Origin: Pseudomonadota bacterium
GTDB lineage: Bacteria; Pseudomonadota; Gammaproteobacteria; Xanthomonadales; Xanthomonadaceae
Direction of reading: 5' to 3'
DNA length: 40,322 nucleotides
Assembly: GCA_963205415.1 (NCBI GenBank)
Contig: CAUJJS010000241.1
Span: forward strand, 1 to 40,322
Shown: positions 1 through 40,322 of the stretch, piece after piece
Numbering within the stretch: the stretch's first letter is position 1
Layout of the letters: every line of letters starts with the position of its first letter
Made by a program: the position numbers and the translations under genes
The notes under the pieces: model-generated
Told to the model about the DNA's origin: nothing
Seen by the model: only the letters and a program-made list of their open reading frames with translations
The model's database searches: none

Positions 1-7
1 GTCCGCC

Positions 8-67
8 AGCGAACAATTCGGTGCAGCCGAAACCGCTACGCGGTTCGGCTGACCTCAGGCGTTAGCC
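8..67 (+). other. attC site, second copy of attC_C, immediately upstream of cassette A
   Basis: nt 1-65 are identical to 890-954 and then continue into cassette A (GTTAGCC) instead of cassette D (GTTAGAT). Confidence 0.88.
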
Positions 68-178
68 CTCATCAGGTGAAGGTGCTCCACCCTTCCTCGG
101 GGTCGTACTCGGCGCCGTCTTCCTGCTCTGGCTGGAACCACCCTAGGTCGATCATCTTCTGCACATCTTCCGGCGTCA
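61..178 (+). repeat. 118-nt direct repeat, left copy
   Basis: Identical to 40205-40322 by direct comparison. Confidence 0.97.
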
Positions 179-365
179 GCGGGAGATTGGTCGGGTAGGC
201 GTAGAACTGGTCATGTTCTGCGCCAATGTGGTAGCCGTCCCCGTCCTTGTAGTACGGTTGCAGCGTCTTCAAGCCTTCGATGAAGTTACTCAGTTTCATG
301 CCATATTTCTCCGTGTAGTACGATTGCAGCGTCTTCAAGCCTTCGATGAAGTTACTCAGTTTCAT
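72..365 (-). CDS. Cassette A: small acidic hypothetical protein with duplicated N-terminus
   Basis: 97-aa ORF; GGAG upstream of ATG; tandem MKLSNFIEGLKTLQ repeats; acidic, Trp-rich C-terminus. Confidence 0.8.
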   Translation of the reverse strand: MKLSNFIEGLKTLQSYYTEKYGMKLSNFIEGLKTLQPYYKDGDGYHIGAEHDQFYAYPTNLPLTPEDVQKMIDLGWFQPEQEDGAEYDPEEGWSTFT

Positions 366-380
366 GCCATATTTCTCCGT
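249..380. repeat. 66-bp in-frame tandem duplication (249-314 and 315-380)
   Basis: Two copies differing at one position (g257/a323); each copy carries the SD-like GGAG and an ATG (on - strand). Confidence 0.95.
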
Positions 381-390
381 AGTAAGCGCC

Positions 391-449
391 GGGCTAACTC
401 TGCATTCCAGCGGATGCGCTACGCGCCCCGCTGAATTTTGGTGTTAGAG
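391..449 (+). other. attC of cassette A
   Basis: GGGCTAAC...CCAGCGG..GCGCTACGCGC..CCGCTG...GTTAGAG; left core complements cassette A start GTTAGCCC. Confidence 0.85.
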
Positions 450-641
450 GGCATAGAACCTGTTTTTGCTTACAGGCTCGATTGTCATTGCTCCATATCG
501 GTACTCTCGGTCCCGGCGAGCACTCGAGTCCATCAAGCCCTCGACTTCGTCGCGCTTCATTGGCCGCTTGAACCTGTATTTTTCCAGCCGATACCAGCCG
601 AAGTGGATCGTCCAGTAGCGAGTCGGTTCCTTTACCTTCAT
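444..641 (-). CDS. Cassette B: small hypothetical protein (MKVKEPTRYWTIHFGWYRLEKYRF...)
   Basis: ATG at 641 preceded by AGAGGG (SD, formed by the attC core); stop TAA is the core TTA itself. Confidence 0.7.
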   Translation of the reverse strand: MKVKEPTRYWTIHFGWYRLEKYRFKRPMKRDEVEGLMDSSARRDREYRYGAMTIEPVSKNRFYAL

Positions 642-650
642 CGAAATGCC

Positions 651-705
651 CTCTAACAGTTCATTCAAGCCGACGCCTGCGCGCGGCTTAATTCAGGGGT
701 TCGCT
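651..705 (+). other. attC of cassette B
   Basis: CTCTAACAGTTCATTCAAGCCGACGCCTGCGCGCGGCTTAATTCAGGGGTTCGCT; ATGCCCTCTAAC complements cassette B start GTTAGAGGGCAT (12/12). Confidence 0.9.
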
Positions 706-875
706 GGCTTCGCGCGCACTTCGTAGACATCGCATGCTGCGACCCGAGCTTCATCGGTCTGATAGAAGAACCTGCCGCGCGCATACTCCTCGTTACGCAG
801 GACGTAACGCACAACACCAACTCGCATCAGCGGGCCAGCCCTGTACAAAATCCAGTCGCCTTCGTTTGCTTCCAT
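693..875 (-). CDS. Cassette C: small hypothetical protein (MEANEGDWILYRAGPLMRVGVVRYVLRNEEYARGRFFYQ...)
   Basis: ATG 875 preceded by CAGGAGA; ORF runs through the core into attC_B for its stop. Confidence 0.75.
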   Translation of the reverse strand: MEANEGDWILYRAGPLMRVGVVRYVLRNEEYARGRFFYQTDEARVAACDVYEVRAKPANP

Positions 876-896
876 CTCGTTCTCCTGTAGTCCGCC

Positions 897-956
897 AGCG
901 AACAATTCGGTGCAGCCGAAACCGCTACGCGGTTCGGCTGACCTCAGGCGTTAGAT
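897..956 (+). other. attC of cassette C
   Basis: AGCGAACAATTCGGTGCAGCCGAAACC...GGTTCGGCTGACCTCAGGCGTTAGAT; GCCAGCGAAC complements cassette C start GTTCGCTGGC (10/10). Confidence 0.9.
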
Positions 957-1178
957 GGGATGAATCCCTTGATCCGCCGACCAATAGCCAACGTCTGCAA
1001 TAACTCCAAGCTGATCGGCTCGGCGCTCGCCAGCGACAAGCCGAGCCGCAGTGTCGACACAGCTTCCGCACCCGCAGAACTCGCCGCCGCAGATGCACAT
1101 TTCATCCCCCGCATGCCTTGCTTCCGAGTACGGCGCGATCCGTAAGCAGTCATTGCAAAGAACAACGTGCTCGCTCAT
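951..1178 (-). CDS. Cassette D: Cys-rich small protein, possible metal-binding (MSEHVVLCNDCLRIAPYSEARHAGDEMCICGGEFCGCGSC...)
   Basis: ATG 1178 preceded by GGGAG; CxxC and CxCGGxFCGCGSC; stop TAA is the core TTA. Confidence 0.75.
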   Translation of the reverse strand: MSEHVVLCNDCLRIAPYSEARHAGDEMCICGGEFCGCGSCVDTAARLVAGERRADQLGVIADVGYWSADQGIHPI

Positions 1179-1189
1179 AAACGACTCCC

Positions 1190-1278
1190 ATCTAACAATT
1201 CGTTCAAGCCGAGCCCGCTTCGCGGTCTCGGGCACAACCGGTTCGCGCGGGCGGGCCGGCTTAACTCAGCCGTTATGC
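1190..1278 (+). other. attC of cassette D
   Basis: ATCTAACAATTCGTTCAAGCCGAGCCC...CGGCTTAACTCAGCCGTTATGC; TCCCATCTAAC complements cassette D start GTTAGATGGGA (11/11). Confidence 0.92.
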
Positions 1279-1532
1279 TGCAGAAACCACAAGAATCGCG
1301 GCCCTTGGCCTTTCACATGCCAAGGCTTCCGCTCCACCTTTCCGCGCATGTGTAGGTTCTTCACGTGCGCGCAGGTGTTGTGCTTCGTCCAACCGGTTTC
1401 GGCGGCAATTTCCGCTGTCGTCGCGGGCCCATCGGCGAGGATGGCCAGCACACGGCTTGCTTTGCTGTCTGGGTGCATCTGTTGCATGGCTCTCGTTCTC
1501 CGTGACCGCTCGGCGGTGTTCATGCCGCGCAC
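1266..1532 (-). CDS. HTH/winged-helix-like small protein, C-terminus altered by cassette insertion
   Basis: ILADGPATTAEIAAETGWTKHNTCAHVKNLHMRGKVER is wHTH-like; last codons HNG* are encoded by the attC_D core and arm. Confidence 0.75.
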   Translation of the reverse strand: MRGMNTAERSRRTRAMQQMHPDSKASRVLAILADGPATTAEIAAETGWTKHNTCAHVKNLHMRGKVERKPWHVKGQGPRFLWFLQHNG

Positions 1533-3136
1533 CTCAGCGCCTGGGTGCAGTCCAGATTTGCGGCTGCGATGGCTGCAAGCGGCGGTGGGCTGACGCTGTT
1601 GCCGACCATGCGCACGGCGCGGGTGGCATTGATTGGCCTGCCATCGGCGGTGCGGTGGAAGATGTAGCCTGGCGGGAATCCTTGGGCTTTGTAGAGCTCG
1701 CTGGGGCGCAGCATGCGCAGGCCGATGTCCACGATGACATGCGGCACGCCGTGGACTTGGACTGTGACGAGTGCGAGGCGGTCGCGGGTGGTGATGGTGT
1801 CGACGGGGTGGGTGATGTCCAGTGCTTGGCCGTTGCCGTAGTAGTTGACGAGGAATGCGGCAACGCGGAGCGCGTTGGATTCTGTTTCCGGGCTCAAGGT
1901 GTACGTGGCGATGGCATGGTGCTCGCCGCCAGCAGAGAGAGTGCGCACGGGCGCATCGATGGCGCTGCCGACGTTATCGCCCCGCATCGTGACCATGTGC
2001 GCCGCCACCAGGCGCTGTTGACTGCCGGTTTGGGTGATGGTGGATAGCGGAGCGTCTGCGCCGCGTGGGGGTGCTGGGTTGCCACTGGGGCCGCCGCCGT
2101 TGGCTTGCTCGATAAATGCGCTGACCAGCGCGAAGTGTCCGCCTTTGACTTGGGCGCACTGTGTGCGTAGCGGTTCGCTTGCTGGCCACGTCGCGCCGCG
2201 CGAGGCGTTGGCAAACTCGGTGATGAATGAGGCATTGCCGGGCACTATGAAGGGCTCGGCTGCGTCGAGGACGTAGCGTTTGATGCCGCGCGCGATGCGC
2301 CGCAATGTGGCTTCGGCGAGGGGCTTGCGGCGGTCGAAGATTGACGGGCAGGGGGCTGACCATGCGATGCAGTCGGCGGCGGTGACGAAGGGTTGGGCGC
2401 AGCCCGGGCCGTGCGTTGGCTTCGGCCATTGGATCGGTTCGCCATCGCAGCGGGCAATCAGGAAAAGGCGCGTGCGGCTGGTGCCTGCGCCATAGTCGCA
2501 GGCGCGCAGTTTGCGCCACTGGACGGTGTAGCCGAGGCGGCGCAGCGCAGCGACAAAGTGCTGCCATGTTCGGCCTGCGTGGCGCTTGTCGGGCACCAGG
2601 AATTGGTTGTCGATCGGCACGCGCTCGCCGGGTGCGGATACGCTGCCATCCAGGCGAAGGGCGCGGCGGGTTGCGCGGTCTCGCTTGGCCACGAGCGGGC
2701 CCCATTTCAGGATCTGCTCGACGTTTTCCAGGCTGATGATGCGCGGACGCACGGCGCCAGCCCACTTGAGCACGACCCACGACAGCGAGCGCGTGGCGCG
2801 GCTGCGTGGCTGGCCGCCCTTGGCTTGGCTGAAATGCGTGCAATCGGGCGACGCGTGCAGCCAGCCTACGGGCCTGCCGGCGCATTCGGTGCGCGGGTCT
2901 GCGGCCCATACGTCTTCGCACAGGTGCCGAGCCAGCGGGTGATTGGCGGCGTGCATGCCGATGGCCCAGGCATCGTGGTTGATGCAGATGTCGGGGTCTC
3001 GGCCGAGCGCTTGTCGGAGTGCTTCGCTTGCGCCGCCGCCGCCGGCGAAAAGATCGACAACGATTTCCCCGTGGCGCAGTTTGGATGCGCCGGTGGCGTG
3101 GAAGCCGAAGCCTTGCTGGCGGTTTCCATCAGCCAT
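1520..3136 (-). CDS. DNA (cytosine-5) methyltransferase
   Basis: VVDLFAGGGGASEA (motif I), ASPDCTHFSQAKGG (motif IV, PDC instead of PCQ), SLENVEQI (ENV motif), GNSVSPPPL (motif X); start chosen at MADGNRQQ, 8-nt overlap with upstream gene. Confidence 0.9.
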   Translation of the reverse strand: MADGNRQQGFGFHATGASKLRHGEIVVDLFAGGGGASEALRQALGRDPDICINHDAWAIGMHAANHPLARHLCEDVWAADPRTECAGRPVGWLHASPDCTHFSQAKGGQPRSRATRSLSWVVLKWAGAVRPRIISLENVEQILKWGPLVAKRDRATRRALRLDGSVSAPGERVPIDNQFLVPDKRHAGRTWQHFVAALRRLGYTVQWRKLRACDYGAGTSRTRLFLIARCDGEPIQWPKPTHGPGCAQPFVTAADCIAWSAPCPSIFDRRKPLAEATLRRIARGIKRYVLDAAEPFIVPGNASFITEFANASRGATWPASEPLRTQCAQVKGGHFALVSAFIEQANGGGPSGNPAPPRGADAPLSTITQTGSQQRLVAAHMVTMRGDNVGSAIDAPVRTLSAGGEHHAIATYTLSPETESNALRVAAFLVNYYGNGQALDITHPVDTITTRDRLALVTVQVHGVPHVIVDIGLRMLRPSELYKAQGFPPGYIFHRTADGRPINATRAVRMVGNSVSPPPLAAIAAANLDCTQALRCAA

Positions 3137-3584
3137 TGGCGGACACCTTGCGCGGCCTTGCGCGCGCCCATGAGCGGCCTGCCCAAATGTCGCGCACGGT
3201 GTTTGCCGACACGCCGTAGCGCATGGCGATGGTGCGTGCCGTGGTTGCGACGGCGGTTGCCCGGGCGGCGCGGATTTCTGCCACATCGGCGGGCAGCAGC
3301 TTGGTGGCGCCTCGGCGTCGGCAGCTGGTTGCGTAGTGATCGCAGTCCAGGTGATGCGGGTTGACGCATCCGACCACGCCGCAGGTGGGATAGACGACAG
3401 CGCCTTCCGGGATGGGGCCGAACAGCTGCGACCAGATCCAGCGGTGCGCGAGCATGTCGCGCCCTCCGAAGGTGATCTTTCCGTGGCCGAGTTCGGTTGT
3501 CGAGCCGAGCCAGAGCCAGCAGTCGTCTGGCGACTTGCCGATCTGGACGCGCTGGGTGATGGGTTGGCCGGGGTGGGGCATGGC
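3129..3584 (-). CDS. HNH endonuclease-like protein with C-terminal HTH-like segment
   Basis: CWLWLG..GHGKITFGGRDMLAHRWIW...CGVVGCVNPHHL; ISAMRYGVSANTVRDIWAGRSW-like HTH; start estimated at MPHPGQ. Confidence 0.75.
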   Translation of the reverse strand, partial: AMPHPGQPITQRVQIGKSPDDCWLWLGSTTELGHGKITFGGRDMLAHRWIWSQLFGPIPEGAVVYPTCGVVGCVNPHHLDCDHYATSCRRRGATKLLPADVAEIRAARATAVATTARTIAMRYGVSANTVRDIWAGRSWARARPRKVSANG

Positions 3585-3600
3585 GGGTTCTTCGTGGCGG

Positions 3601-4404
3601 TTACGGGCTGAAGGAGCCAACGACCAGCGGGAAATTGAGGTCGTTGCTGAGCAGGCTGACGAATTCCTGTGCGATGTCTTCTTCGGCGCTTTCCTTGCCG
3701 ACGATGCGCAGGATGAGCGCGGGCTTGTCCTGGGTTCGCACTGAAAGCCTCAGGACGAAATCGCGCTCGCGAAACCCGGCGTAGGGCGTAGTGGTAAAGA
3801 TGAACTTCGGCGGGATGCCGGCATCGGATCGGGCCTCGATTTCTTCAAGCGCGCTGCGCTTTGCGCCGAAGTCTTTTTCAACGCTGTTGGTTTCGCTGGT
3901 GGCCTTGATCTTGATGTCGCGGATGGCGCTGATGGCGCGCTGCAGGTTGGCGGGTGCGCCGTCGCCGTAGTCGGGGGCGATGTTCGCGCTCCAGTCTTCG
4001 ATGAAGTCTGTCATTTCGCGTTGCGACATGGGCCGGCCATTGATGGCAAGCAGGGCCGCATAGGGTGCGGCTGGCTCCAGCTCAAGCGTGGCACGCCAAT
4101 CGGCGTGGCCGGGGGCCAGTTCGTCGCCGATGTTGAGGAAAACGGTGGCGGATGCTTTCTTTGCATCAATGAATCCGCGCGAGAGGTCGAGCTTTCCATT
4201 GCTGCCAACGTATTCGATGAATCCTTCAAGCGAGGTTGTGTTGAAGGTGCCACGGAAGCGTGCGCGCCCGGCGTTCAGGTGTTCAAGCGACAGCACTTTG
4301 CCGTCGTGCAGTACGGCTGGAATCAGCCCGTTTTCGAGGCGATTGGCCAACGCGGCGGCGAGGGCGAGGCGTTCGATCTTGTCGATTGTTGTGGCGTCCA
4401 TCAT
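3601..4404 (-). CDS. DUF2303 (YfdQ-like) family phage protein
   Basis: 267 aa; ...SRGFIDAKKASATVFLNIGDELAPGHADWRATLELEPAAPYAALLAINGRPMSQREMTDFIEDW, typical of this family. Confidence 0.8.
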   Translation of the reverse strand: MMDATTIDKIERLALAAALANRLENGLIPAVLHDGKVLSLEHLNAGRARFRGTFNTTSLEGFIEYVGSNGKLDLSRGFIDAKKASATVFLNIGDELAPGHADWRATLELEPAAPYAALLAINGRPMSQREMTDFIEDWSANIAPDYGDGAPANLQRAISAIRDIKIKATSETNSVEKDFGAKRSALEEIEARSDAGIPPKFIFTTTPYAGFRERDFVLRLSVRTQDKPALILRIVGKESAEEDIAQEFVSLLSNDLNFPLVVGSFSP

Positions 4405-4760
4405 GCGCGTACTCCATCCGTGCGGCCCGTGGCAGCGCCGGCACCGAGTTCCATTTTGGTTTGCGTGTTCGGGAACAGGGTGAGCTCACCACCGCGCCCG
4501 ACGTGCAGCGGGGTGTCGGTGGCGGTTTCCTCTGTGATCTTGCCGCGGGCCTTCGGCACCACGCTTTTGAGCGAGTGGGTGACAGCGACCTGGTTGCTGG
4601 TGCCGATCTGCTTGATGTTGAAGCGCAGCACGAGTTCGCCTTTCTTGCCGTGGGTGCAGACGTTGGCGGCGATGTCGGAGAGCGCGGTGTTGATTTGCTC
4701 TTCGAATACACCGGCGTTGAGGTGGCCGAGCAGCTCGGCGATGTTGGTGCGTTGAGTCAT
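4401..4760 (-). CDS. Conserved phage hypothetical protein
   Basis: 119 aa, overlaps 3601..4404 by 4 nt in the same operon. Confidence 0.75.
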   Translation of the reverse strand: MTQRTNIAELLGHLNAGVFEEQINTALSDIAANVCTHGKKGELVLRFNIKQIGTSNQVAVTHSLKSVVPKARGKITEETATDTPLHVGRGGELTLFPNTQTKMELGAGAATGRTDGVRA

Positions 4761-4782
4761 GGTGAGTTCCTTTGGTGATGGA

Positions 4783-5088
4783 TCAACGTGCTACGTGTGC
4801 GACGGGTTTGCCGAGGTGCAGGGTTTCGCGCGGTACGGCGCGGATGGGTGGGCGTGCGCCGAAGGTGCCGGCCCATTCGAATTGCGCGTCGGTGAGGGAC
4901 GCGTGGCGGGCGGTGACGTGGCCGCAGCGGCAGCATTCGAGCTGGTGGCGTTCGGCGGGGGCTTCTCCTGGTGTGGCCTGGCCTTCACGATTGGTGCGGC
5001 CCATGCAGACGATGTGCATGGGTTCGCGCGCGCAGCCTCGGCAGCGGGCGAAGGTGCCGGCGGGGTGGCTCAGTTGGCGTTGGCGCAT
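4783..5088 (-). CDS. Zinc-ribbon-like small protein
   Basis: CRGCAREPMHIVCMGRTNREG...CCRCGHVTARH. Confidence 0.65.
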   Translation of the reverse strand: MRQRQLSHPAGTFARCRGCAREPMHIVCMGRTNREGQATPGEAPAERHQLECCRCGHVTARHASLTDAQFEWAGTFGARPPIRAVPRETLHLGKPVAHVAR

Positions 5089-5453
5089 GGGGTGGCCTCC
5101 TCGCGGATGGCGCGTTCGAGTTCTTCCTGGGTGAGCTCAAACTGGTAGGCGGCTGCGGAGGCGCGGAAATGGGCGAGTTGATGGGCGAAGGTGGGGGGCT
5201 CGATGTGATTGCCGGCCCTGCTTGCACGCAGCTGCGCGAGTTGTTCGCCGCAGATGTCGGCAACGCGCGCGTCGATCTCCATGACGGTGACCACCTCGCT
5301 GGCTGCCATCTCAAACACGCGAGATTCGCCTTGCGAGAGTTCGCACAGCGCGATCAGGCTTTCTGGTTCGGTGTTTGCGGTGTCGCGCCGGAAGCGGGTG
5401 ACGAGCAGGTCAGAGCCGTCGGCGGCTACGTTCTCGATGCGGACGGCAGGCAT
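5070..5453 (-). CDS. Hypothetical early protein
   Basis: MPAVRIENVAADGSDLLVTRFRRD...; operon overlap with neighbours. Confidence 0.7.
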   Translation of the reverse strand: MPAVRIENVAADGSDLLVTRFRRDTANTEPESLIALCELSQGESRVFEMAASEVVTVMEIDARVADICGEQLAQLRASRAGNHIEPPTFAHQLAHFRASAAAYQFELTQEELERAIREEATPCANAN

Positions 5454-5674
5454 CAGGCAATTTCCGGATGGGCGGCGGCGCGGCGGGCAGTGCGGCGGGC
5501 GATGCGCAGTGCCCAGGCGGCGGAGCAGTTGGAGCGGACCAGGGCACGGGTGTCGGCGATGAGCCGGGCGCGGATGTCGGCAGCCAGGCCGAAGCGTTCG
5601 GCAACGCGGGCGGCGCATTCACCGGCGGCGCGCTCGCGTGCGCGAGGGTGGGAGGCAAGCGGGATGATGTTCAT
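5453..5674 (-). CDS. Hypothetical early protein
   Basis: 73 aa, overlaps neighbours by 1-4 nt. Confidence 0.65.
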   Translation of the reverse strand: MNIIPLASHPRARERAAGECAARVAERFGLAADIRARLIADTRALVRSNCSAAWALRIARRTARRAAAHPEIA

Positions 5675-5880
5675 GCGGCATTCCTCGTTGTGGTGTTTGT
5701 GGCGTGGCGGATGGCGATGTCGAGCGCGGTTTGCATGTGGCCTGCGCCGTCGTTGAATTCGGCGTCGGCGGCGGCAATGGCGGCGGCGATGGTTTCTGCG
5801 GAATGGCCAGCCAGGCGCGCGCGGATGTGCGCGTGCAGGCGGTCGGTTGCCGTTGGGTGTGGCATGGGCATGGTGTTCAC
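5671..5880 (-). CDS. Hypothetical early protein
   Basis: 69 aa, ATGA-type overlaps in operon. Confidence 0.65.
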   Translation of the reverse strand: MNTMPMPHPTATDRLHAHIRARLAGHSAETIAAAIAAADAEFNDGAGHMQTALDIAIRHATNTTTRNAA

Positions 5881-6134
5881 TGGCGGCGCTCGATGTGGGC
5901 GATGACGGCGTTGGCGACGGGCAGGCCGGCGCTGGGGATCCAGAACCTGGCCTTGCCGACGTGCAGCTCGTTGCCGCGAAGGTTCACCACCGCTGCATTG
6001 GCGATTGCCGTGGCGATGGGGTCGCCGTTGACTTTGGCGCGACGGCCTAGGCGGACGATGAGATCTTCGCCTGCGATGCGAAAACTGAGATCAAGGCCTC
6101 CGGGTAGGGGGATGGTGGCGGGTACGGCTGGCAT
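5877..6134 (-). CDS. First gene of leftward early operon, hypothetical
   Basis: MPAVPATIPLPGGLDLSFRIAGEDLIVRLGRRAKVNGD; CGGAG SD; just downstream of predicted PL. Confidence 0.7.
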   Translation of the reverse strand: MPAVPATIPLPGGLDLSFRIAGEDLIVRLGRRAKVNGDPIATAIANAAVVNLRGNELHVGKARFWIPSAGLPVANAVIAHIERRQ

Positions 6135-6157
6135 GTGGACTCCGGGTTGGTTGGCGG

Positions 6158-6199
6158 AGTGAACCACAGGTTCATGCGCGCGTCAACCGCAGGTTTACG
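6158..6199 (-). promoter_or_regulatory. Predicted PL with two operators (6158-6176, 6181-6199)
   Basis: AGTGAACC-ACA-GGTTCATG and CGTCAACC-GCA-GGTTTACG, centres 23 bp apart; on - strand TTGACG-N17-TTCACT. Confidence 0.7.
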
Positions 6200-6268
6200 A
6201 TGCTGTGCGCAAAGCCAGTGAGTTCGTGCAAGAATCGGCGCTCTACCAAGCCAAAGGAGGGTTGTGTG

Positions 6269-6547
6269 ATGCGTGGATTTATTCGGTGTGCGTTGGTGGC
6301 TGGGCTGGCACTGTCGTCGTCGGTGATGGCGTTCGGCACGTATCGGGCCGGCAGCATCGTGCTCGACCAGGGCGATTCCATTGCGCGCGTGATGGATGCG
6401 ATGGGTCAGCCGGCGTACAAGGAGCCGGTGATGAATCGCTATGGGGCGCAGGTGGCGGAGAACTGGTACTACCGCGACGGATCGAAAATGATCAAGTTCA
6501 CCATCAGCGGTGGCGTTGTCCAGTTGATCGAGGAGATCCGGCAGTGA
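6269..6547 (+). CDS. Secreted/periplasmic small protein, candidate moron (DUF2845-like)
   Basis: AAAGGAGGG SD; signal peptide MRGFIRCALVAGLALSSSVMAFG; ARVMDAMGQPAYKEPVMNRYG...ENWYYRDGSKMIKFTISGGVVQLIEEIRQ. Confidence 0.7.
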   Translation: MRGFIRCALVAGLALSSSVMAFGTYRAGSIVLDQGDSIARVMDAMGQPAYKEPVMNRYGAQVAENWYYRDGSKMIKFTISGGVVQLIEEIRQ

Positions 6548-6715
6548 GGTAGGCCACTGGCATCAAAGACCACACGGTGAGCGTCACAGCCTCGCTGCGA
6601 GCAAGGTCGCGGTTGAGCGGCTTGCGGAGACGCGGCGGCAGCGGGAGTAGGTCGAGCGCCTCACTGCGGTTCTGACGCGAGCGATTCGGTGCCCGACGCC
6701 TGCTCGTTCACGCTG

Positions 6716-7117
6716 TCAGCCGGAGCCCATGTTCAAGTCGTCTGGTTGCGCGCTCGCAGCAGCTTGGTCATCAACGATTTGCCGAAAGCGCTCGGCGGAA
6801 GCCCGGTAGTTTTCTATGAGAACGGCTTCGCGCTGCGTGAGGCGCATGGGTGTTGTTTGTAGGTAGGGGGCTCGCGATTCCGCGATTCCTGCTCTTGGGG
6901 CAATTGGAATTATCCCGAGCAATTCGTCGCTGGTGCAGTTAAGCAAGGCACACAGGTTGACAATGTGGTGTCTGGCGATCGCGCCTTGGGTGAGCCATTT
7001 GGAACCGACTGCGGTCGGTGATACGCCCATAGCCTCCGCGACCTTGGCTTGTGTGACTCCGGCGCGCGCCATCAGCTGGCGAAGGCGGTCACCGTCGTGT
7101 TGATTTGATTCAACCAT
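6716..7117 (-). CDS. XRE-family CI-like repressor without a protease domain
   Basis: RLRQLMARAGVTQAKVAEAMGVSPTAVGSKWLTQGAIARHHIVNLCALLNCTSDELLGI; 133 aa; operators flank the gene. Confidence 0.85.
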   Translation of the reverse strand: MVESNQHDGDRLRQLMARAGVTQAKVAEAMGVSPTAVGSKWLTQGAIARHHIVNLCALLNCTSDELLGIIPIAPRAGIAESRAPYLQTTPMRLTQREAVLIENYRASAERFRQIVDDQAAASAQPDDLNMGSG

Positions 7118-7192
7118 GGGTTCATGGTCGGCCGCCGACTCTGAGCAATCAAGAAACCTGGGGTTGCGTTTGAAGTGAACCTGTGGTTCACT
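7108..7192 (+). promoter_or_regulatory. Operator cluster with predicted PR (sites at 7108-7126, 7151-7169, 7174-7192)
   Basis: Each has AACC-N3-GGTT; 7174-7192 is AGTGAACC-TGT-GGTTCACT; TTGCGT-N17-TTCACT on + strand; first site overlaps the repressor ATG. Confidence 0.7.
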
Positions 7193-7199
7193 CCGCCCC

Positions 7200-7475
7200 A
7201 TGCCGAAACACGCACTTGAAAAAGCAATAGCGCTTCTCGGGCTCACCGGGCTGGCCAGGGCACTTGGGGACATTTCAGCGCCTGGCGTAGCCAAGTGGCT
7301 GAAGAACGGCGTGCCGCGCGAGCGATGCACTGCGATTGAAGCCGCGACTAGCGGTGCCGTCCGCTGCGAAGACCTGCGGCCTGAGGTCGACTGGCTTCGC
7401 GACGATGCTGGCGTTGTCACCGGATACCACGTGCGCGTGGAACCGCCGGGCGTCACCGAACAGAAGGTGGCCTGA
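7200..7475 (+). CDS. YdaS/Cro-like regulatory protein
   Basis: ALEKAIALLGLTGLARALGDISAPGVAKWLKNGVPRERCTAIEAATSGAVRCEDLRPEVDW. Confidence 0.85.
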   Translation: MPKHALEKAIALLGLTGLARALGDISAPGVAKWLKNGVPRERCTAIEAATSGAVRCEDLRPEVDWLRDDAGVVTGYHVRVEPPGVTEQKVA

Positions 7476-7476
7476 C

Positions 7477-7848
7477 ATGGCACTGTCTGGCGTCGTGGTC
7501 ACGGTTGAAATGGAAGGGCGTAAGGTCAAGGCGATCGTCAACGCGAGCGACACCGACCTCTCGCTTTGTGTTGGCAAGGTGGTTGGCAAGTGCGTCGAGG
7601 CTATTGTCGCAGAACGTCTCGTCGGCGCGGCTCTCGACGTGTCAGACCTGGCGCTGCCGAAACTCGACGCCATTACGCGCCATCTTCTGGCTCCTGATCC
7701 CGGCGACGCCAAATTGCGAGCAACATTGCGACGCGTTCTTGCGCGGCTTTCGCAACAGGCGTGTTCCCCGAGCCCTCCGCGTAAGAAGTGTCGAGCGAGC
7801 ACTCCAGCGCGTCCAGGACGTTCGCGCGGTCGGGGTGATTCTCCATGA
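7477..7848 (+). CDS. Hypothetical early right protein
   Basis: MALSGVVVTVEMEGRKVKAIVNASDTDLSLCVGKVVGKC..., directly after cro-like gene; C-terminal part overlaps an antisense ORF. Confidence 0.5.
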   Translation: MALSGVVVTVEMEGRKVKAIVNASDTDLSLCVGKVVGKCVEAIVAERLVGAALDVSDLALPKLDAITRHLLAPDPGDAKLRATLRRVLARLSQQACSPSPPRKKCRASTPARPGRSRGRGDSP

Positions 7849-7954
7849 GGGCCGCTATCACCAAGTCGCTCGCAACAACGCGGGCGGTCAAATTGTCGAT
7901 CTTCTCGATGAGAAGCGAGATCGCCTCGCTGGCCAGTTTCCCTGTTTCGCTCAT
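7673..7954 (-). CDS. Hypothetical protein, antisense to the preceding gene
   Basis: MSETGKLASEAISLLIEKIDNLTARVVASDLVIAALMENHPDRANVLDALECSL... protein-like composition. Confidence 0.6.
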   Translation of the reverse strand: MSETGKLASEAISLLIEKIDNLTARVVASDLVIAALMENHPDRANVLDALECSLDTSYAEGSGNTPVAKAAQERVAMLLAIWRRRDQEPEDGA

Positions 7955-8049
7955 GCCGGTCTCCGGTGGCTGTGGTGGTTCGCACCTCGCAGCGTATCAC
8001 CTGGAGACCGGCACCCAGGTTCGCGCCGCATCCCACCCGGCGCGCACCC

Positions 8050-8082
8050 GGCAGCGTGGCGTACCCCCTGCGCCACGCTGCC
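8050..8082. terminator. Perfect 12-bp stem-loop
   Basis: GGCAGCGTGGCG-TACCCCCTG-CGCCACGCTGCC. Confidence 0.6.
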
Positions 8083-8126
8083 ACCTTCTTTGCTTCCACG
8101 CGCCGCACGGCGGTGTGAGCGCGCCA

Positions 8127-8165
8127 CGCCGTGGCGTTTCCAGGGCTTTGCGCCACGGCGCTTTT
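8127..8165 (+). terminator. Intrinsic terminator (tR1-like position)
   Basis: CGCCGTGGCG-N14-CGCCACGGCG followed by CTTTTATT. Confidence 0.7.
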
Positions 8166-8242
8166 ATTCGATCGGATGCTCGTATCCATGTGCGAATCCT
8201 CGCGCGTGGAAGAGCGAGCCACACCATTCGCGAGGGCAATCC

Positions 8243-8692
8243 ATGAATGTTGACGACGCGGCCTATGCCGTCGTGCACGGTTACGGTGGGGGCAGCGAAT
8301 CGCTGGCTCCCAGGCTTGGCATTAGTGCGGCGGTGTTGCGCGGCAAGGTGAACCGAAACAACGACCGCAACGTGCTCAGCCTGCGTGAGGCTGTCGACAT
8401 CACCGTGTTGTCTGGTGATCTGCGCATCCTTGAAGCCTTCGCGGCCGAGGCGAACTGCAGGCTGGTGCCGATAGACCACACCGAAACCGGTTCGGTGCTT
8501 GACCTGGTGATGGCCCGTGCGGCGCGCGAAGGCGAACTGGCGAGCGTTGTGCATCAGTCGTTGGATGACGGCGTCATCACTCCGAACGAATGGGATGCCA
8601 TCCAGGCCGCGGGCGGCAACGTGCAGGCCACGATGCTCGCGCTCCTGCGGAAGCTGCACTCAATGAAGGCGCGCGCTCCGGCGACCGAGTGA
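8243..8692 (+). CDS. CII-like/CP76-type phage regulatory protein
   Basis: MNVDDAAYAVVHGYGGGSESLAPRLGISAAVLRGKVNRNNDRNVLSLREAVDITVLSGDLRILEAFAAEANC. Confidence 0.8.
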   Translation: MNVDDAAYAVVHGYGGGSESLAPRLGISAAVLRGKVNRNNDRNVLSLREAVDITVLSGDLRILEAFAAEANCRLVPIDHTETGSVLDLVMARAAREGELASVVHQSLDDGVITPNEWDAIQAAGGNVQATMLALLRKLHSMKARAPATE

Positions 8693-8928
8693 TGAACACC
8701 GAAATACGCAGGCAGATTCGGGATGCCCGCACACGCGCGAACTTGCGCGATTGCGCCATCGCCCGAGGTGTTGCCCGCGTGTTGAATGATGACGAACGGG
8801 CCGCGCGCCTTCGGAAAATCGAAGAGGCAATGGCCGCATGTGACAAGGTTGCGACGCCCGACGAGATCGAGGCGGCCGCAGTGATCTTGGCAACGCCACC
8901 GCACGAGCGGAAAGGGCGATTGCTCTAG
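8692..8928 (+). CDS. Hypothetical protein
   Basis: MNTEIRRQIRDARTRANLRDCAIARGVAR...; ATGA overlap with upstream gene. Confidence 0.65.
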   Translation: MNTEIRRQIRDARTRANLRDCAIARGVARVLNDDERAARLRKIEEAMAACDKVATPDEIEAAAVILATPPHERKGRLL

Positions 8929-9140
8929 GGGGTTTCTTGGAATGTTTCGTCGGCGGCGCGGACACCCGCGCCCCATCTCCCCGGATTGATTTCAAACGCG
9001 CGAGCTCGTGCGCGTCGATTCCGTCAATAGGTGTCGCTGGGTTAGTCGGTCAATACCGGGGCGGGTCCTTCCTGGGGGGTGGCGGATGCGGGTGGAGAGG
9101 CCGCAATTCCCCTGTAGATAGTGGCTTGGGGAGTTACTGA

Positions 9141-11546
9141 ATGCGCGTCGCGGTCAACTACGATGACGTGCTCGATCAGCTGCGGTCTGCTGATCTCCTC
9201 GTCGAGGACATCGAGACCGGGCGCACCGTTCGCTGCCCGATCAAAGGGGATCGAGAAAAGCGCGGCTGGTACCGGTTGCACGATCTGCCGCTGCCGAGCG
9301 GCGACGTGCTCATTGTTGGCACCTTCGGTATCTGGCGCGGCGATGATCCTGGCACGCTCAAGGTCGACCTAAAGAAGCGCGACTCCGCGTTGACCGATGA
9401 CCAGCGCGATGCGCTGCGTCGTCGCCTGGCCGATGATCGAAAGCGAGAGAAAGCGCAGCGCGAACGGCGTGCCGAACGCGCGGCCGAACGTGCGGCAGCG
9501 GCCTGGTTGCGATACGAACCGAGCGGCGATTGTGAGTACCTGCGCAGGAAGCGGGTCGCAGACTATGGGTTGCGATTCACGTCGCATGGCGCCGCCGTGG
9601 TTCCGTTGCTTGACGGCGCCGGCAAGATCCACGGCCTGCAGTTCCTGCGTACACCGGCCCAGGCCGAAACCGCCAAACGGCCGGTCAAGGAATTCTGGCC
9701 CGCAGGCTTGGCGAAGCTAGGTCACTTCCACCTTCTAGGCTCGCCGTCCTGGATCGTGCTGGTTGCCGAGGGCTACGCCACCGCAGCGACGCTGCACATG
9801 ACCACCGGACATCCGGTGGCCGTGGCCTTCGACGCGGGCAACCTGGTCCATGTGGCCAGGGCCCTGCGCGCACGTTACCCGCGCATCCGCGTGCTGATCT
9901 GCGCCGATGACGACATCCTGCAGAAGTGTCGCGAGTGCCAGACGCGCCTGGTACTCACCGAGCACCCGGAAACCTGTCCGAACTGCGGCAAGCCGCATCG
10001 TGCGGAGAATGCAGGCGTCGCCGGCGCCAGCGCGGCCGCGCTCGAGGTCAATGGTGCCTGGCTTGCGCCAAAGTTCAGCGACGCGATCGAAGCGAAGCGT
10101 CGCGCGCAGTTCATCGAACACGGCACCAAGCTGACCGACTTCAACGATCTGCAGGCGCAGGAAGGCATCCATGCCGTGCGCGAACAGGTCGCCGCCCACC
10201 TCTCGGCACTGCGCTGGGCCATGCCTATGCAAAACGCCGACACAACCGGAACGGGGGATGGGGGCGCGCAGTTGCGCCCGATTGAAAGCATCGACGATCT
10301 GCTTGCGCGCTACGTGCTGATCTACGCGCAAGGCTCGATGGTGTTTGATCGCGATGAGCACATCCTGCTGTCGATCAGCGACATGCGCGACGTCTGCATC
10401 AACCGCTACATTCACCGAGCTTGGTCAGAATCGCCACGTCGCGCGATCGAGCGTATCGATTCCGTCGACTTCGATCCGTCGTGCACCAAACCCGGAATCA
10501 CCTGCAACCTATGGGCTGGCTGGCCAACGAAACCGAAACCTGGCCGCTGCGAAAAGCTGCTCGAACTTCTGCGCCACATGTGCGCTGCGGAATCCGGCAA
10601 AAGCGCGGAGGATCTCTACCAATGGGTTCTGCGCTGGCTGGCGTACCCGCTGCAACACCCGGGCGCAAAACTCAAAAGCACCATCGTCGTGCACGGCCCC
10701 CAAGGCACCGGCAAAAACATGTTCTTTGAAGCCTACATGGCGATCTACGGCCGCTATGGCCGCATGCTCGACCAGGATGCGCTGGAGGATAAGTTCAACG
10801 ATTGGGCATCTCGCAAACTGTTCCTGATCGCCGACGAAGTGGTCGCCCGTGCCGAGCTCTACAAGCTCAAGAACAAACTCAAAACCCTGATCACCGGCGC
10901 GAAGATCCGCATCAACCCGAAGAACATGGCGGCATACGAGGAAGACAATCACGTCAACCTCGTGTTCCTCTCCAACGAGGAAATGCCCGTCGTCCTCGAA
11001 GAAGATGACCGCAGGCATGCGGTGATCTGGACACCGCGGTCTCTCAGCCAAGCCTTCTACCAGGAAGTGCTTGACGAGATCCGCGCCGGCGGATCCGAAG
11101 CACTGCACGACTACCTGCTGAACCTCGACCTCGGCGACTTCACCGAAGGCACGCGCCCGCCAACCACCAGCGCGAAGGATCGGCTCGTCGCGCTCGGCGT
11201 GGACTCTCCCGTGGGCTTCTACGATGCGCTCATCCTGGACGACATCATCGGCCTCAAGTTCGCCTCGGCGCTCAGTGCCGACTGGTACGAAGCCTACAAG
11301 GTCTGGTGCCACCGCACCGGCGCCCGCGCGGCACCGCTGCCCAAATTCGTCAACAAGCTCGAACGCAAACGCGGCGTGAGCTGCGAGCGCAAGCGATACC
11401 GCATCGAACAGACCACGCACGGGCCCCACGGCATGCTGCTGCTCTCCGGCCTACCCGACACGTCGAATCAATCGGAAGCCGACGCGCTCGGCGAGTGCGT
11501 CGTCCGGATGCGAACGCAGCTCGAAGACTACCGGGGGCGAACATGA
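9141..11546 (+). CDS. TOPRIM primase fused to helicase (DUF5906-like)
   Basis: VAEGYATAATLH, VLICADDD (TOPRIM), VHGPQGTGKNMF (Walker A), LFLIADEV (Walker B), VNLVFLSNEEMPV. Confidence 0.9.
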   Translation: MRVAVNYDDVLDQLRSADLLVEDIETGRTVRCPIKGDREKRGWYRLHDLPLPSGDVLIVGTFGIWRGDDPGTLKVDLKKRDSALTDDQRDALRRRLADDRKREKAQRERRAERAAERAAAAWLRYEPSGDCEYLRRKRVADYGLRFTSHGAAVVPLLDGAGKIHGLQFLRTPAQAETAKRPVKEFWPAGLAKLGHFHLLGSPSWIVLVAEGYATAATLHMTTGHPVAVAFDAGNLVHVARALRARYPRIRVLICADDDILQKCRECQTRLVLTEHPETCPNCGKPHRAENAGVAGASAAALEVNGAWLAPKFSDAIEAKRRAQFIEHGTKLTDFNDLQAQEGIHAVREQVAAHLSALRWAMPMQNADTTGTGDGGAQLRPIESIDDLLARYVLIYAQGSMVFDRDEHILLSISDMRDVCINRYIHRAWSESPRRAIERIDSVDFDPSCTKPGITCNLWAGWPTKPKPGRCEKLLELLRHMCAAESGKSAEDLYQWVLRWLAYPLQHPGAKLKSTIVVHGPQGTGKNMFFEAYMAIYGRYGRMLDQDALEDKFNDWASRKLFLIADEVVARAELYKLKNKLKTLITGAKIRINPKNMAAYEEDNHVNLVFLSNEEMPVVLEEDDRRHAVIWTPRSLSQAFYQEVLDEIRAGGSEALHDYLLNLDLGDFTEGTRPPTTSAKDRLVALGVDSPVGFYDALILDDIIGLKFASALSADWYEAYKVWCHRTGARAAPLPKFVNKLERKRGVSCERKRYRIEQTTHGPHGMLLLSGLPDTSNQSEADALGECVVRMRTQLEDYRGRT

Positions 11547-11847
11547 CCGCGTCTGTGGGGTATGTGCGGAATGACGTGCGGCATGCCGTGGGGCATGAAA
11601 CCCGCGCCGTTGTTGGCTTGGTAGGTATGTGGGGCGACCGCTCACGTGACGCGCGCGTACGAATCTTGAACTGTCCACTCCTCTCGCATGTCGCGGATCG
11701 CGCGCACGGACATCATGACGCCCATGCCCCACATGGCGCACAAGCGTTGTTTGCGGGTCCGCCTAGACGCACGCCTCGACGCACCCGCCGCACGCGCGCG
11801 CGCGCTGGTCTTTTTTTCTCTCTACCGAAGGAAAGGAGGGAAGGGCA

Positions 11848-12465
11848 GTGATCGAATCTGGCGTTGTCACCGGCAACGTCCTGGCTGCGCACATCGGCTG
11901 CAAGCCCAGCTACGTCGTCGAACTGCGCAAGCGCGGCCGCGTCGTCGTCGCGCCCGACGGCAACGGATACCTGCTGAGCGAATCCCTGGCGCTCTACCGC
12001 GATACCGCAGACCCCTCGCGTGGCGGCGTGGCTGCGCGACACGCAGCCTCCCGCGCCGACGGAGCAGCTACCGCCGCCTTCGAGCCCGGCGACGCTCCTG
12101 GCGCCACCCAGCCGCCCACAGGCGACGATGACGACGCCACACCCACCCGGGATGACGGTGGCCACGCCGCGCGGCGTGCCAAGGCCCTGGCTGACAAGGA
12201 AGAAGCCCTGGCCGCCGCCGCCATCCGCGAAAACCGCATCGCCATCGGCGAGCTGATGGAAGCCAGCGAAGTCGAAGCGGCCATCGGCCAGGCTGGCACG
12301 CTGCTGCGCGTCGCCCTGGAGCGCATCCCCGATGTGCTGGCCCCGCAGCTCGCGCCCATGACCGACGAAGGCGCCATCCGCGTCGCCATCCACGACGTGG
12401 TCGAGGAAGCGCTCACCGAAGCCGCGCGGCAGTTCGGGCGCGTGGCGCAGCGGGGTGAGCCATGA
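11848..12465 (+). CDS. Terminase small subunit, Nu1-like
   Basis: N-terminal HTH VLAAHIGCKPSYVVELRKRGRVVVAPDGNGYLLSESLALY, central linker, IRENRIAIGELMEASEVEAAIGQAGTLLRVALERIP. Confidence 0.85.
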   Translation: MIESGVVTGNVLAAHIGCKPSYVVELRKRGRVVVAPDGNGYLLSESLALYRDTADPSRGGVAARHAASRADGAATAAFEPGDAPGATQPPTGDDDDATPTRDDGGHAARRAKALADKEEALAAAAIRENRIAIGELMEASEVEAAIGQAGTLLRVALERIPDVLAPQLAPMTDEGAIRVAIHDVVEEALTEAARQFGRVAQRGEP

Positions 12466-12701
12466 CATTGACAGCGCGCGCCTGCCGGGCGGACACTGGC
12501 CTTGCTGCGGTGAATCCCGCAGTCGGGTTTAGTCGCCCGATACGTGAGGCGCGCAAGCGCCCATCGTCCGATGCCGGCGCTTTTTTAACGCTCGCCGCCA
12601 TCGTGGCGGCGGGCCGTGCGTGCAGCGCACCCGTTTTGCGGCGGTTTCGCCTGGGCGACGGGCACTGGAGCGCCGAGTACAGGCGGGGTAATCGCCGCTA
12701 A
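12462..12701 (+). CDS. Small ORF tiling exactly between terS and terL
   Basis: ATGA overlap with terS stop, TAA directly abutting terL ATG; contains strong hairpins. Confidence 0.45.
   Translation: MTLTARACRADTGLAAVNPAVGFSRPIREARKRPSSDAGAFLTLAAIVAAGRACSAPVLRRFRLGDGHWSAEYRRGNRR
12555..12586 (+). terminator. Terminator-like hairpin inside the terS-terL ORF
   Basis: AAGCGCC-CATCG-TC-CGATG-CC-GGCGCTT followed by TTTT (TTTTTT 12581-12586). Confidence 0.6.
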
Positions 12702-14633
12702 ATGACCCTGCTCGCGCTCCCCCGCATCGCTGAGGTTCTTTCGCGCAAGCTCATGCCGCGCCGGCCGCCCTCGGTCAGCGCATGGGCCGATGCCGAACGG
12801 GTCCTCTCGACAAAGGGGAGCGCGAAGCCGGGTCGCTGGCGCACTGATTCGAATCCGCCGCTGCGCGAACCGATGGACTGCATGAGCGCGCGCAGCGGCG
12901 TGCGTGATGTCGTTTTGATGTTTCCCATTCAGGATGGCAAGACGGAGGTCGCGCTCAACACCGTCGGCTACTGCATGGATCAGCACCCCGGCCCGGTGAT
13001 GGTGTGCCTGCCGGGTGAGGTCTCTCTCGTCAAGTGGGTAGCGCAGAAGCTCTCGCCGATGCTCGAAGAAACGCCGGCGGTGCGGCGCGCGCTCACCAGC
13101 GTGGCATCGCGCGACGCGGCGAACACGCGCACGCTGAAGGAGTTCGATGGCGGCCAGCTCTACATCGAACACGCCGGATCACCGTCGCGCTTGAAGTCAA
13201 CCAGCGTGCGCACGCTCATCGTCGACGAGCTCGACGAATTCGCCGGCAACTTCGTCGGTGGTGACGACCCGGTCGATATGCTCGATGGCCGAACCTCGGC
13301 ATTCCCCTCCACATACAAGCGCCTCTACATCAGCACGCCGCAGATGCGCGGCACCAGCCGCATCGAGCGCAAGTTCCTGGAAGGCGACCAGCGCCGCTAC
13401 TACGTGCCCTGTCCGCACTGTGCGCACGAGCAGCCGCTGGAATGGAAGGGCTTGATGTGGACGCCGGACGCATCGCATTGCTGGTACGCCTGCCGAGAAT
13501 GCGGCGCGGTGATCGACGAACACCACAAGACAGCGATGATCAACGCCGGCCGCTGGGTGGCGGAAAACCCGAATGCGCGCGAAGGCGTGCGCAGCTACAC
13601 CTTGAACTGTCTCTACTATCCGTTCGGCCTCGGCCCGCGTTGGCTCGACCTGGTGCGCATGTGGCTTGCCGCGCAGAACGATCCGTCGCGCCTGAAAACC
13701 TTCATCAACGACCGCCTGGCCGAACCTTTCGAAGACCCCGCCATGCGCGCAGTCAAGCACAACGTGCTGCGCGATCGCGGTGAACCCTACCGCCTGCGCA
13801 CCGCACCGCTCGGCGTGCTCGCCTGCACCGCCGGCGTCGACACTCAGGACAACCGCCTGGCCGTGCACGTCGTCGGCTGGGGGCGCGGCATGCGCGCGTG
13901 GACCCTCGACTACGTCGAACTGCCCGGCGATCCCGCCGAAGACCTTGTGTGGATCTCCCTGGTCGAGTTGCTCACCCGGCCCATCGAACACGAGTGCGGT
14001 GCCCTCATCCGACCCGAGGCCACCGCCATCGACGCCGGCGGCCATCGCACCGAGGCTGTGAAGTCATTCTGCCGACCGCGCGTCGGTGGCCATCCGCTGC
14101 GTCGCGTGATGCCCATCTTCGGCGCAGTTCCAAACAACGCCCCCGTGCTGTCGAAGGGCAAGCTGCAGGACATCAACTGGCGCGGCCAATACGACAAGAA
14201 CGGCGTGACGATCTTTCACGTCGGCACGGTCGGCATCAAGCATCACCTGTACAGCCTGATCGCCGCCGACGATGGCAAGCCGGTCGAGTCGCGCATGATC
14301 CATGTCAGCGACGAACTGCCGCCCGAGTTCTTCGCTGGGCTGGTCTCCGAAACCTACGATCCGAACCGCAATCGCTTCATCAAGCGCAACGGCGTGCGCA
14401 ACGAACCGCTCGACACCTGGGACTACGCCTACGCCGCCGCGCACCACCCGGAGCTGCGCCTGCACCGGCGCAGCAAGGCGGATTGGGATGCGGCAGAGGC
14501 GCGGTTGCTTGCGGCAGTGGGTGCGCCGGTGGTGATGCCCGTGGTTGGCGAGTTGCCGCCGCCTGTTTCACATGGAACATCGCCGCAGACCCCGAAAGGC
14601 TCCCCTCGGGCGGGTTGGAAGCGCACCTGGTGA
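12702..14633 (+). CDS. Terminase large subunit, GpA family
   Basis: DVVLMFPIQDGKTEVALN, VRTLIVDELDEF, LYISTPQMRGTSRIERKFLEGDQRRYYVPCPHC, CTAGVDTQDNRLAVHVVGWGRGM. Confidence 0.93.
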   Translation: MTLLALPRIAEVLSRKLMPRRPPSVSAWADAERVLSTKGSAKPGRWRTDSNPPLREPMDCMSARSGVRDVVLMFPIQDGKTEVALNTVGYCMDQHPGPVMVCLPGEVSLVKWVAQKLSPMLEETPAVRRALTSVASRDAANTRTLKEFDGGQLYIEHAGSPSRLKSTSVRTLIVDELDEFAGNFVGGDDPVDMLDGRTSAFPSTYKRLYISTPQMRGTSRIERKFLEGDQRRYYVPCPHCAHEQPLEWKGLMWTPDASHCWYACRECGAVIDEHHKTAMINAGRWVAENPNAREGVRSYTLNCLYYPFGLGPRWLDLVRMWLAAQNDPSRLKTFINDRLAEPFEDPAMRAVKHNVLRDRGEPYRLRTAPLGVLACTAGVDTQDNRLAVHVVGWGRGMRAWTLDYVELPGDPAEDLVWISLVELLTRPIEHECGALIRPEATAIDAGGHRTEAVKSFCRPRVGGHPLRRVMPIFGAVPNNAPVLSKGKLQDINWRGQYDKNGVTIFHVGTVGIKHHLYSLIAADDGKPVESRMIHVSDELPPEFFAGLVSETYDPNRNRFIKRNGVRNEPLDTWDYAYAAAHHPELRLHRRSKADWDAAEARLLAAVGAPVVMPVVGELPPPVSHGTSPQTPKGSPRAGWKRTW

Positions 14634-14938
14634 CGCGCAAGGTCGCCCGGCAACGCGCACGCATCGACCAGCTGGTCGATGAGCTTTCAATCGGCGCCGC
14701 CTGCCGACTCCATCGCGACAGTGACGAGATCCACGAAGTCGTGGGCGCGGTGGTCGCATACCTGATCGAAGAGTACCCGGCTCAGGATCTCTACATCCCC
14801 GCCGGCATCAGGCCGGATGCCTACCCGCGCGATGCCATCCGCGCCGCAGTCTTGGGTGGCGAGTCCGCTCGAAGCGTTTGCCGCCGCTTTCGACTGCACC
14901 GCCGCAAGCTCTACGAAATCCTCGGCGACACCGATTGA
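14630..14938 (+). CDS. Mor-like transcription activator family protein
   Basis: GTGA overlap with terL; DLYIPAGIRPDAYPRDAIRAAVLGGESARSVCRRFRLHRRKLYEILG. Confidence 0.6.
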   Translation: MTRKVARQRARIDQLVDELSIGAACRLHRDSDEIHEVVGAVVAYLIEEYPAQDLYIPAGIRPDAYPRDAIRAAVLGGESARSVCRRFRLHRRKLYEILGDTD

Positions 14939-15041
14939 ATGCCCGGCATCCAGGGGTGCGTCCAGTTCCCCCGAGACTTGGACGCACCTCATGCGAACAA
15001 TGCGTGGCCATGCACGTAGTCCGCCACAGTGGGTCGGTGTC

Positions 15042-15254
15042 ATGGCACTAAGCCAGGTCGACCTCGACCGTCTCGACCAGGCCATCGCCTCGAATTCCCT
15101 CGAGGTGCAATTTGGTGAGCGCCGCGTGCGCTATCGCAGCATTGACGAACTGCTGAGCGCGCGTGCGCACGTCGCTGCCCAAATTGCCGCCGCAGCGCAG
15201 TCCAGCGGTCGCGCCACCAGCCGCTACACGTTCACGACATTTCGGGGCGACTGA
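15042..15254 (+). CDS. gpW-like head-tail joining protein
   Basis: 70 aa MALSQVDLDRLDQAIASNSLEVQFGERRVRYRSIDELLSAR; position between terL and portal. Confidence 0.8.
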   Translation: MALSQVDLDRLDQAIASNSLEVQFGERRVRYRSIDELLSARAHVAAQIAAAAQSSGRATSRYTFTTFRGD

Positions 15255-15258
15255 GCGC

Positions 15259-16761
15259 ATGAACGCCCTGGATCGATTTATCGGTTACTTCTCGCCCGCC
15301 CGCGGAATGCGGCGTCAGCGCGAGAGGATGCTGATGCAGCGCGCCTACGAGGGCGCAGCACGCACAGACGGATGGCGCCCGCGCCGCGCTGGTGCCAGCG
15401 CGAATGCCGACCACCAGGCCGACGCCCGCGAGCTGCGCATCCGCGCCCGCTCGCTTGTGCAGAACGTTCCCTACATCGCGCGTGGCCTGCAGGTTCTCGT
15501 CAATTCAACCGTCGGTACCGGCATCGAACCGCGCTTCGAAGGACGCGATGAAGAGCGCCTCAACAAGCTGTGGGCACGCTGGATCAAGGTTGCCGACGCC
15601 GACGGCATCTTCGATTTCTACGGCCTGCAAGCCGCCGCCTACCGTGCGATGGAGCAGGATGGCGAAGTTCTGATCCGCCGCCGCCCGCGCCGGCTCGCCG
15701 ATGGGTTGCCTGTTCCGATGCAGCTGCAGCTGCTGGAGATCGACTGGCTCGACAGCCAGAAGAATGGCAGCGCGCCAGGCGGTGGCACCATCATCGGCGG
15801 CATCGAATACGACATGCTCGGCAAGGTGCGCAACTACTGGCTGTTCGATGCCCACCCGGGTGATGCCGCCGTAGTGCGTCGCGCCACGCAGGTCAGCAAG
15901 CCAGTGTCGGCCGCCTCAATCATCCATCTGTTCAACCCGACCCGACCTGGGCAGGGCCGCGGCATCACACGCTTTGCGCCGGTAATCGCGCGCTGCCGTG
16001 ACCTCATGCTCTACGAAGACGCAGAGCTCGCGCGCAAGAACCTCGAAACACGTCTCGGGGTTGTGATTTCTGGTGACGTGAATGCGATTGCGAATCCTGG
16101 CGGTGAGGCCGCTACAGGCTACAGCGCAGCCCCGATCGGTGATGACGGGAAACTGCCCTACGGCAATCTCGGTGAGTTGCCTTCCGGCGGCATCACCCAG
16201 GTTCCTGCAGGTCTCAACGTTACCGCGCTGGAGCCCAAGCCGGCCAACGACTACGTGTCCTACTGCGTCATGCAGCAACACCTCATTGCGGCGGGCATCA
16301 ACGTGCCATACGAGTCGATGACCGGTGACATGACCAAGGTCAACTTCTCGTCTGCGCGCATTCGCCAGATCGAGTTCCGCCGCGATTGCGAGTGCATGCA
16401 GTGGATCACCCTGATTCCGCGCCTGTGTGAAACCGTTGCGTCCTGGTGGCTTGAGGACGTTGAACTTGCCGGCCTTGCCAAAGTGCAGGACGCAAGCGCC
16501 GACTGGTCCACGCCGCGCTGGGACTACGTCAACCCGCAGCAAGATGTGAATGCGGAAATCGACGCCATCAGCACGGGCCTGCTCACACCATCCGAAGCAC
16601 TGCGCCGGCGTGGCTACAAGCCAGACCAGGTCTTCTCCGAACTCGGCAGCGACTTCGAGAGGCTGAAGGCCTCCGGCGCGCTCAACCTCATGCAGTTCCT
16701 CATGGCCAACGGCCGCGCTGATTCGGCGCAGGCGACGGCCCCCACTCAACCGGACGCCTGA
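15259..16761 (+). CDS. Portal protein, lambda family
   Basis: ARSLVQNVPYIARGLQVLVNSTVGTGIEPR...QDGEVLIRRR...GMLGKVRNYWLFDAHPG, MTGDMTKVNFSSARIRQIEFRR. Confidence 0.92.
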   Translation: MNALDRFIGYFSPARGMRRQRERMLMQRAYEGAARTDGWRPRRAGASANADHQADARELRIRARSLVQNVPYIARGLQVLVNSTVGTGIEPRFEGRDEERLNKLWARWIKVADADGIFDFYGLQAAAYRAMEQDGEVLIRRRPRRLADGLPVPMQLQLLEIDWLDSQKNGSAPGGGTIIGGIEYDMLGKVRNYWLFDAHPGDAAVVRRATQVSKPVSAASIIHLFNPTRPGQGRGITRFAPVIARCRDLMLYEDAELARKNLETRLGVVISGDVNAIANPGGEAATGYSAAPIGDDGKLPYGNLGELPSGGITQVPAGLNVTALEPKPANDYVSYCVMQQHLIAAGINVPYESMTGDMTKVNFSSARIRQIEFRRDCECMQWITLIPRLCETVASWWLEDVELAGLAKVQDASADWSTPRWDYVNPQQDVNAEIDAISTGLLTPSEALRRRGYKPDQVFSELGSDFERLKASGALNLMQFLMANGRADSAQATAPTQPDA

Positions 16762-16763
16762 CC

Positions 16764-18746
16764 ATGCCAGACGGAACAACCCGCAATATCCCGCCGCAGC
16801 TGCGCGAACTTCGCCTGCTGCCTGAATCGTGGAACGCCGAAACACGCACGATTGACGTTGTGTGGTCCACCGGCGCACGCGTCCGCCGCTACGACTACTG
16901 GAGCGATCAGTTCTACGACGAAGAGCTCGACATGAGCCCCGAGGCGATCGACATGTCGCGCCTCGAATCCGGCAATGTGCCCGTGCTCGACAACCACCGC
17001 GTGTACGGCAGCATTTCGTCGCAGATCGGCGTGGTCACGCGTGGCTGGCTGGAAAACGGAGAAGGCCACGCGACCCTTCGCTTGAGTTCGCGCGATGAGC
17101 TGTCGGGCATCGTTGACGACATCCTGGCCGGGATCATTCGCAACATTTCGATCGGGTACTCGGTGAAGCGCTATCAGATCGAAAAGGCCGAGGGCGAAGT
17201 ACCTCTCTATCGCGCCGTCGATTGGTCGGTTCACGAGATCAGTTTCGTCACCGTGCCGGCAGACGCCGGTGCCTCGACTCGCGCCAATCCCGAATCCATG
17301 CAGGGCGGTTCGCCCTGCGTTTTCGTCCGCGCTGAAACGCGGACACCCTCACCGGAGACTGCAATGCCGAACGCCACTGCCGCGGCCACGACCGCACCCG
17401 CCGCCGAAACGGCGGAACGCAACCAGCCGACGCCGCCCGCCAATGCGCAGGCGCCCGCCGCCGAACCACCTGCAACCGACGTTGCCGCCCGTGCGGCAGA
17501 GATCGTCGAACTCTGCGCCCGCCACAACATGTCCACGAAGGCGGCGGAATGGATCCGCGCCGGCCACACCATCGACAAGGTGCGCGAGCTCATCCTCGAC
17601 GAACGCGCCCTCCTTGATGCCAACAGCGGTGGCCATCGCAACCGCGTCGAATCCGGCGAAGACGAGGCGGACAAGCGCCGCGGCGCCGTCGTCGACAGCA
17701 TTCTTGCCCGCGCGATGGTCGTTGATCCGGTCACGAAACGGCAGTTCCGCCTGGAAGGTGCCAACCCGTTCCGCGGATTCAGCCTGGTCGACCTGGCCCG
17801 TTCGTGCCTGGAGCGCGGCGGCGTGCGCACCGAAGGCATGACTCGGATGGACCTTGTCGGTCGCGCGTTTACGCAGAGCACCAGCGACTTCCCGATCCTG
17901 CTTGAGAATGCGATGCACAAGTCGCTGCAGGCCGGCTACGCCCTTGCTGCCGACACCTGGCAGCGCTGGTGCGCGCGTGGCACGGTTAGCGACTTCAAGG
18001 CCCACAAACGCTACCGCGTCGGAAGCCTCGGCAACCTGCTCAGCCTCACTGAGCTGGCCGAGTTCCGCAACCGGACGATACCCGATGGTGAAAAGTCGTC
18101 GATCCAGGCCGGCACCAAGGGCTACATCATCAACATCAGTCGCCAGGCCATCATCAACGACGACCTCAGCGCCTTCATTGGATTGTCGAATGCCCAGGGT
18201 CGAGCAGCGGCACGCACGATCGAGGCCGACGCGCATACCCTGCTCGCCAGCAACCCGCTCATGGAGGACGGCTTTGCGCTGTTCTCTGCAGAGCACAACA
18301 ACATCGACGGTGCTGCCGTGCCGAGCGTGACGACGTTCGAAACCGGTCGCCAGAAGATGGCGAAGCAGAAGGACGTTTCGGGCAACGACTTCCTGGACCT
18401 GCGCCCGGCCATTTGGCTCGGCCCGGTCTCGTACGGCGGTCTTGCCCGTGTCACCAACGACTCGCAGTACGACCCCGATGCCGTCAACAAGCTGCAGCGC
18501 CCCAACATGGTGCGTGGCCTTGTGCGCGAGGTCATCGACAGCCCTCGCATTGCCGATGCCGAGTGGTACCTGCTCGCCGACAAGGACGAGGCTCCGGTGA
18601 TCGAGGTCGCCTTCCTCGAAGGCGAAGAGACTCCGTTCCTCGACATGGAAGAGGGGTTCACCGTCGACGGCACTCGCTACAAGGTCCGCCTCGACTTCGG
18701 CGTTGCCGCGATCGACTACCGCGGCGCCTTCCGCAACAAGGCCTGA
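16764..18746 (+). CDS. Prohead protease-major capsid protein fusion
   Basis: N-terminal VPVLDNHRVYGSISSQIGVV...SIGYSVKRYQIE...VDWSVHEISFVTVPADAGAS; C-terminal SDFPILLENAMHKSLQAGYALAADTWQRW... Mu-like capsid. Confidence 0.9.
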   Translation: MPDGTTRNIPPQLRELRLLPESWNAETRTIDVVWSTGARVRRYDYWSDQFYDEELDMSPEAIDMSRLESGNVPVLDNHRVYGSISSQIGVVTRGWLENGEGHATLRLSSRDELSGIVDDILAGIIRNISIGYSVKRYQIEKAEGEVPLYRAVDWSVHEISFVTVPADAGASTRANPESMQGGSPCVFVRAETRTPSPETAMPNATAAATTAPAAETAERNQPTPPANAQAPAAEPPATDVAARAAEIVELCARHNMSTKAAEWIRAGHTIDKVRELILDERALLDANSGGHRNRVESGEDEADKRRGAVVDSILARAMVVDPVTKRQFRLEGANPFRGFSLVDLARSCLERGGVRTEGMTRMDLVGRAFTQSTSDFPILLENAMHKSLQAGYALAADTWQRWCARGTVSDFKAHKRYRVGSLGNLLSLTELAEFRNRTIPDGEKSSIQAGTKGYIINISRQAIINDDLSAFIGLSNAQGRAAARTIEADAHTLLASNPLMEDGFALFSAEHNNIDGAAVPSVTTFETGRQKMAKQKDVSGNDFLDLRPAIWLGPVSYGGLARVTNDSQYDPDAVNKLQRPNMVRGLVREVIDSPRIADAEWYLLADKDEAPVIEVAFLEGEETPFLDMEEGFTVDGTRYKVRLDFGVAAIDYRGAFRNKA

Positions 18747-18801
18747 TCACCACCACCACCAGGTCGGCGCTTGATGCGCCGGCCTAAACCCGGAGAAGAA
18801 C

Positions 18802-19188
18802 ATGGCAAAGAACTACGACGTGAGCGGCGACGTCATCCAGTGGACGAACGGCACGGGCAGTGCCGTCGCGTCCGGACAGGTTGTCCGCGTGGGCCTGCAC
18901 ACGCTCGGCGTTGCACTGGTCGCCATCGCGAGTGGCGCCAGCGGCAGCGTCGCGCTGGAAGGCGTTTTCAAGGATGTGCCGAAGGTTTCGGCCGCGGTTT
19001 TTGTGCAGGGCGAAAAGCTCCTTTTCGACGTCAGCGCTGGCAGCGGCGTCGGTGCGTTCGACGACAGCGCAGCGACTGGCGCGAGCGGCGACGTGATGGG
19101 TGGTGCCATTGCCTGGGCTCCCGGCGCGAACACCGAAACCACCTGCACGATCAAGCTGACGCCAGGCAACACCACCGCGACGGCGTAA
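18802..19188 (+). CDS. DUF2190 capsid-associated protein
   Basis: GTGSAVASGQVVRVGLHTLGVALVAIASGASGSVALEGVFKDVPKV. Confidence 0.85.
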   Translation: MAKNYDVSGDVIQWTNGTGSAVASGQVVRVGLHTLGVALVAIASGASGSVALEGVFKDVPKVSAAVFVQGEKLLFDVSAGSGVGAFDDSAATGASGDVMGGAIAWAPGANTETTCTIKLTPGNTTATA

Positions 19189-19201
19189 GCGATGCACCAC
19201 C

Positions 19202-19228
19202 GAACGCGGCGATGCACTCGCCGCGTTC
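19202..19228. terminator. Perfect 10-bp stem-loop after the DUF2190 gene (no U tract)
   Basis: GAACGCGGCG-ATGCACT-CGCCGCGTTC. Confidence 0.45.
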
Positions 19229-19314
19229 ATTCCGCTGATTGCTTTCTACTGCGCGCACAAAGGGCTGGCGATGACACAGACAACATTCGAGCGCATGCAC
19301 GGCAGGAGCGGGCC

Positions 19315-19638
19315 ATGACGATGGATGTTGAGCCGGCCGGTGGGCGCATGGTTTTGCATGTTGGTCCGGTCGAGCGCGCTCTGATGATCGCGGTCGGCGC
19401 CGGGATCGTAGGCCTTGGCGGCTGGTCGTGGGACAAACTGAATGATGTCTCTGCGTCGGTGGCCAACATGACCATGCAGCAGGCGGTGACGAATTCCCGG
19501 CTTGACACGCTGACCACTCAGCTTGCGGACATCCCGGGGTTGTCGCGACAGGTGGCGGAAATGCGCATACGCATCGAGCGAAACGCGCAGGACATCCGCG
19601 ATCTGGCCGACGAAGACAAGGAGAACAAGAAGCGATGA
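19315..19638 (+). CDS. Membrane protein with coiled-coil C-terminus, lysis-region
   Basis: VERALMIAVGAGIVGLGGWSWDKLNDVSASVANM... Confidence 0.65.
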   Translation: MTMDVEPAGGRMVLHVGPVERALMIAVGAGIVGLGGWSWDKLNDVSASVANMTMQQAVTNSRLDTLTTQLADIPGLSRQVAEMRIRIERNAQDIRDLADEDKENKKR

Positions 19639-19757
19639 GCATTCTGGTTGCCATGATCAGTTTCGCCGCTGGCGTGTACTTCGCGCCGCTGGTCGGCAGT
19701 GTGATCGCAAACTTCCGCGACGTGTTCAGCGGAGGTGATGACGATGATGCCGCGTGA
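19635..19757 (+). CDS. 40-aa membrane microprotein (not in ORF track)
   Basis: ATGA overlap with upstream gene; MSILVAMISFAAGVYFAPLVGSVIANFRDVFSGGDDDDAA*. Confidence 0.6.
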   Translation: MSILVAMISFAAGVYFAPLVGSVIANFRDVFSGGDDDDAA

Positions 19758-20058
19758 TCGCGCCATACTGCGCGGCGTTGGCTGGCTGGTTATTGCCGGC
19801 TGCGGCGCGTTCGTCATCGGGTCTGGCTTGCTAGATGCCTGGGGCGTCAACGAGTACACCCAGCGTTGGCTGGGTGCGTGCCTGAAAGTGGGCACGGGCG
19901 CGTGGGGCGGATACCGCATCAGCCGCGACGTGGCGCGGATTGATCCCAGCAGCGTTCCCGGCGGCCTAACCGACAACGCACGGGGATATGCCGTGATGCA
20001 TCTTTCCCGCGCCATCATCATCGGCGCTTGCGTGCTTGCCGTGTGCCTGGCCGTATGA
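19735..20058 (+). CDS. Putative holin-like membrane protein
   Basis: Two predicted TM segments; directly upstream of lytic transglycosylase. Confidence 0.6.
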   Translation: MMTMMPRDRAILRGVGWLVIAGCGAFVIGSGLLDAWGVNEYTQRWLGACLKVGTGAWGGYRISRDVARIDPSSVPGGLTDNARGYAVMHLSRAIIIGACVLAVCLAV

Positions 20059-20663
20059 TCGCCGTCACGCTCGCACTCATCGCAGCAACCGCAACTTCTC
20101 AAGTGCCGGAGCGTTGTCGCGTGTACCAGCGCGCGATCACAGCGCATGCGCACAACACCTTCGGGCTCGATGCGCCCGTGGCTACGCTGGCCGCGCAGAT
20201 TCAACAAGAATCATCCTGCAAAGCGACCGCAATCTCGCGCGTCGGCGCCAGTGGCCTCGCGCAATTCATGCCAGCCACTGCAAAGGATATGGCGACACGC
20301 TATCCACAAACGCTTGGCGCTGCAGATCCGAATAACCCGGCCTGGGCTATTGCAGCGCAAGCGATCTACATGCGCGAACTCACGCGTGCATCACACGGCG
20401 CGACCGAGTGCGATACATGGGCTTTTGGGCTTGCCGCGTACAACGGTGGCTTGGGTTGGGTGCGGCGAGATCAGGCCGTGTGCCTACGCATCGAAGGGTG
20501 CGACAAGGCGCGATGGTTCGGTCACGTGGAAGCGCATGCCGATCCACGCCGCGCACTGACCAACATCGCCGAAAACCGGGGCTACCCGGTGCGCATCTTG
20601 CGCACTCTGACGCCGCGCTATGTCGCGTCGGGCTACGGTCGAGGTGTGGCCTGCAATGGCTGA
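20055..20663 (+). CDS. Lytic transglycosylase endolysin with N-terminal signal/SAR-like segment
   Basis: LAAQIQQESSCKATAISRVGASGLAQFMPATAKDMA...FGLAAYNGGLGWV. Confidence 0.88.
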   Translation: MIAVTLALIAATATSQVPERCRVYQRAITAHAHNTFGLDAPVATLAAQIQQESSCKATAISRVGASGLAQFMPATAKDMATRYPQTLGAADPNNPAWAIAAQAIYMRELTRASHGATECDTWAFGLAAYNGGLGWVRRDQAVCLRIEGCDKARWFGHVEAHADPRRALTNIAENRGYPVRILRTLTPRYVASGYGRGVACNG

Positions 20664-20814
20664 CATGACCACCACCGACCGCAGCAAGTTCCTGCTTGCG
20701 CTGCTCGTCATCGGCGCGGCAACCGGCTTGCTCGTGCTCGGCCAGGTTGGCGCCGTCGTGGCCAGCGGTTTGGCTGTGCAGATGGTCGCGAAAGCGAAGG
20801 CGGCTGCCGCATGA
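20656..20814 (+). CDS. Small single-TM protein
   Basis: MADMTTTDRSKFLLALLVIGAATGLLVLGQVGAVVASG. Confidence 0.6.
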   Translation: MADMTTTDRSKFLLALLVIGAATGLLVLGQVGAVVASGLAVQMVAKAKAAAA

Positions 20815-21008
20815 ACCAGCCCGATTTGCTTTGTGAGGGCATCGGCATGCGCACCTGCGACGGCTGCGCGCGCAACCTCGACAACAATCCCGGCGCGAAT
20901 CCGGAGCGCTCGCTCAAGCCGGCGGCGAAACCACCCACCTGGTGCGCGCACTGGCTTCCACTTCCGCATCGCGGCGTGCGCAGCAAGCACACGGAGGCCC
21001 GCCCGTGA
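20811..21008 (+). CDS. Small Cys-containing hypothetical protein
   Basis: ATGA overlaps at both ends. Confidence 0.55.
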   Translation: MNQPDLLCEGIGMRTCDGCARNLDNNPGANPERSLKPAAKPPTWCAHWLPLPHRGVRSKHTEARP

Positions 21009-21496
21009 CCGCCACCGCATTCGCCTCCGGTTTCATCGTCTGCGCGCTGATGTTTGCAGCCGCGTTCGCAATCTTCTTTTTCCTCTGGCTGCGGTCCGAG
21101 GATTCACCCACCGAGCCACTTGCGTTCTTCCGCGTGGTGCTCGGCCCCAAAAGCTACATCGAAGGAGTTGAAAAAATGCGCTTGACCACCGAACAACGAA
21201 CCCTGCTCACCGTCGTCGCACTGACGGCCGCAGGCAACCCGGCCGCTATTGACGGCGATGTTTCCTTTTCCACCAGCGATGAGTCCGTCGCGCGCATCGA
21301 CGTGATTGATGCCACGAATGCATACGTGACTGCCGTCGGCCCTGGCGCCGCGCAGATCTTCGCGACATTCGATGCTGATCTTGGCGAAGGCGTGCGCACC
21401 ATCGAGCTTTCCGGCGCCATCGAGGTCGTGCCCGCCGAAGCCGAACGCGGCGAGCTCGTCTTCGGCGAGCCTGAACTGATCCCGCAGACCCCGTAA
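21005..21496 (+). CDS. Protein with N-terminal TM and Ig-like (Big) domain, with possible internal start
   Basis: GTGA overlap at 21005; internal in-frame ATG 21176 preceded by GAAGGAG; VSFSTSDESVARIDVIDATNAYVTAVGPGAAQIFATF. Confidence 0.6.
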   Translation: MTATAFASGFIVCALMFAAAFAIFFFLWLRSEDSPTEPLAFFRVVLGPKSYIEGVEKMRLTTEQRTLLTVVALTAAGNPAAIDGDVSFSTSDESVARIDVIDATNAYVTAVGPGAAQIFATFDADLGEGVRTIELSGAIEVVPAEAERGELVFGEPELIPQTP

Positions 21497-21547
21497 CAGA
21501 CCAGGCCGCGCCTGCCCAGGTGGGCGCGGCAAACCAAGGATGAAACC

Positions 21548-21925
21548 GTGACCCGGATCTACATCATCATCGGTGCATTGCTGGCCCTTGCCGCCGCTGT
21601 GTGGACGCTGGATAGCAGCGCGTACAAGCGCGGGGCTGCCGCCGGCGATGCGCGGGCCAAGGCGGCAGAGGATGCGCTCAAGGCCGCGCTGGATGCGAAC
21701 AAGGATGGAACGGATCTCGCAGCCCGACTGCGCTCCGCTCTGTCGCAGTGCCACGAGCAGAACAAGGTTGACGTGCGCACCGCGCGGGCAGCATCCGAAG
21801 CGGCACGCGCCGATGCCGACCGCATCGCAGCTCAACTTGCCGAACAGAACGCCAAGCGCATCGCGCAGCAATCCGGAGAGTGCCGGTCCTGGGCGGAGCA
21901 AGCGGCCTGCGGGAGCGTGCAGTGA
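21548..21925 (+). CDS. Rz-like i-spanin
   Basis: N-terminal TM then long Ala/Glu-rich helix. Confidence 0.65.
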   Translation: MTRIYIIIGALLALAAAVWTLDSSAYKRGAAAGDARAKAAEDALKAALDANKDGTDLAARLRSALSQCHEQNKVDVRTARAASEAARADADRIAAQLAEQNAKRIAQQSGECRSWAEQAACGSVQ

Positions 21926-22404
21926 GCCCGAACTATTCCCACGCCGGGCTGGACGTGCCGCCCGTGGTTCCCATGCACGACACCGGCCGCGTGGCTGTGT
22001 TTGTTGGCGTGGGTTACCGCATGCTCACCGTTGCGCAGGCCCGCGCCTTGGCCGAGCGACTCACGCGCATCAGCGCGCAGGTGGAAAGCGTGTCGCGCAC
22101 GATGGCATCGAGCATGGCGCTGTGCGTTTTCCTTCTGCTCGCCGGCTGCGCATCGGCACCGAATGTGATCACGCGCACGGTGACGGTGGATGTGCCGGTG
22201 GCAACGCGCATGCCGATCCCCGGCGACCTGATTGCGCCCTTCCGCGTGGCAGAACCCGACCCGGCCTGCTGGCGCGACACCCACCGCGAATTCTGCAACG
22301 GGCAACTCGTGGCCATCCGCGACATGTACCGCGCCGCACTCGCCACCTGCGATGCGCGCATGACCCAGTTGCGCGCGCTGGACAAACCCGGGGGCAAGCC
22401 ATGA
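21922..22404 (+). CDS. Rz1-like lipoprotein (o-spanin), with N-terminal extension
   Basis: GTGA overlap with i-spanin; lipobox MALCVFLLLAGCASAP, likely internal start at 22102. Confidence 0.6.
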   Translation: MSPNYSHAGLDVPPVVPMHDTGRVAVFVGVGYRMLTVAQARALAERLTRISAQVESVSRTMASSMALCVFLLLAGCASAPNVITRTVTVDVPVATRMPIPGDLIAPFRVAEPDPACWRDTHREFCNGQLVAIRDMYRAALATCDARMTQLRALDKPGGKP

Positions 22405-22727
22405 TTGCCAATCCCTGGGCGGAAGGTTTCGACGAGCAAGCGCACGCCATGTTCATGGACATCGGGCTTGCCGATGTCGGCACGTACACCGCACCAGCCG
22501 GTGCGCCTGTCGAGAGGCGCGTCTACGAAAATCCAGGCGCGCAGAACCTTGGCGAGTACGGCCAGGTGCTTGCGCCGCGCACCGTGATCGGGTTTCTGCT
22601 GGCTGATGGCCCGGTGGTGAAGGGTGCCCAGGTGGTGGTGGCCGGCATCACCTACGTGTTGCAAGCCATCGACCTTGCCGACGAGGACGACGGCAGCGTG
22701 CAGTGGTGGGTGGTGCGCAATGCCTGA
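22401..22727 (+). CDS. Head-tail joining/stopper-like protein
   Basis: 108 aa, position and size. Confidence 0.55.
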   Translation: MIANPWAEGFDEQAHAMFMDIGLADVGTYTAPAGAPVERRVYENPGAQNLGEYGQVLAPRTVIGFLLADGPVVKGAQVVVAGITYVLQAIDLADEDDGSVQWWVVRNA

Positions 22728-23184
22728 GCCAATCTCATGGCGCGCGCTCGAAGCGCTCAAGGCGATGCTGGCAGAGATCCGCATTGCCGACGGCTATCAC
22801 ACCGACCTCGGTCTTGCGCCGGTGTATCTGGATCGTGGCCAGAACGTGGACGCCAACGCTGCATTCACCGTGATCATCGCCAACGAGATCACGGCGGTCG
22901 AAGAAAAGAGCAATCGCAACATTCTCGCCAGCACCATGGATATCACCGTGGAGTTCTGCATTCCGCCGCTCGCCGGCGTGAATTCCGAGCTGCTTGCGCA
23001 TCGCGGGCGCGCCGATGTCGTGCGCGTGCTGATGAATGACCTGCGCGGCCAGGTGCAAGGCTTCAGCAAGCTCCAGATCACCGGCACGCGCATCACCAGC
23101 GCGATTGAGCCGGGCTCATCCCTTGTCATTGCCCAGGTGTCGGCGCGGGCCGCCCTGAGTGAATCAACAACGCCCGCGACATAA
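22720..23184 (+). CDS. Tail terminator/completion-like protein
   Basis: MPEPISWRALEALKAMLAEIRIADGYHTDLG..., position before tail tube. Confidence 0.6.
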   Translation: MPEPISWRALEALKAMLAEIRIADGYHTDLGLAPVYLDRGQNVDANAAFTVIIANEITAVEEKSNRNILASTMDITVEFCIPPLAGVNSELLAHRGRADVVRVLMNDLRGQVQGFSKLQITGTRITSAIEPGSSLVIAQVSARAALSESTTPAT

Positions 23185-23198
23185 CCGGAGATTCAACC

Positions 23199-24011
23199 AT
23201 GGCCGCACCCAAAGTTCGTCAATTTGCCGGGGACTTCCGCATGTGGCGGAAGGCCGTAGACGGCAGCCTCACGCCCGTCATTCCAGAGGCGCTGGATCCC
23301 GAGCGCAATCAGCCCATCGAAACGAACGCTGTGTCGTTTGCGTACGAGGCGGGCGATGAAACCACAATCAACTCGAAGCGTCGTGGTGCGCTCTACAACC
23401 AGCCGATCTTCACGGACGCATTGCCAGGCACCACGAGCGTTTCCATCACCCTGCTTGAGGTGCCGACGCCGATCCTGGCTCGCGTGCTGTACGGCTCGGC
23501 GGCGGATGCGGCGATCAGCACCGGTACCGTTACCGATGGCTCGGTGACTGTCGAGCGGTTGAATGGCCCGATCCAGCTTGCCCACCGCTACATCAAGTCC
23601 AGCCCCACGCCGACCATCGAAACCGCTGGCGCGGTGGCGCTGGTTGCTGGCACCGACTACACGATTGACCTGCGCAAAGGCACCATCGTGATCCTGTCGG
23701 CCGGAGCTGTCGGCGCGACGATCAACGTCGGCGACGTGCTCACCGTCAACTACGGCTATGAGACCGTCACCGGCACCACCATTCTGGGCGGCGCAGTGCC
23801 CACCGAGTCGTTCTTCATCACGGGCGACATGGAAGATCGCGTATCCGGCGAGCAGGGGTATCTGCAGATTTACGAAGTGAAGCTGCAAGTGGATGGCGAG
23901 ATCGACTGGCTGGCCACGGAGCCGCTTTCGCCGGTGCTCACCGGCAAGGCTCTGGTGCCGAATGGCGCGCCTGCGCCGTACAAATTCAGCGTGTACAAGC
24001 AGGTGGTGTAA
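23199..24011 (+). CDS. Probable major tail (tube) protein
   Basis: 270 aa with beta-rich sequence, directly before tape-measure block. Confidence 0.6.
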   Translation: MAAPKVRQFAGDFRMWRKAVDGSLTPVIPEALDPERNQPIETNAVSFAYEAGDETTINSKRRGALYNQPIFTDALPGTTSVSITLLEVPTPILARVLYGSAADAAISTGTVTDGSVTVERLNGPIQLAHRYIKSSPTPTIETAGAVALVAGTDYTIDLRKGTIVILSAGAVGATINVGDVLTVNYGYETVTGTTILGGAVPTESFFITGDMEDRVSGEQGYLQIYEVKLQVDGEIDWLATEPLSPVLTGKALVPNGAPAPYKFSVYKQVV

Positions 24012-24014
24012 CCC

Positions 24015-24230
24015 GTGGCCAAGGCGCGCAAGAAAGCGTCGGCACCCGGGGCGCAAGCTCCGGGTTTCGATGCGTCTGCGCCCGCCGTTCGGCGGTATCG
24101 GTTCGCGCGCGCTCACACGCATGCAGGCGTTGAATACGTCGCAGGCGACAGCATCGATCTGAGCGACGCAAAGGCCGATTTGATCCGCGCGTTCGGCGGC
24201 GAGGATGTGATTCTGAGCGACGGGGAATAG
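24015..24230 (+). CDS. Hypothetical tail-region protein
   Basis: 71 aa; FARAHTHAGVEYVAGDSIDLSDAKADLIRAFG. Confidence 0.6.
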   Translation: MAKARKKASAPGAQAPGFDASAPAVRRYRFARAHTHAGVEYVAGDSIDLSDAKADLIRAFGGEDVILSDGE

Positions 24231-24233
24231 CGC

Positions 24234-24875
24234 GTGGCTCGGGCACGGAATCGAAAGAACCAGGCGATCAAGTTCGCGCTCAACGGCAAGCGCGCAGACG
24301 ACGCGTACGGACTGAGTGAACTTGTCGGCCGCTACGTTGGCCGCGTGGATGTTGCAAAGAAGCGGGCCACTGTCAGCCTGGCGCGCCGCGCCGGGCCGGC
24401 AGTCAGCCGTGAAATCCGTGGCGCGTTCAACGTACGGGCGCGTCAACTCAGCGGCAAGATCACCGCCAAGAGCACCGGCGACTCGCTGCGCATCTATGCC
24501 TTCGACCGGCGCATTCCGCTGATGGAATTCGGCGGCAAATGGGCAGGGCGCAAGAGCCCCGGCGCCATGGCATCGGTGCTGCGTGGCCAGCCGGAGATTT
24601 ACGCGCACTCGTTCATCCGCACGGTTTCAGGTCTGCGTTCAATCCGGGTGCGCCAACAGCGTGGCGGCGGTCGTGTACCGCGCGGCCCGTTGCAGATGCT
24701 GTACGGGCCATCGCCGCGCGACATGATCATCGGGCGCCGGTCGGATCCGGAGACCAGGGCCGGCGAAGGGTTCTACCCGACGAGCGTTCGCGAGAATGTC
24801 GCCGACCAGCTGGTCACGTTCTACGTCGGCGAGCTCAAGCGCCTGATGGATTTGGGGGTTGGGCGTGGCCGGTGA
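24234..24875 (+). CDS. Tail completion-like (gpZ/minor tail) protein
   Basis: SGKITAKSTGDSLRIYAFDRRIPLMEFGGKW...; position. Confidence 0.6.
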   Translation: MARARNRKNQAIKFALNGKRADDAYGLSELVGRYVGRVDVAKKRATVSLARRAGPAVSREIRGAFNVRARQLSGKITAKSTGDSLRIYAFDRRIPLMEFGGKWAGRKSPGAMASVLRGQPEIYAHSFIRTVSGLRSIRVRQQRGGGRVPRGPLQMLYGPSPRDMIIGRRSDPETRAGEGFYPTSVRENVADQLVTFYVGELKRLMDLGVGRGR

Positions 24876-27800
24876 CTTCAAGCAAGTAATCGAGATCGCC
24901 ATCCAATCGGCTGGTGATGAAAATGTGCGCGCACTGCTCAAGTCGCTGCGTGACCTGGGCGACAGCGCAGAGCTGAGCGATGACCAGCTTTCCGGGTTGA
25001 CGGAAGAGCTGAAGGGCTTGGCGGAAGCCAAAAATGCGGTTGACTCCATAGTCAAGCTCAAGGCGTCTCTCAGCGAAACCGGATCGAACCTGGCCTTGGC
25101 CAAGACCGGGTTGGAGGAACTCAACAAAGAGTTCGACAACGCAGACCAATCGAGCGCCAGGGTCAAGCGCGCATTCGCGAATGCGGAAAAGGCCGTTGCC
25201 GATCTTGCGGCCAAGGAAGGCGCGCTCAAGCTTGAGCTGGAAAAGGCAAACGGCGTCATCGCCAAACACGGCCTGGACTCTGAGCGACTTGGTGACGCGC
25301 AGCAAGAGCTTGCGCGCAGATCCGGCGAAGCGGCATCACGCATTTCCGAGCTCGGCAAAGAGGCGGACAAGGGCGGGCGCTTCACCCGCGCCCTGCAGGC
25401 GGCCACCGAAGCGGGAGCCAGAGGATTCGCCAAGCTGCGCGATGGCGTGAACAGCTTGGGCAATGCGCTGTTGAAGATCACCGGCCTGGCCGGCGCGGTT
25501 GGCGCTGCGCTGTCGTCTCTGAGCGTGTCGCGCTTTTTTGGCGGCGCGGTTTCCTCGGCCACGGAGTTCGAAGCCGCGCTTTCGCAGGTGCGCGCAGTAT
25601 CAGGGGCGACCAACGAGCAGTTGGCGCGGATGCGCGCCGCTGCCGAGAACGCATCAAAGACCACGACATTCTCATCGCTGGAAGCGGCGACCGCACTGGG
25701 AGAGCTCGCCAGGGCATCCGGTGACGCCGATGCCGCGATCTCGCAGCTCGGGCCCACACTCGCGTTGGCTCAGGCTGCGGGTATTGGGGCATCGGAATCT
25801 GCCGCGATCCTGACCACGACAATCACGCAGTTTGGTCTTGCCGCCGGTGACGCAACGCGAGTTGCTGATCTGTTCGCGCGCGAAGCCAACTCGACCCAGG
25901 ATGATGTGACGAGCCTGGGCAACGCGATGTCGTATGCGGCACCGTTGGCCAGGCAGTTGGGCGTATCGATAGAAGACACCACGGCGATTCTAGGCGCGCT
26001 GGCAGATCAAGGTTTCCGTGGCGAGCGCGCAGGCACTGCGCTGCGCAACGTGTTCACGCAGATGATCGACCCCGCAAGTGCGTTCCGCACGGAGTTGAAC
26101 GCGCTTGGGATCAAAACCAACAATTTCAGCGAGATTATCGAGCAGCTCGCGGCGCAGGGTGAAAAGAGCCAGGCGGCCCTGCTCGCACTTGGTGACCGCG
26201 CCGGTCCTGCTATCACTGCCCTGGTCACCACCGGCGGCGCCGGAATTCAGCGACTCACCGCAGACTTTCGGGGCGCGGCAGGCGAAGCCGAGCGCACTGC
26301 GCGGGTGATGTCGGAGAACTTCTCCGGTGCATCCTCGCGCCTGACCAATGCCTTTGATGCGTTGCGGCGAGCGCTGGTTGATCCGATTCTTGATCCGCTG
26401 GCCAAGCAGTTTGATTCCGTCGCGCAAAAGATCCGTGCGTTTGCCGAGACTGCGCAGTTTGAGCGCATCAAGAATGCGGTCAGGGACTTCGCGGTCGGTG
26501 CGACCGACGCGATCATCAGGTTTGCTTCAAGTGTCGATTTCAGCAAGGTGGCTTCGGCCATCGAGGGCTTTGCCACATCGACCAACGAGTTCTTCACGAA
26601 GATCAAGGATGGCGCATCATCCGTAGGCACGGCGCTGAGCGTGGTGGGCGGCCTCATCAGCACGCTGTTCAACGGCATTCAAACCGTGATACTGGGCGCC
26701 GCCGCTGCCTCGACGGCAGGGTTTGCCGCGATGTTGAAAGGTGCCGGTCTCGTCGCTGAGGGCGTGGCCAGGATCTACGGAAATTATGAGCTGCTCAAGC
26801 CGGTCTTCGACAGCGTCAACGAGAAGATCGGCGGTATCACCGCGATTGCGGCGGAGTTCGGGCGTCGGGCAGTTGAGAATGGGCGTGAAACCCGGGACGC
26901 CTTCGTCGGCTTGTCCGATGCGTTGTCCGGCACCGGCGATGCTGCGGCCAGCGCGGAAGCGGCAATCGATGGAGTTGCCAACCCCCTGAAGTTCTCTGCG
27001 GAGAACGCGGCAGAGCTTCGGCGACAGTTCGAAGCGCTGCCCGAGCATCTGCGGAGGATTGTCGAGCCGGGACTCCGCGCGCAGGGTCTGTTCGACGAGC
27101 TGGCTCGAACAACGCCAGGGACCGCCAGCGGAGTCACGTCGACCGCCGAGGCTTTGAAGCGGGCGGAGAGTGCGGCAACTAGCGCATACAACGAGCTTGC
27201 CAGGCTTTCCGGCGCTGGCGATACGTCGAGCCAGGCATTTCGGAATGCGCAGGCGGCGTACGTTGCGGCAAACGCAGCACTTGCGAAGCTGCGCGGCGAA
27301 TCCGAGGCGACGACAAAAGCCGCGAAGGACCTTGCCGCTGCGCAAGAACGTCTAGGCAAGACGCAAGCCAAGTTGTCTGCCGAAGCTGCTCAGGCAGCCA
27401 CCGATCTCGACCTGATCTACAAGAGCTATCTTTCCGGCTCGTCGGCAATTGAAGACGTCCGTCGGTCGTTCGACAAATACGCCGCGGCGTTGCGCGCTTC
27501 GGTCTCTGACAGCGATTCCTGGAAACAAGAAACCACCGAGAGCATGCTTGCGGTGAAGGCGGCGGCGCTTGGGATCGGAGAGATCAAGGGGCCGGAATTC
27601 AAGGCTGGCAACACCCAGCCTCTGACCGATGGCCTGCAGCAAGTCAGCCAGGGCGCGCAAGTCGCAGCGGAAGGCTTGGCGCAGGTGGAAACGCAGGCCG
27701 ACGCGACCTCGCAAAGTGCTGGCGGTGCTGCACAGGCAATCAAGAATATCTACGAGGGCTTCGCCAACGAACTCGGCAAGGTCTCCGAAGCTGCGGTCCT

Positions 27801-28656
27801 TCGCTTCAACGAAGTCACCCGGCGCATCTTCGAACTGGGTTCTGGCATCGCCGATTTTTCCGGTCTGGCTCGCTTTGGCAAGGCGGCGCAGGATGCCTAC
27901 ACCATCGTCAACGGTGAGATCGCGAAGCAGCGCGGGGAGGTTGCTGCGCTGGCGCAGTCGTACGGGGAGCTGACCGACGCCGCGTTGCAATCGATGATCA
28001 ACTCGCGCGGTGGCGTGGACAACGTGGCGGCGGGTTTGGCCGAGATCGCCGAAGCGGCGCGCAACGGCCAGTCGGAATTCCAGTTGCTTGGCGCTCAGGA
28101 TCTGAGTGGCTTGGCGTCGTCGGCCGACGCCGTGGCGGATCGCGTGCGGCGCATCGGTGAGGAGGCTGCCGAATCCGAGCGCCAGCTCGCAGACATGGCG
28201 GCCAGTTTTCAGGATCAGATTGACCAGATCAACGGCAACCAGGCGGCTATCGAGAATCGTCGGTTCCAACAGGACCTTGAGCGCCTGGAGGAATTGCGGC
28301 GCGCCACGGGCGAGGCGCAGAACAGCGAGTACAACCAGGCGGTTGCTGCGGCCGAACGGCTGCACCAGTTGAAGCTGAGCCAGATTCGCGAGCAGGAACA
28401 GGCGCAGCGCGAAAGCGATTCGCGCACGTCCGGCGGCGCATCAAGCAACGCCGGGTCATCGCCGCGCCCGGCGGGCAATTCCGGCAGCCAGGGCAATGGC
28501 TCAAGCGGCGGGTTCGGCGGCGTGCCGGTCAACATCAATCTCAACGGGCAAACGGTGCCGGTGAACGTGAACAATCAGGGCGACCTCAATCGCTTGATCG
28601 CGCTGCTGCGGCAGGCGATGCAGGGCAGTGGCGCGGGAGGGTCTCTCATTGGCTGA
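24859..28656 (+). CDS. Tape measure protein
   Basis: 1265 aa, coiled-coil rich; tape-measure core SALGELARASGDADAAISQLGPTLALAQAAGIGASESAAILTTTITQFGLAAGDATRVADLFAREANSTQDDVTSLGNAMSYAAPLARQLGVSIEDTTAILGALADQGFRGERAGTALRNVF. Confidence 0.93.
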   Translation: MGVAGDFKQVIEIAIQSAGDENVRALLKSLRDLGDSAELSDDQLSGLTEELKGLAEAKNAVDSIVKLKASLSETGSNLALAKTGLEELNKEFDNADQSSARVKRAFANAEKAVADLAAKEGALKLELEKANGVIAKHGLDSERLGDAQQELARRSGEAASRISELGKEADKGGRFTRALQAATEAGARGFAKLRDGVNSLGNALLKITGLAGAVGAALSSLSVSRFFGGAVSSATEFEAALSQVRAVSGATNEQLARMRAAAENASKTTTFSSLEAATALGELARASGDADAAISQLGPTLALAQAAGIGASESAAILTTTITQFGLAAGDATRVADLFAREANSTQDDVTSLGNAMSYAAPLARQLGVSIEDTTAILGALADQGFRGERAGTALRNVFTQMIDPASAFRTELNALGIKTNNFSEIIEQLAAQGEKSQAALLALGDRAGPAITALVTTGGAGIQRLTADFRGAAGEAERTARVMSENFSGASSRLTNAFDALRRALVDPILDPLAKQFDSVAQKIRAFAETAQFERIKNAVRDFAVGATDAIIRFASSVDFSKVASAIEGFATSTNEFFTKIKDGASSVGTALSVVGGLISTLFNGIQTVILGAAAASTAGFAAMLKGAGLVAEGVARIYGNYELLKPVFDSVNEKIGGITAIAAEFGRRAVENGRETRDAFVGLSDALSGTGDAAASAEAAIDGVANPLKFSAENAAELRRQFEALPEHLRRIVEPGLRAQGLFDELARTTPGTASGVTSTAEALKRAESAATSAYNELARLSGAGDTSSQAFRNAQAAYVAANAALAKLRGESEATTKAAKDLAAAQERLGKTQAKLSAEAAQAATDLDLIYKSYLSGSSAIEDVRRSFDKYAAALRASVSDSDSWKQETTESMLAVKAAALGIGEIKGPEFKAGNTQPLTDGLQQVSQGAQVAAEGLAQVETQADATSQSAGGAAQAIKNIYEGFANELGKVSEAAVLRFNEVTRRIFELGSGIADFSGLARFGKAAQDAYTIVNGEIAKQRGEVAALAQSYGELTDAALQSMINSRGGVDNVAAGLAEIAEAARNGQSEFQLLGAQDLSGLASSADAVADRVRRIGEEAAESERQLADMAASFQDQIDQINGNQAAIENRRFQQDLERLEELRRATGEAQNSEYNQAVAAAERLHQLKLSQIREQEQAQRESDSRTSGGASSNAGSSPRPAGNSGSQGNGSSGGFGGVPVNINLNGQTVPVNVNNQGDLNRLIALLRQAMQGSGAGGSLIG

Positions 28657-29056
28657 CATCGTGCTCGGTGGCGTGACGATCTCCGAAGACCTGCAGTGGA
28701 CCGACGAATTCGGCGACGGCTCTGATCTGATTGGCCACGACCAGCGCGTGACCATCACCGGTGCGCTGGTGATCCAGGCCAGCGCGCAACAGGCCGGCCG
28801 CAAGATGACCCTGCAGGGCCGCATGGATGGCGACTCAGGATTCGGCGCTTTGACGCGTGCGCAAATCAACGCTCTGCGCGCCTTGGCTGCGGTGGCGGGC
28901 GCGGTCTACTCGATCACGCTGGCCGATGGCCGCGTGTTCAGCGTGGTGTTTCGCCGCAGTGATGGCCCGGCGGTCGAGGCCTCTCCGATCAAGCATATCC
29001 AGCCGGCCGAAGATGCCGATCTGTACTTCCCGACAATCCGACTTCTGATGGTGTAG
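28628..29056 (+). CDS. Minor tail protein
   Basis: ADIVLGGVTISEDLQWTDEFG...; possible TTG start at 28649. Confidence 0.65.
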   Translation: MAREGLSLADIVLGGVTISEDLQWTDEFGDGSDLIGHDQRVTITGALVIQASAQQAGRKMTLQGRMDGDSGFGALTRAQINALRALAAVAGAVYSITLADGRVFSVVFRRSDGPAVEASPIKHIQPAEDADLYFPTIRLLMV

Positions 29057-29059
29057 GCA

Positions 29060-30967
29060 ATGGCAATCACTTCACTCGACATCAAGTTCCGGCAATCCGA
29101 AAGGATGACGGATTTCAGCGACGGCGGTGGCCGCATGGCGGCGGTCGAGATCGTCGACGGCGACATGAACAATGTGTTTCCGGATCGCTCCGACCTTGGC
29201 GCGATCCTTGGCAATGTGAGCCTGCGCAAGATGTTCCTGCACGTGGACACGGTGAATACCGACACCTACCTCGGTGCCTTCGTTTTTCTGACCGATCCGC
29301 CGACCGAACCGCTGGTTGACGTGACCCTGTTCAACACGGCGAGCGCCACCGATGAGCGCACTGCGGCGCGCAACTACGTGGAGGCGTACCGGATCAAGGG
29401 CACCAAAACGCAGTACACGCTGTACGGCACCCACCTGGCCGGGCAGATGACTCTTCAGGTCTACTGCCGCGCGGAAATTGCCTCGCCGGACATCGGCGAC
29501 GTGCTGTGCCTGAGCGTGGAGGCCGCAGGCTACACGCCGACGGAGCAATACGTGCGCGTGCAGGAAGTGGCGTCGCGCATCACGGCAACTTTCGAGGATG
29601 CGCAGGGCCAGTTCGAACGCGATGTGTTGGTGATCCAGATCAGCCAGGCACTGGACCAGAACTTCGTAGGCCAGGAAGACCCCAAGCGCTTCACGGGCGA
29701 TTCTCCGCCGCCGACCAAGATCCGCACCACCAGCGTGGCCAACGCCGCGAAATACTATGCGGTGAAGCCGACGACGGAATCGGCGGCGCTCGGTGCGCTC
29801 ACGGTGAACATCGGCAGCCCGTACGTGGCGATCGTGCCCAGCGCGCAGGCGGAAACGCCAATCGTCGATCAACTGGCCGGGCTTGGCTCGGTGGCCTTGA
29901 TCAAATCCAGTGCGGCCGCTGCGTTGACCTTTTCCGGATCGATGTCCGGTGCGGCCGATGCGCTGGTCACGCGCTATTTCGGCACGCCGTTTGCGCGAAA
30001 GTCGCTGAACATCACCTTCGGCGGCATCGCCCTGCGTGACGACGGCGCTGGCGGCATCGAGCCGGTGGACCCGGTGAACACCGGCTGGAGTGGCGTTGCA
30101 GACTACAGCACCGGGGCATTCGCCATTGCGCGCGACATCGGGTTCAGCGGATCGGTTTCGGCCACCGCCACGGCGGCTGGCGCCATCACGGAGCAGGCGT
30201 ATTCGATACCCATTGTGGTGACGCCTGCAACGCGGCAGCAGACCTACGTGTATCAGATCCCGGCGCAACCTTCGCCCGGCACAGTCATCATTGACTATCG
30301 CGCGCTCGGCAAGTGGATCCGTCTGACAGACAACGGCGCTGGCCAGCTCGGCGGAAACGCAGGCGAGGGCAGCGGCACGATCAACTACGCGACCGGCAGT
30401 GTTGCCGTCACGCTCGGGGCGCTGCCGGATGTCGATAGCGCGGTGATTCTGGCCTGGGGCACTGACCTGCGCGCGCACGATTCGCACGGCGAGATCACCA
30501 TCCAAACGCCGACATTCCGCCAGCAGCTCGACCACCCGGGCGTTGTGCCGGACACGCTGAGCATGTCATGGGTATCCGGTGGCAACGCCAAGTCCGCGAC
30601 CACGGACGCGGCAGGCGCCATCACCGGCGATGCCACGGGCAGCGTGGATCACTTCGCCGGTGTAGTGACCTTCACCACGTCGGCCGTGCCGGATGGCTTG
30701 ATCACCTACACATACGATTACGTGGACCCCGCCGATTCGTGCAGCGAGGTTTTCACGCCGACGCCGTCGTCCGGGTCTGCGTCCGTGACCACGGCATTCG
30801 CGATTGCGCAGAACACGGTGCGCGCTTCGTGGTTTGTGTCAAGGAACATTCCGCCGCCCGTCGTCCGCCAACTCACTGCCACCGACAACGGTTCCGGCGG
30901 TTGGGCTGGCGGTGTCGTGGGCACCATCAACTACGCCACTGGCGCAATCACGCTTGAGGTCGAATAA
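29060..30967 (+). CDS. Tail protein with repeated NYATG-type motifs
   Basis: 635 aa; GTINYATGSVAVTLGALPD, GTINYATGAITLEV. Confidence 0.7.
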   Translation: MAITSLDIKFRQSERMTDFSDGGGRMAAVEIVDGDMNNVFPDRSDLGAILGNVSLRKMFLHVDTVNTDTYLGAFVFLTDPPTEPLVDVTLFNTASATDERTAARNYVEAYRIKGTKTQYTLYGTHLAGQMTLQVYCRAEIASPDIGDVLCLSVEAAGYTPTEQYVRVQEVASRITATFEDAQGQFERDVLVIQISQALDQNFVGQEDPKRFTGDSPPPTKIRTTSVANAAKYYAVKPTTESAALGALTVNIGSPYVAIVPSAQAETPIVDQLAGLGSVALIKSSAAAALTFSGSMSGAADALVTRYFGTPFARKSLNITFGGIALRDDGAGGIEPVDPVNTGWSGVADYSTGAFAIARDIGFSGSVSATATAAGAITEQAYSIPIVVTPATRQQTYVYQIPAQPSPGTVIIDYRALGKWIRLTDNGAGQLGGNAGEGSGTINYATGSVAVTLGALPDVDSAVILAWGTDLRAHDSHGEITIQTPTFRQQLDHPGVVPDTLSMSWVSGGNAKSATTDAAGAITGDATGSVDHFAGVVTFTTSAVPDGLITYTYDYVDPADSCSEVFTPTPSSGSASVTTAFAIAQNTVRASWFVSRNIPPPVVRQLTATDNGSGGWAGGVVGTINYATGAITLEVE

Positions 30968-30969
30968 CC

Positions 30970-32634
30970 ATGCCGCTTGGCGATGTCGTTGTAATCCCCA
31001 TGCTCCCGCCGCCGGCGCCGCTGCCGGCGCCGATACTGCCCGACATCAGCGGCTTGCCAGACCCGAACATCACGTATCCTGGTGCGCAGGCGACGGGCTC
31101 GTACAACTTCCTCTGGGCTGGGCCGCTCACCATCACCTATCTCAAGGCCGGCGCCAGCGCAACCAGCACCAGCGAGGGCCATGCCTCGGCACCGATTCGC
31201 ATCTACCTTGGGGTTGGTGCCACAGGCCCCGCAGTGCCTGGCAGTGTGCGTTTCATCTTTCGCGGCCGCACGTATGTGGATCGCGGCGGGTCGCTGTACT
31301 ACGGCATCGACCCGGTGACCAACACAGGCACGCTTGGCGGCAGCTTTGACTACGCAACCAACACAGCCATGGTTACCGACTACGCCAGCGGCAGCAACAC
31401 GGTGACCCTGGTCTCGCTGCTGACGCGTCCTGTTGACCCTGGCGTGACCAGCGTGTTCTTCCGCACGCCGGGCGCGCCCTTGCGCCAGGGCAGCTTCACC
31501 ATCCGCGCCACCACGCTCGATGGCGCGCTGCTCACCGCCACGGCGGACGTGAATGGCGTGATCAACGCCAGCAAGATTCGCGGTCAGGTGGATTGGGAAA
31601 CCGGATTGACCCGCGTCATCTTCGGCGAATCCGTTGTTGCGGCTGGCAACGAATCCGAGGACTGGTACGACGCGGATCTGATTGACGGCAGTGGCAACAT
31701 CTGGCGGCCGCTGCGCGTTGACCCGTCCACCGTGTTTTTCGGCACCGTGGTGTATCGGGCTATCCCTGCCGACCCGGCCATCATCGGTATTGATCCCGTG
31801 CGCCTGCCGCTCGATGGCCGCGTGGTTGGCTTCAACCTTGGCGGCGTGGTGGTGGTGCATCACACGCAAGTGACCAGCGTGACCACGCCGGTTGCTGGCG
31901 CCACGGAGAACTTTGGCCGCACGCAACTGGGCTTGGTGGAGGTATTCGATTCCACCGGCACGCCGATCGAGGATGTTTGGTACACCGTGGACCTTGCCGC
32001 CGGCACGCTGACCTGGGCAGACCCGCTCAACCTTTCGGCGTACACGCTGCCCGCGATACTGCGTGACCGCATCGAGTTCGCCACGCAATGCGCAGACGTG
32101 CAGATCACCGGCGAGATCGGCTTGCTCGCACCGCTGCCGCGTGCGTTTCCGGCGGGCTCCATGGTGTCTTCGGCCATCGCCTACGGCGACATGCAGGCCC
32201 GCGTGACCAACCTTTTCGACCAGGCGACCTACACCGCCGGCGTGTGGAGCGATGTGGTATCCGGCTCGCCCGCAGCAGCCACGTACAACGACGTGGTCTA
32301 TCCGATTGCGGTGACCAACGAGAGCGCCATCGATGAGCGCTGGGCCATCCGCTTCACCAGCGGTACCAGTGTCGATGTGATCGGCGAGACCACGGGCGTG
32401 GTGCTGCAAACCACCATCACCAGCGACATTGCGCCGGTGAACCCGGTCAGCGGTCAGCCATATTTCACGATTGATGCCGACGGCTGGGGCAGCGGCTGGG
32501 CCAGCAACAACGTGCTGCGCTTCAACACGGTGAGCGCCACGAAACCCATCTGGGCCGCCCGCACCATCCGGCCCGGCGAAATCACGGAACCCACCGACGC
32601 GGTGCGGATCCAGGCTTATGGGAATGCGCACTGA
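30970..32634 (+). CDS. Tail protein
   Basis: 554 aa; 2-nt gap to upstream ORF; related DYAT/DWETG motifs. Confidence 0.65.
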   Translation: MPLGDVVVIPMLPPPAPLPAPILPDISGLPDPNITYPGAQATGSYNFLWAGPLTITYLKAGASATSTSEGHASAPIRIYLGVGATGPAVPGSVRFIFRGRTYVDRGGSLYYGIDPVTNTGTLGGSFDYATNTAMVTDYASGSNTVTLVSLLTRPVDPGVTSVFFRTPGAPLRQGSFTIRATTLDGALLTATADVNGVINASKIRGQVDWETGLTRVIFGESVVAAGNESEDWYDADLIDGSGNIWRPLRVDPSTVFFGTVVYRAIPADPAIIGIDPVRLPLDGRVVGFNLGGVVVVHHTQVTSVTTPVAGATENFGRTQLGLVEVFDSTGTPIEDVWYTVDLAAGTLTWADPLNLSAYTLPAILRDRIEFATQCADVQITGEIGLLAPLPRAFPAGSMVSSAIAYGDMQARVTNLFDQATYTAGVWSDVVSGSPAAATYNDVVYPIAVTNESAIDERWAIRFTSGTSVDVIGETTGVVLQTTITSDIAPVNPVSGQPYFTIDADGWGSGWASNNVLRFNTVSATKPIWAARTIRPGEITEPTDAVRIQAYGNAH

Positions 32635-33692
32635 TGACGACGACGCGGGAATACCGATCGACGGACAGTGGGGCGCCCGTGCTCGATGGCACGGTCGGGT
32701 CGTTGGTCTCGTTGGTGCGCGCTTGCCTTGTCGGAACCGCTGGCGTGGCCTATGGCAGCAAAGCCGCAGCGGGCTGGACCGAGCCGTTCACCGGGACCAA
32801 CAAGGCGGCATTTCGCAATTCACTTGCCGCCGGTGGCACTGGCGTCTACGTTCGAATCGACGACAACGGCTCGGGTTCGCTCGGTGGCCGTGAGGCGTTT
32901 CTGCGCATTTACAAGACGATGAGCGACGTCGACACAGGAACAGATCCGACGCCGACAGTGGCGCAGCTCACGAACGGCTACACCATCGTCAAATCCGATA
33001 CCGCAAGTTCTGCCGCGCGGCCATGGATCCTGTGGGCCGATGAGACGTCCGTGCATATGTGGATCGGCCACATTTCCACGACGCTTGATCCAGCCATGGC
33101 CGCGGCGAACTCGAAAAGGCAGTCCACGTGGGGCGCTGGCGACTTCGAGTCATACCTTCCTGGCGACGGATTTCCGTGCTTCGTGTACGGCAACTACACC
33201 TCGCAAAACTCCGGCGCGACCGGTAGCGTTGGATTGTTCGGAAGATGCGGGTCAGGTTCATCCAACTACTCGTCGCCGGCGCTCTCCGCAAGCGAGGGCT
33301 TCAGCATCATGCGCGGTCTTTCTGGATCCGTCGGAGCAGTCACCGCAAGGCTGATCTGCGCAGGCTCGTCGACGGCATCATCGATCGCGAACATTGGCAT
33401 TGGCGCATCCAGCGGCGAGATGGCCGAGTCGGCGCCGACGACGGGCGAAAAATTCTTCATTCCTGCGTTGATCGGGTCCGAGGACGGTGTGCGCGGTCGT
33501 CTTCGTGGCGTTTACGTGCCGATGAACTATCTGTTGATGATCCTTGCCGGTGTCGTCTACACGTCCCCGGTCGGACGTCCATCGGGGAGTGAGTTGGTTG
33601 TCGCGAAGGGCGGCATAAACAACAACTCGTCGACGACGATCACGCCGGTCGGAACGGTCGCCATCGAGCGCGCGCTCGATTGGAGTTCGTGA
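32634..33692 (+). CDS. Tail protein
   Basis: 352 aa; A of stop/start overlap. Confidence 0.65.
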   Translation: MTTTREYRSTDSGAPVLDGTVGSLVSLVRACLVGTAGVAYGSKAAAGWTEPFTGTNKAAFRNSLAAGGTGVYVRIDDNGSGSLGGREAFLRIYKTMSDVDTGTDPTPTVAQLTNGYTIVKSDTASSAARPWILWADETSVHMWIGHISTTLDPAMAAANSKRQSTWGAGDFESYLPGDGFPCFVYGNYTSQNSGATGSVGLFGRCGSGSSNYSSPALSASEGFSIMRGLSGSVGAVTARLICAGSSTASSIANIGIGASSGEMAESAPTTGEKFFIPALIGSEDGVRGRLRGVYVPMNYLLMILAGVVYTSPVGRPSGSELVVAKGGINNNSSTTITPVGTVAIERALDWSS

Positions 33693-33988
33693 TGGCGCAT
33701 GTGGTCGCACTTCCAGCACGTGCTCGGTCGCTGTTGTTCGCCGGCAACGGGTACATTGCCGGCGAAACGCCCGGACTCCTGACGGTCAATAGCGTACCTG
33801 CCGCTCGGGAGATCGAAGTGCGGCATCGCGCGACGCGGCGGGTAGTGACCACGGTCTTTTCTGCGACCGACGGCACCTATCGAATCGACGGTCTCGATCC
33901 AAACGAGGAGTTCGACGTCATCGCCCGGGATTGGTCGAACACCTACAACGACGTGATCGTCTCGCGCGTCAAACCGCAGCCGTACTGA
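33692..33988 (+). CDS. Small tail-associated protein
   Basis: IEVRHRATRRVVTTVFSATDGTYRIDGLDPNEEFDVIARD. Confidence 0.7.
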   Translation: MAHVVALPARARSLLFAGNGYIAGETPGLLTVNSVPAAREIEVRHRATRRVVTTVFSATDGTYRIDGLDPNEEFDVIARDWSNTYNDVIVSRVKPQPY

Positions 33989-33991
33989 TGC

Positions 33992-35809
33992 ATGGCCTAC
34001 ACGCCGCCGGCCGGAAATCTCGTCGCGCTCAACTTCACGGGCGCCTACACGCCGCCGGCGGGCAACGTCGTTCCGCTGCCGTTCGCGGACCCGGAGCCGC
34101 CGGATCCAGAACCAGAGGTTCCGGTGCGATGGACTGGCCGTGGCGCGTCCTTGCTTTGGGGCCAGGCACCGCGACGTGGCAGGCAAGTGCGCGCGCGCTA
34201 CGGCCGCGCGGACACGATCAAGCGCCGCGCGTTTGCGCCGTGGTCGCAGGCGCCTCGTCAATCAGGCGCGATCAGTGCGCCCTGGGGCAGCTTGCCGACG
34301 CTGGTTGCGCGCGCATCACTCCCTTGGGGCGTGGCTCCCTCCGTGCGCATGCAGGCGACGCTGCCGTGGGCAGGCTTGCCGCGCTTCGAATCAAGCGTTG
34401 GCCTGCCGTGGGGCTTGCCGCCACGCGCGCAGGTATCGGCACCCATGCAGTGGACATCGCCGCCGCGTTTGGACGTGGGCGCTTCGCTTCCGTGGGGTGT
34501 TCCACCGCGCGCAGCAGCGGCGGCTCAAATTCCGTGGACCGCGCCGCCGGATGTGATCCGACGCTGGTGGTTGCCGTGGGGCTACGCGCCGCGCGTGCGT
34601 TGGCGTGTGCACAGCCCGGGCGTGGAGCCGCCCATCGTTGTCGACCCGCCCGGCTACGAGCCACCGGCCGGCAACCGCGTCGCACTCAATTTCACTTGCC
34701 CGCAGCTGGAGTTCCCCGGCAACCAGGTGCCCGTGCCGTTCGGACCGGCCGCTTGCTATTTCGCGTGGCCACGTCCCAGGAGGTACATCGTGCTCAATAG
34801 CGCGGCCGTGGTTCGGCTGCCGGAACGCACGCCGATTCCGGTGTCTTCGATCTCGCTGGCGTCTACGGTTGACGATGCGTTCTGGACCGTGGGCATGACC
34901 CTGGCTGATCCGGCCGCACTCAGCTACCTGCTGCCGGATGTGGGCGGCCCCAAGGTGGTGGAGATCAATCTCAACGGCCATGTGTGGACGGCATCGATCC
35001 AATCGCACACCCGCAATCGGCGTTTTCCTACAACTACAATCAGCGTTTCCGGACGCAGCCAGGCGTGCACACTCGACACCGATCCGCGCTCGCTGGTGTC
35101 GTCGGCCGACGCGCAAGCGCAATCGCTCGCCGAAGCCGAGCTGGATCTGACTGGCTTCACCCTCGACTACGACACGCTCACGTGGATCATCCCCGCCGGC
35201 GTGTGGAACTACGAATCGACGACGCAGATCGGCGCGGTGCGCAAGATCGCCGAAGCATCCGGCGCCGTGGTGCAATCGCACCCGTGGGACACCGTGCTGC
35301 GCATCGTGCCGCGCTACCCAGTGAGCCCGTGGTCGTGGGGTGTGACCGCGCCCGACAAGCAGATCCTCGACGACATGATCTACGAGGACTCGCTGCAGGT
35401 GGCCTCGCGCCCGGTCTACAACTACGTGCTCGTCAGCGGCCAGCAAGTGGGCGTGAGCGATGAGATCATCCGCACCGGCAGCGCCGGCGACATCCGCGCA
35501 CCCATGCAAGTGGACCCGCTTATCACCGCGCACGATGTCGCCGCCGAACGCGGCCGCAACATCCTCTGCGATCGCGGCGAGCAAGCGCAGATCGATCTGG
35601 TGATCCCGCTCTATCCGGCCAGCGCGCCCGGCATGCCCGGCCTGGTGCTACCGCTGCAGCTCGTCGAGGTTGTCGAAGCAACCAGCTGGAAGGCCCTGGC
35701 CGTGGGCACCCAAATCAGCGCGCAAGTCAGCACGGACAGCGGCGGCGCCAGCGTGCTGGTTATCGACCAGCGCATCACCCTCGAAAGGCACTATTCCGAT
35801 GCAGGTTAA
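33992..35809 (+). CDS. Tail protein with PPAGN motifs and a tandem 14-aa LPWG repeat domain
   Basis: 605 aa; repeat domain about 34130-34615; YTPPAGNLVALNFT / YTPPAGNVVPLPF / YEPPAGNRVALNFT. Confidence 0.75.
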   Translation: MAYTPPAGNLVALNFTGAYTPPAGNVVPLPFADPEPPDPEPEVPVRWTGRGASLLWGQAPRRGRQVRARYGRADTIKRRAFAPWSQAPRQSGAISAPWGSLPTLVARASLPWGVAPSVRMQATLPWAGLPRFESSVGLPWGLPPRAQVSAPMQWTSPPRLDVGASLPWGVPPRAAAAAQIPWTAPPDVIRRWWLPWGYAPRVRWRVHSPGVEPPIVVDPPGYEPPAGNRVALNFTCPQLEFPGNQVPVPFGPAACYFAWPRPRRYIVLNSAAVVRLPERTPIPVSSISLASTVDDAFWTVGMTLADPAALSYLLPDVGGPKVVEINLNGHVWTASIQSHTRNRRFPTTTISVSGRSQACTLDTDPRSLVSSADAQAQSLAEAELDLTGFTLDYDTLTWIIPAGVWNYESTTQIGAVRKIAEASGAVVQSHPWDTVLRIVPRYPVSPWSWGVTAPDKQILDDMIYEDSLQVASRPVYNYVLVSGQQVGVSDEIIRTGSAGDIRAPMQVDPLITAHDVAAERGRNILCDRGEQAQIDLVIPLYPASAPGMPGLVLPLQLVEVVEATSWKALAVGTQISAQVSTDSGGASVLVIDQRITLERHYSDAG

Positions 35810-36038
35810 TCCCTGGTCCAAGCTGCTGGCACTGATCCCCGGCCCGCGCAGCAGCAAAGGCAACGTCACCGCCGCCAACGCCGACGGCAGCTACACCGTG
35901 GCTACCGCAGACGGCGCAACGATCCTAGCCCGCCCGCTGCCAGGCCAGACCTGGACAGTCGGCGCCGGCGTCTTCGTCGAAAGCGGCCGCATCGTCGACA
36001 GCGCCCCGAGCTTGCCGGGCATGACGCAGTACGTATAA
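35799..36038 (+). CDS. Small tail-associated protein
   Basis: MQVNPWSKLLALIPGPRSSKGNVTAANADGSYTVATADG. Confidence 0.65.
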   Translation: MQVNPWSKLLALIPGPRSSKGNVTAANADGSYTVATADGATILARPLPGQTWTVGAGVFVESGRIVDSAPSLPGMTQYV

Positions 36039-36047
36039 GACGAGCGA

Positions 36048-36145
36048 CCGCCGCCGGTGTTACAGCACCGACGGCGGCCGCCGAACCGCGCGAACACGCG
36101 GACCAGCCGAGGCTCGCCACCCCGCGCGCGGAGCGCGGCGAGCCT
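36048..36145. terminator. Two stem-loops after the tail module (36048-36077, 36110-36145)
   Basis: CCGCCGCCGGTG-TTACAG-CACCGACGGCGG (1 mismatch); AGGCTCGCC-N18-GGCGAGCCT. Confidence 0.5.
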
Positions 36146-36162
36146 ATCACACGAGGTTCGCC

Positions 36163-36960
36163 ATGCCAGCAGCACCCATCATCCCTTGGTTGGGCGGCAA
36201 GCGCCGCCTGGCCGACCGCCTGTTCGCCCTGTTCCAACCGCACGAGTGCTACCTTGAAGCCTTCGCCGGCGGCGCCGCGCTGTTCTTCCTCCGTGCCGTG
36301 CCAGCCAAGGTGGAGATCCTCAACGACGCCAACGGCGAGCTGGTCAACCTGTATCGCGTGGTGCAGCACCACCTTGAGGAGTTCGTGCGCCAGTTCAAAT
36401 GGGCGCTATCGAGCCGACAGGTGTTCGAGTGGCTGCAGGACACCCCGCCGGCGACGCTGACAGACATCCAGCGCGCCGCGCGGCTGTACTACCTGCAGCA
36501 CCTGGCCTTCGGCGGCAAGGTATCCGGGCAGAGCTTCGGCACCGCAACCACCGCGCCAACCGTCAACCTGCTGCGCATTGAGGAATCACTCAGCGCCGCA
36601 CACCTGCGGCTCGCCGGCGTCACGATCGAGCACCTGCGCTGGCGCGAATGCGTCGATCGGTACGATCGCCAGCACACGCTGCACTACCTCGACCCGCCGT
36701 ACTGGCAAACCGAAGGCTACGGCTTGCCCTGGGAATTCTCCGAATACGAGGCCATGGCCGATTTCGCGCGCCAAGCGAAAGGCAAGGTGATGATCTCGAT
36801 CAACGACCACCCCGATATCCGCCGCGTGTTCGATGGCCTCCACCTCGAGCGCACCGAACTGGCCTACACCGTCGCCAACGGCCGCAGCGAGCGCCCCGCG
36901 CCCACCGGCGAGCTGATCCTGTCGAACTGGGAGCCGGCCGCGTTGGGGCGGCTTTTGTAG
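36163..36960 (+). CDS. DNA adenine methylase, D12 class
   Basis: PIIPWLGGKRRLADRL (motif X), YLEAFAGGAALFF (motif I), YLDPPYW (DPPY, motif IV). Confidence 0.93.
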   Translation: MPAAPIIPWLGGKRRLADRLFALFQPHECYLEAFAGGAALFFLRAVPAKVEILNDANGELVNLYRVVQHHLEEFVRQFKWALSSRQVFEWLQDTPPATLTDIQRAARLYYLQHLAFGGKVSGQSFGTATTAPTVNLLRIEESLSAAHLRLAGVTIEHLRWRECVDRYDRQHTLHYLDPPYWQTEGYGLPWEFSEYEAMADFARQAKGKVMISINDHPDIRRVFDGLHLERTELAYTVANGRSERPAPTGELILSNWEPAALGRLL

Positions 36961-37053
36961 GCCCCGGTCCACGTCGCGGAGCGACATCGAAAGCGCTTGC
37001 TGCCGCGCCAAAACCGAGCGGTACTGCGACCACGCCAACCGAACGGAACCGCC

Positions 37054-37266
37054 ATGATCACCACCGCAACCGCCGCCGCCAAGCATCTAGGCACAAAGCA
37101 CGACGAGGAACTAGCGCTGCAGAGCGCCGCCACCGCCCTGCTCACAGCCGCAGCCCGAGGCGAGATCGACATCAACGCACTCGCCCGGGAGGAACTCGCG
37201 AACCGCGGTCTGGATCTGAACGGGCAATGGGTAGGGTTCAAGGCGGCGCGGGCGCTATTGGCCTGA
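37054..37266 (+). CDS. Small hypothetical protein
   Basis: MITTATAAAKHLGTKHDEELALQSAATALLTAAARGEIDINALAREELANRGLDLNGQWVG. Confidence 0.6.
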   Translation: MITTATAAAKHLGTKHDEELALQSAATALLTAAARGEIDINALAREELANRGLDLNGQWVGFKAARALLA

Positions 37267-37316
37267 ACCTGGCCATGCTGCGCGGACGGCTATGTTGCGC
37301 CGCAAGCCATTCGCGC

Positions 37317-38918
37317 CTATGATGCGCGGCTCTGAGGTGGCGGGACAGGGATACGGAGCGGCGCTGTCAGATAGCGCACGTAGCCCGCCCCCGCTACCAA
37401 CGCTAGCTGACTTTTGTCGGCGACCGATGACGACGACGGCGAGGCCTCTATCCAGGTCTCGCCGTTTTCGTTTTTGACGGTGGCGGTTTCGCCTAGTACT
37501 TCGCGGAGGCATTCGCGGGCGGCTGGGATTTCGTCGGGGCGGGTGCCGAGGGTGGCGATGGCTTGCTGCCAGATCTCGCGCAGGCGAGGGATGATCGTTG
37601 CTGGTTGCAGTTGCTTGAGGGCTTCGAGGGCGCGCCTGGCTTCATCGACGGTGGCTTCGGCTGCGATGAGTTCGGCTTTGGTGCTGGGGGTGAGGATGCC
37701 TTCGCGGATGGCGCGCATGAGGTTGGCGTGTACGCGTTCTGCGGCGGCCAGGCGGACCTTGGCGCCGTCGATGTCTGGTGCGTGGCGCTTGAGTTCGTCG
37801 GCGACGGCGCGTTGTGCGGTTTGCCAGGCGGATTCGGATTCGAGTAGTCGGCGCACGCCGGCGAGTGCGGCCGATTCGAGTGTGCGCCGGTCGATGCGCA
37901 GGGTGCTCGGGCAGACGGCTGATCCGCGTTCCTTGTGCGCGCTGCAGCCGTAGCGGTAGCGGTCGACGATGACGAAGGCGGCGCCGCATTCGCAGCATCG
38001 GAGCACGCCGCTCAGGAGGTGCTTCATCGGTCGGCCGGCGTTGCGTTTGCCGGTGCTGGTGTTTCGATGCTGGCCTTTGACGCGCGCTTGGGCGCGTTGC
38101 CAGGTGTCGGTGTCGATGATGGCCAGGTCCGCGTTGTGGTGCACGATCCATTCCGACTGCGGGCGCTCCTGTCGGACGCGTCGGCCGGTGTCGGGGTGCT
38201 TGATCCAGTGGCTTCGGTTCCAGACTTGCTGCCCGGCATAGATGGGGTTGGCGAGGATGCCAATGCCGCGGCGTGCGTCGCCGAAGATGGCGCTGGCGCA
38301 CCAGGCGGTGCCGCGGGGTGAGCGCACGCGATCGGCGTTGAGCGTGGATGCGATTGTGCGTGCGCTGTGACCTTCGAGGTAGAGCGCGTAGATCCTACGC
38401 ACGATTGCCGCCTGCTCGGGATCGATGGCGCGTTCACCGACGCCGGTGATGCGGTAGCCGAATGGGAGGCCGCCGGCGCTGGCTCCAGCGAGCGCGCGGC
38501 CGGTGAGTCCGCGATGCGTCTTGTCGGCGAGGTCGTCCAGGTAAAGCTCCGACATGATGCCGCGCAGCCCGACGTCTGCCTTGTGTGACTTGCGAGCGGT
38601 GTCGACGCCATCGCTGACACCGATGAGACGCACACCGGCGAAGCGTAGGCGCTTCACTGCGGCGTTGACTTCGCCCATGTCGCGGGACAGGCGCGAAAGG
38701 TCATCAACCAGGATCACATCGAACTCGCCGGATTCTTTCAGCAATGTGCGGTAGCCGGGGCGGTCGTTGCGCGCGCCGCTCACTGCGGCGTCGGTGTAGA
38801 TCGTCGGTTTGGGCCACCCCTGCCGCGCGCAGTAGGCGCGGCAGTTGCGCAGCTGGTCGTCGAGCGAGGCCTCGCGCTGTGCGTCTGAGCTGTAGCGGGC
38901 GTAGGCGGCGGTGCGCAT
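37317..38918 (-). CDS. Large serine recombinase (phage integrase)
   Basis: AAYARYSSDAQREASLDDQL, VDDLSRLSRD, resolvase fold, recombinase domain LPFGYRI...IYAGQQVWNR, zinc ribbon CCECGAAFV. Confidence 0.93.
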   Translation of the reverse strand: MRTAAYARYSSDAQREASLDDQLRNCRAYCARQGWPKPTIYTDAAVSGARNDRPGYRTLLKESGEFDVILVDDLSRLSRDMGEVNAAVKRLRFAGVRLIGVSDGVDTARKSHKADVGLRGIMSELYLDDLADKTHRGLTGRALAGASAGGLPFGYRITGVGERAIDPEQAAIVRRIYALYLEGHSARTIASTLNADRVRSPRGTAWCASAIFGDARRGIGILANPIYAGQQVWNRSHWIKHPDTGRRVRQERPQSEWIVHHNADLAIIDTDTWQRAQARVKGQHRNTSTGKRNAGRPMKHLLSGVLRCCECGAAFVIVDRYRYGCSAHKERGSAVCPSTLRIDRRTLESAALAGVRRLLESESAWQTAQRAVADELKRHAPDIDGAKVRLAAAERVHANLMRAIREGILTPSTKAELIAAEATVDEARRALEALKQLQPATIIPRLREIWQQAIATLGTRPDEIPAARECLREVLGETATVKNENGETWIEASPSSSSVADKSQLALVAGAGYVRYLTAPLRIPVPPPQSRAS

Positions 38919-38928
38919 GGCGCGGAGC

Positions 38929-39099
38929 CTATGCGGCCTGCTGTGGCGGTTGCAACGGCACCCGCTCCGAGCGCAGTCGCTGATTTTCAAGCGCCGGCAC
39001 GGGTTTGGGTGTCAGATAATCGGCGACGATGGAGCGCGCCATCGCGGCGATCAGCGCCTGTAGGGCTGGGTTCACGGTGGCTGCGCCTGGGTTCTTCAT
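38929..39099 (-). CDS. Small hypothetical protein
   Basis: MKNPGAATVNPALQALIAAMARSIVADYLTPKP; ATGA overlap with upstream gene. Confidence 0.6.
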   Translation of the reverse strand: MKNPGAATVNPALQALIAAMARSIVADYLTPKPVPALENQRLRSERVPLQPPQQAA

Positions 39100-39371
39100 G
39101 ATTTGGCCAGGGATGCGAGTGCGCTGGTCATGCGGTCGTGGCATTGGCGAGCGGCGTCGATCGGGCGGGGCATTTTGAATTCCGATCTCACCTTGAACTC
39201 GGAACCCAGCGCATTGGTGTACATGTTGACGCTGCAATTCCAGCCGTCTTTGTCCACCATGGACACGCTGGGGAGGCCGTGGCGCTGCATGTCGGCGAGG
39301 ATTTCTTCGAGCGACATCGATGTGAGCAGCGATGCGCGTTCGATGGTCGGGGCTGTGGTGAGTGCGTTCAT
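39096..39371 (-). CDS. Hypothetical early protein
   Basis: MNALTTAPTIERASLLTSMSLEEILADMQRHGLPSVSMVDKDGWNCSVNMY. Confidence 0.7.
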   Translation of the reverse strand: MNALTTAPTIERASLLTSMSLEEILADMQRHGLPSVSMVDKDGWNCSVNMYTNALGSEFKVRSEFKMPRPIDAARQCHDRMTSALASLAKS

Positions 39372-39401
39372 GTGGTTATTGTCTCGATGGTGGTGGTCTT
39401 C

Positions 39402-39593
39402 TCAACGCAGGCGCTGATCGCGCAGGGTGGCTGAGACACGTTCTCTCGCCGTTTCAAGATCCAGCACGGTGTCGGAAAGCTCTTTTGCTGTTGGCTGCAT
39501 GCCGTTGTGCTTGCAAAGCACCCAAGCCGCACGCAGAGCGCCAGCCGCGTGTTGCAGGTGATTTTCGAGTTCGAGCAGTTGTGCCCTGGTCAC
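39402..39593 (-). CDS. Small hypothetical protein
   Basis: MTRAQLLELENHLQHAAGALRAAWVLCKHNGMQPTAKELSDTVLDLETARERVSATL. Confidence 0.65.
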   Translation of the reverse strand: MTRAQLLELENHLQHAAGALRAAWVLCKHNGMQPTAKELSDTVLDLETARERVSATLRDQRLR

Positions 39594-39868
39594 CTTCGTT
39601 CGTCCTCTACGTTCCGTCTCTGTTCTGGCCAGTCAAGCGCGGTTTTTCCTGCCCACTTTGTCAGCTTGTGGTGGATGATCGCGGCGGCTTTCTTGTTGCT
39701 CTTGTCCAGCGAAACGGAGAGCGCGATTTCCATGTCCGCAGCGCGGCAGGTTGCTTCGTGCAATGCGGCGCTGATTCCTTGCCTGGCGGCCTCGGCTACG
39801 AAAGCCGCGCTCTCTGGATCGGTTGCGACGTAAGCACGAACGAGTTGCAGGAATTGGTCGCGGGTCAT
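39590..39868 (-). CDS. Hypothetical early protein
   Basis: MTRDQFLQLVRAYVATDPESAAFVAEAARQGISAALHEATCRAADMEIALSVSLDKSNKKAAAIIHHKLTKWAGKTALDW. Confidence 0.7.
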   Translation of the reverse strand: MTRDQFLQLVRAYVATDPESAAFVAEAARQGISAALHEATCRAADMEIALSVSLDKSNKKAAAIIHHKLTKWAGKTALDWPEQRRNVEDERR

Positions 39869-40173
39869 GGGGTGGATGCTCTCTCGCTTGCGATGCGCGG
39901 CATGGATCTGCGCAGTCCGTCGAGGACGCGCGACCAGCCGATGCGGGCCTTCCACTCGCGCCCGTCGACGACGGCGCGGTAGGTGTCGATGCGGGTGGTT
40001 TTGTGCAGTTCGATTACGTGCGTCATGGGCTCTGCGCCGTCGAAGTCCTCGATGGTGATCCGGCGGCGCAGGTCTGGCGGTTGCCAGCGGGGTGGCCGCT
40101 GGTCGTCATCGGGGATTTCTTGCCGCGGCCGCCATTGGCTGCGAGCGGCGTACTTTTTGGTTCGGCGGTACAT
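39865..40173 (-). CDS. Hypothetical early protein, first phage operon gene downstream of the cassette insertion
   Basis: MYRRTKKYAARSQWRPRQEIPDDDQRPPRWQ...; SD-like AAGG overlaps the reconstructed TGA of the upstream gene (40184-40186). Confidence 0.7.
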   Translation of the reverse strand: MYRRTKKYAARSQWRPRQEIPDDDQRPPRWQPPDLRRRITIEDFDGAEPMTHVIELHKTTRIDTYRAVVDGREWKARIGWSRVLDGLRRSMPRIASERASTP

Positions 40174-40204
40174 GTGCAGACCTTCAACGCTCCGGATATT
40201 TGTT

Positions 40205-40322
40205 GTTAGCCCTCATCAGGTGAAGGTGCTCCACCCTTCCTCGGGGTCGTACTCGGCGCCGTCTTCCTGCTCTGGCTGGAACCACCCTAGGTCGATCATC
40301 TTCTGCACATCTTCCGGCGTCA
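40205..40322 (+). repeat. 118-nt direct repeat, right copy (start of cassette A)
   Basis: Identical to 61-178; flank differs upstream (phage sequence here, attC upstream of 61). Confidence 0.97.

Follow-up and report, generated by a model that had tools for sequence, protein, structure and literature searches.

A Four-Cassette attC Array in a Temperate Siphophage, with Genes Directed against attC and a Second, Probably Recombined, Junction

How can one attC site possess two different right-hand neighbours in a single contig? The window analyzed here is a 40,322-nt stretch that comprises the whole of contig C241 of a MAG (3.0 Mb, 273 contigs, 85.5% complete). The initial annotation pointed out that nt 1–65 repeat the attC_C region (890–954) and lead into cassette A, whereas cassette A adjoins phage DNA at 40205. 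Both observations were verified: the first stretch is identical at 65/65 positions, and self-comparison of the contig gave 118/118 identity between nt 61–178 and 40205–40322, with no attC to the left of 40205. Neither of these identities can be ascribed to chance. The 118-nt self-overlap closes the contig into a 40,144-bp circle, for which only nt 1–60 are surplus. We read the circle as a complete temperate siphophage carrying a four-cassette CALIN, and the first 60 nt as a sign that the array also occurs in a second state within the population sampled, of which the joint was most likely made by an integron integrase (IntI); this reading is given a probability of roughly 0.65.

A Circular Phage Genome with Four Cassettes

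Genes for packaging, the head, the tail, replication, and an integrase lie together on the circle, a single replicon, which indicates a complete temperate siphophage. Its modules include a C5 methyltransferase, primase, terminase subunits, portal, major head/protease, tape measure, tail proteins, a second methyltransferase, and a large serine integrase. Related phages, whose primases are approximately 50–63% identical, occur in Xanthomonas, Stenotrophomonas, Pseudoxanthomonas, and Arenimonas, so that the phage host is probably a member of the family to which these genera belong. The phage core (20000–24000) gave no blastn match in INPHARED, and the HTH protein that borders the array had no relative in 299 genomes of the family or in the primase-bearing phages. 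The stop codon of this 88-aa HTH ORF is provided by attC_D.

The array extends from the phage G at 40205 to T1273, and each cassette was taken to start with the TT of a core site and to end with the G of the following one (Table 1). Five attC matches, namely four native sites and the extra copy at 8–67, were detected exclusively on the + strand with 54–75 bits by model R1, a strand-specific covariance model derived from 16 sites, three of which are from this array and owe their scores partly to this construction. Each site exhibits R''/R' cores, L''/L' stems, and the extra bulged base in L'', together with folding as ssDNA. Real cassettes require the left core to be complementary to the right R'', as expected for a circular form, and the own first core was complementary to the own R'' in 4/4 cassettes. 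With four native attC sites, where at least two define the class, and no intI nearby, this array in a phage is a CALIN. It does not constitute a complete integron, as IntI is lacking and the left edge consists of phage DNA without attI. No integron integrase above the cut-off was detected in the contig or in the MAG, which is 85.5% complete. An IntI above the curated cut-off was found in 43/60 relatives, including both same-genus genomes, and the enzymes of the latter could act in trans on the phage array. A blastn search with nt 1–1300 against INPHARED returned only four records, which matched on attC-like stretches and included class 1 integron cassettes in P1, and the Rfam search gave no match.

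Table 1. Coordinates of junctions, cassettes, ORFs, attC sites (limits from R'' to R'), and phage genes.
Feature	Coordinates	Strand	Evidence
Alternative junction: final 7 nt of the body of cassette C and attC_C to the crossover G, joined to A and not D	1..61	+	1–65 = 890–954; model match 8–67, 74.8 bits
Cassette A (attC orientation)	62..443	+	complementary cores GTTAGCC (61) / GGCTAAC (392)
ORF of cassette A, 97 aa	72..365	− (antiparallel to attC)	gene call with Shine-Dalgarno (SD); viral relatives; third-position bias
attC_A	392..449	+	model R1 56.4 bits; ssDNA fold z −2.9
Cassette B	444..699	+	complementary cores GTTAGAG/CTCTAAC
ORF of cassette B, 65 aa	444–641	−	gene call with SD
attC_B	651..705	+	model R1 53.6 bits
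Cassette C	700..950	+	complementary cores GTTCGCT/AGCGAAC
ORF of cassette C, 60 aa, stop codon inside neighbouring attC	693–875	−	gene call with SD AGGAG
attC_C, followed on the right by D (951) and by A (62)	897..956	+	model R1 75.4 bits; fold z −3.3
Cassette D	951..1272	+	complementary cores GTTAGAT/ATCTAAC
Likely ORF of cassette D, 75 aa, weaker call	951–1178	−	ORF list; caller favoured a low-scoring 61-aa + ORF
attC_D, long type (89 nt)	1190..1278	+	model R1 57.5 bits; 80–89% identical to attC in viral contigs L181, L165, L166
Phage ORF, 88 aa, MarR-like HTH, right edge of array	1266..1532	−	Pfam MarR_2 3.8e-7; translation
Phage C5 DNA methyltransferase, same leftward operon as HTH ORF	1520..3286	−	phrog_116 4e-90
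Phage DNA primase	9141..11546	+	phrog_2249 1e-159
Terminase large subunit	12702..14633	+	phrog_15 7e-204
Large serine integrase, distal end of array-bearing operon	37317..38990	−	phrog_95 3.6e-85; Resolvase, Recombinase, Zn-ribbon domains
Phage gene, left edge of array	39865..40173	−	gene call
Phage–cassette A junction, core GTTAG, attG-like; circular overlap with 61–178	40205..40322	+	118/118 identity; no attC to the left

At the left edge, the phage G at 40205 runs straight into cassette A (G|TTAG) with neither attC nor attI on the phage side. As read from the sequence, the array was presumably inserted at a G|TT (attG-like) site of the leftward operon, with the small HTH gene on one side and, on the other, the genes that lead to the serine integrase. 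The predicted site without the array is TTTGTTG|TTATGCTGCAG; an exact-pattern scan of IMG/VR gave no match, and the searches with the HTH protein in the 299 genomes and the primase-bearing phages yielded no empty relative. Cassette insertion at non-classical attG sites has been described by Loot et al. (2024), as cited in PMC12901181, and in PMC12444791. The bare G|TT joint resembles such insertions, but it lies here in a phage genome, and its empty site was not found in IMG/VR.

Two known systems are close to this array. Qi et al. (2023; PMC9892861) described integrons and CALINs in bacteriophage genomes, and IntI1 recombined 5/6 of the phage attC sites tested; the present array shares with these CALINs the canonical attC structure and the lack of intI. 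The sedentary chromosomal integrons of Xanthomonadales type (PMC12444791 for Xanthomonas; our stretches L144–L149) have attC of the same type, length, and core sites, and relatives of the MAG carry IntI. They differ in that their genes run parallel to attC in 179/183 cases, while the phage array is antiparallel and is devoid of intI and attI.

The Junction between attC_C and Cassette A

Because the attC_C|A joint coincides with the IntI core site G^TTAG, site-specific cassette recombination is its best reading, and an integron integrase is its most likely maker. Such an enzyme would be supplied in trans by the host, and would join attC_C to the boundary before A. The initial annotation suggested an excised A-B-C circle or an A-B-C-A-B-C-D array. 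The junction at the IntI crossover fits either product but does not single them out, since the same 178 nt would be obtained from A re-inserted behind C or from C lying next to A in a different phage or host array of the sample.

The last of these products leads to a separate explanation, in which attC_C|A belongs to another replicon in the sample, such as a second phage or a host integron in which A follows C, and became fused to the contig end. Cassettes are indeed common to different phages, once within one metagenome, and other phages carry relatives of cassette A. Against this, none of the cassettes A–D, and hence neither A nor C, is present on any other contig of the MAG, an exact-pattern scan located the start of cassette A in no IMG/VR contig, and a search of IMG/VR for relatives of the cassette C protein gave none. 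We consider this origin unlikely, though still to be reckoned with.

The sequence of nt 1–60 itself is short. Its link to cassette C amounts to only approximately 14 nt (GTCCGCC + AGCGAAC), since viral contig L168 has a near-identical attC core attached to another cassette body. Furthermore, the contig-end overlaps are unequal (65 vs 118 nt) and fit no single k-mer size, which indicates that one or both ends are no branch node of a de Bruijn graph and may be based on very few reads. A chimeric read or a contig-end extension via the shared GTTAG and the palindromic attC would leave phage|A-B-C-D|phage as the only real arrangement. The surplus of just 60 nt at a contig end, the overlaps that disagree with one k-mer size, and the frequent breaking of contigs in such arrays (L082, L181, L185, L189) are consistent with this artefact, as is the 5-nt GTTAG common to most cassette edges, which could alternatively have guided template switching in library preparation. 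An artefact of assembly or library is nevertheless judged improbable, as the join lies at the point cleaved by IntI and not within the homologous attC stem, and as the two-neighbour pattern is clean in L082/L189, which have a 127-nt common start.

These two viral contigs are both derived from IMG metagenome 3300048586. They are identical over nt 1–127, containing a cassette part and attC, and diverge at the core (GTTA|TACGG vs GTTA|GACCG) into different cassettes. This is the pattern expected from a k=127 graph, and can be taken as a direct sign of one attC with two neighbours. Cassettes common to phage contigs were also observed for L168/L190 (96% over 374 nt), L157/L193 (95% over 294 nt), and L158/L192 (89% over 420 nt), and a 236-nt cassette is present twice in the L179 array (9363–9598 and 9883–10118; 100% identical) with GTT cores on both sides. 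Cassette movement among phages in general thus appears well supported by the L082/L189 split, the inter-phage cassettes, and the L179 duplicate, while attC_C|A itself is a probable instance.

A further way to generate attC_C|A is tandem amplification of A-B-C through homologous recombination independent of IntI, from which the same junction would arise. At the two places where it would have to break, phage|A and attC_C|D, only GTTAG is common to both and there is no homology to recombine, making this route highly improbable. Recombination by IntI is our preferred reading. It is supported by the exact joins and the circularity, the five attC matches, the complete phage modules, the L082/L189 precedent, and the cassettes common to phage contigs, as well as by the L179 duplicate, the presence of IntI in 43 of the 60 relatives, and the relatives of cassette A in viral attC arrays. 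Counted against it are the lack of IntI in the MAG, the C-specific support of approximately 14 nt, and the unequal end overlaps. The array heterogeneity proposed in the initial annotation is therefore retained in part: the second junction looks authentic and is matched by similar heterogeneity in L082/L189 and L179, but an artefact is possible. The cassettes are probably still being reshuffled. No report of population heterogeneity of phage arrays was found in the available part of PMC9892861. Phages with attC are known, and an attC with two neighbours makes natural array movement countable from existing reads.

Gene Direction in Phage and Host Arrays

The cassette ORFs of the window lie on the − strand and the attC sites on the + strand, so that the genes share the direction of the adjacent phage operon and oppose that of attC. 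An ORF parallel to attC, with attC at its 3' end, is a typical, although not strictly defining, feature of a cassette; here, the ORFs run the other way. The orientation was calibrated on the aadA/class 1 cassettes in P1, for which attC + and CDS + agree. A wrong reading direction of attC was ruled out by the agreement of the strand-specific model, the L'' bulge, and this aadA control. Spurious − strand ORFs were ruled out for A by its viral relatives and third-position bias, and for the class by Pfam/PHROG matches; this exclusion is weaker for D. The conserved attC end (TCAG..GTTA, or TAAC..CTGA on the gene strand) gives stop codons in reversed cassettes; the ORF of cassette C terminates there (693–699), and so does the phage HTH gene (1266–1272).

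Viral contigs were gathered by the attC pattern together with primase and integrase relatives. A further four contigs from IMG/VR, which carried an attC_C-like 3' motif, were dropped because the model did not match them. In the viral arrays, 84 antiparallel versus 29 parallel cassette genes were counted with the self-trained gene caller, and 98 versus 18 with the mixed model, leaving out L182/L184, which are host-integron-like with 12 parallel genes, and noting that each single call on a short GC-rich ORF is weak. The host integrons of the same family gave 4 antiparallel versus 179 parallel genes in six stretches (L144–L149) from four genomes. The strongest reversed arrays (parallel:antiparallel) were L176 (0:12), L171 (0:9), L192 (0:8), L157 (0:6), and L179 (0:6); arrays with reversed genes are also found in L082, L121, L123, L142, L175, L178, and L189. 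Parallel or mixed arrays were observed in L160, L161, L187, and L174, and L181 and L123 flip between the two models. As the contigs were chosen by a Xanthomonadales-type pattern, the scope of this reversal is attC of that type. The flanks of the viral arrays are phage genes, such as those of DNA polymerase, helicase, RecE, tail fibre, terminase, and Mu-like transposase. For some of 92 antiparallel ORFs, matches were obtained to phage gp49/66 (7e-32), N6/N4, Dam, and C5 methyltransferases, HNH nucleases, and many PHROGs.

The same polarity is found in the published phage CALIN MW202573 (L199, 1860–3186), in which the annotated genes are on + and three attC model matches on −. The available part of PMC9892861 calls a uniform cassette direction typical; it does not mention the reversal for MW202573, nor does it report genes systematically antiparallel to attC, in which the present arrays differ from its CALINs. 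We found no report of systematic reversal in phage arrays. The reversed gene polarity across phages appears to be new, while phage CALINs themselves were already known.

Reversed Polarity, a Possible Phage Cassette Pool, and Cargo

With genes antiparallel to attC, the recombinogenic bottom strand of attC becomes the coding, non-template strand. In V. cholerae, attC bottom strands on the lagging template (inverted orientation) strongly raise cassette excision (PMC11023631). In the phage, the bottom strand would also be the lagging template where the operon and replication run together, which would favour folding; we propose that transcription makes an antiparallel array easy to fold and recombine. 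A founder array in reversed polarity would accept only reversed cassettes that are expressed, keeping the phage and host pools apart, because a cassette of either kind would land antisense in the array of the other. This leads us to a tentative model, which we regard as possible but less likely than not: phages may own an all-reversed cassette pool, in which transcription of the phage operon exposes the attC strand and couples shuffling by host IntI to phage expression, with attC_C|A as a snapshot of this process. If true, systematic reversal would add a new rule to integron biology and hint at a pool owned by phages, here including DNA methyltransferases, an HNH endonuclease, and many small proteins without known function; it also suggests a reason for which free mixing of phage and bacterial cassettes may not take place.

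The cassette A protein has viral relatives with 80, 67, 67, and 40% amino acid identity, and attC model matches on the opposite strand flank the gene in the first three of them. Compared with L204, 18 of 30 differences are at the third codon position, the most of any position. The cassette A ORF contains a 66-nt in-frame tandem duplication (244–309/310–375); the duplicated region at 244–375 spans the ribosome-binding site and the start codon, and is absent in the relatives L204 and L205. In L204, the relative with 80% identity (5936–6250) adjoins a DNA methylase gene, and the array-distal end meets DNA without detectable attC, like phage|A of the window. The distant relative in L207 (~5960–6250; 40%) is flanked by repeated leaders TCAGTAGGTTGATGG; no attC match was obtained there, and this is perhaps a different modular organisation. 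The phage of the window carries two DNA methyltransferases outside its array (1520–3286 and 36163–36960), and DNA methyltransferases are the commonest recognisable cargo of the viral cassettes too.

Follow-up and report, generated by a model that had tools for sequence, protein, structure and literature searches.

Cassettes with attC 5' of the gene in the leftward operon of a temperate siphophage, and reversed cassette layout as the rule in phages

Phages were found to carry integron-type gene cassettes in which attC lies 5' of the gene and the ORF is antisense to attC. This reversed layout is the norm in phages and hardly ever seen in bacteria. The starting case is a stretch of 40,322 bases (hereafter the window), a complete contig. 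The genome to which it belongs is fragmented, in 273 contigs, and 85.5% complete, and its relatives are rich in integrons. The window encodes a temperate siphophage with four cassettes (A to D) in its leftward early operon. The array is probably best read as a CALIN of phage-type cassettes with attC 5' of the gene, presumably mobilised by a host IntI and, by hypothesis, oriented by a strand effect that is set out below.

Primase, large terminase, portal, head protease and tape measure are encoded on the + strand of the phage. The leftward operon (-) runs from a repressor-like gene (6716-7483) through the DNA methylase, the winged-helix gene, the cassettes and the small gene downstream of the array to the large serine integrase (Table 1). 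In the initial annotation the cassette ORFs were described as following the phage early operon, and this was upheld by the two genes upstream of the array and the one downstream, all of which lie on the - strand. Relatives of the winged-helix gene were sought and none was found.

Five attC sites were located, all with the same layout on the + strand. R'' ends in AAC, L'' has 9 nt and L' 8 nt, the extra base being at position 4 of L'' (the left arm) in 5/5; a spacer of 5 nt separates AAC from L'' and one of 6 nt separates L' from GTT. The sites were recognised both by hand and by a detector for the order AAC, spacer, left arm (longer by one base), right arm, spacer, GTT, and their detector scores were 10.75-11.5, compared with a maximum of ~10.25 in shuffles. 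A covariance model (R1), prepared from 39 attC of this family in bacterial arrays and oriented by the sense genes preceding them, matched 5/5 sites on + (41.9-66.7 bits) and gave no match on the - strand of the window up to E = 10. Folding energies of both attC strands were nearly equal and did not separate the strands, so that polarity rests on the bulge and the motif. The + polarity originally read from the asymmetry of the arms was thus borne out.

The start of each cassette was complementary to its own R'' in 4/4 (GTTAGCCC/GGGCTAAC, GTTAGAGGGCAT/ATGCCCTCTAAC, GTTCGCTGG/CCAGCGAAC and GTTAGATGGGA/TCCCATCTAAC). Such complementarity is unexpected of random hairpins, and the cassette units are therefore real. 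They possess the parts of an integron gene cassette (R''/R' as AAC..GTT, L''/L' arms with the extra base, a start complementary to R'') and depart from the classical form in that the ORF is antisense to attC and attC lies 5' of the gene. The array falls under the definition of a CALIN, having two or more attC while no IntI scored above cut-off in the genome (85.5% complete). It is not a complete integron, given the same result for IntI in this incomplete genome and the serine type of the integrase that the phage itself encodes.

Codon log-odds on - and + were 24.4 versus 3.4 for ORF A and 7.8 versus 1.3 for ORF B, 9.7 on - with no rival for ORF C, and nearly tied at 1.7 versus 1.2 for ORF D. 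The earlier placement of all four ORFs on the - strand accordingly stood for A, B and C, for A also by conservation in phage relatives (85% identity in L023, 69% in L024), and was left undecided by codon usage for D. A 66-bp tandem duplication was observed at the start of gene A (244-309 and 310-375, 97% identical), which doubles the start codon and ribosome-binding site and makes the protein 22 residues longer; it accounts for the two in-frame ATGs of ORF A, 66 nt apart. No relatives of B or D were present among 310 fetched loci, and none of C in IMG/VR. In 249 host-family genomes no homologue of cassette A, C or D was found, which indicates that these are not host cassettes.

Table 1. Features of the window (first 19 rows) and cassette-end/leader junctions in related phages. 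Slashes mark crossover points or junctions.
Feature	Positions	Strand	Evidence or remark
attC S1, at the contig start: alternative junction to A of a cassette whose end is identical to that of C	8..67	+	66.7 bits
attC S2, cassette A's own, 5' of ORF A	392..449	+	41.9 bits
attC S3, cassette B's own	651..705	+	47.4 bits
attC S4, cassette C's own	897..956	+	65.5 bits
attC S5, cassette D's own; phage DNA from 1273 forms its right part	1190..1278	+	64.0 bits
Cassette A, G61/TT62 to G443/TT444	62..443	+ (attC polarity)	matching R'/R'' ends
Cassette B	444..699	+ (attC polarity)	sequence
Cassette C	700..950	+ (attC polarity)	sequence
Cassette D	951..1272	+ (attC polarity)	sequence
ORF A, 97 aa, antisense to attC	72..365	-	codon log-odds; relatives in L023 and L024
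ORF B, 65 aa	444..641	-	codon log-odds
ORF C, 60 aa from its ATG	693..875	-	codon log-odds
ORF D, 75 aa, Cys-rich	951..1178	-	coding direction undecided by codon usage
Winged-helix, MarR-like (HTH) phage gene, upstream of array	1266..1532	-	PF12802, E 3.8e-7
Phage C5-cytosine DNA methylase (MTase), upstream of array	1520..3286	-	PF00145, E 5.6e-24
Large serine integrase of the phage	37317..38990	-	phrog_95, E 3.6e-85
Small phage gene directly downstream of array	39865..40173	-	cassette junctions in its leader in other phages too
Phage docking point (..GGATATTTGTTG/TT..) in leader of the next operon gene; cassette A adjoins at 40205/40206; junction GGGCTAAC/AACAAATATCCGGAGCG	40174..40205	+
Second copy of cassette A start (= 61-178), phage-to-A junction closing the circle	40205..40322	+	sequence identity
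Junction in L289, CGCCCAAC/AACAATTCGACGGAGCG	near 2900
Junction in L318, AACCTAAC/AAGAATTGAACGGAGCG	near 20
Junction in L319, CGGCTAAC/AAGTAATCACC (location for L319-L321)	near 3965

The contig closes on itself via cassette A, positions 40205-40322 being the same as 61-178, and the unique circle is ~40,144 bases. Positions 1-65 are identical to 890-954. On its left side cassette A borders phage DNA at one place in this contig (40205) and the end of cassette C at another (1-60). The C-to-A junction is what excision or tandem repetition of an A-B-C block would produce. The array may therefore be undergoing rearrangement within the population, with an assembly artefact as the alternative.

The orientation of cassettes was surveyed by a search for attC that used no gene information, and 41 viral-contig loci and 118 bacterial-genome loci were carried through the same pipeline. 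Bacterial cassettes numbered 206 sense to 3 antisense in the 118 loci (~1.4% antisense), and those in the arrays of 12 genomes of the family numbered 194 to 5. Viral contigs held 60 antisense and 11 sense cassettes, a tally that takes in four loci fetched by gene A and in which duplicate contigs are still present (Fisher p ~1e-45); at the level of independent viral contigs, 27/33 were antisense (Fisher 3e-18). Surveying ORF polarity in other phage-borne cassettes had been proposed with the initial annotation, and the antisense rule was strongly confirmed by it. The sedentary chromosomal integrons of Xanthomonadaceae and relatives carry the same attC family, as their covariance model finds the phage sites, but differ from the phage arrays in that their ORFs run in the attC sense, IntI and attI are present and attC is fairly uniform within an array. 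The named loci with the window's type of attC indicate Xanthomonadaceae and relatives.

In-array genes of the antisense contigs were 99 antisense to 1 sense, attC polarity was uniform inside every array, and the genes flanking viral arrays were mostly co-directional with the cassettes. Terminases, portals, tail and head proteins and phage polymerases adjoined the antisense arrays. Six viral contigs were sense, of which two (L031, L057) encode IntI and are clearly integrons of bacteria, two (L035, L037) come from isolate genomes and two (L038, L058) from metagenomes. The exceptions to the rule are L037, L038 and L058 together with Tetrasphaera phage TJE1 (Qi et al. 2023), which is conventional, with attC at 1016-1075 and 1462-1519 and ORFs all on +. 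Phage MW202573 (L205), from the same study, is antisense by our own reading, with attC at 2619-2703 and 2281-2340 on - and genes on +. Phage P12002L (L086), like MW202573 a published phage CALIN, was observed to carry a weak attC (30005-30059) that, again by our own reading, opposes the annotated genes; the reversal passes unremarked in the passages of Qi et al. 2023 consulted. Most of the orientation evidence is supplied by uncultivated contigs. When INPHARED was queried with cassette arrays, attC matches were returned only for P1 and other classical integron carriers, and cultured examples are thus scarce.

A second set was assembled independently of attC, from 80 viral loci fetched by the methyltransferase gene of one cassette; L234 and L235 were left out because the attC search had already yielded their contigs under that gene. 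The covariance model detected 54 attC in 17 of these loci (one, L289, shares a contig with L054), with 54 antisense to the methyltransferase and 0 sense. Adjacent attC lay 5' of the gene for 16/17 methyltransferase genes (5' only for 10, 3' only for 1, both for 6), usually 18-51 nt from the start codon. Another methyltransferase family, with 72 phage loci, gave no attC at all, so the model does not fire randomly in phage DNA. As an observation apart, one N6/N4 methyltransferase family (L236-L303) is a frequent phage cassette, about 1/5 of the 80 viral loci having attC.

The unit that moves was delimited by comparing the same cassette gene in different surroundings. L034 and L070 encode a cassette protein that is 92% identical, and their homology starts exactly at the crossover AAC (complement of G/TT) of the 5' hairpin and ends after the gene. 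Cassette A in the window and its relative in L023 have the 5' hairpin type in common and not the 3' site. These limits indicate that the mobile unit is the hairpin plus the downstream gene, which, with polarity read as described, is what standard IntI cleavage at R' predicts. One pair, L044/L065, is an exception, with unlike 5' attC and similar 3' attC. Two further observations concern gene A: in L023 (4930-5020) a relative of its cassette has its insertion point exactly at the TTTAAC stop codon of a methyltransferase-like phage gene, and in L026 a relative lies in a phage operon with no detectable attC.

At its far end the window array meets the leader of the small downstream gene, relatives of which occur in L289/L054, L318 and L319-L321, and the cassette end (..YAAC) meets that leader at the same point in all four lineages (Table 1). 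The surroundings of arrays are otherwise largely unrelated between phages, and other phages dock elsewhere. On these junction sequences, the leader is a candidate for the phage equivalent of attI. The junction TTGTTG/TT is present in the window, and the empty site is predicted to be ATTTGTTG/TTATGCTGCAG (ATTTGTTGTTATGCTGCAG); an empty docking site was sought in relatives and none was found. No docking motif was common to the array ends of all phages, several apparent ends running into further attC. A truncated start of the docking-site gene was observed inside the L321 array (1952-2101), upstream of the intact copy (4001-4336). Non-classical genomic insertion sites of the form G/TT are termed attG. 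The window array likewise appears to lie at a simple G/TT in phage DNA, but differs from attG in that its docking point, the leader of one gene, is reused in several related phages.

Recognisable products among 100 cassette proteins were DNA methyltransferases, a Mom-like modification protein, Dam, NinX, a dATP/dGTP diphosphohydrolase and phage gp49-like proteins, and the same cassette genes recur in unrelated arrays. This phage cargo, its recurrence and the absence of A, C and D from the host family argue for a separate pool rather than borrowed host cassettes; phages appear to hold their own pool of 5'-attC cassettes, rich in DNA-modification genes. No IntI-family enzyme was encoded in the antisense contigs except that of L052. 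IntI was above cut-off in 102/150 host relatives, including both congeners of the host, and the phage cassettes are presumably moved by host IntI.

Phage CALINs, with attC arrays lacking IntI and methyltransferase cargo, have been described, and in the assay of that study phage attC were recombined by IntI1 with the bottom strand preferred (Qi et al. 2023, PMC9892861). Those CALINs and the phage arrays surveyed here are alike in both respects, absence of IntI and methyltransferase cargo; ORF direction relative to attC is undiscussed in the text consulted. A general reversal of phage cassettes was not stated in the literature searched, a search in which preprints and most subscription journals lay outside scope. 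In bacteria the recombinogenic bottom strand is on the leading-strand template, and inversion of the V. cholerae array, which places it on the lagging template, sharply increases excision (PMC11023631). The engineered integron, in which the entire array is turned round relative to replication, would hypothetically resemble the phage arrangement in this placement of the bottom strand, whereas its ORFs stay sense to attC (PMC11023631).

On the reading that we favour, a host IntI would excise units and insert them at G/TT sites, in the window phage at the docking point in the leader of the small downstream gene. The cassettes would be expressed from the phage operon, for which the gene must run with the operon. 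If genes follow the operon, a reversed attC would make the recombinogenic bottom strand the coding strand, and if the operon runs with replication that strand would be the lagging-strand template. The coding strand is also the one displaced in transcription, so that attC would fold and recombine readily. Bacterial chromosomal arrays would have the opposite, quiet arrangement, and orientation could then separate two pools, a cassette from one being silent in the other. We consider it most likely that attC is reversed because the recombinogenic strand would then coincide with the coding strand, which is probably the lagging template.

Birth bias is the alternative that survives best, and we rate it as possible though less probable than the reading above. 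Here a phage gene receives an attC in its leader, and the end of that gene supplies the second site, through a stop codon within TAAC, the complement of G/TT; cassettes would be antisense by construction and would then spread among phages. The phage origin of the cargo genes agrees with this, as do lone methyltransferase cassettes with attC only 5', several cassette genes that end inside the R box TAAC, and the attC-less relative of gene A in the L026 operon. R boxes are inverted repeats, however, so that sense cassettes can also have a stop in TAAC, and birth bias alone does not explain why phages have almost no sense cassettes. It is compatible with the favoured reading, and the two effects may act together.

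The direction of the ORFs was initially attributed to selection for expression from the phage operon. That the genes run with the operon stands, but such selection cannot alone yield antisense cassettes, since sense cassettes in the other insertion orientation would be expressed just as well and the bacterial pool is nearly all sense; a separate phage pool or a DNA-level reason for attC polarity is therefore needed. For the same reason we regard as improbable a common bacterial pool that lands both ways and from which only cassettes with the ORF along the phage operon are kept. Cassettes and flanking genes are indeed co-directional in nearly all arrays, as this account expects, but mostly sense cassettes should then be seen, where counts of 99 : 1 and 54 : 0 antisense were obtained, and A, C and D are missing from the 249 host-family genomes. 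Movement of the units by a recombinase that prefers the opposite strand, whether phage-borne or not, which would make the reversal only apparent, is more doubtful still: nothing speaks directly in its favour, the L034/L070 boundary falls on the standard G/TT of R', as IntI would cut, and the antisense contigs are free of IntI-family enzymes apart from that of L052. Misassigned polarity, or bacterial integrons misbinned as viral, can be set aside as very improbable, for although IMG/VR does include bacterial integrons (L031, L057), these IntI-bearing contaminants are the sense ones, the same pipeline returned bacterial cassettes as sense, three lines agree on polarity (bulge and motif, covariance model, L034/L070) and phage hallmark genes flank the arrays.

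We give roughly even chances to a broader proposal, that phages own an orientation-isolated cassette system: a shared pool of 5'-attC cassettes with DNA-modification and counter-defence genes, fixed docking sites, movement by host integrase and an orientation set by the recombinogenic strand, a mirror of the defence-storing bacterial integron. Bacterial integrons have recently been described as anti-phage defence libraries (refs 91-93 of PMC12444791). If phages run a reversed pool, with methyltransferase and Mom cargo, on the same enzyme, then host IntI serves both sides. Were this true, cassette orientation would be a barrier between phage and bacterial pools, and cassette-finding software that assumes sense ORFs would misjudge phage arrays. 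Why attC and gene polarity are coupled in bacteria would become a directly testable question, because phages break that coupling.
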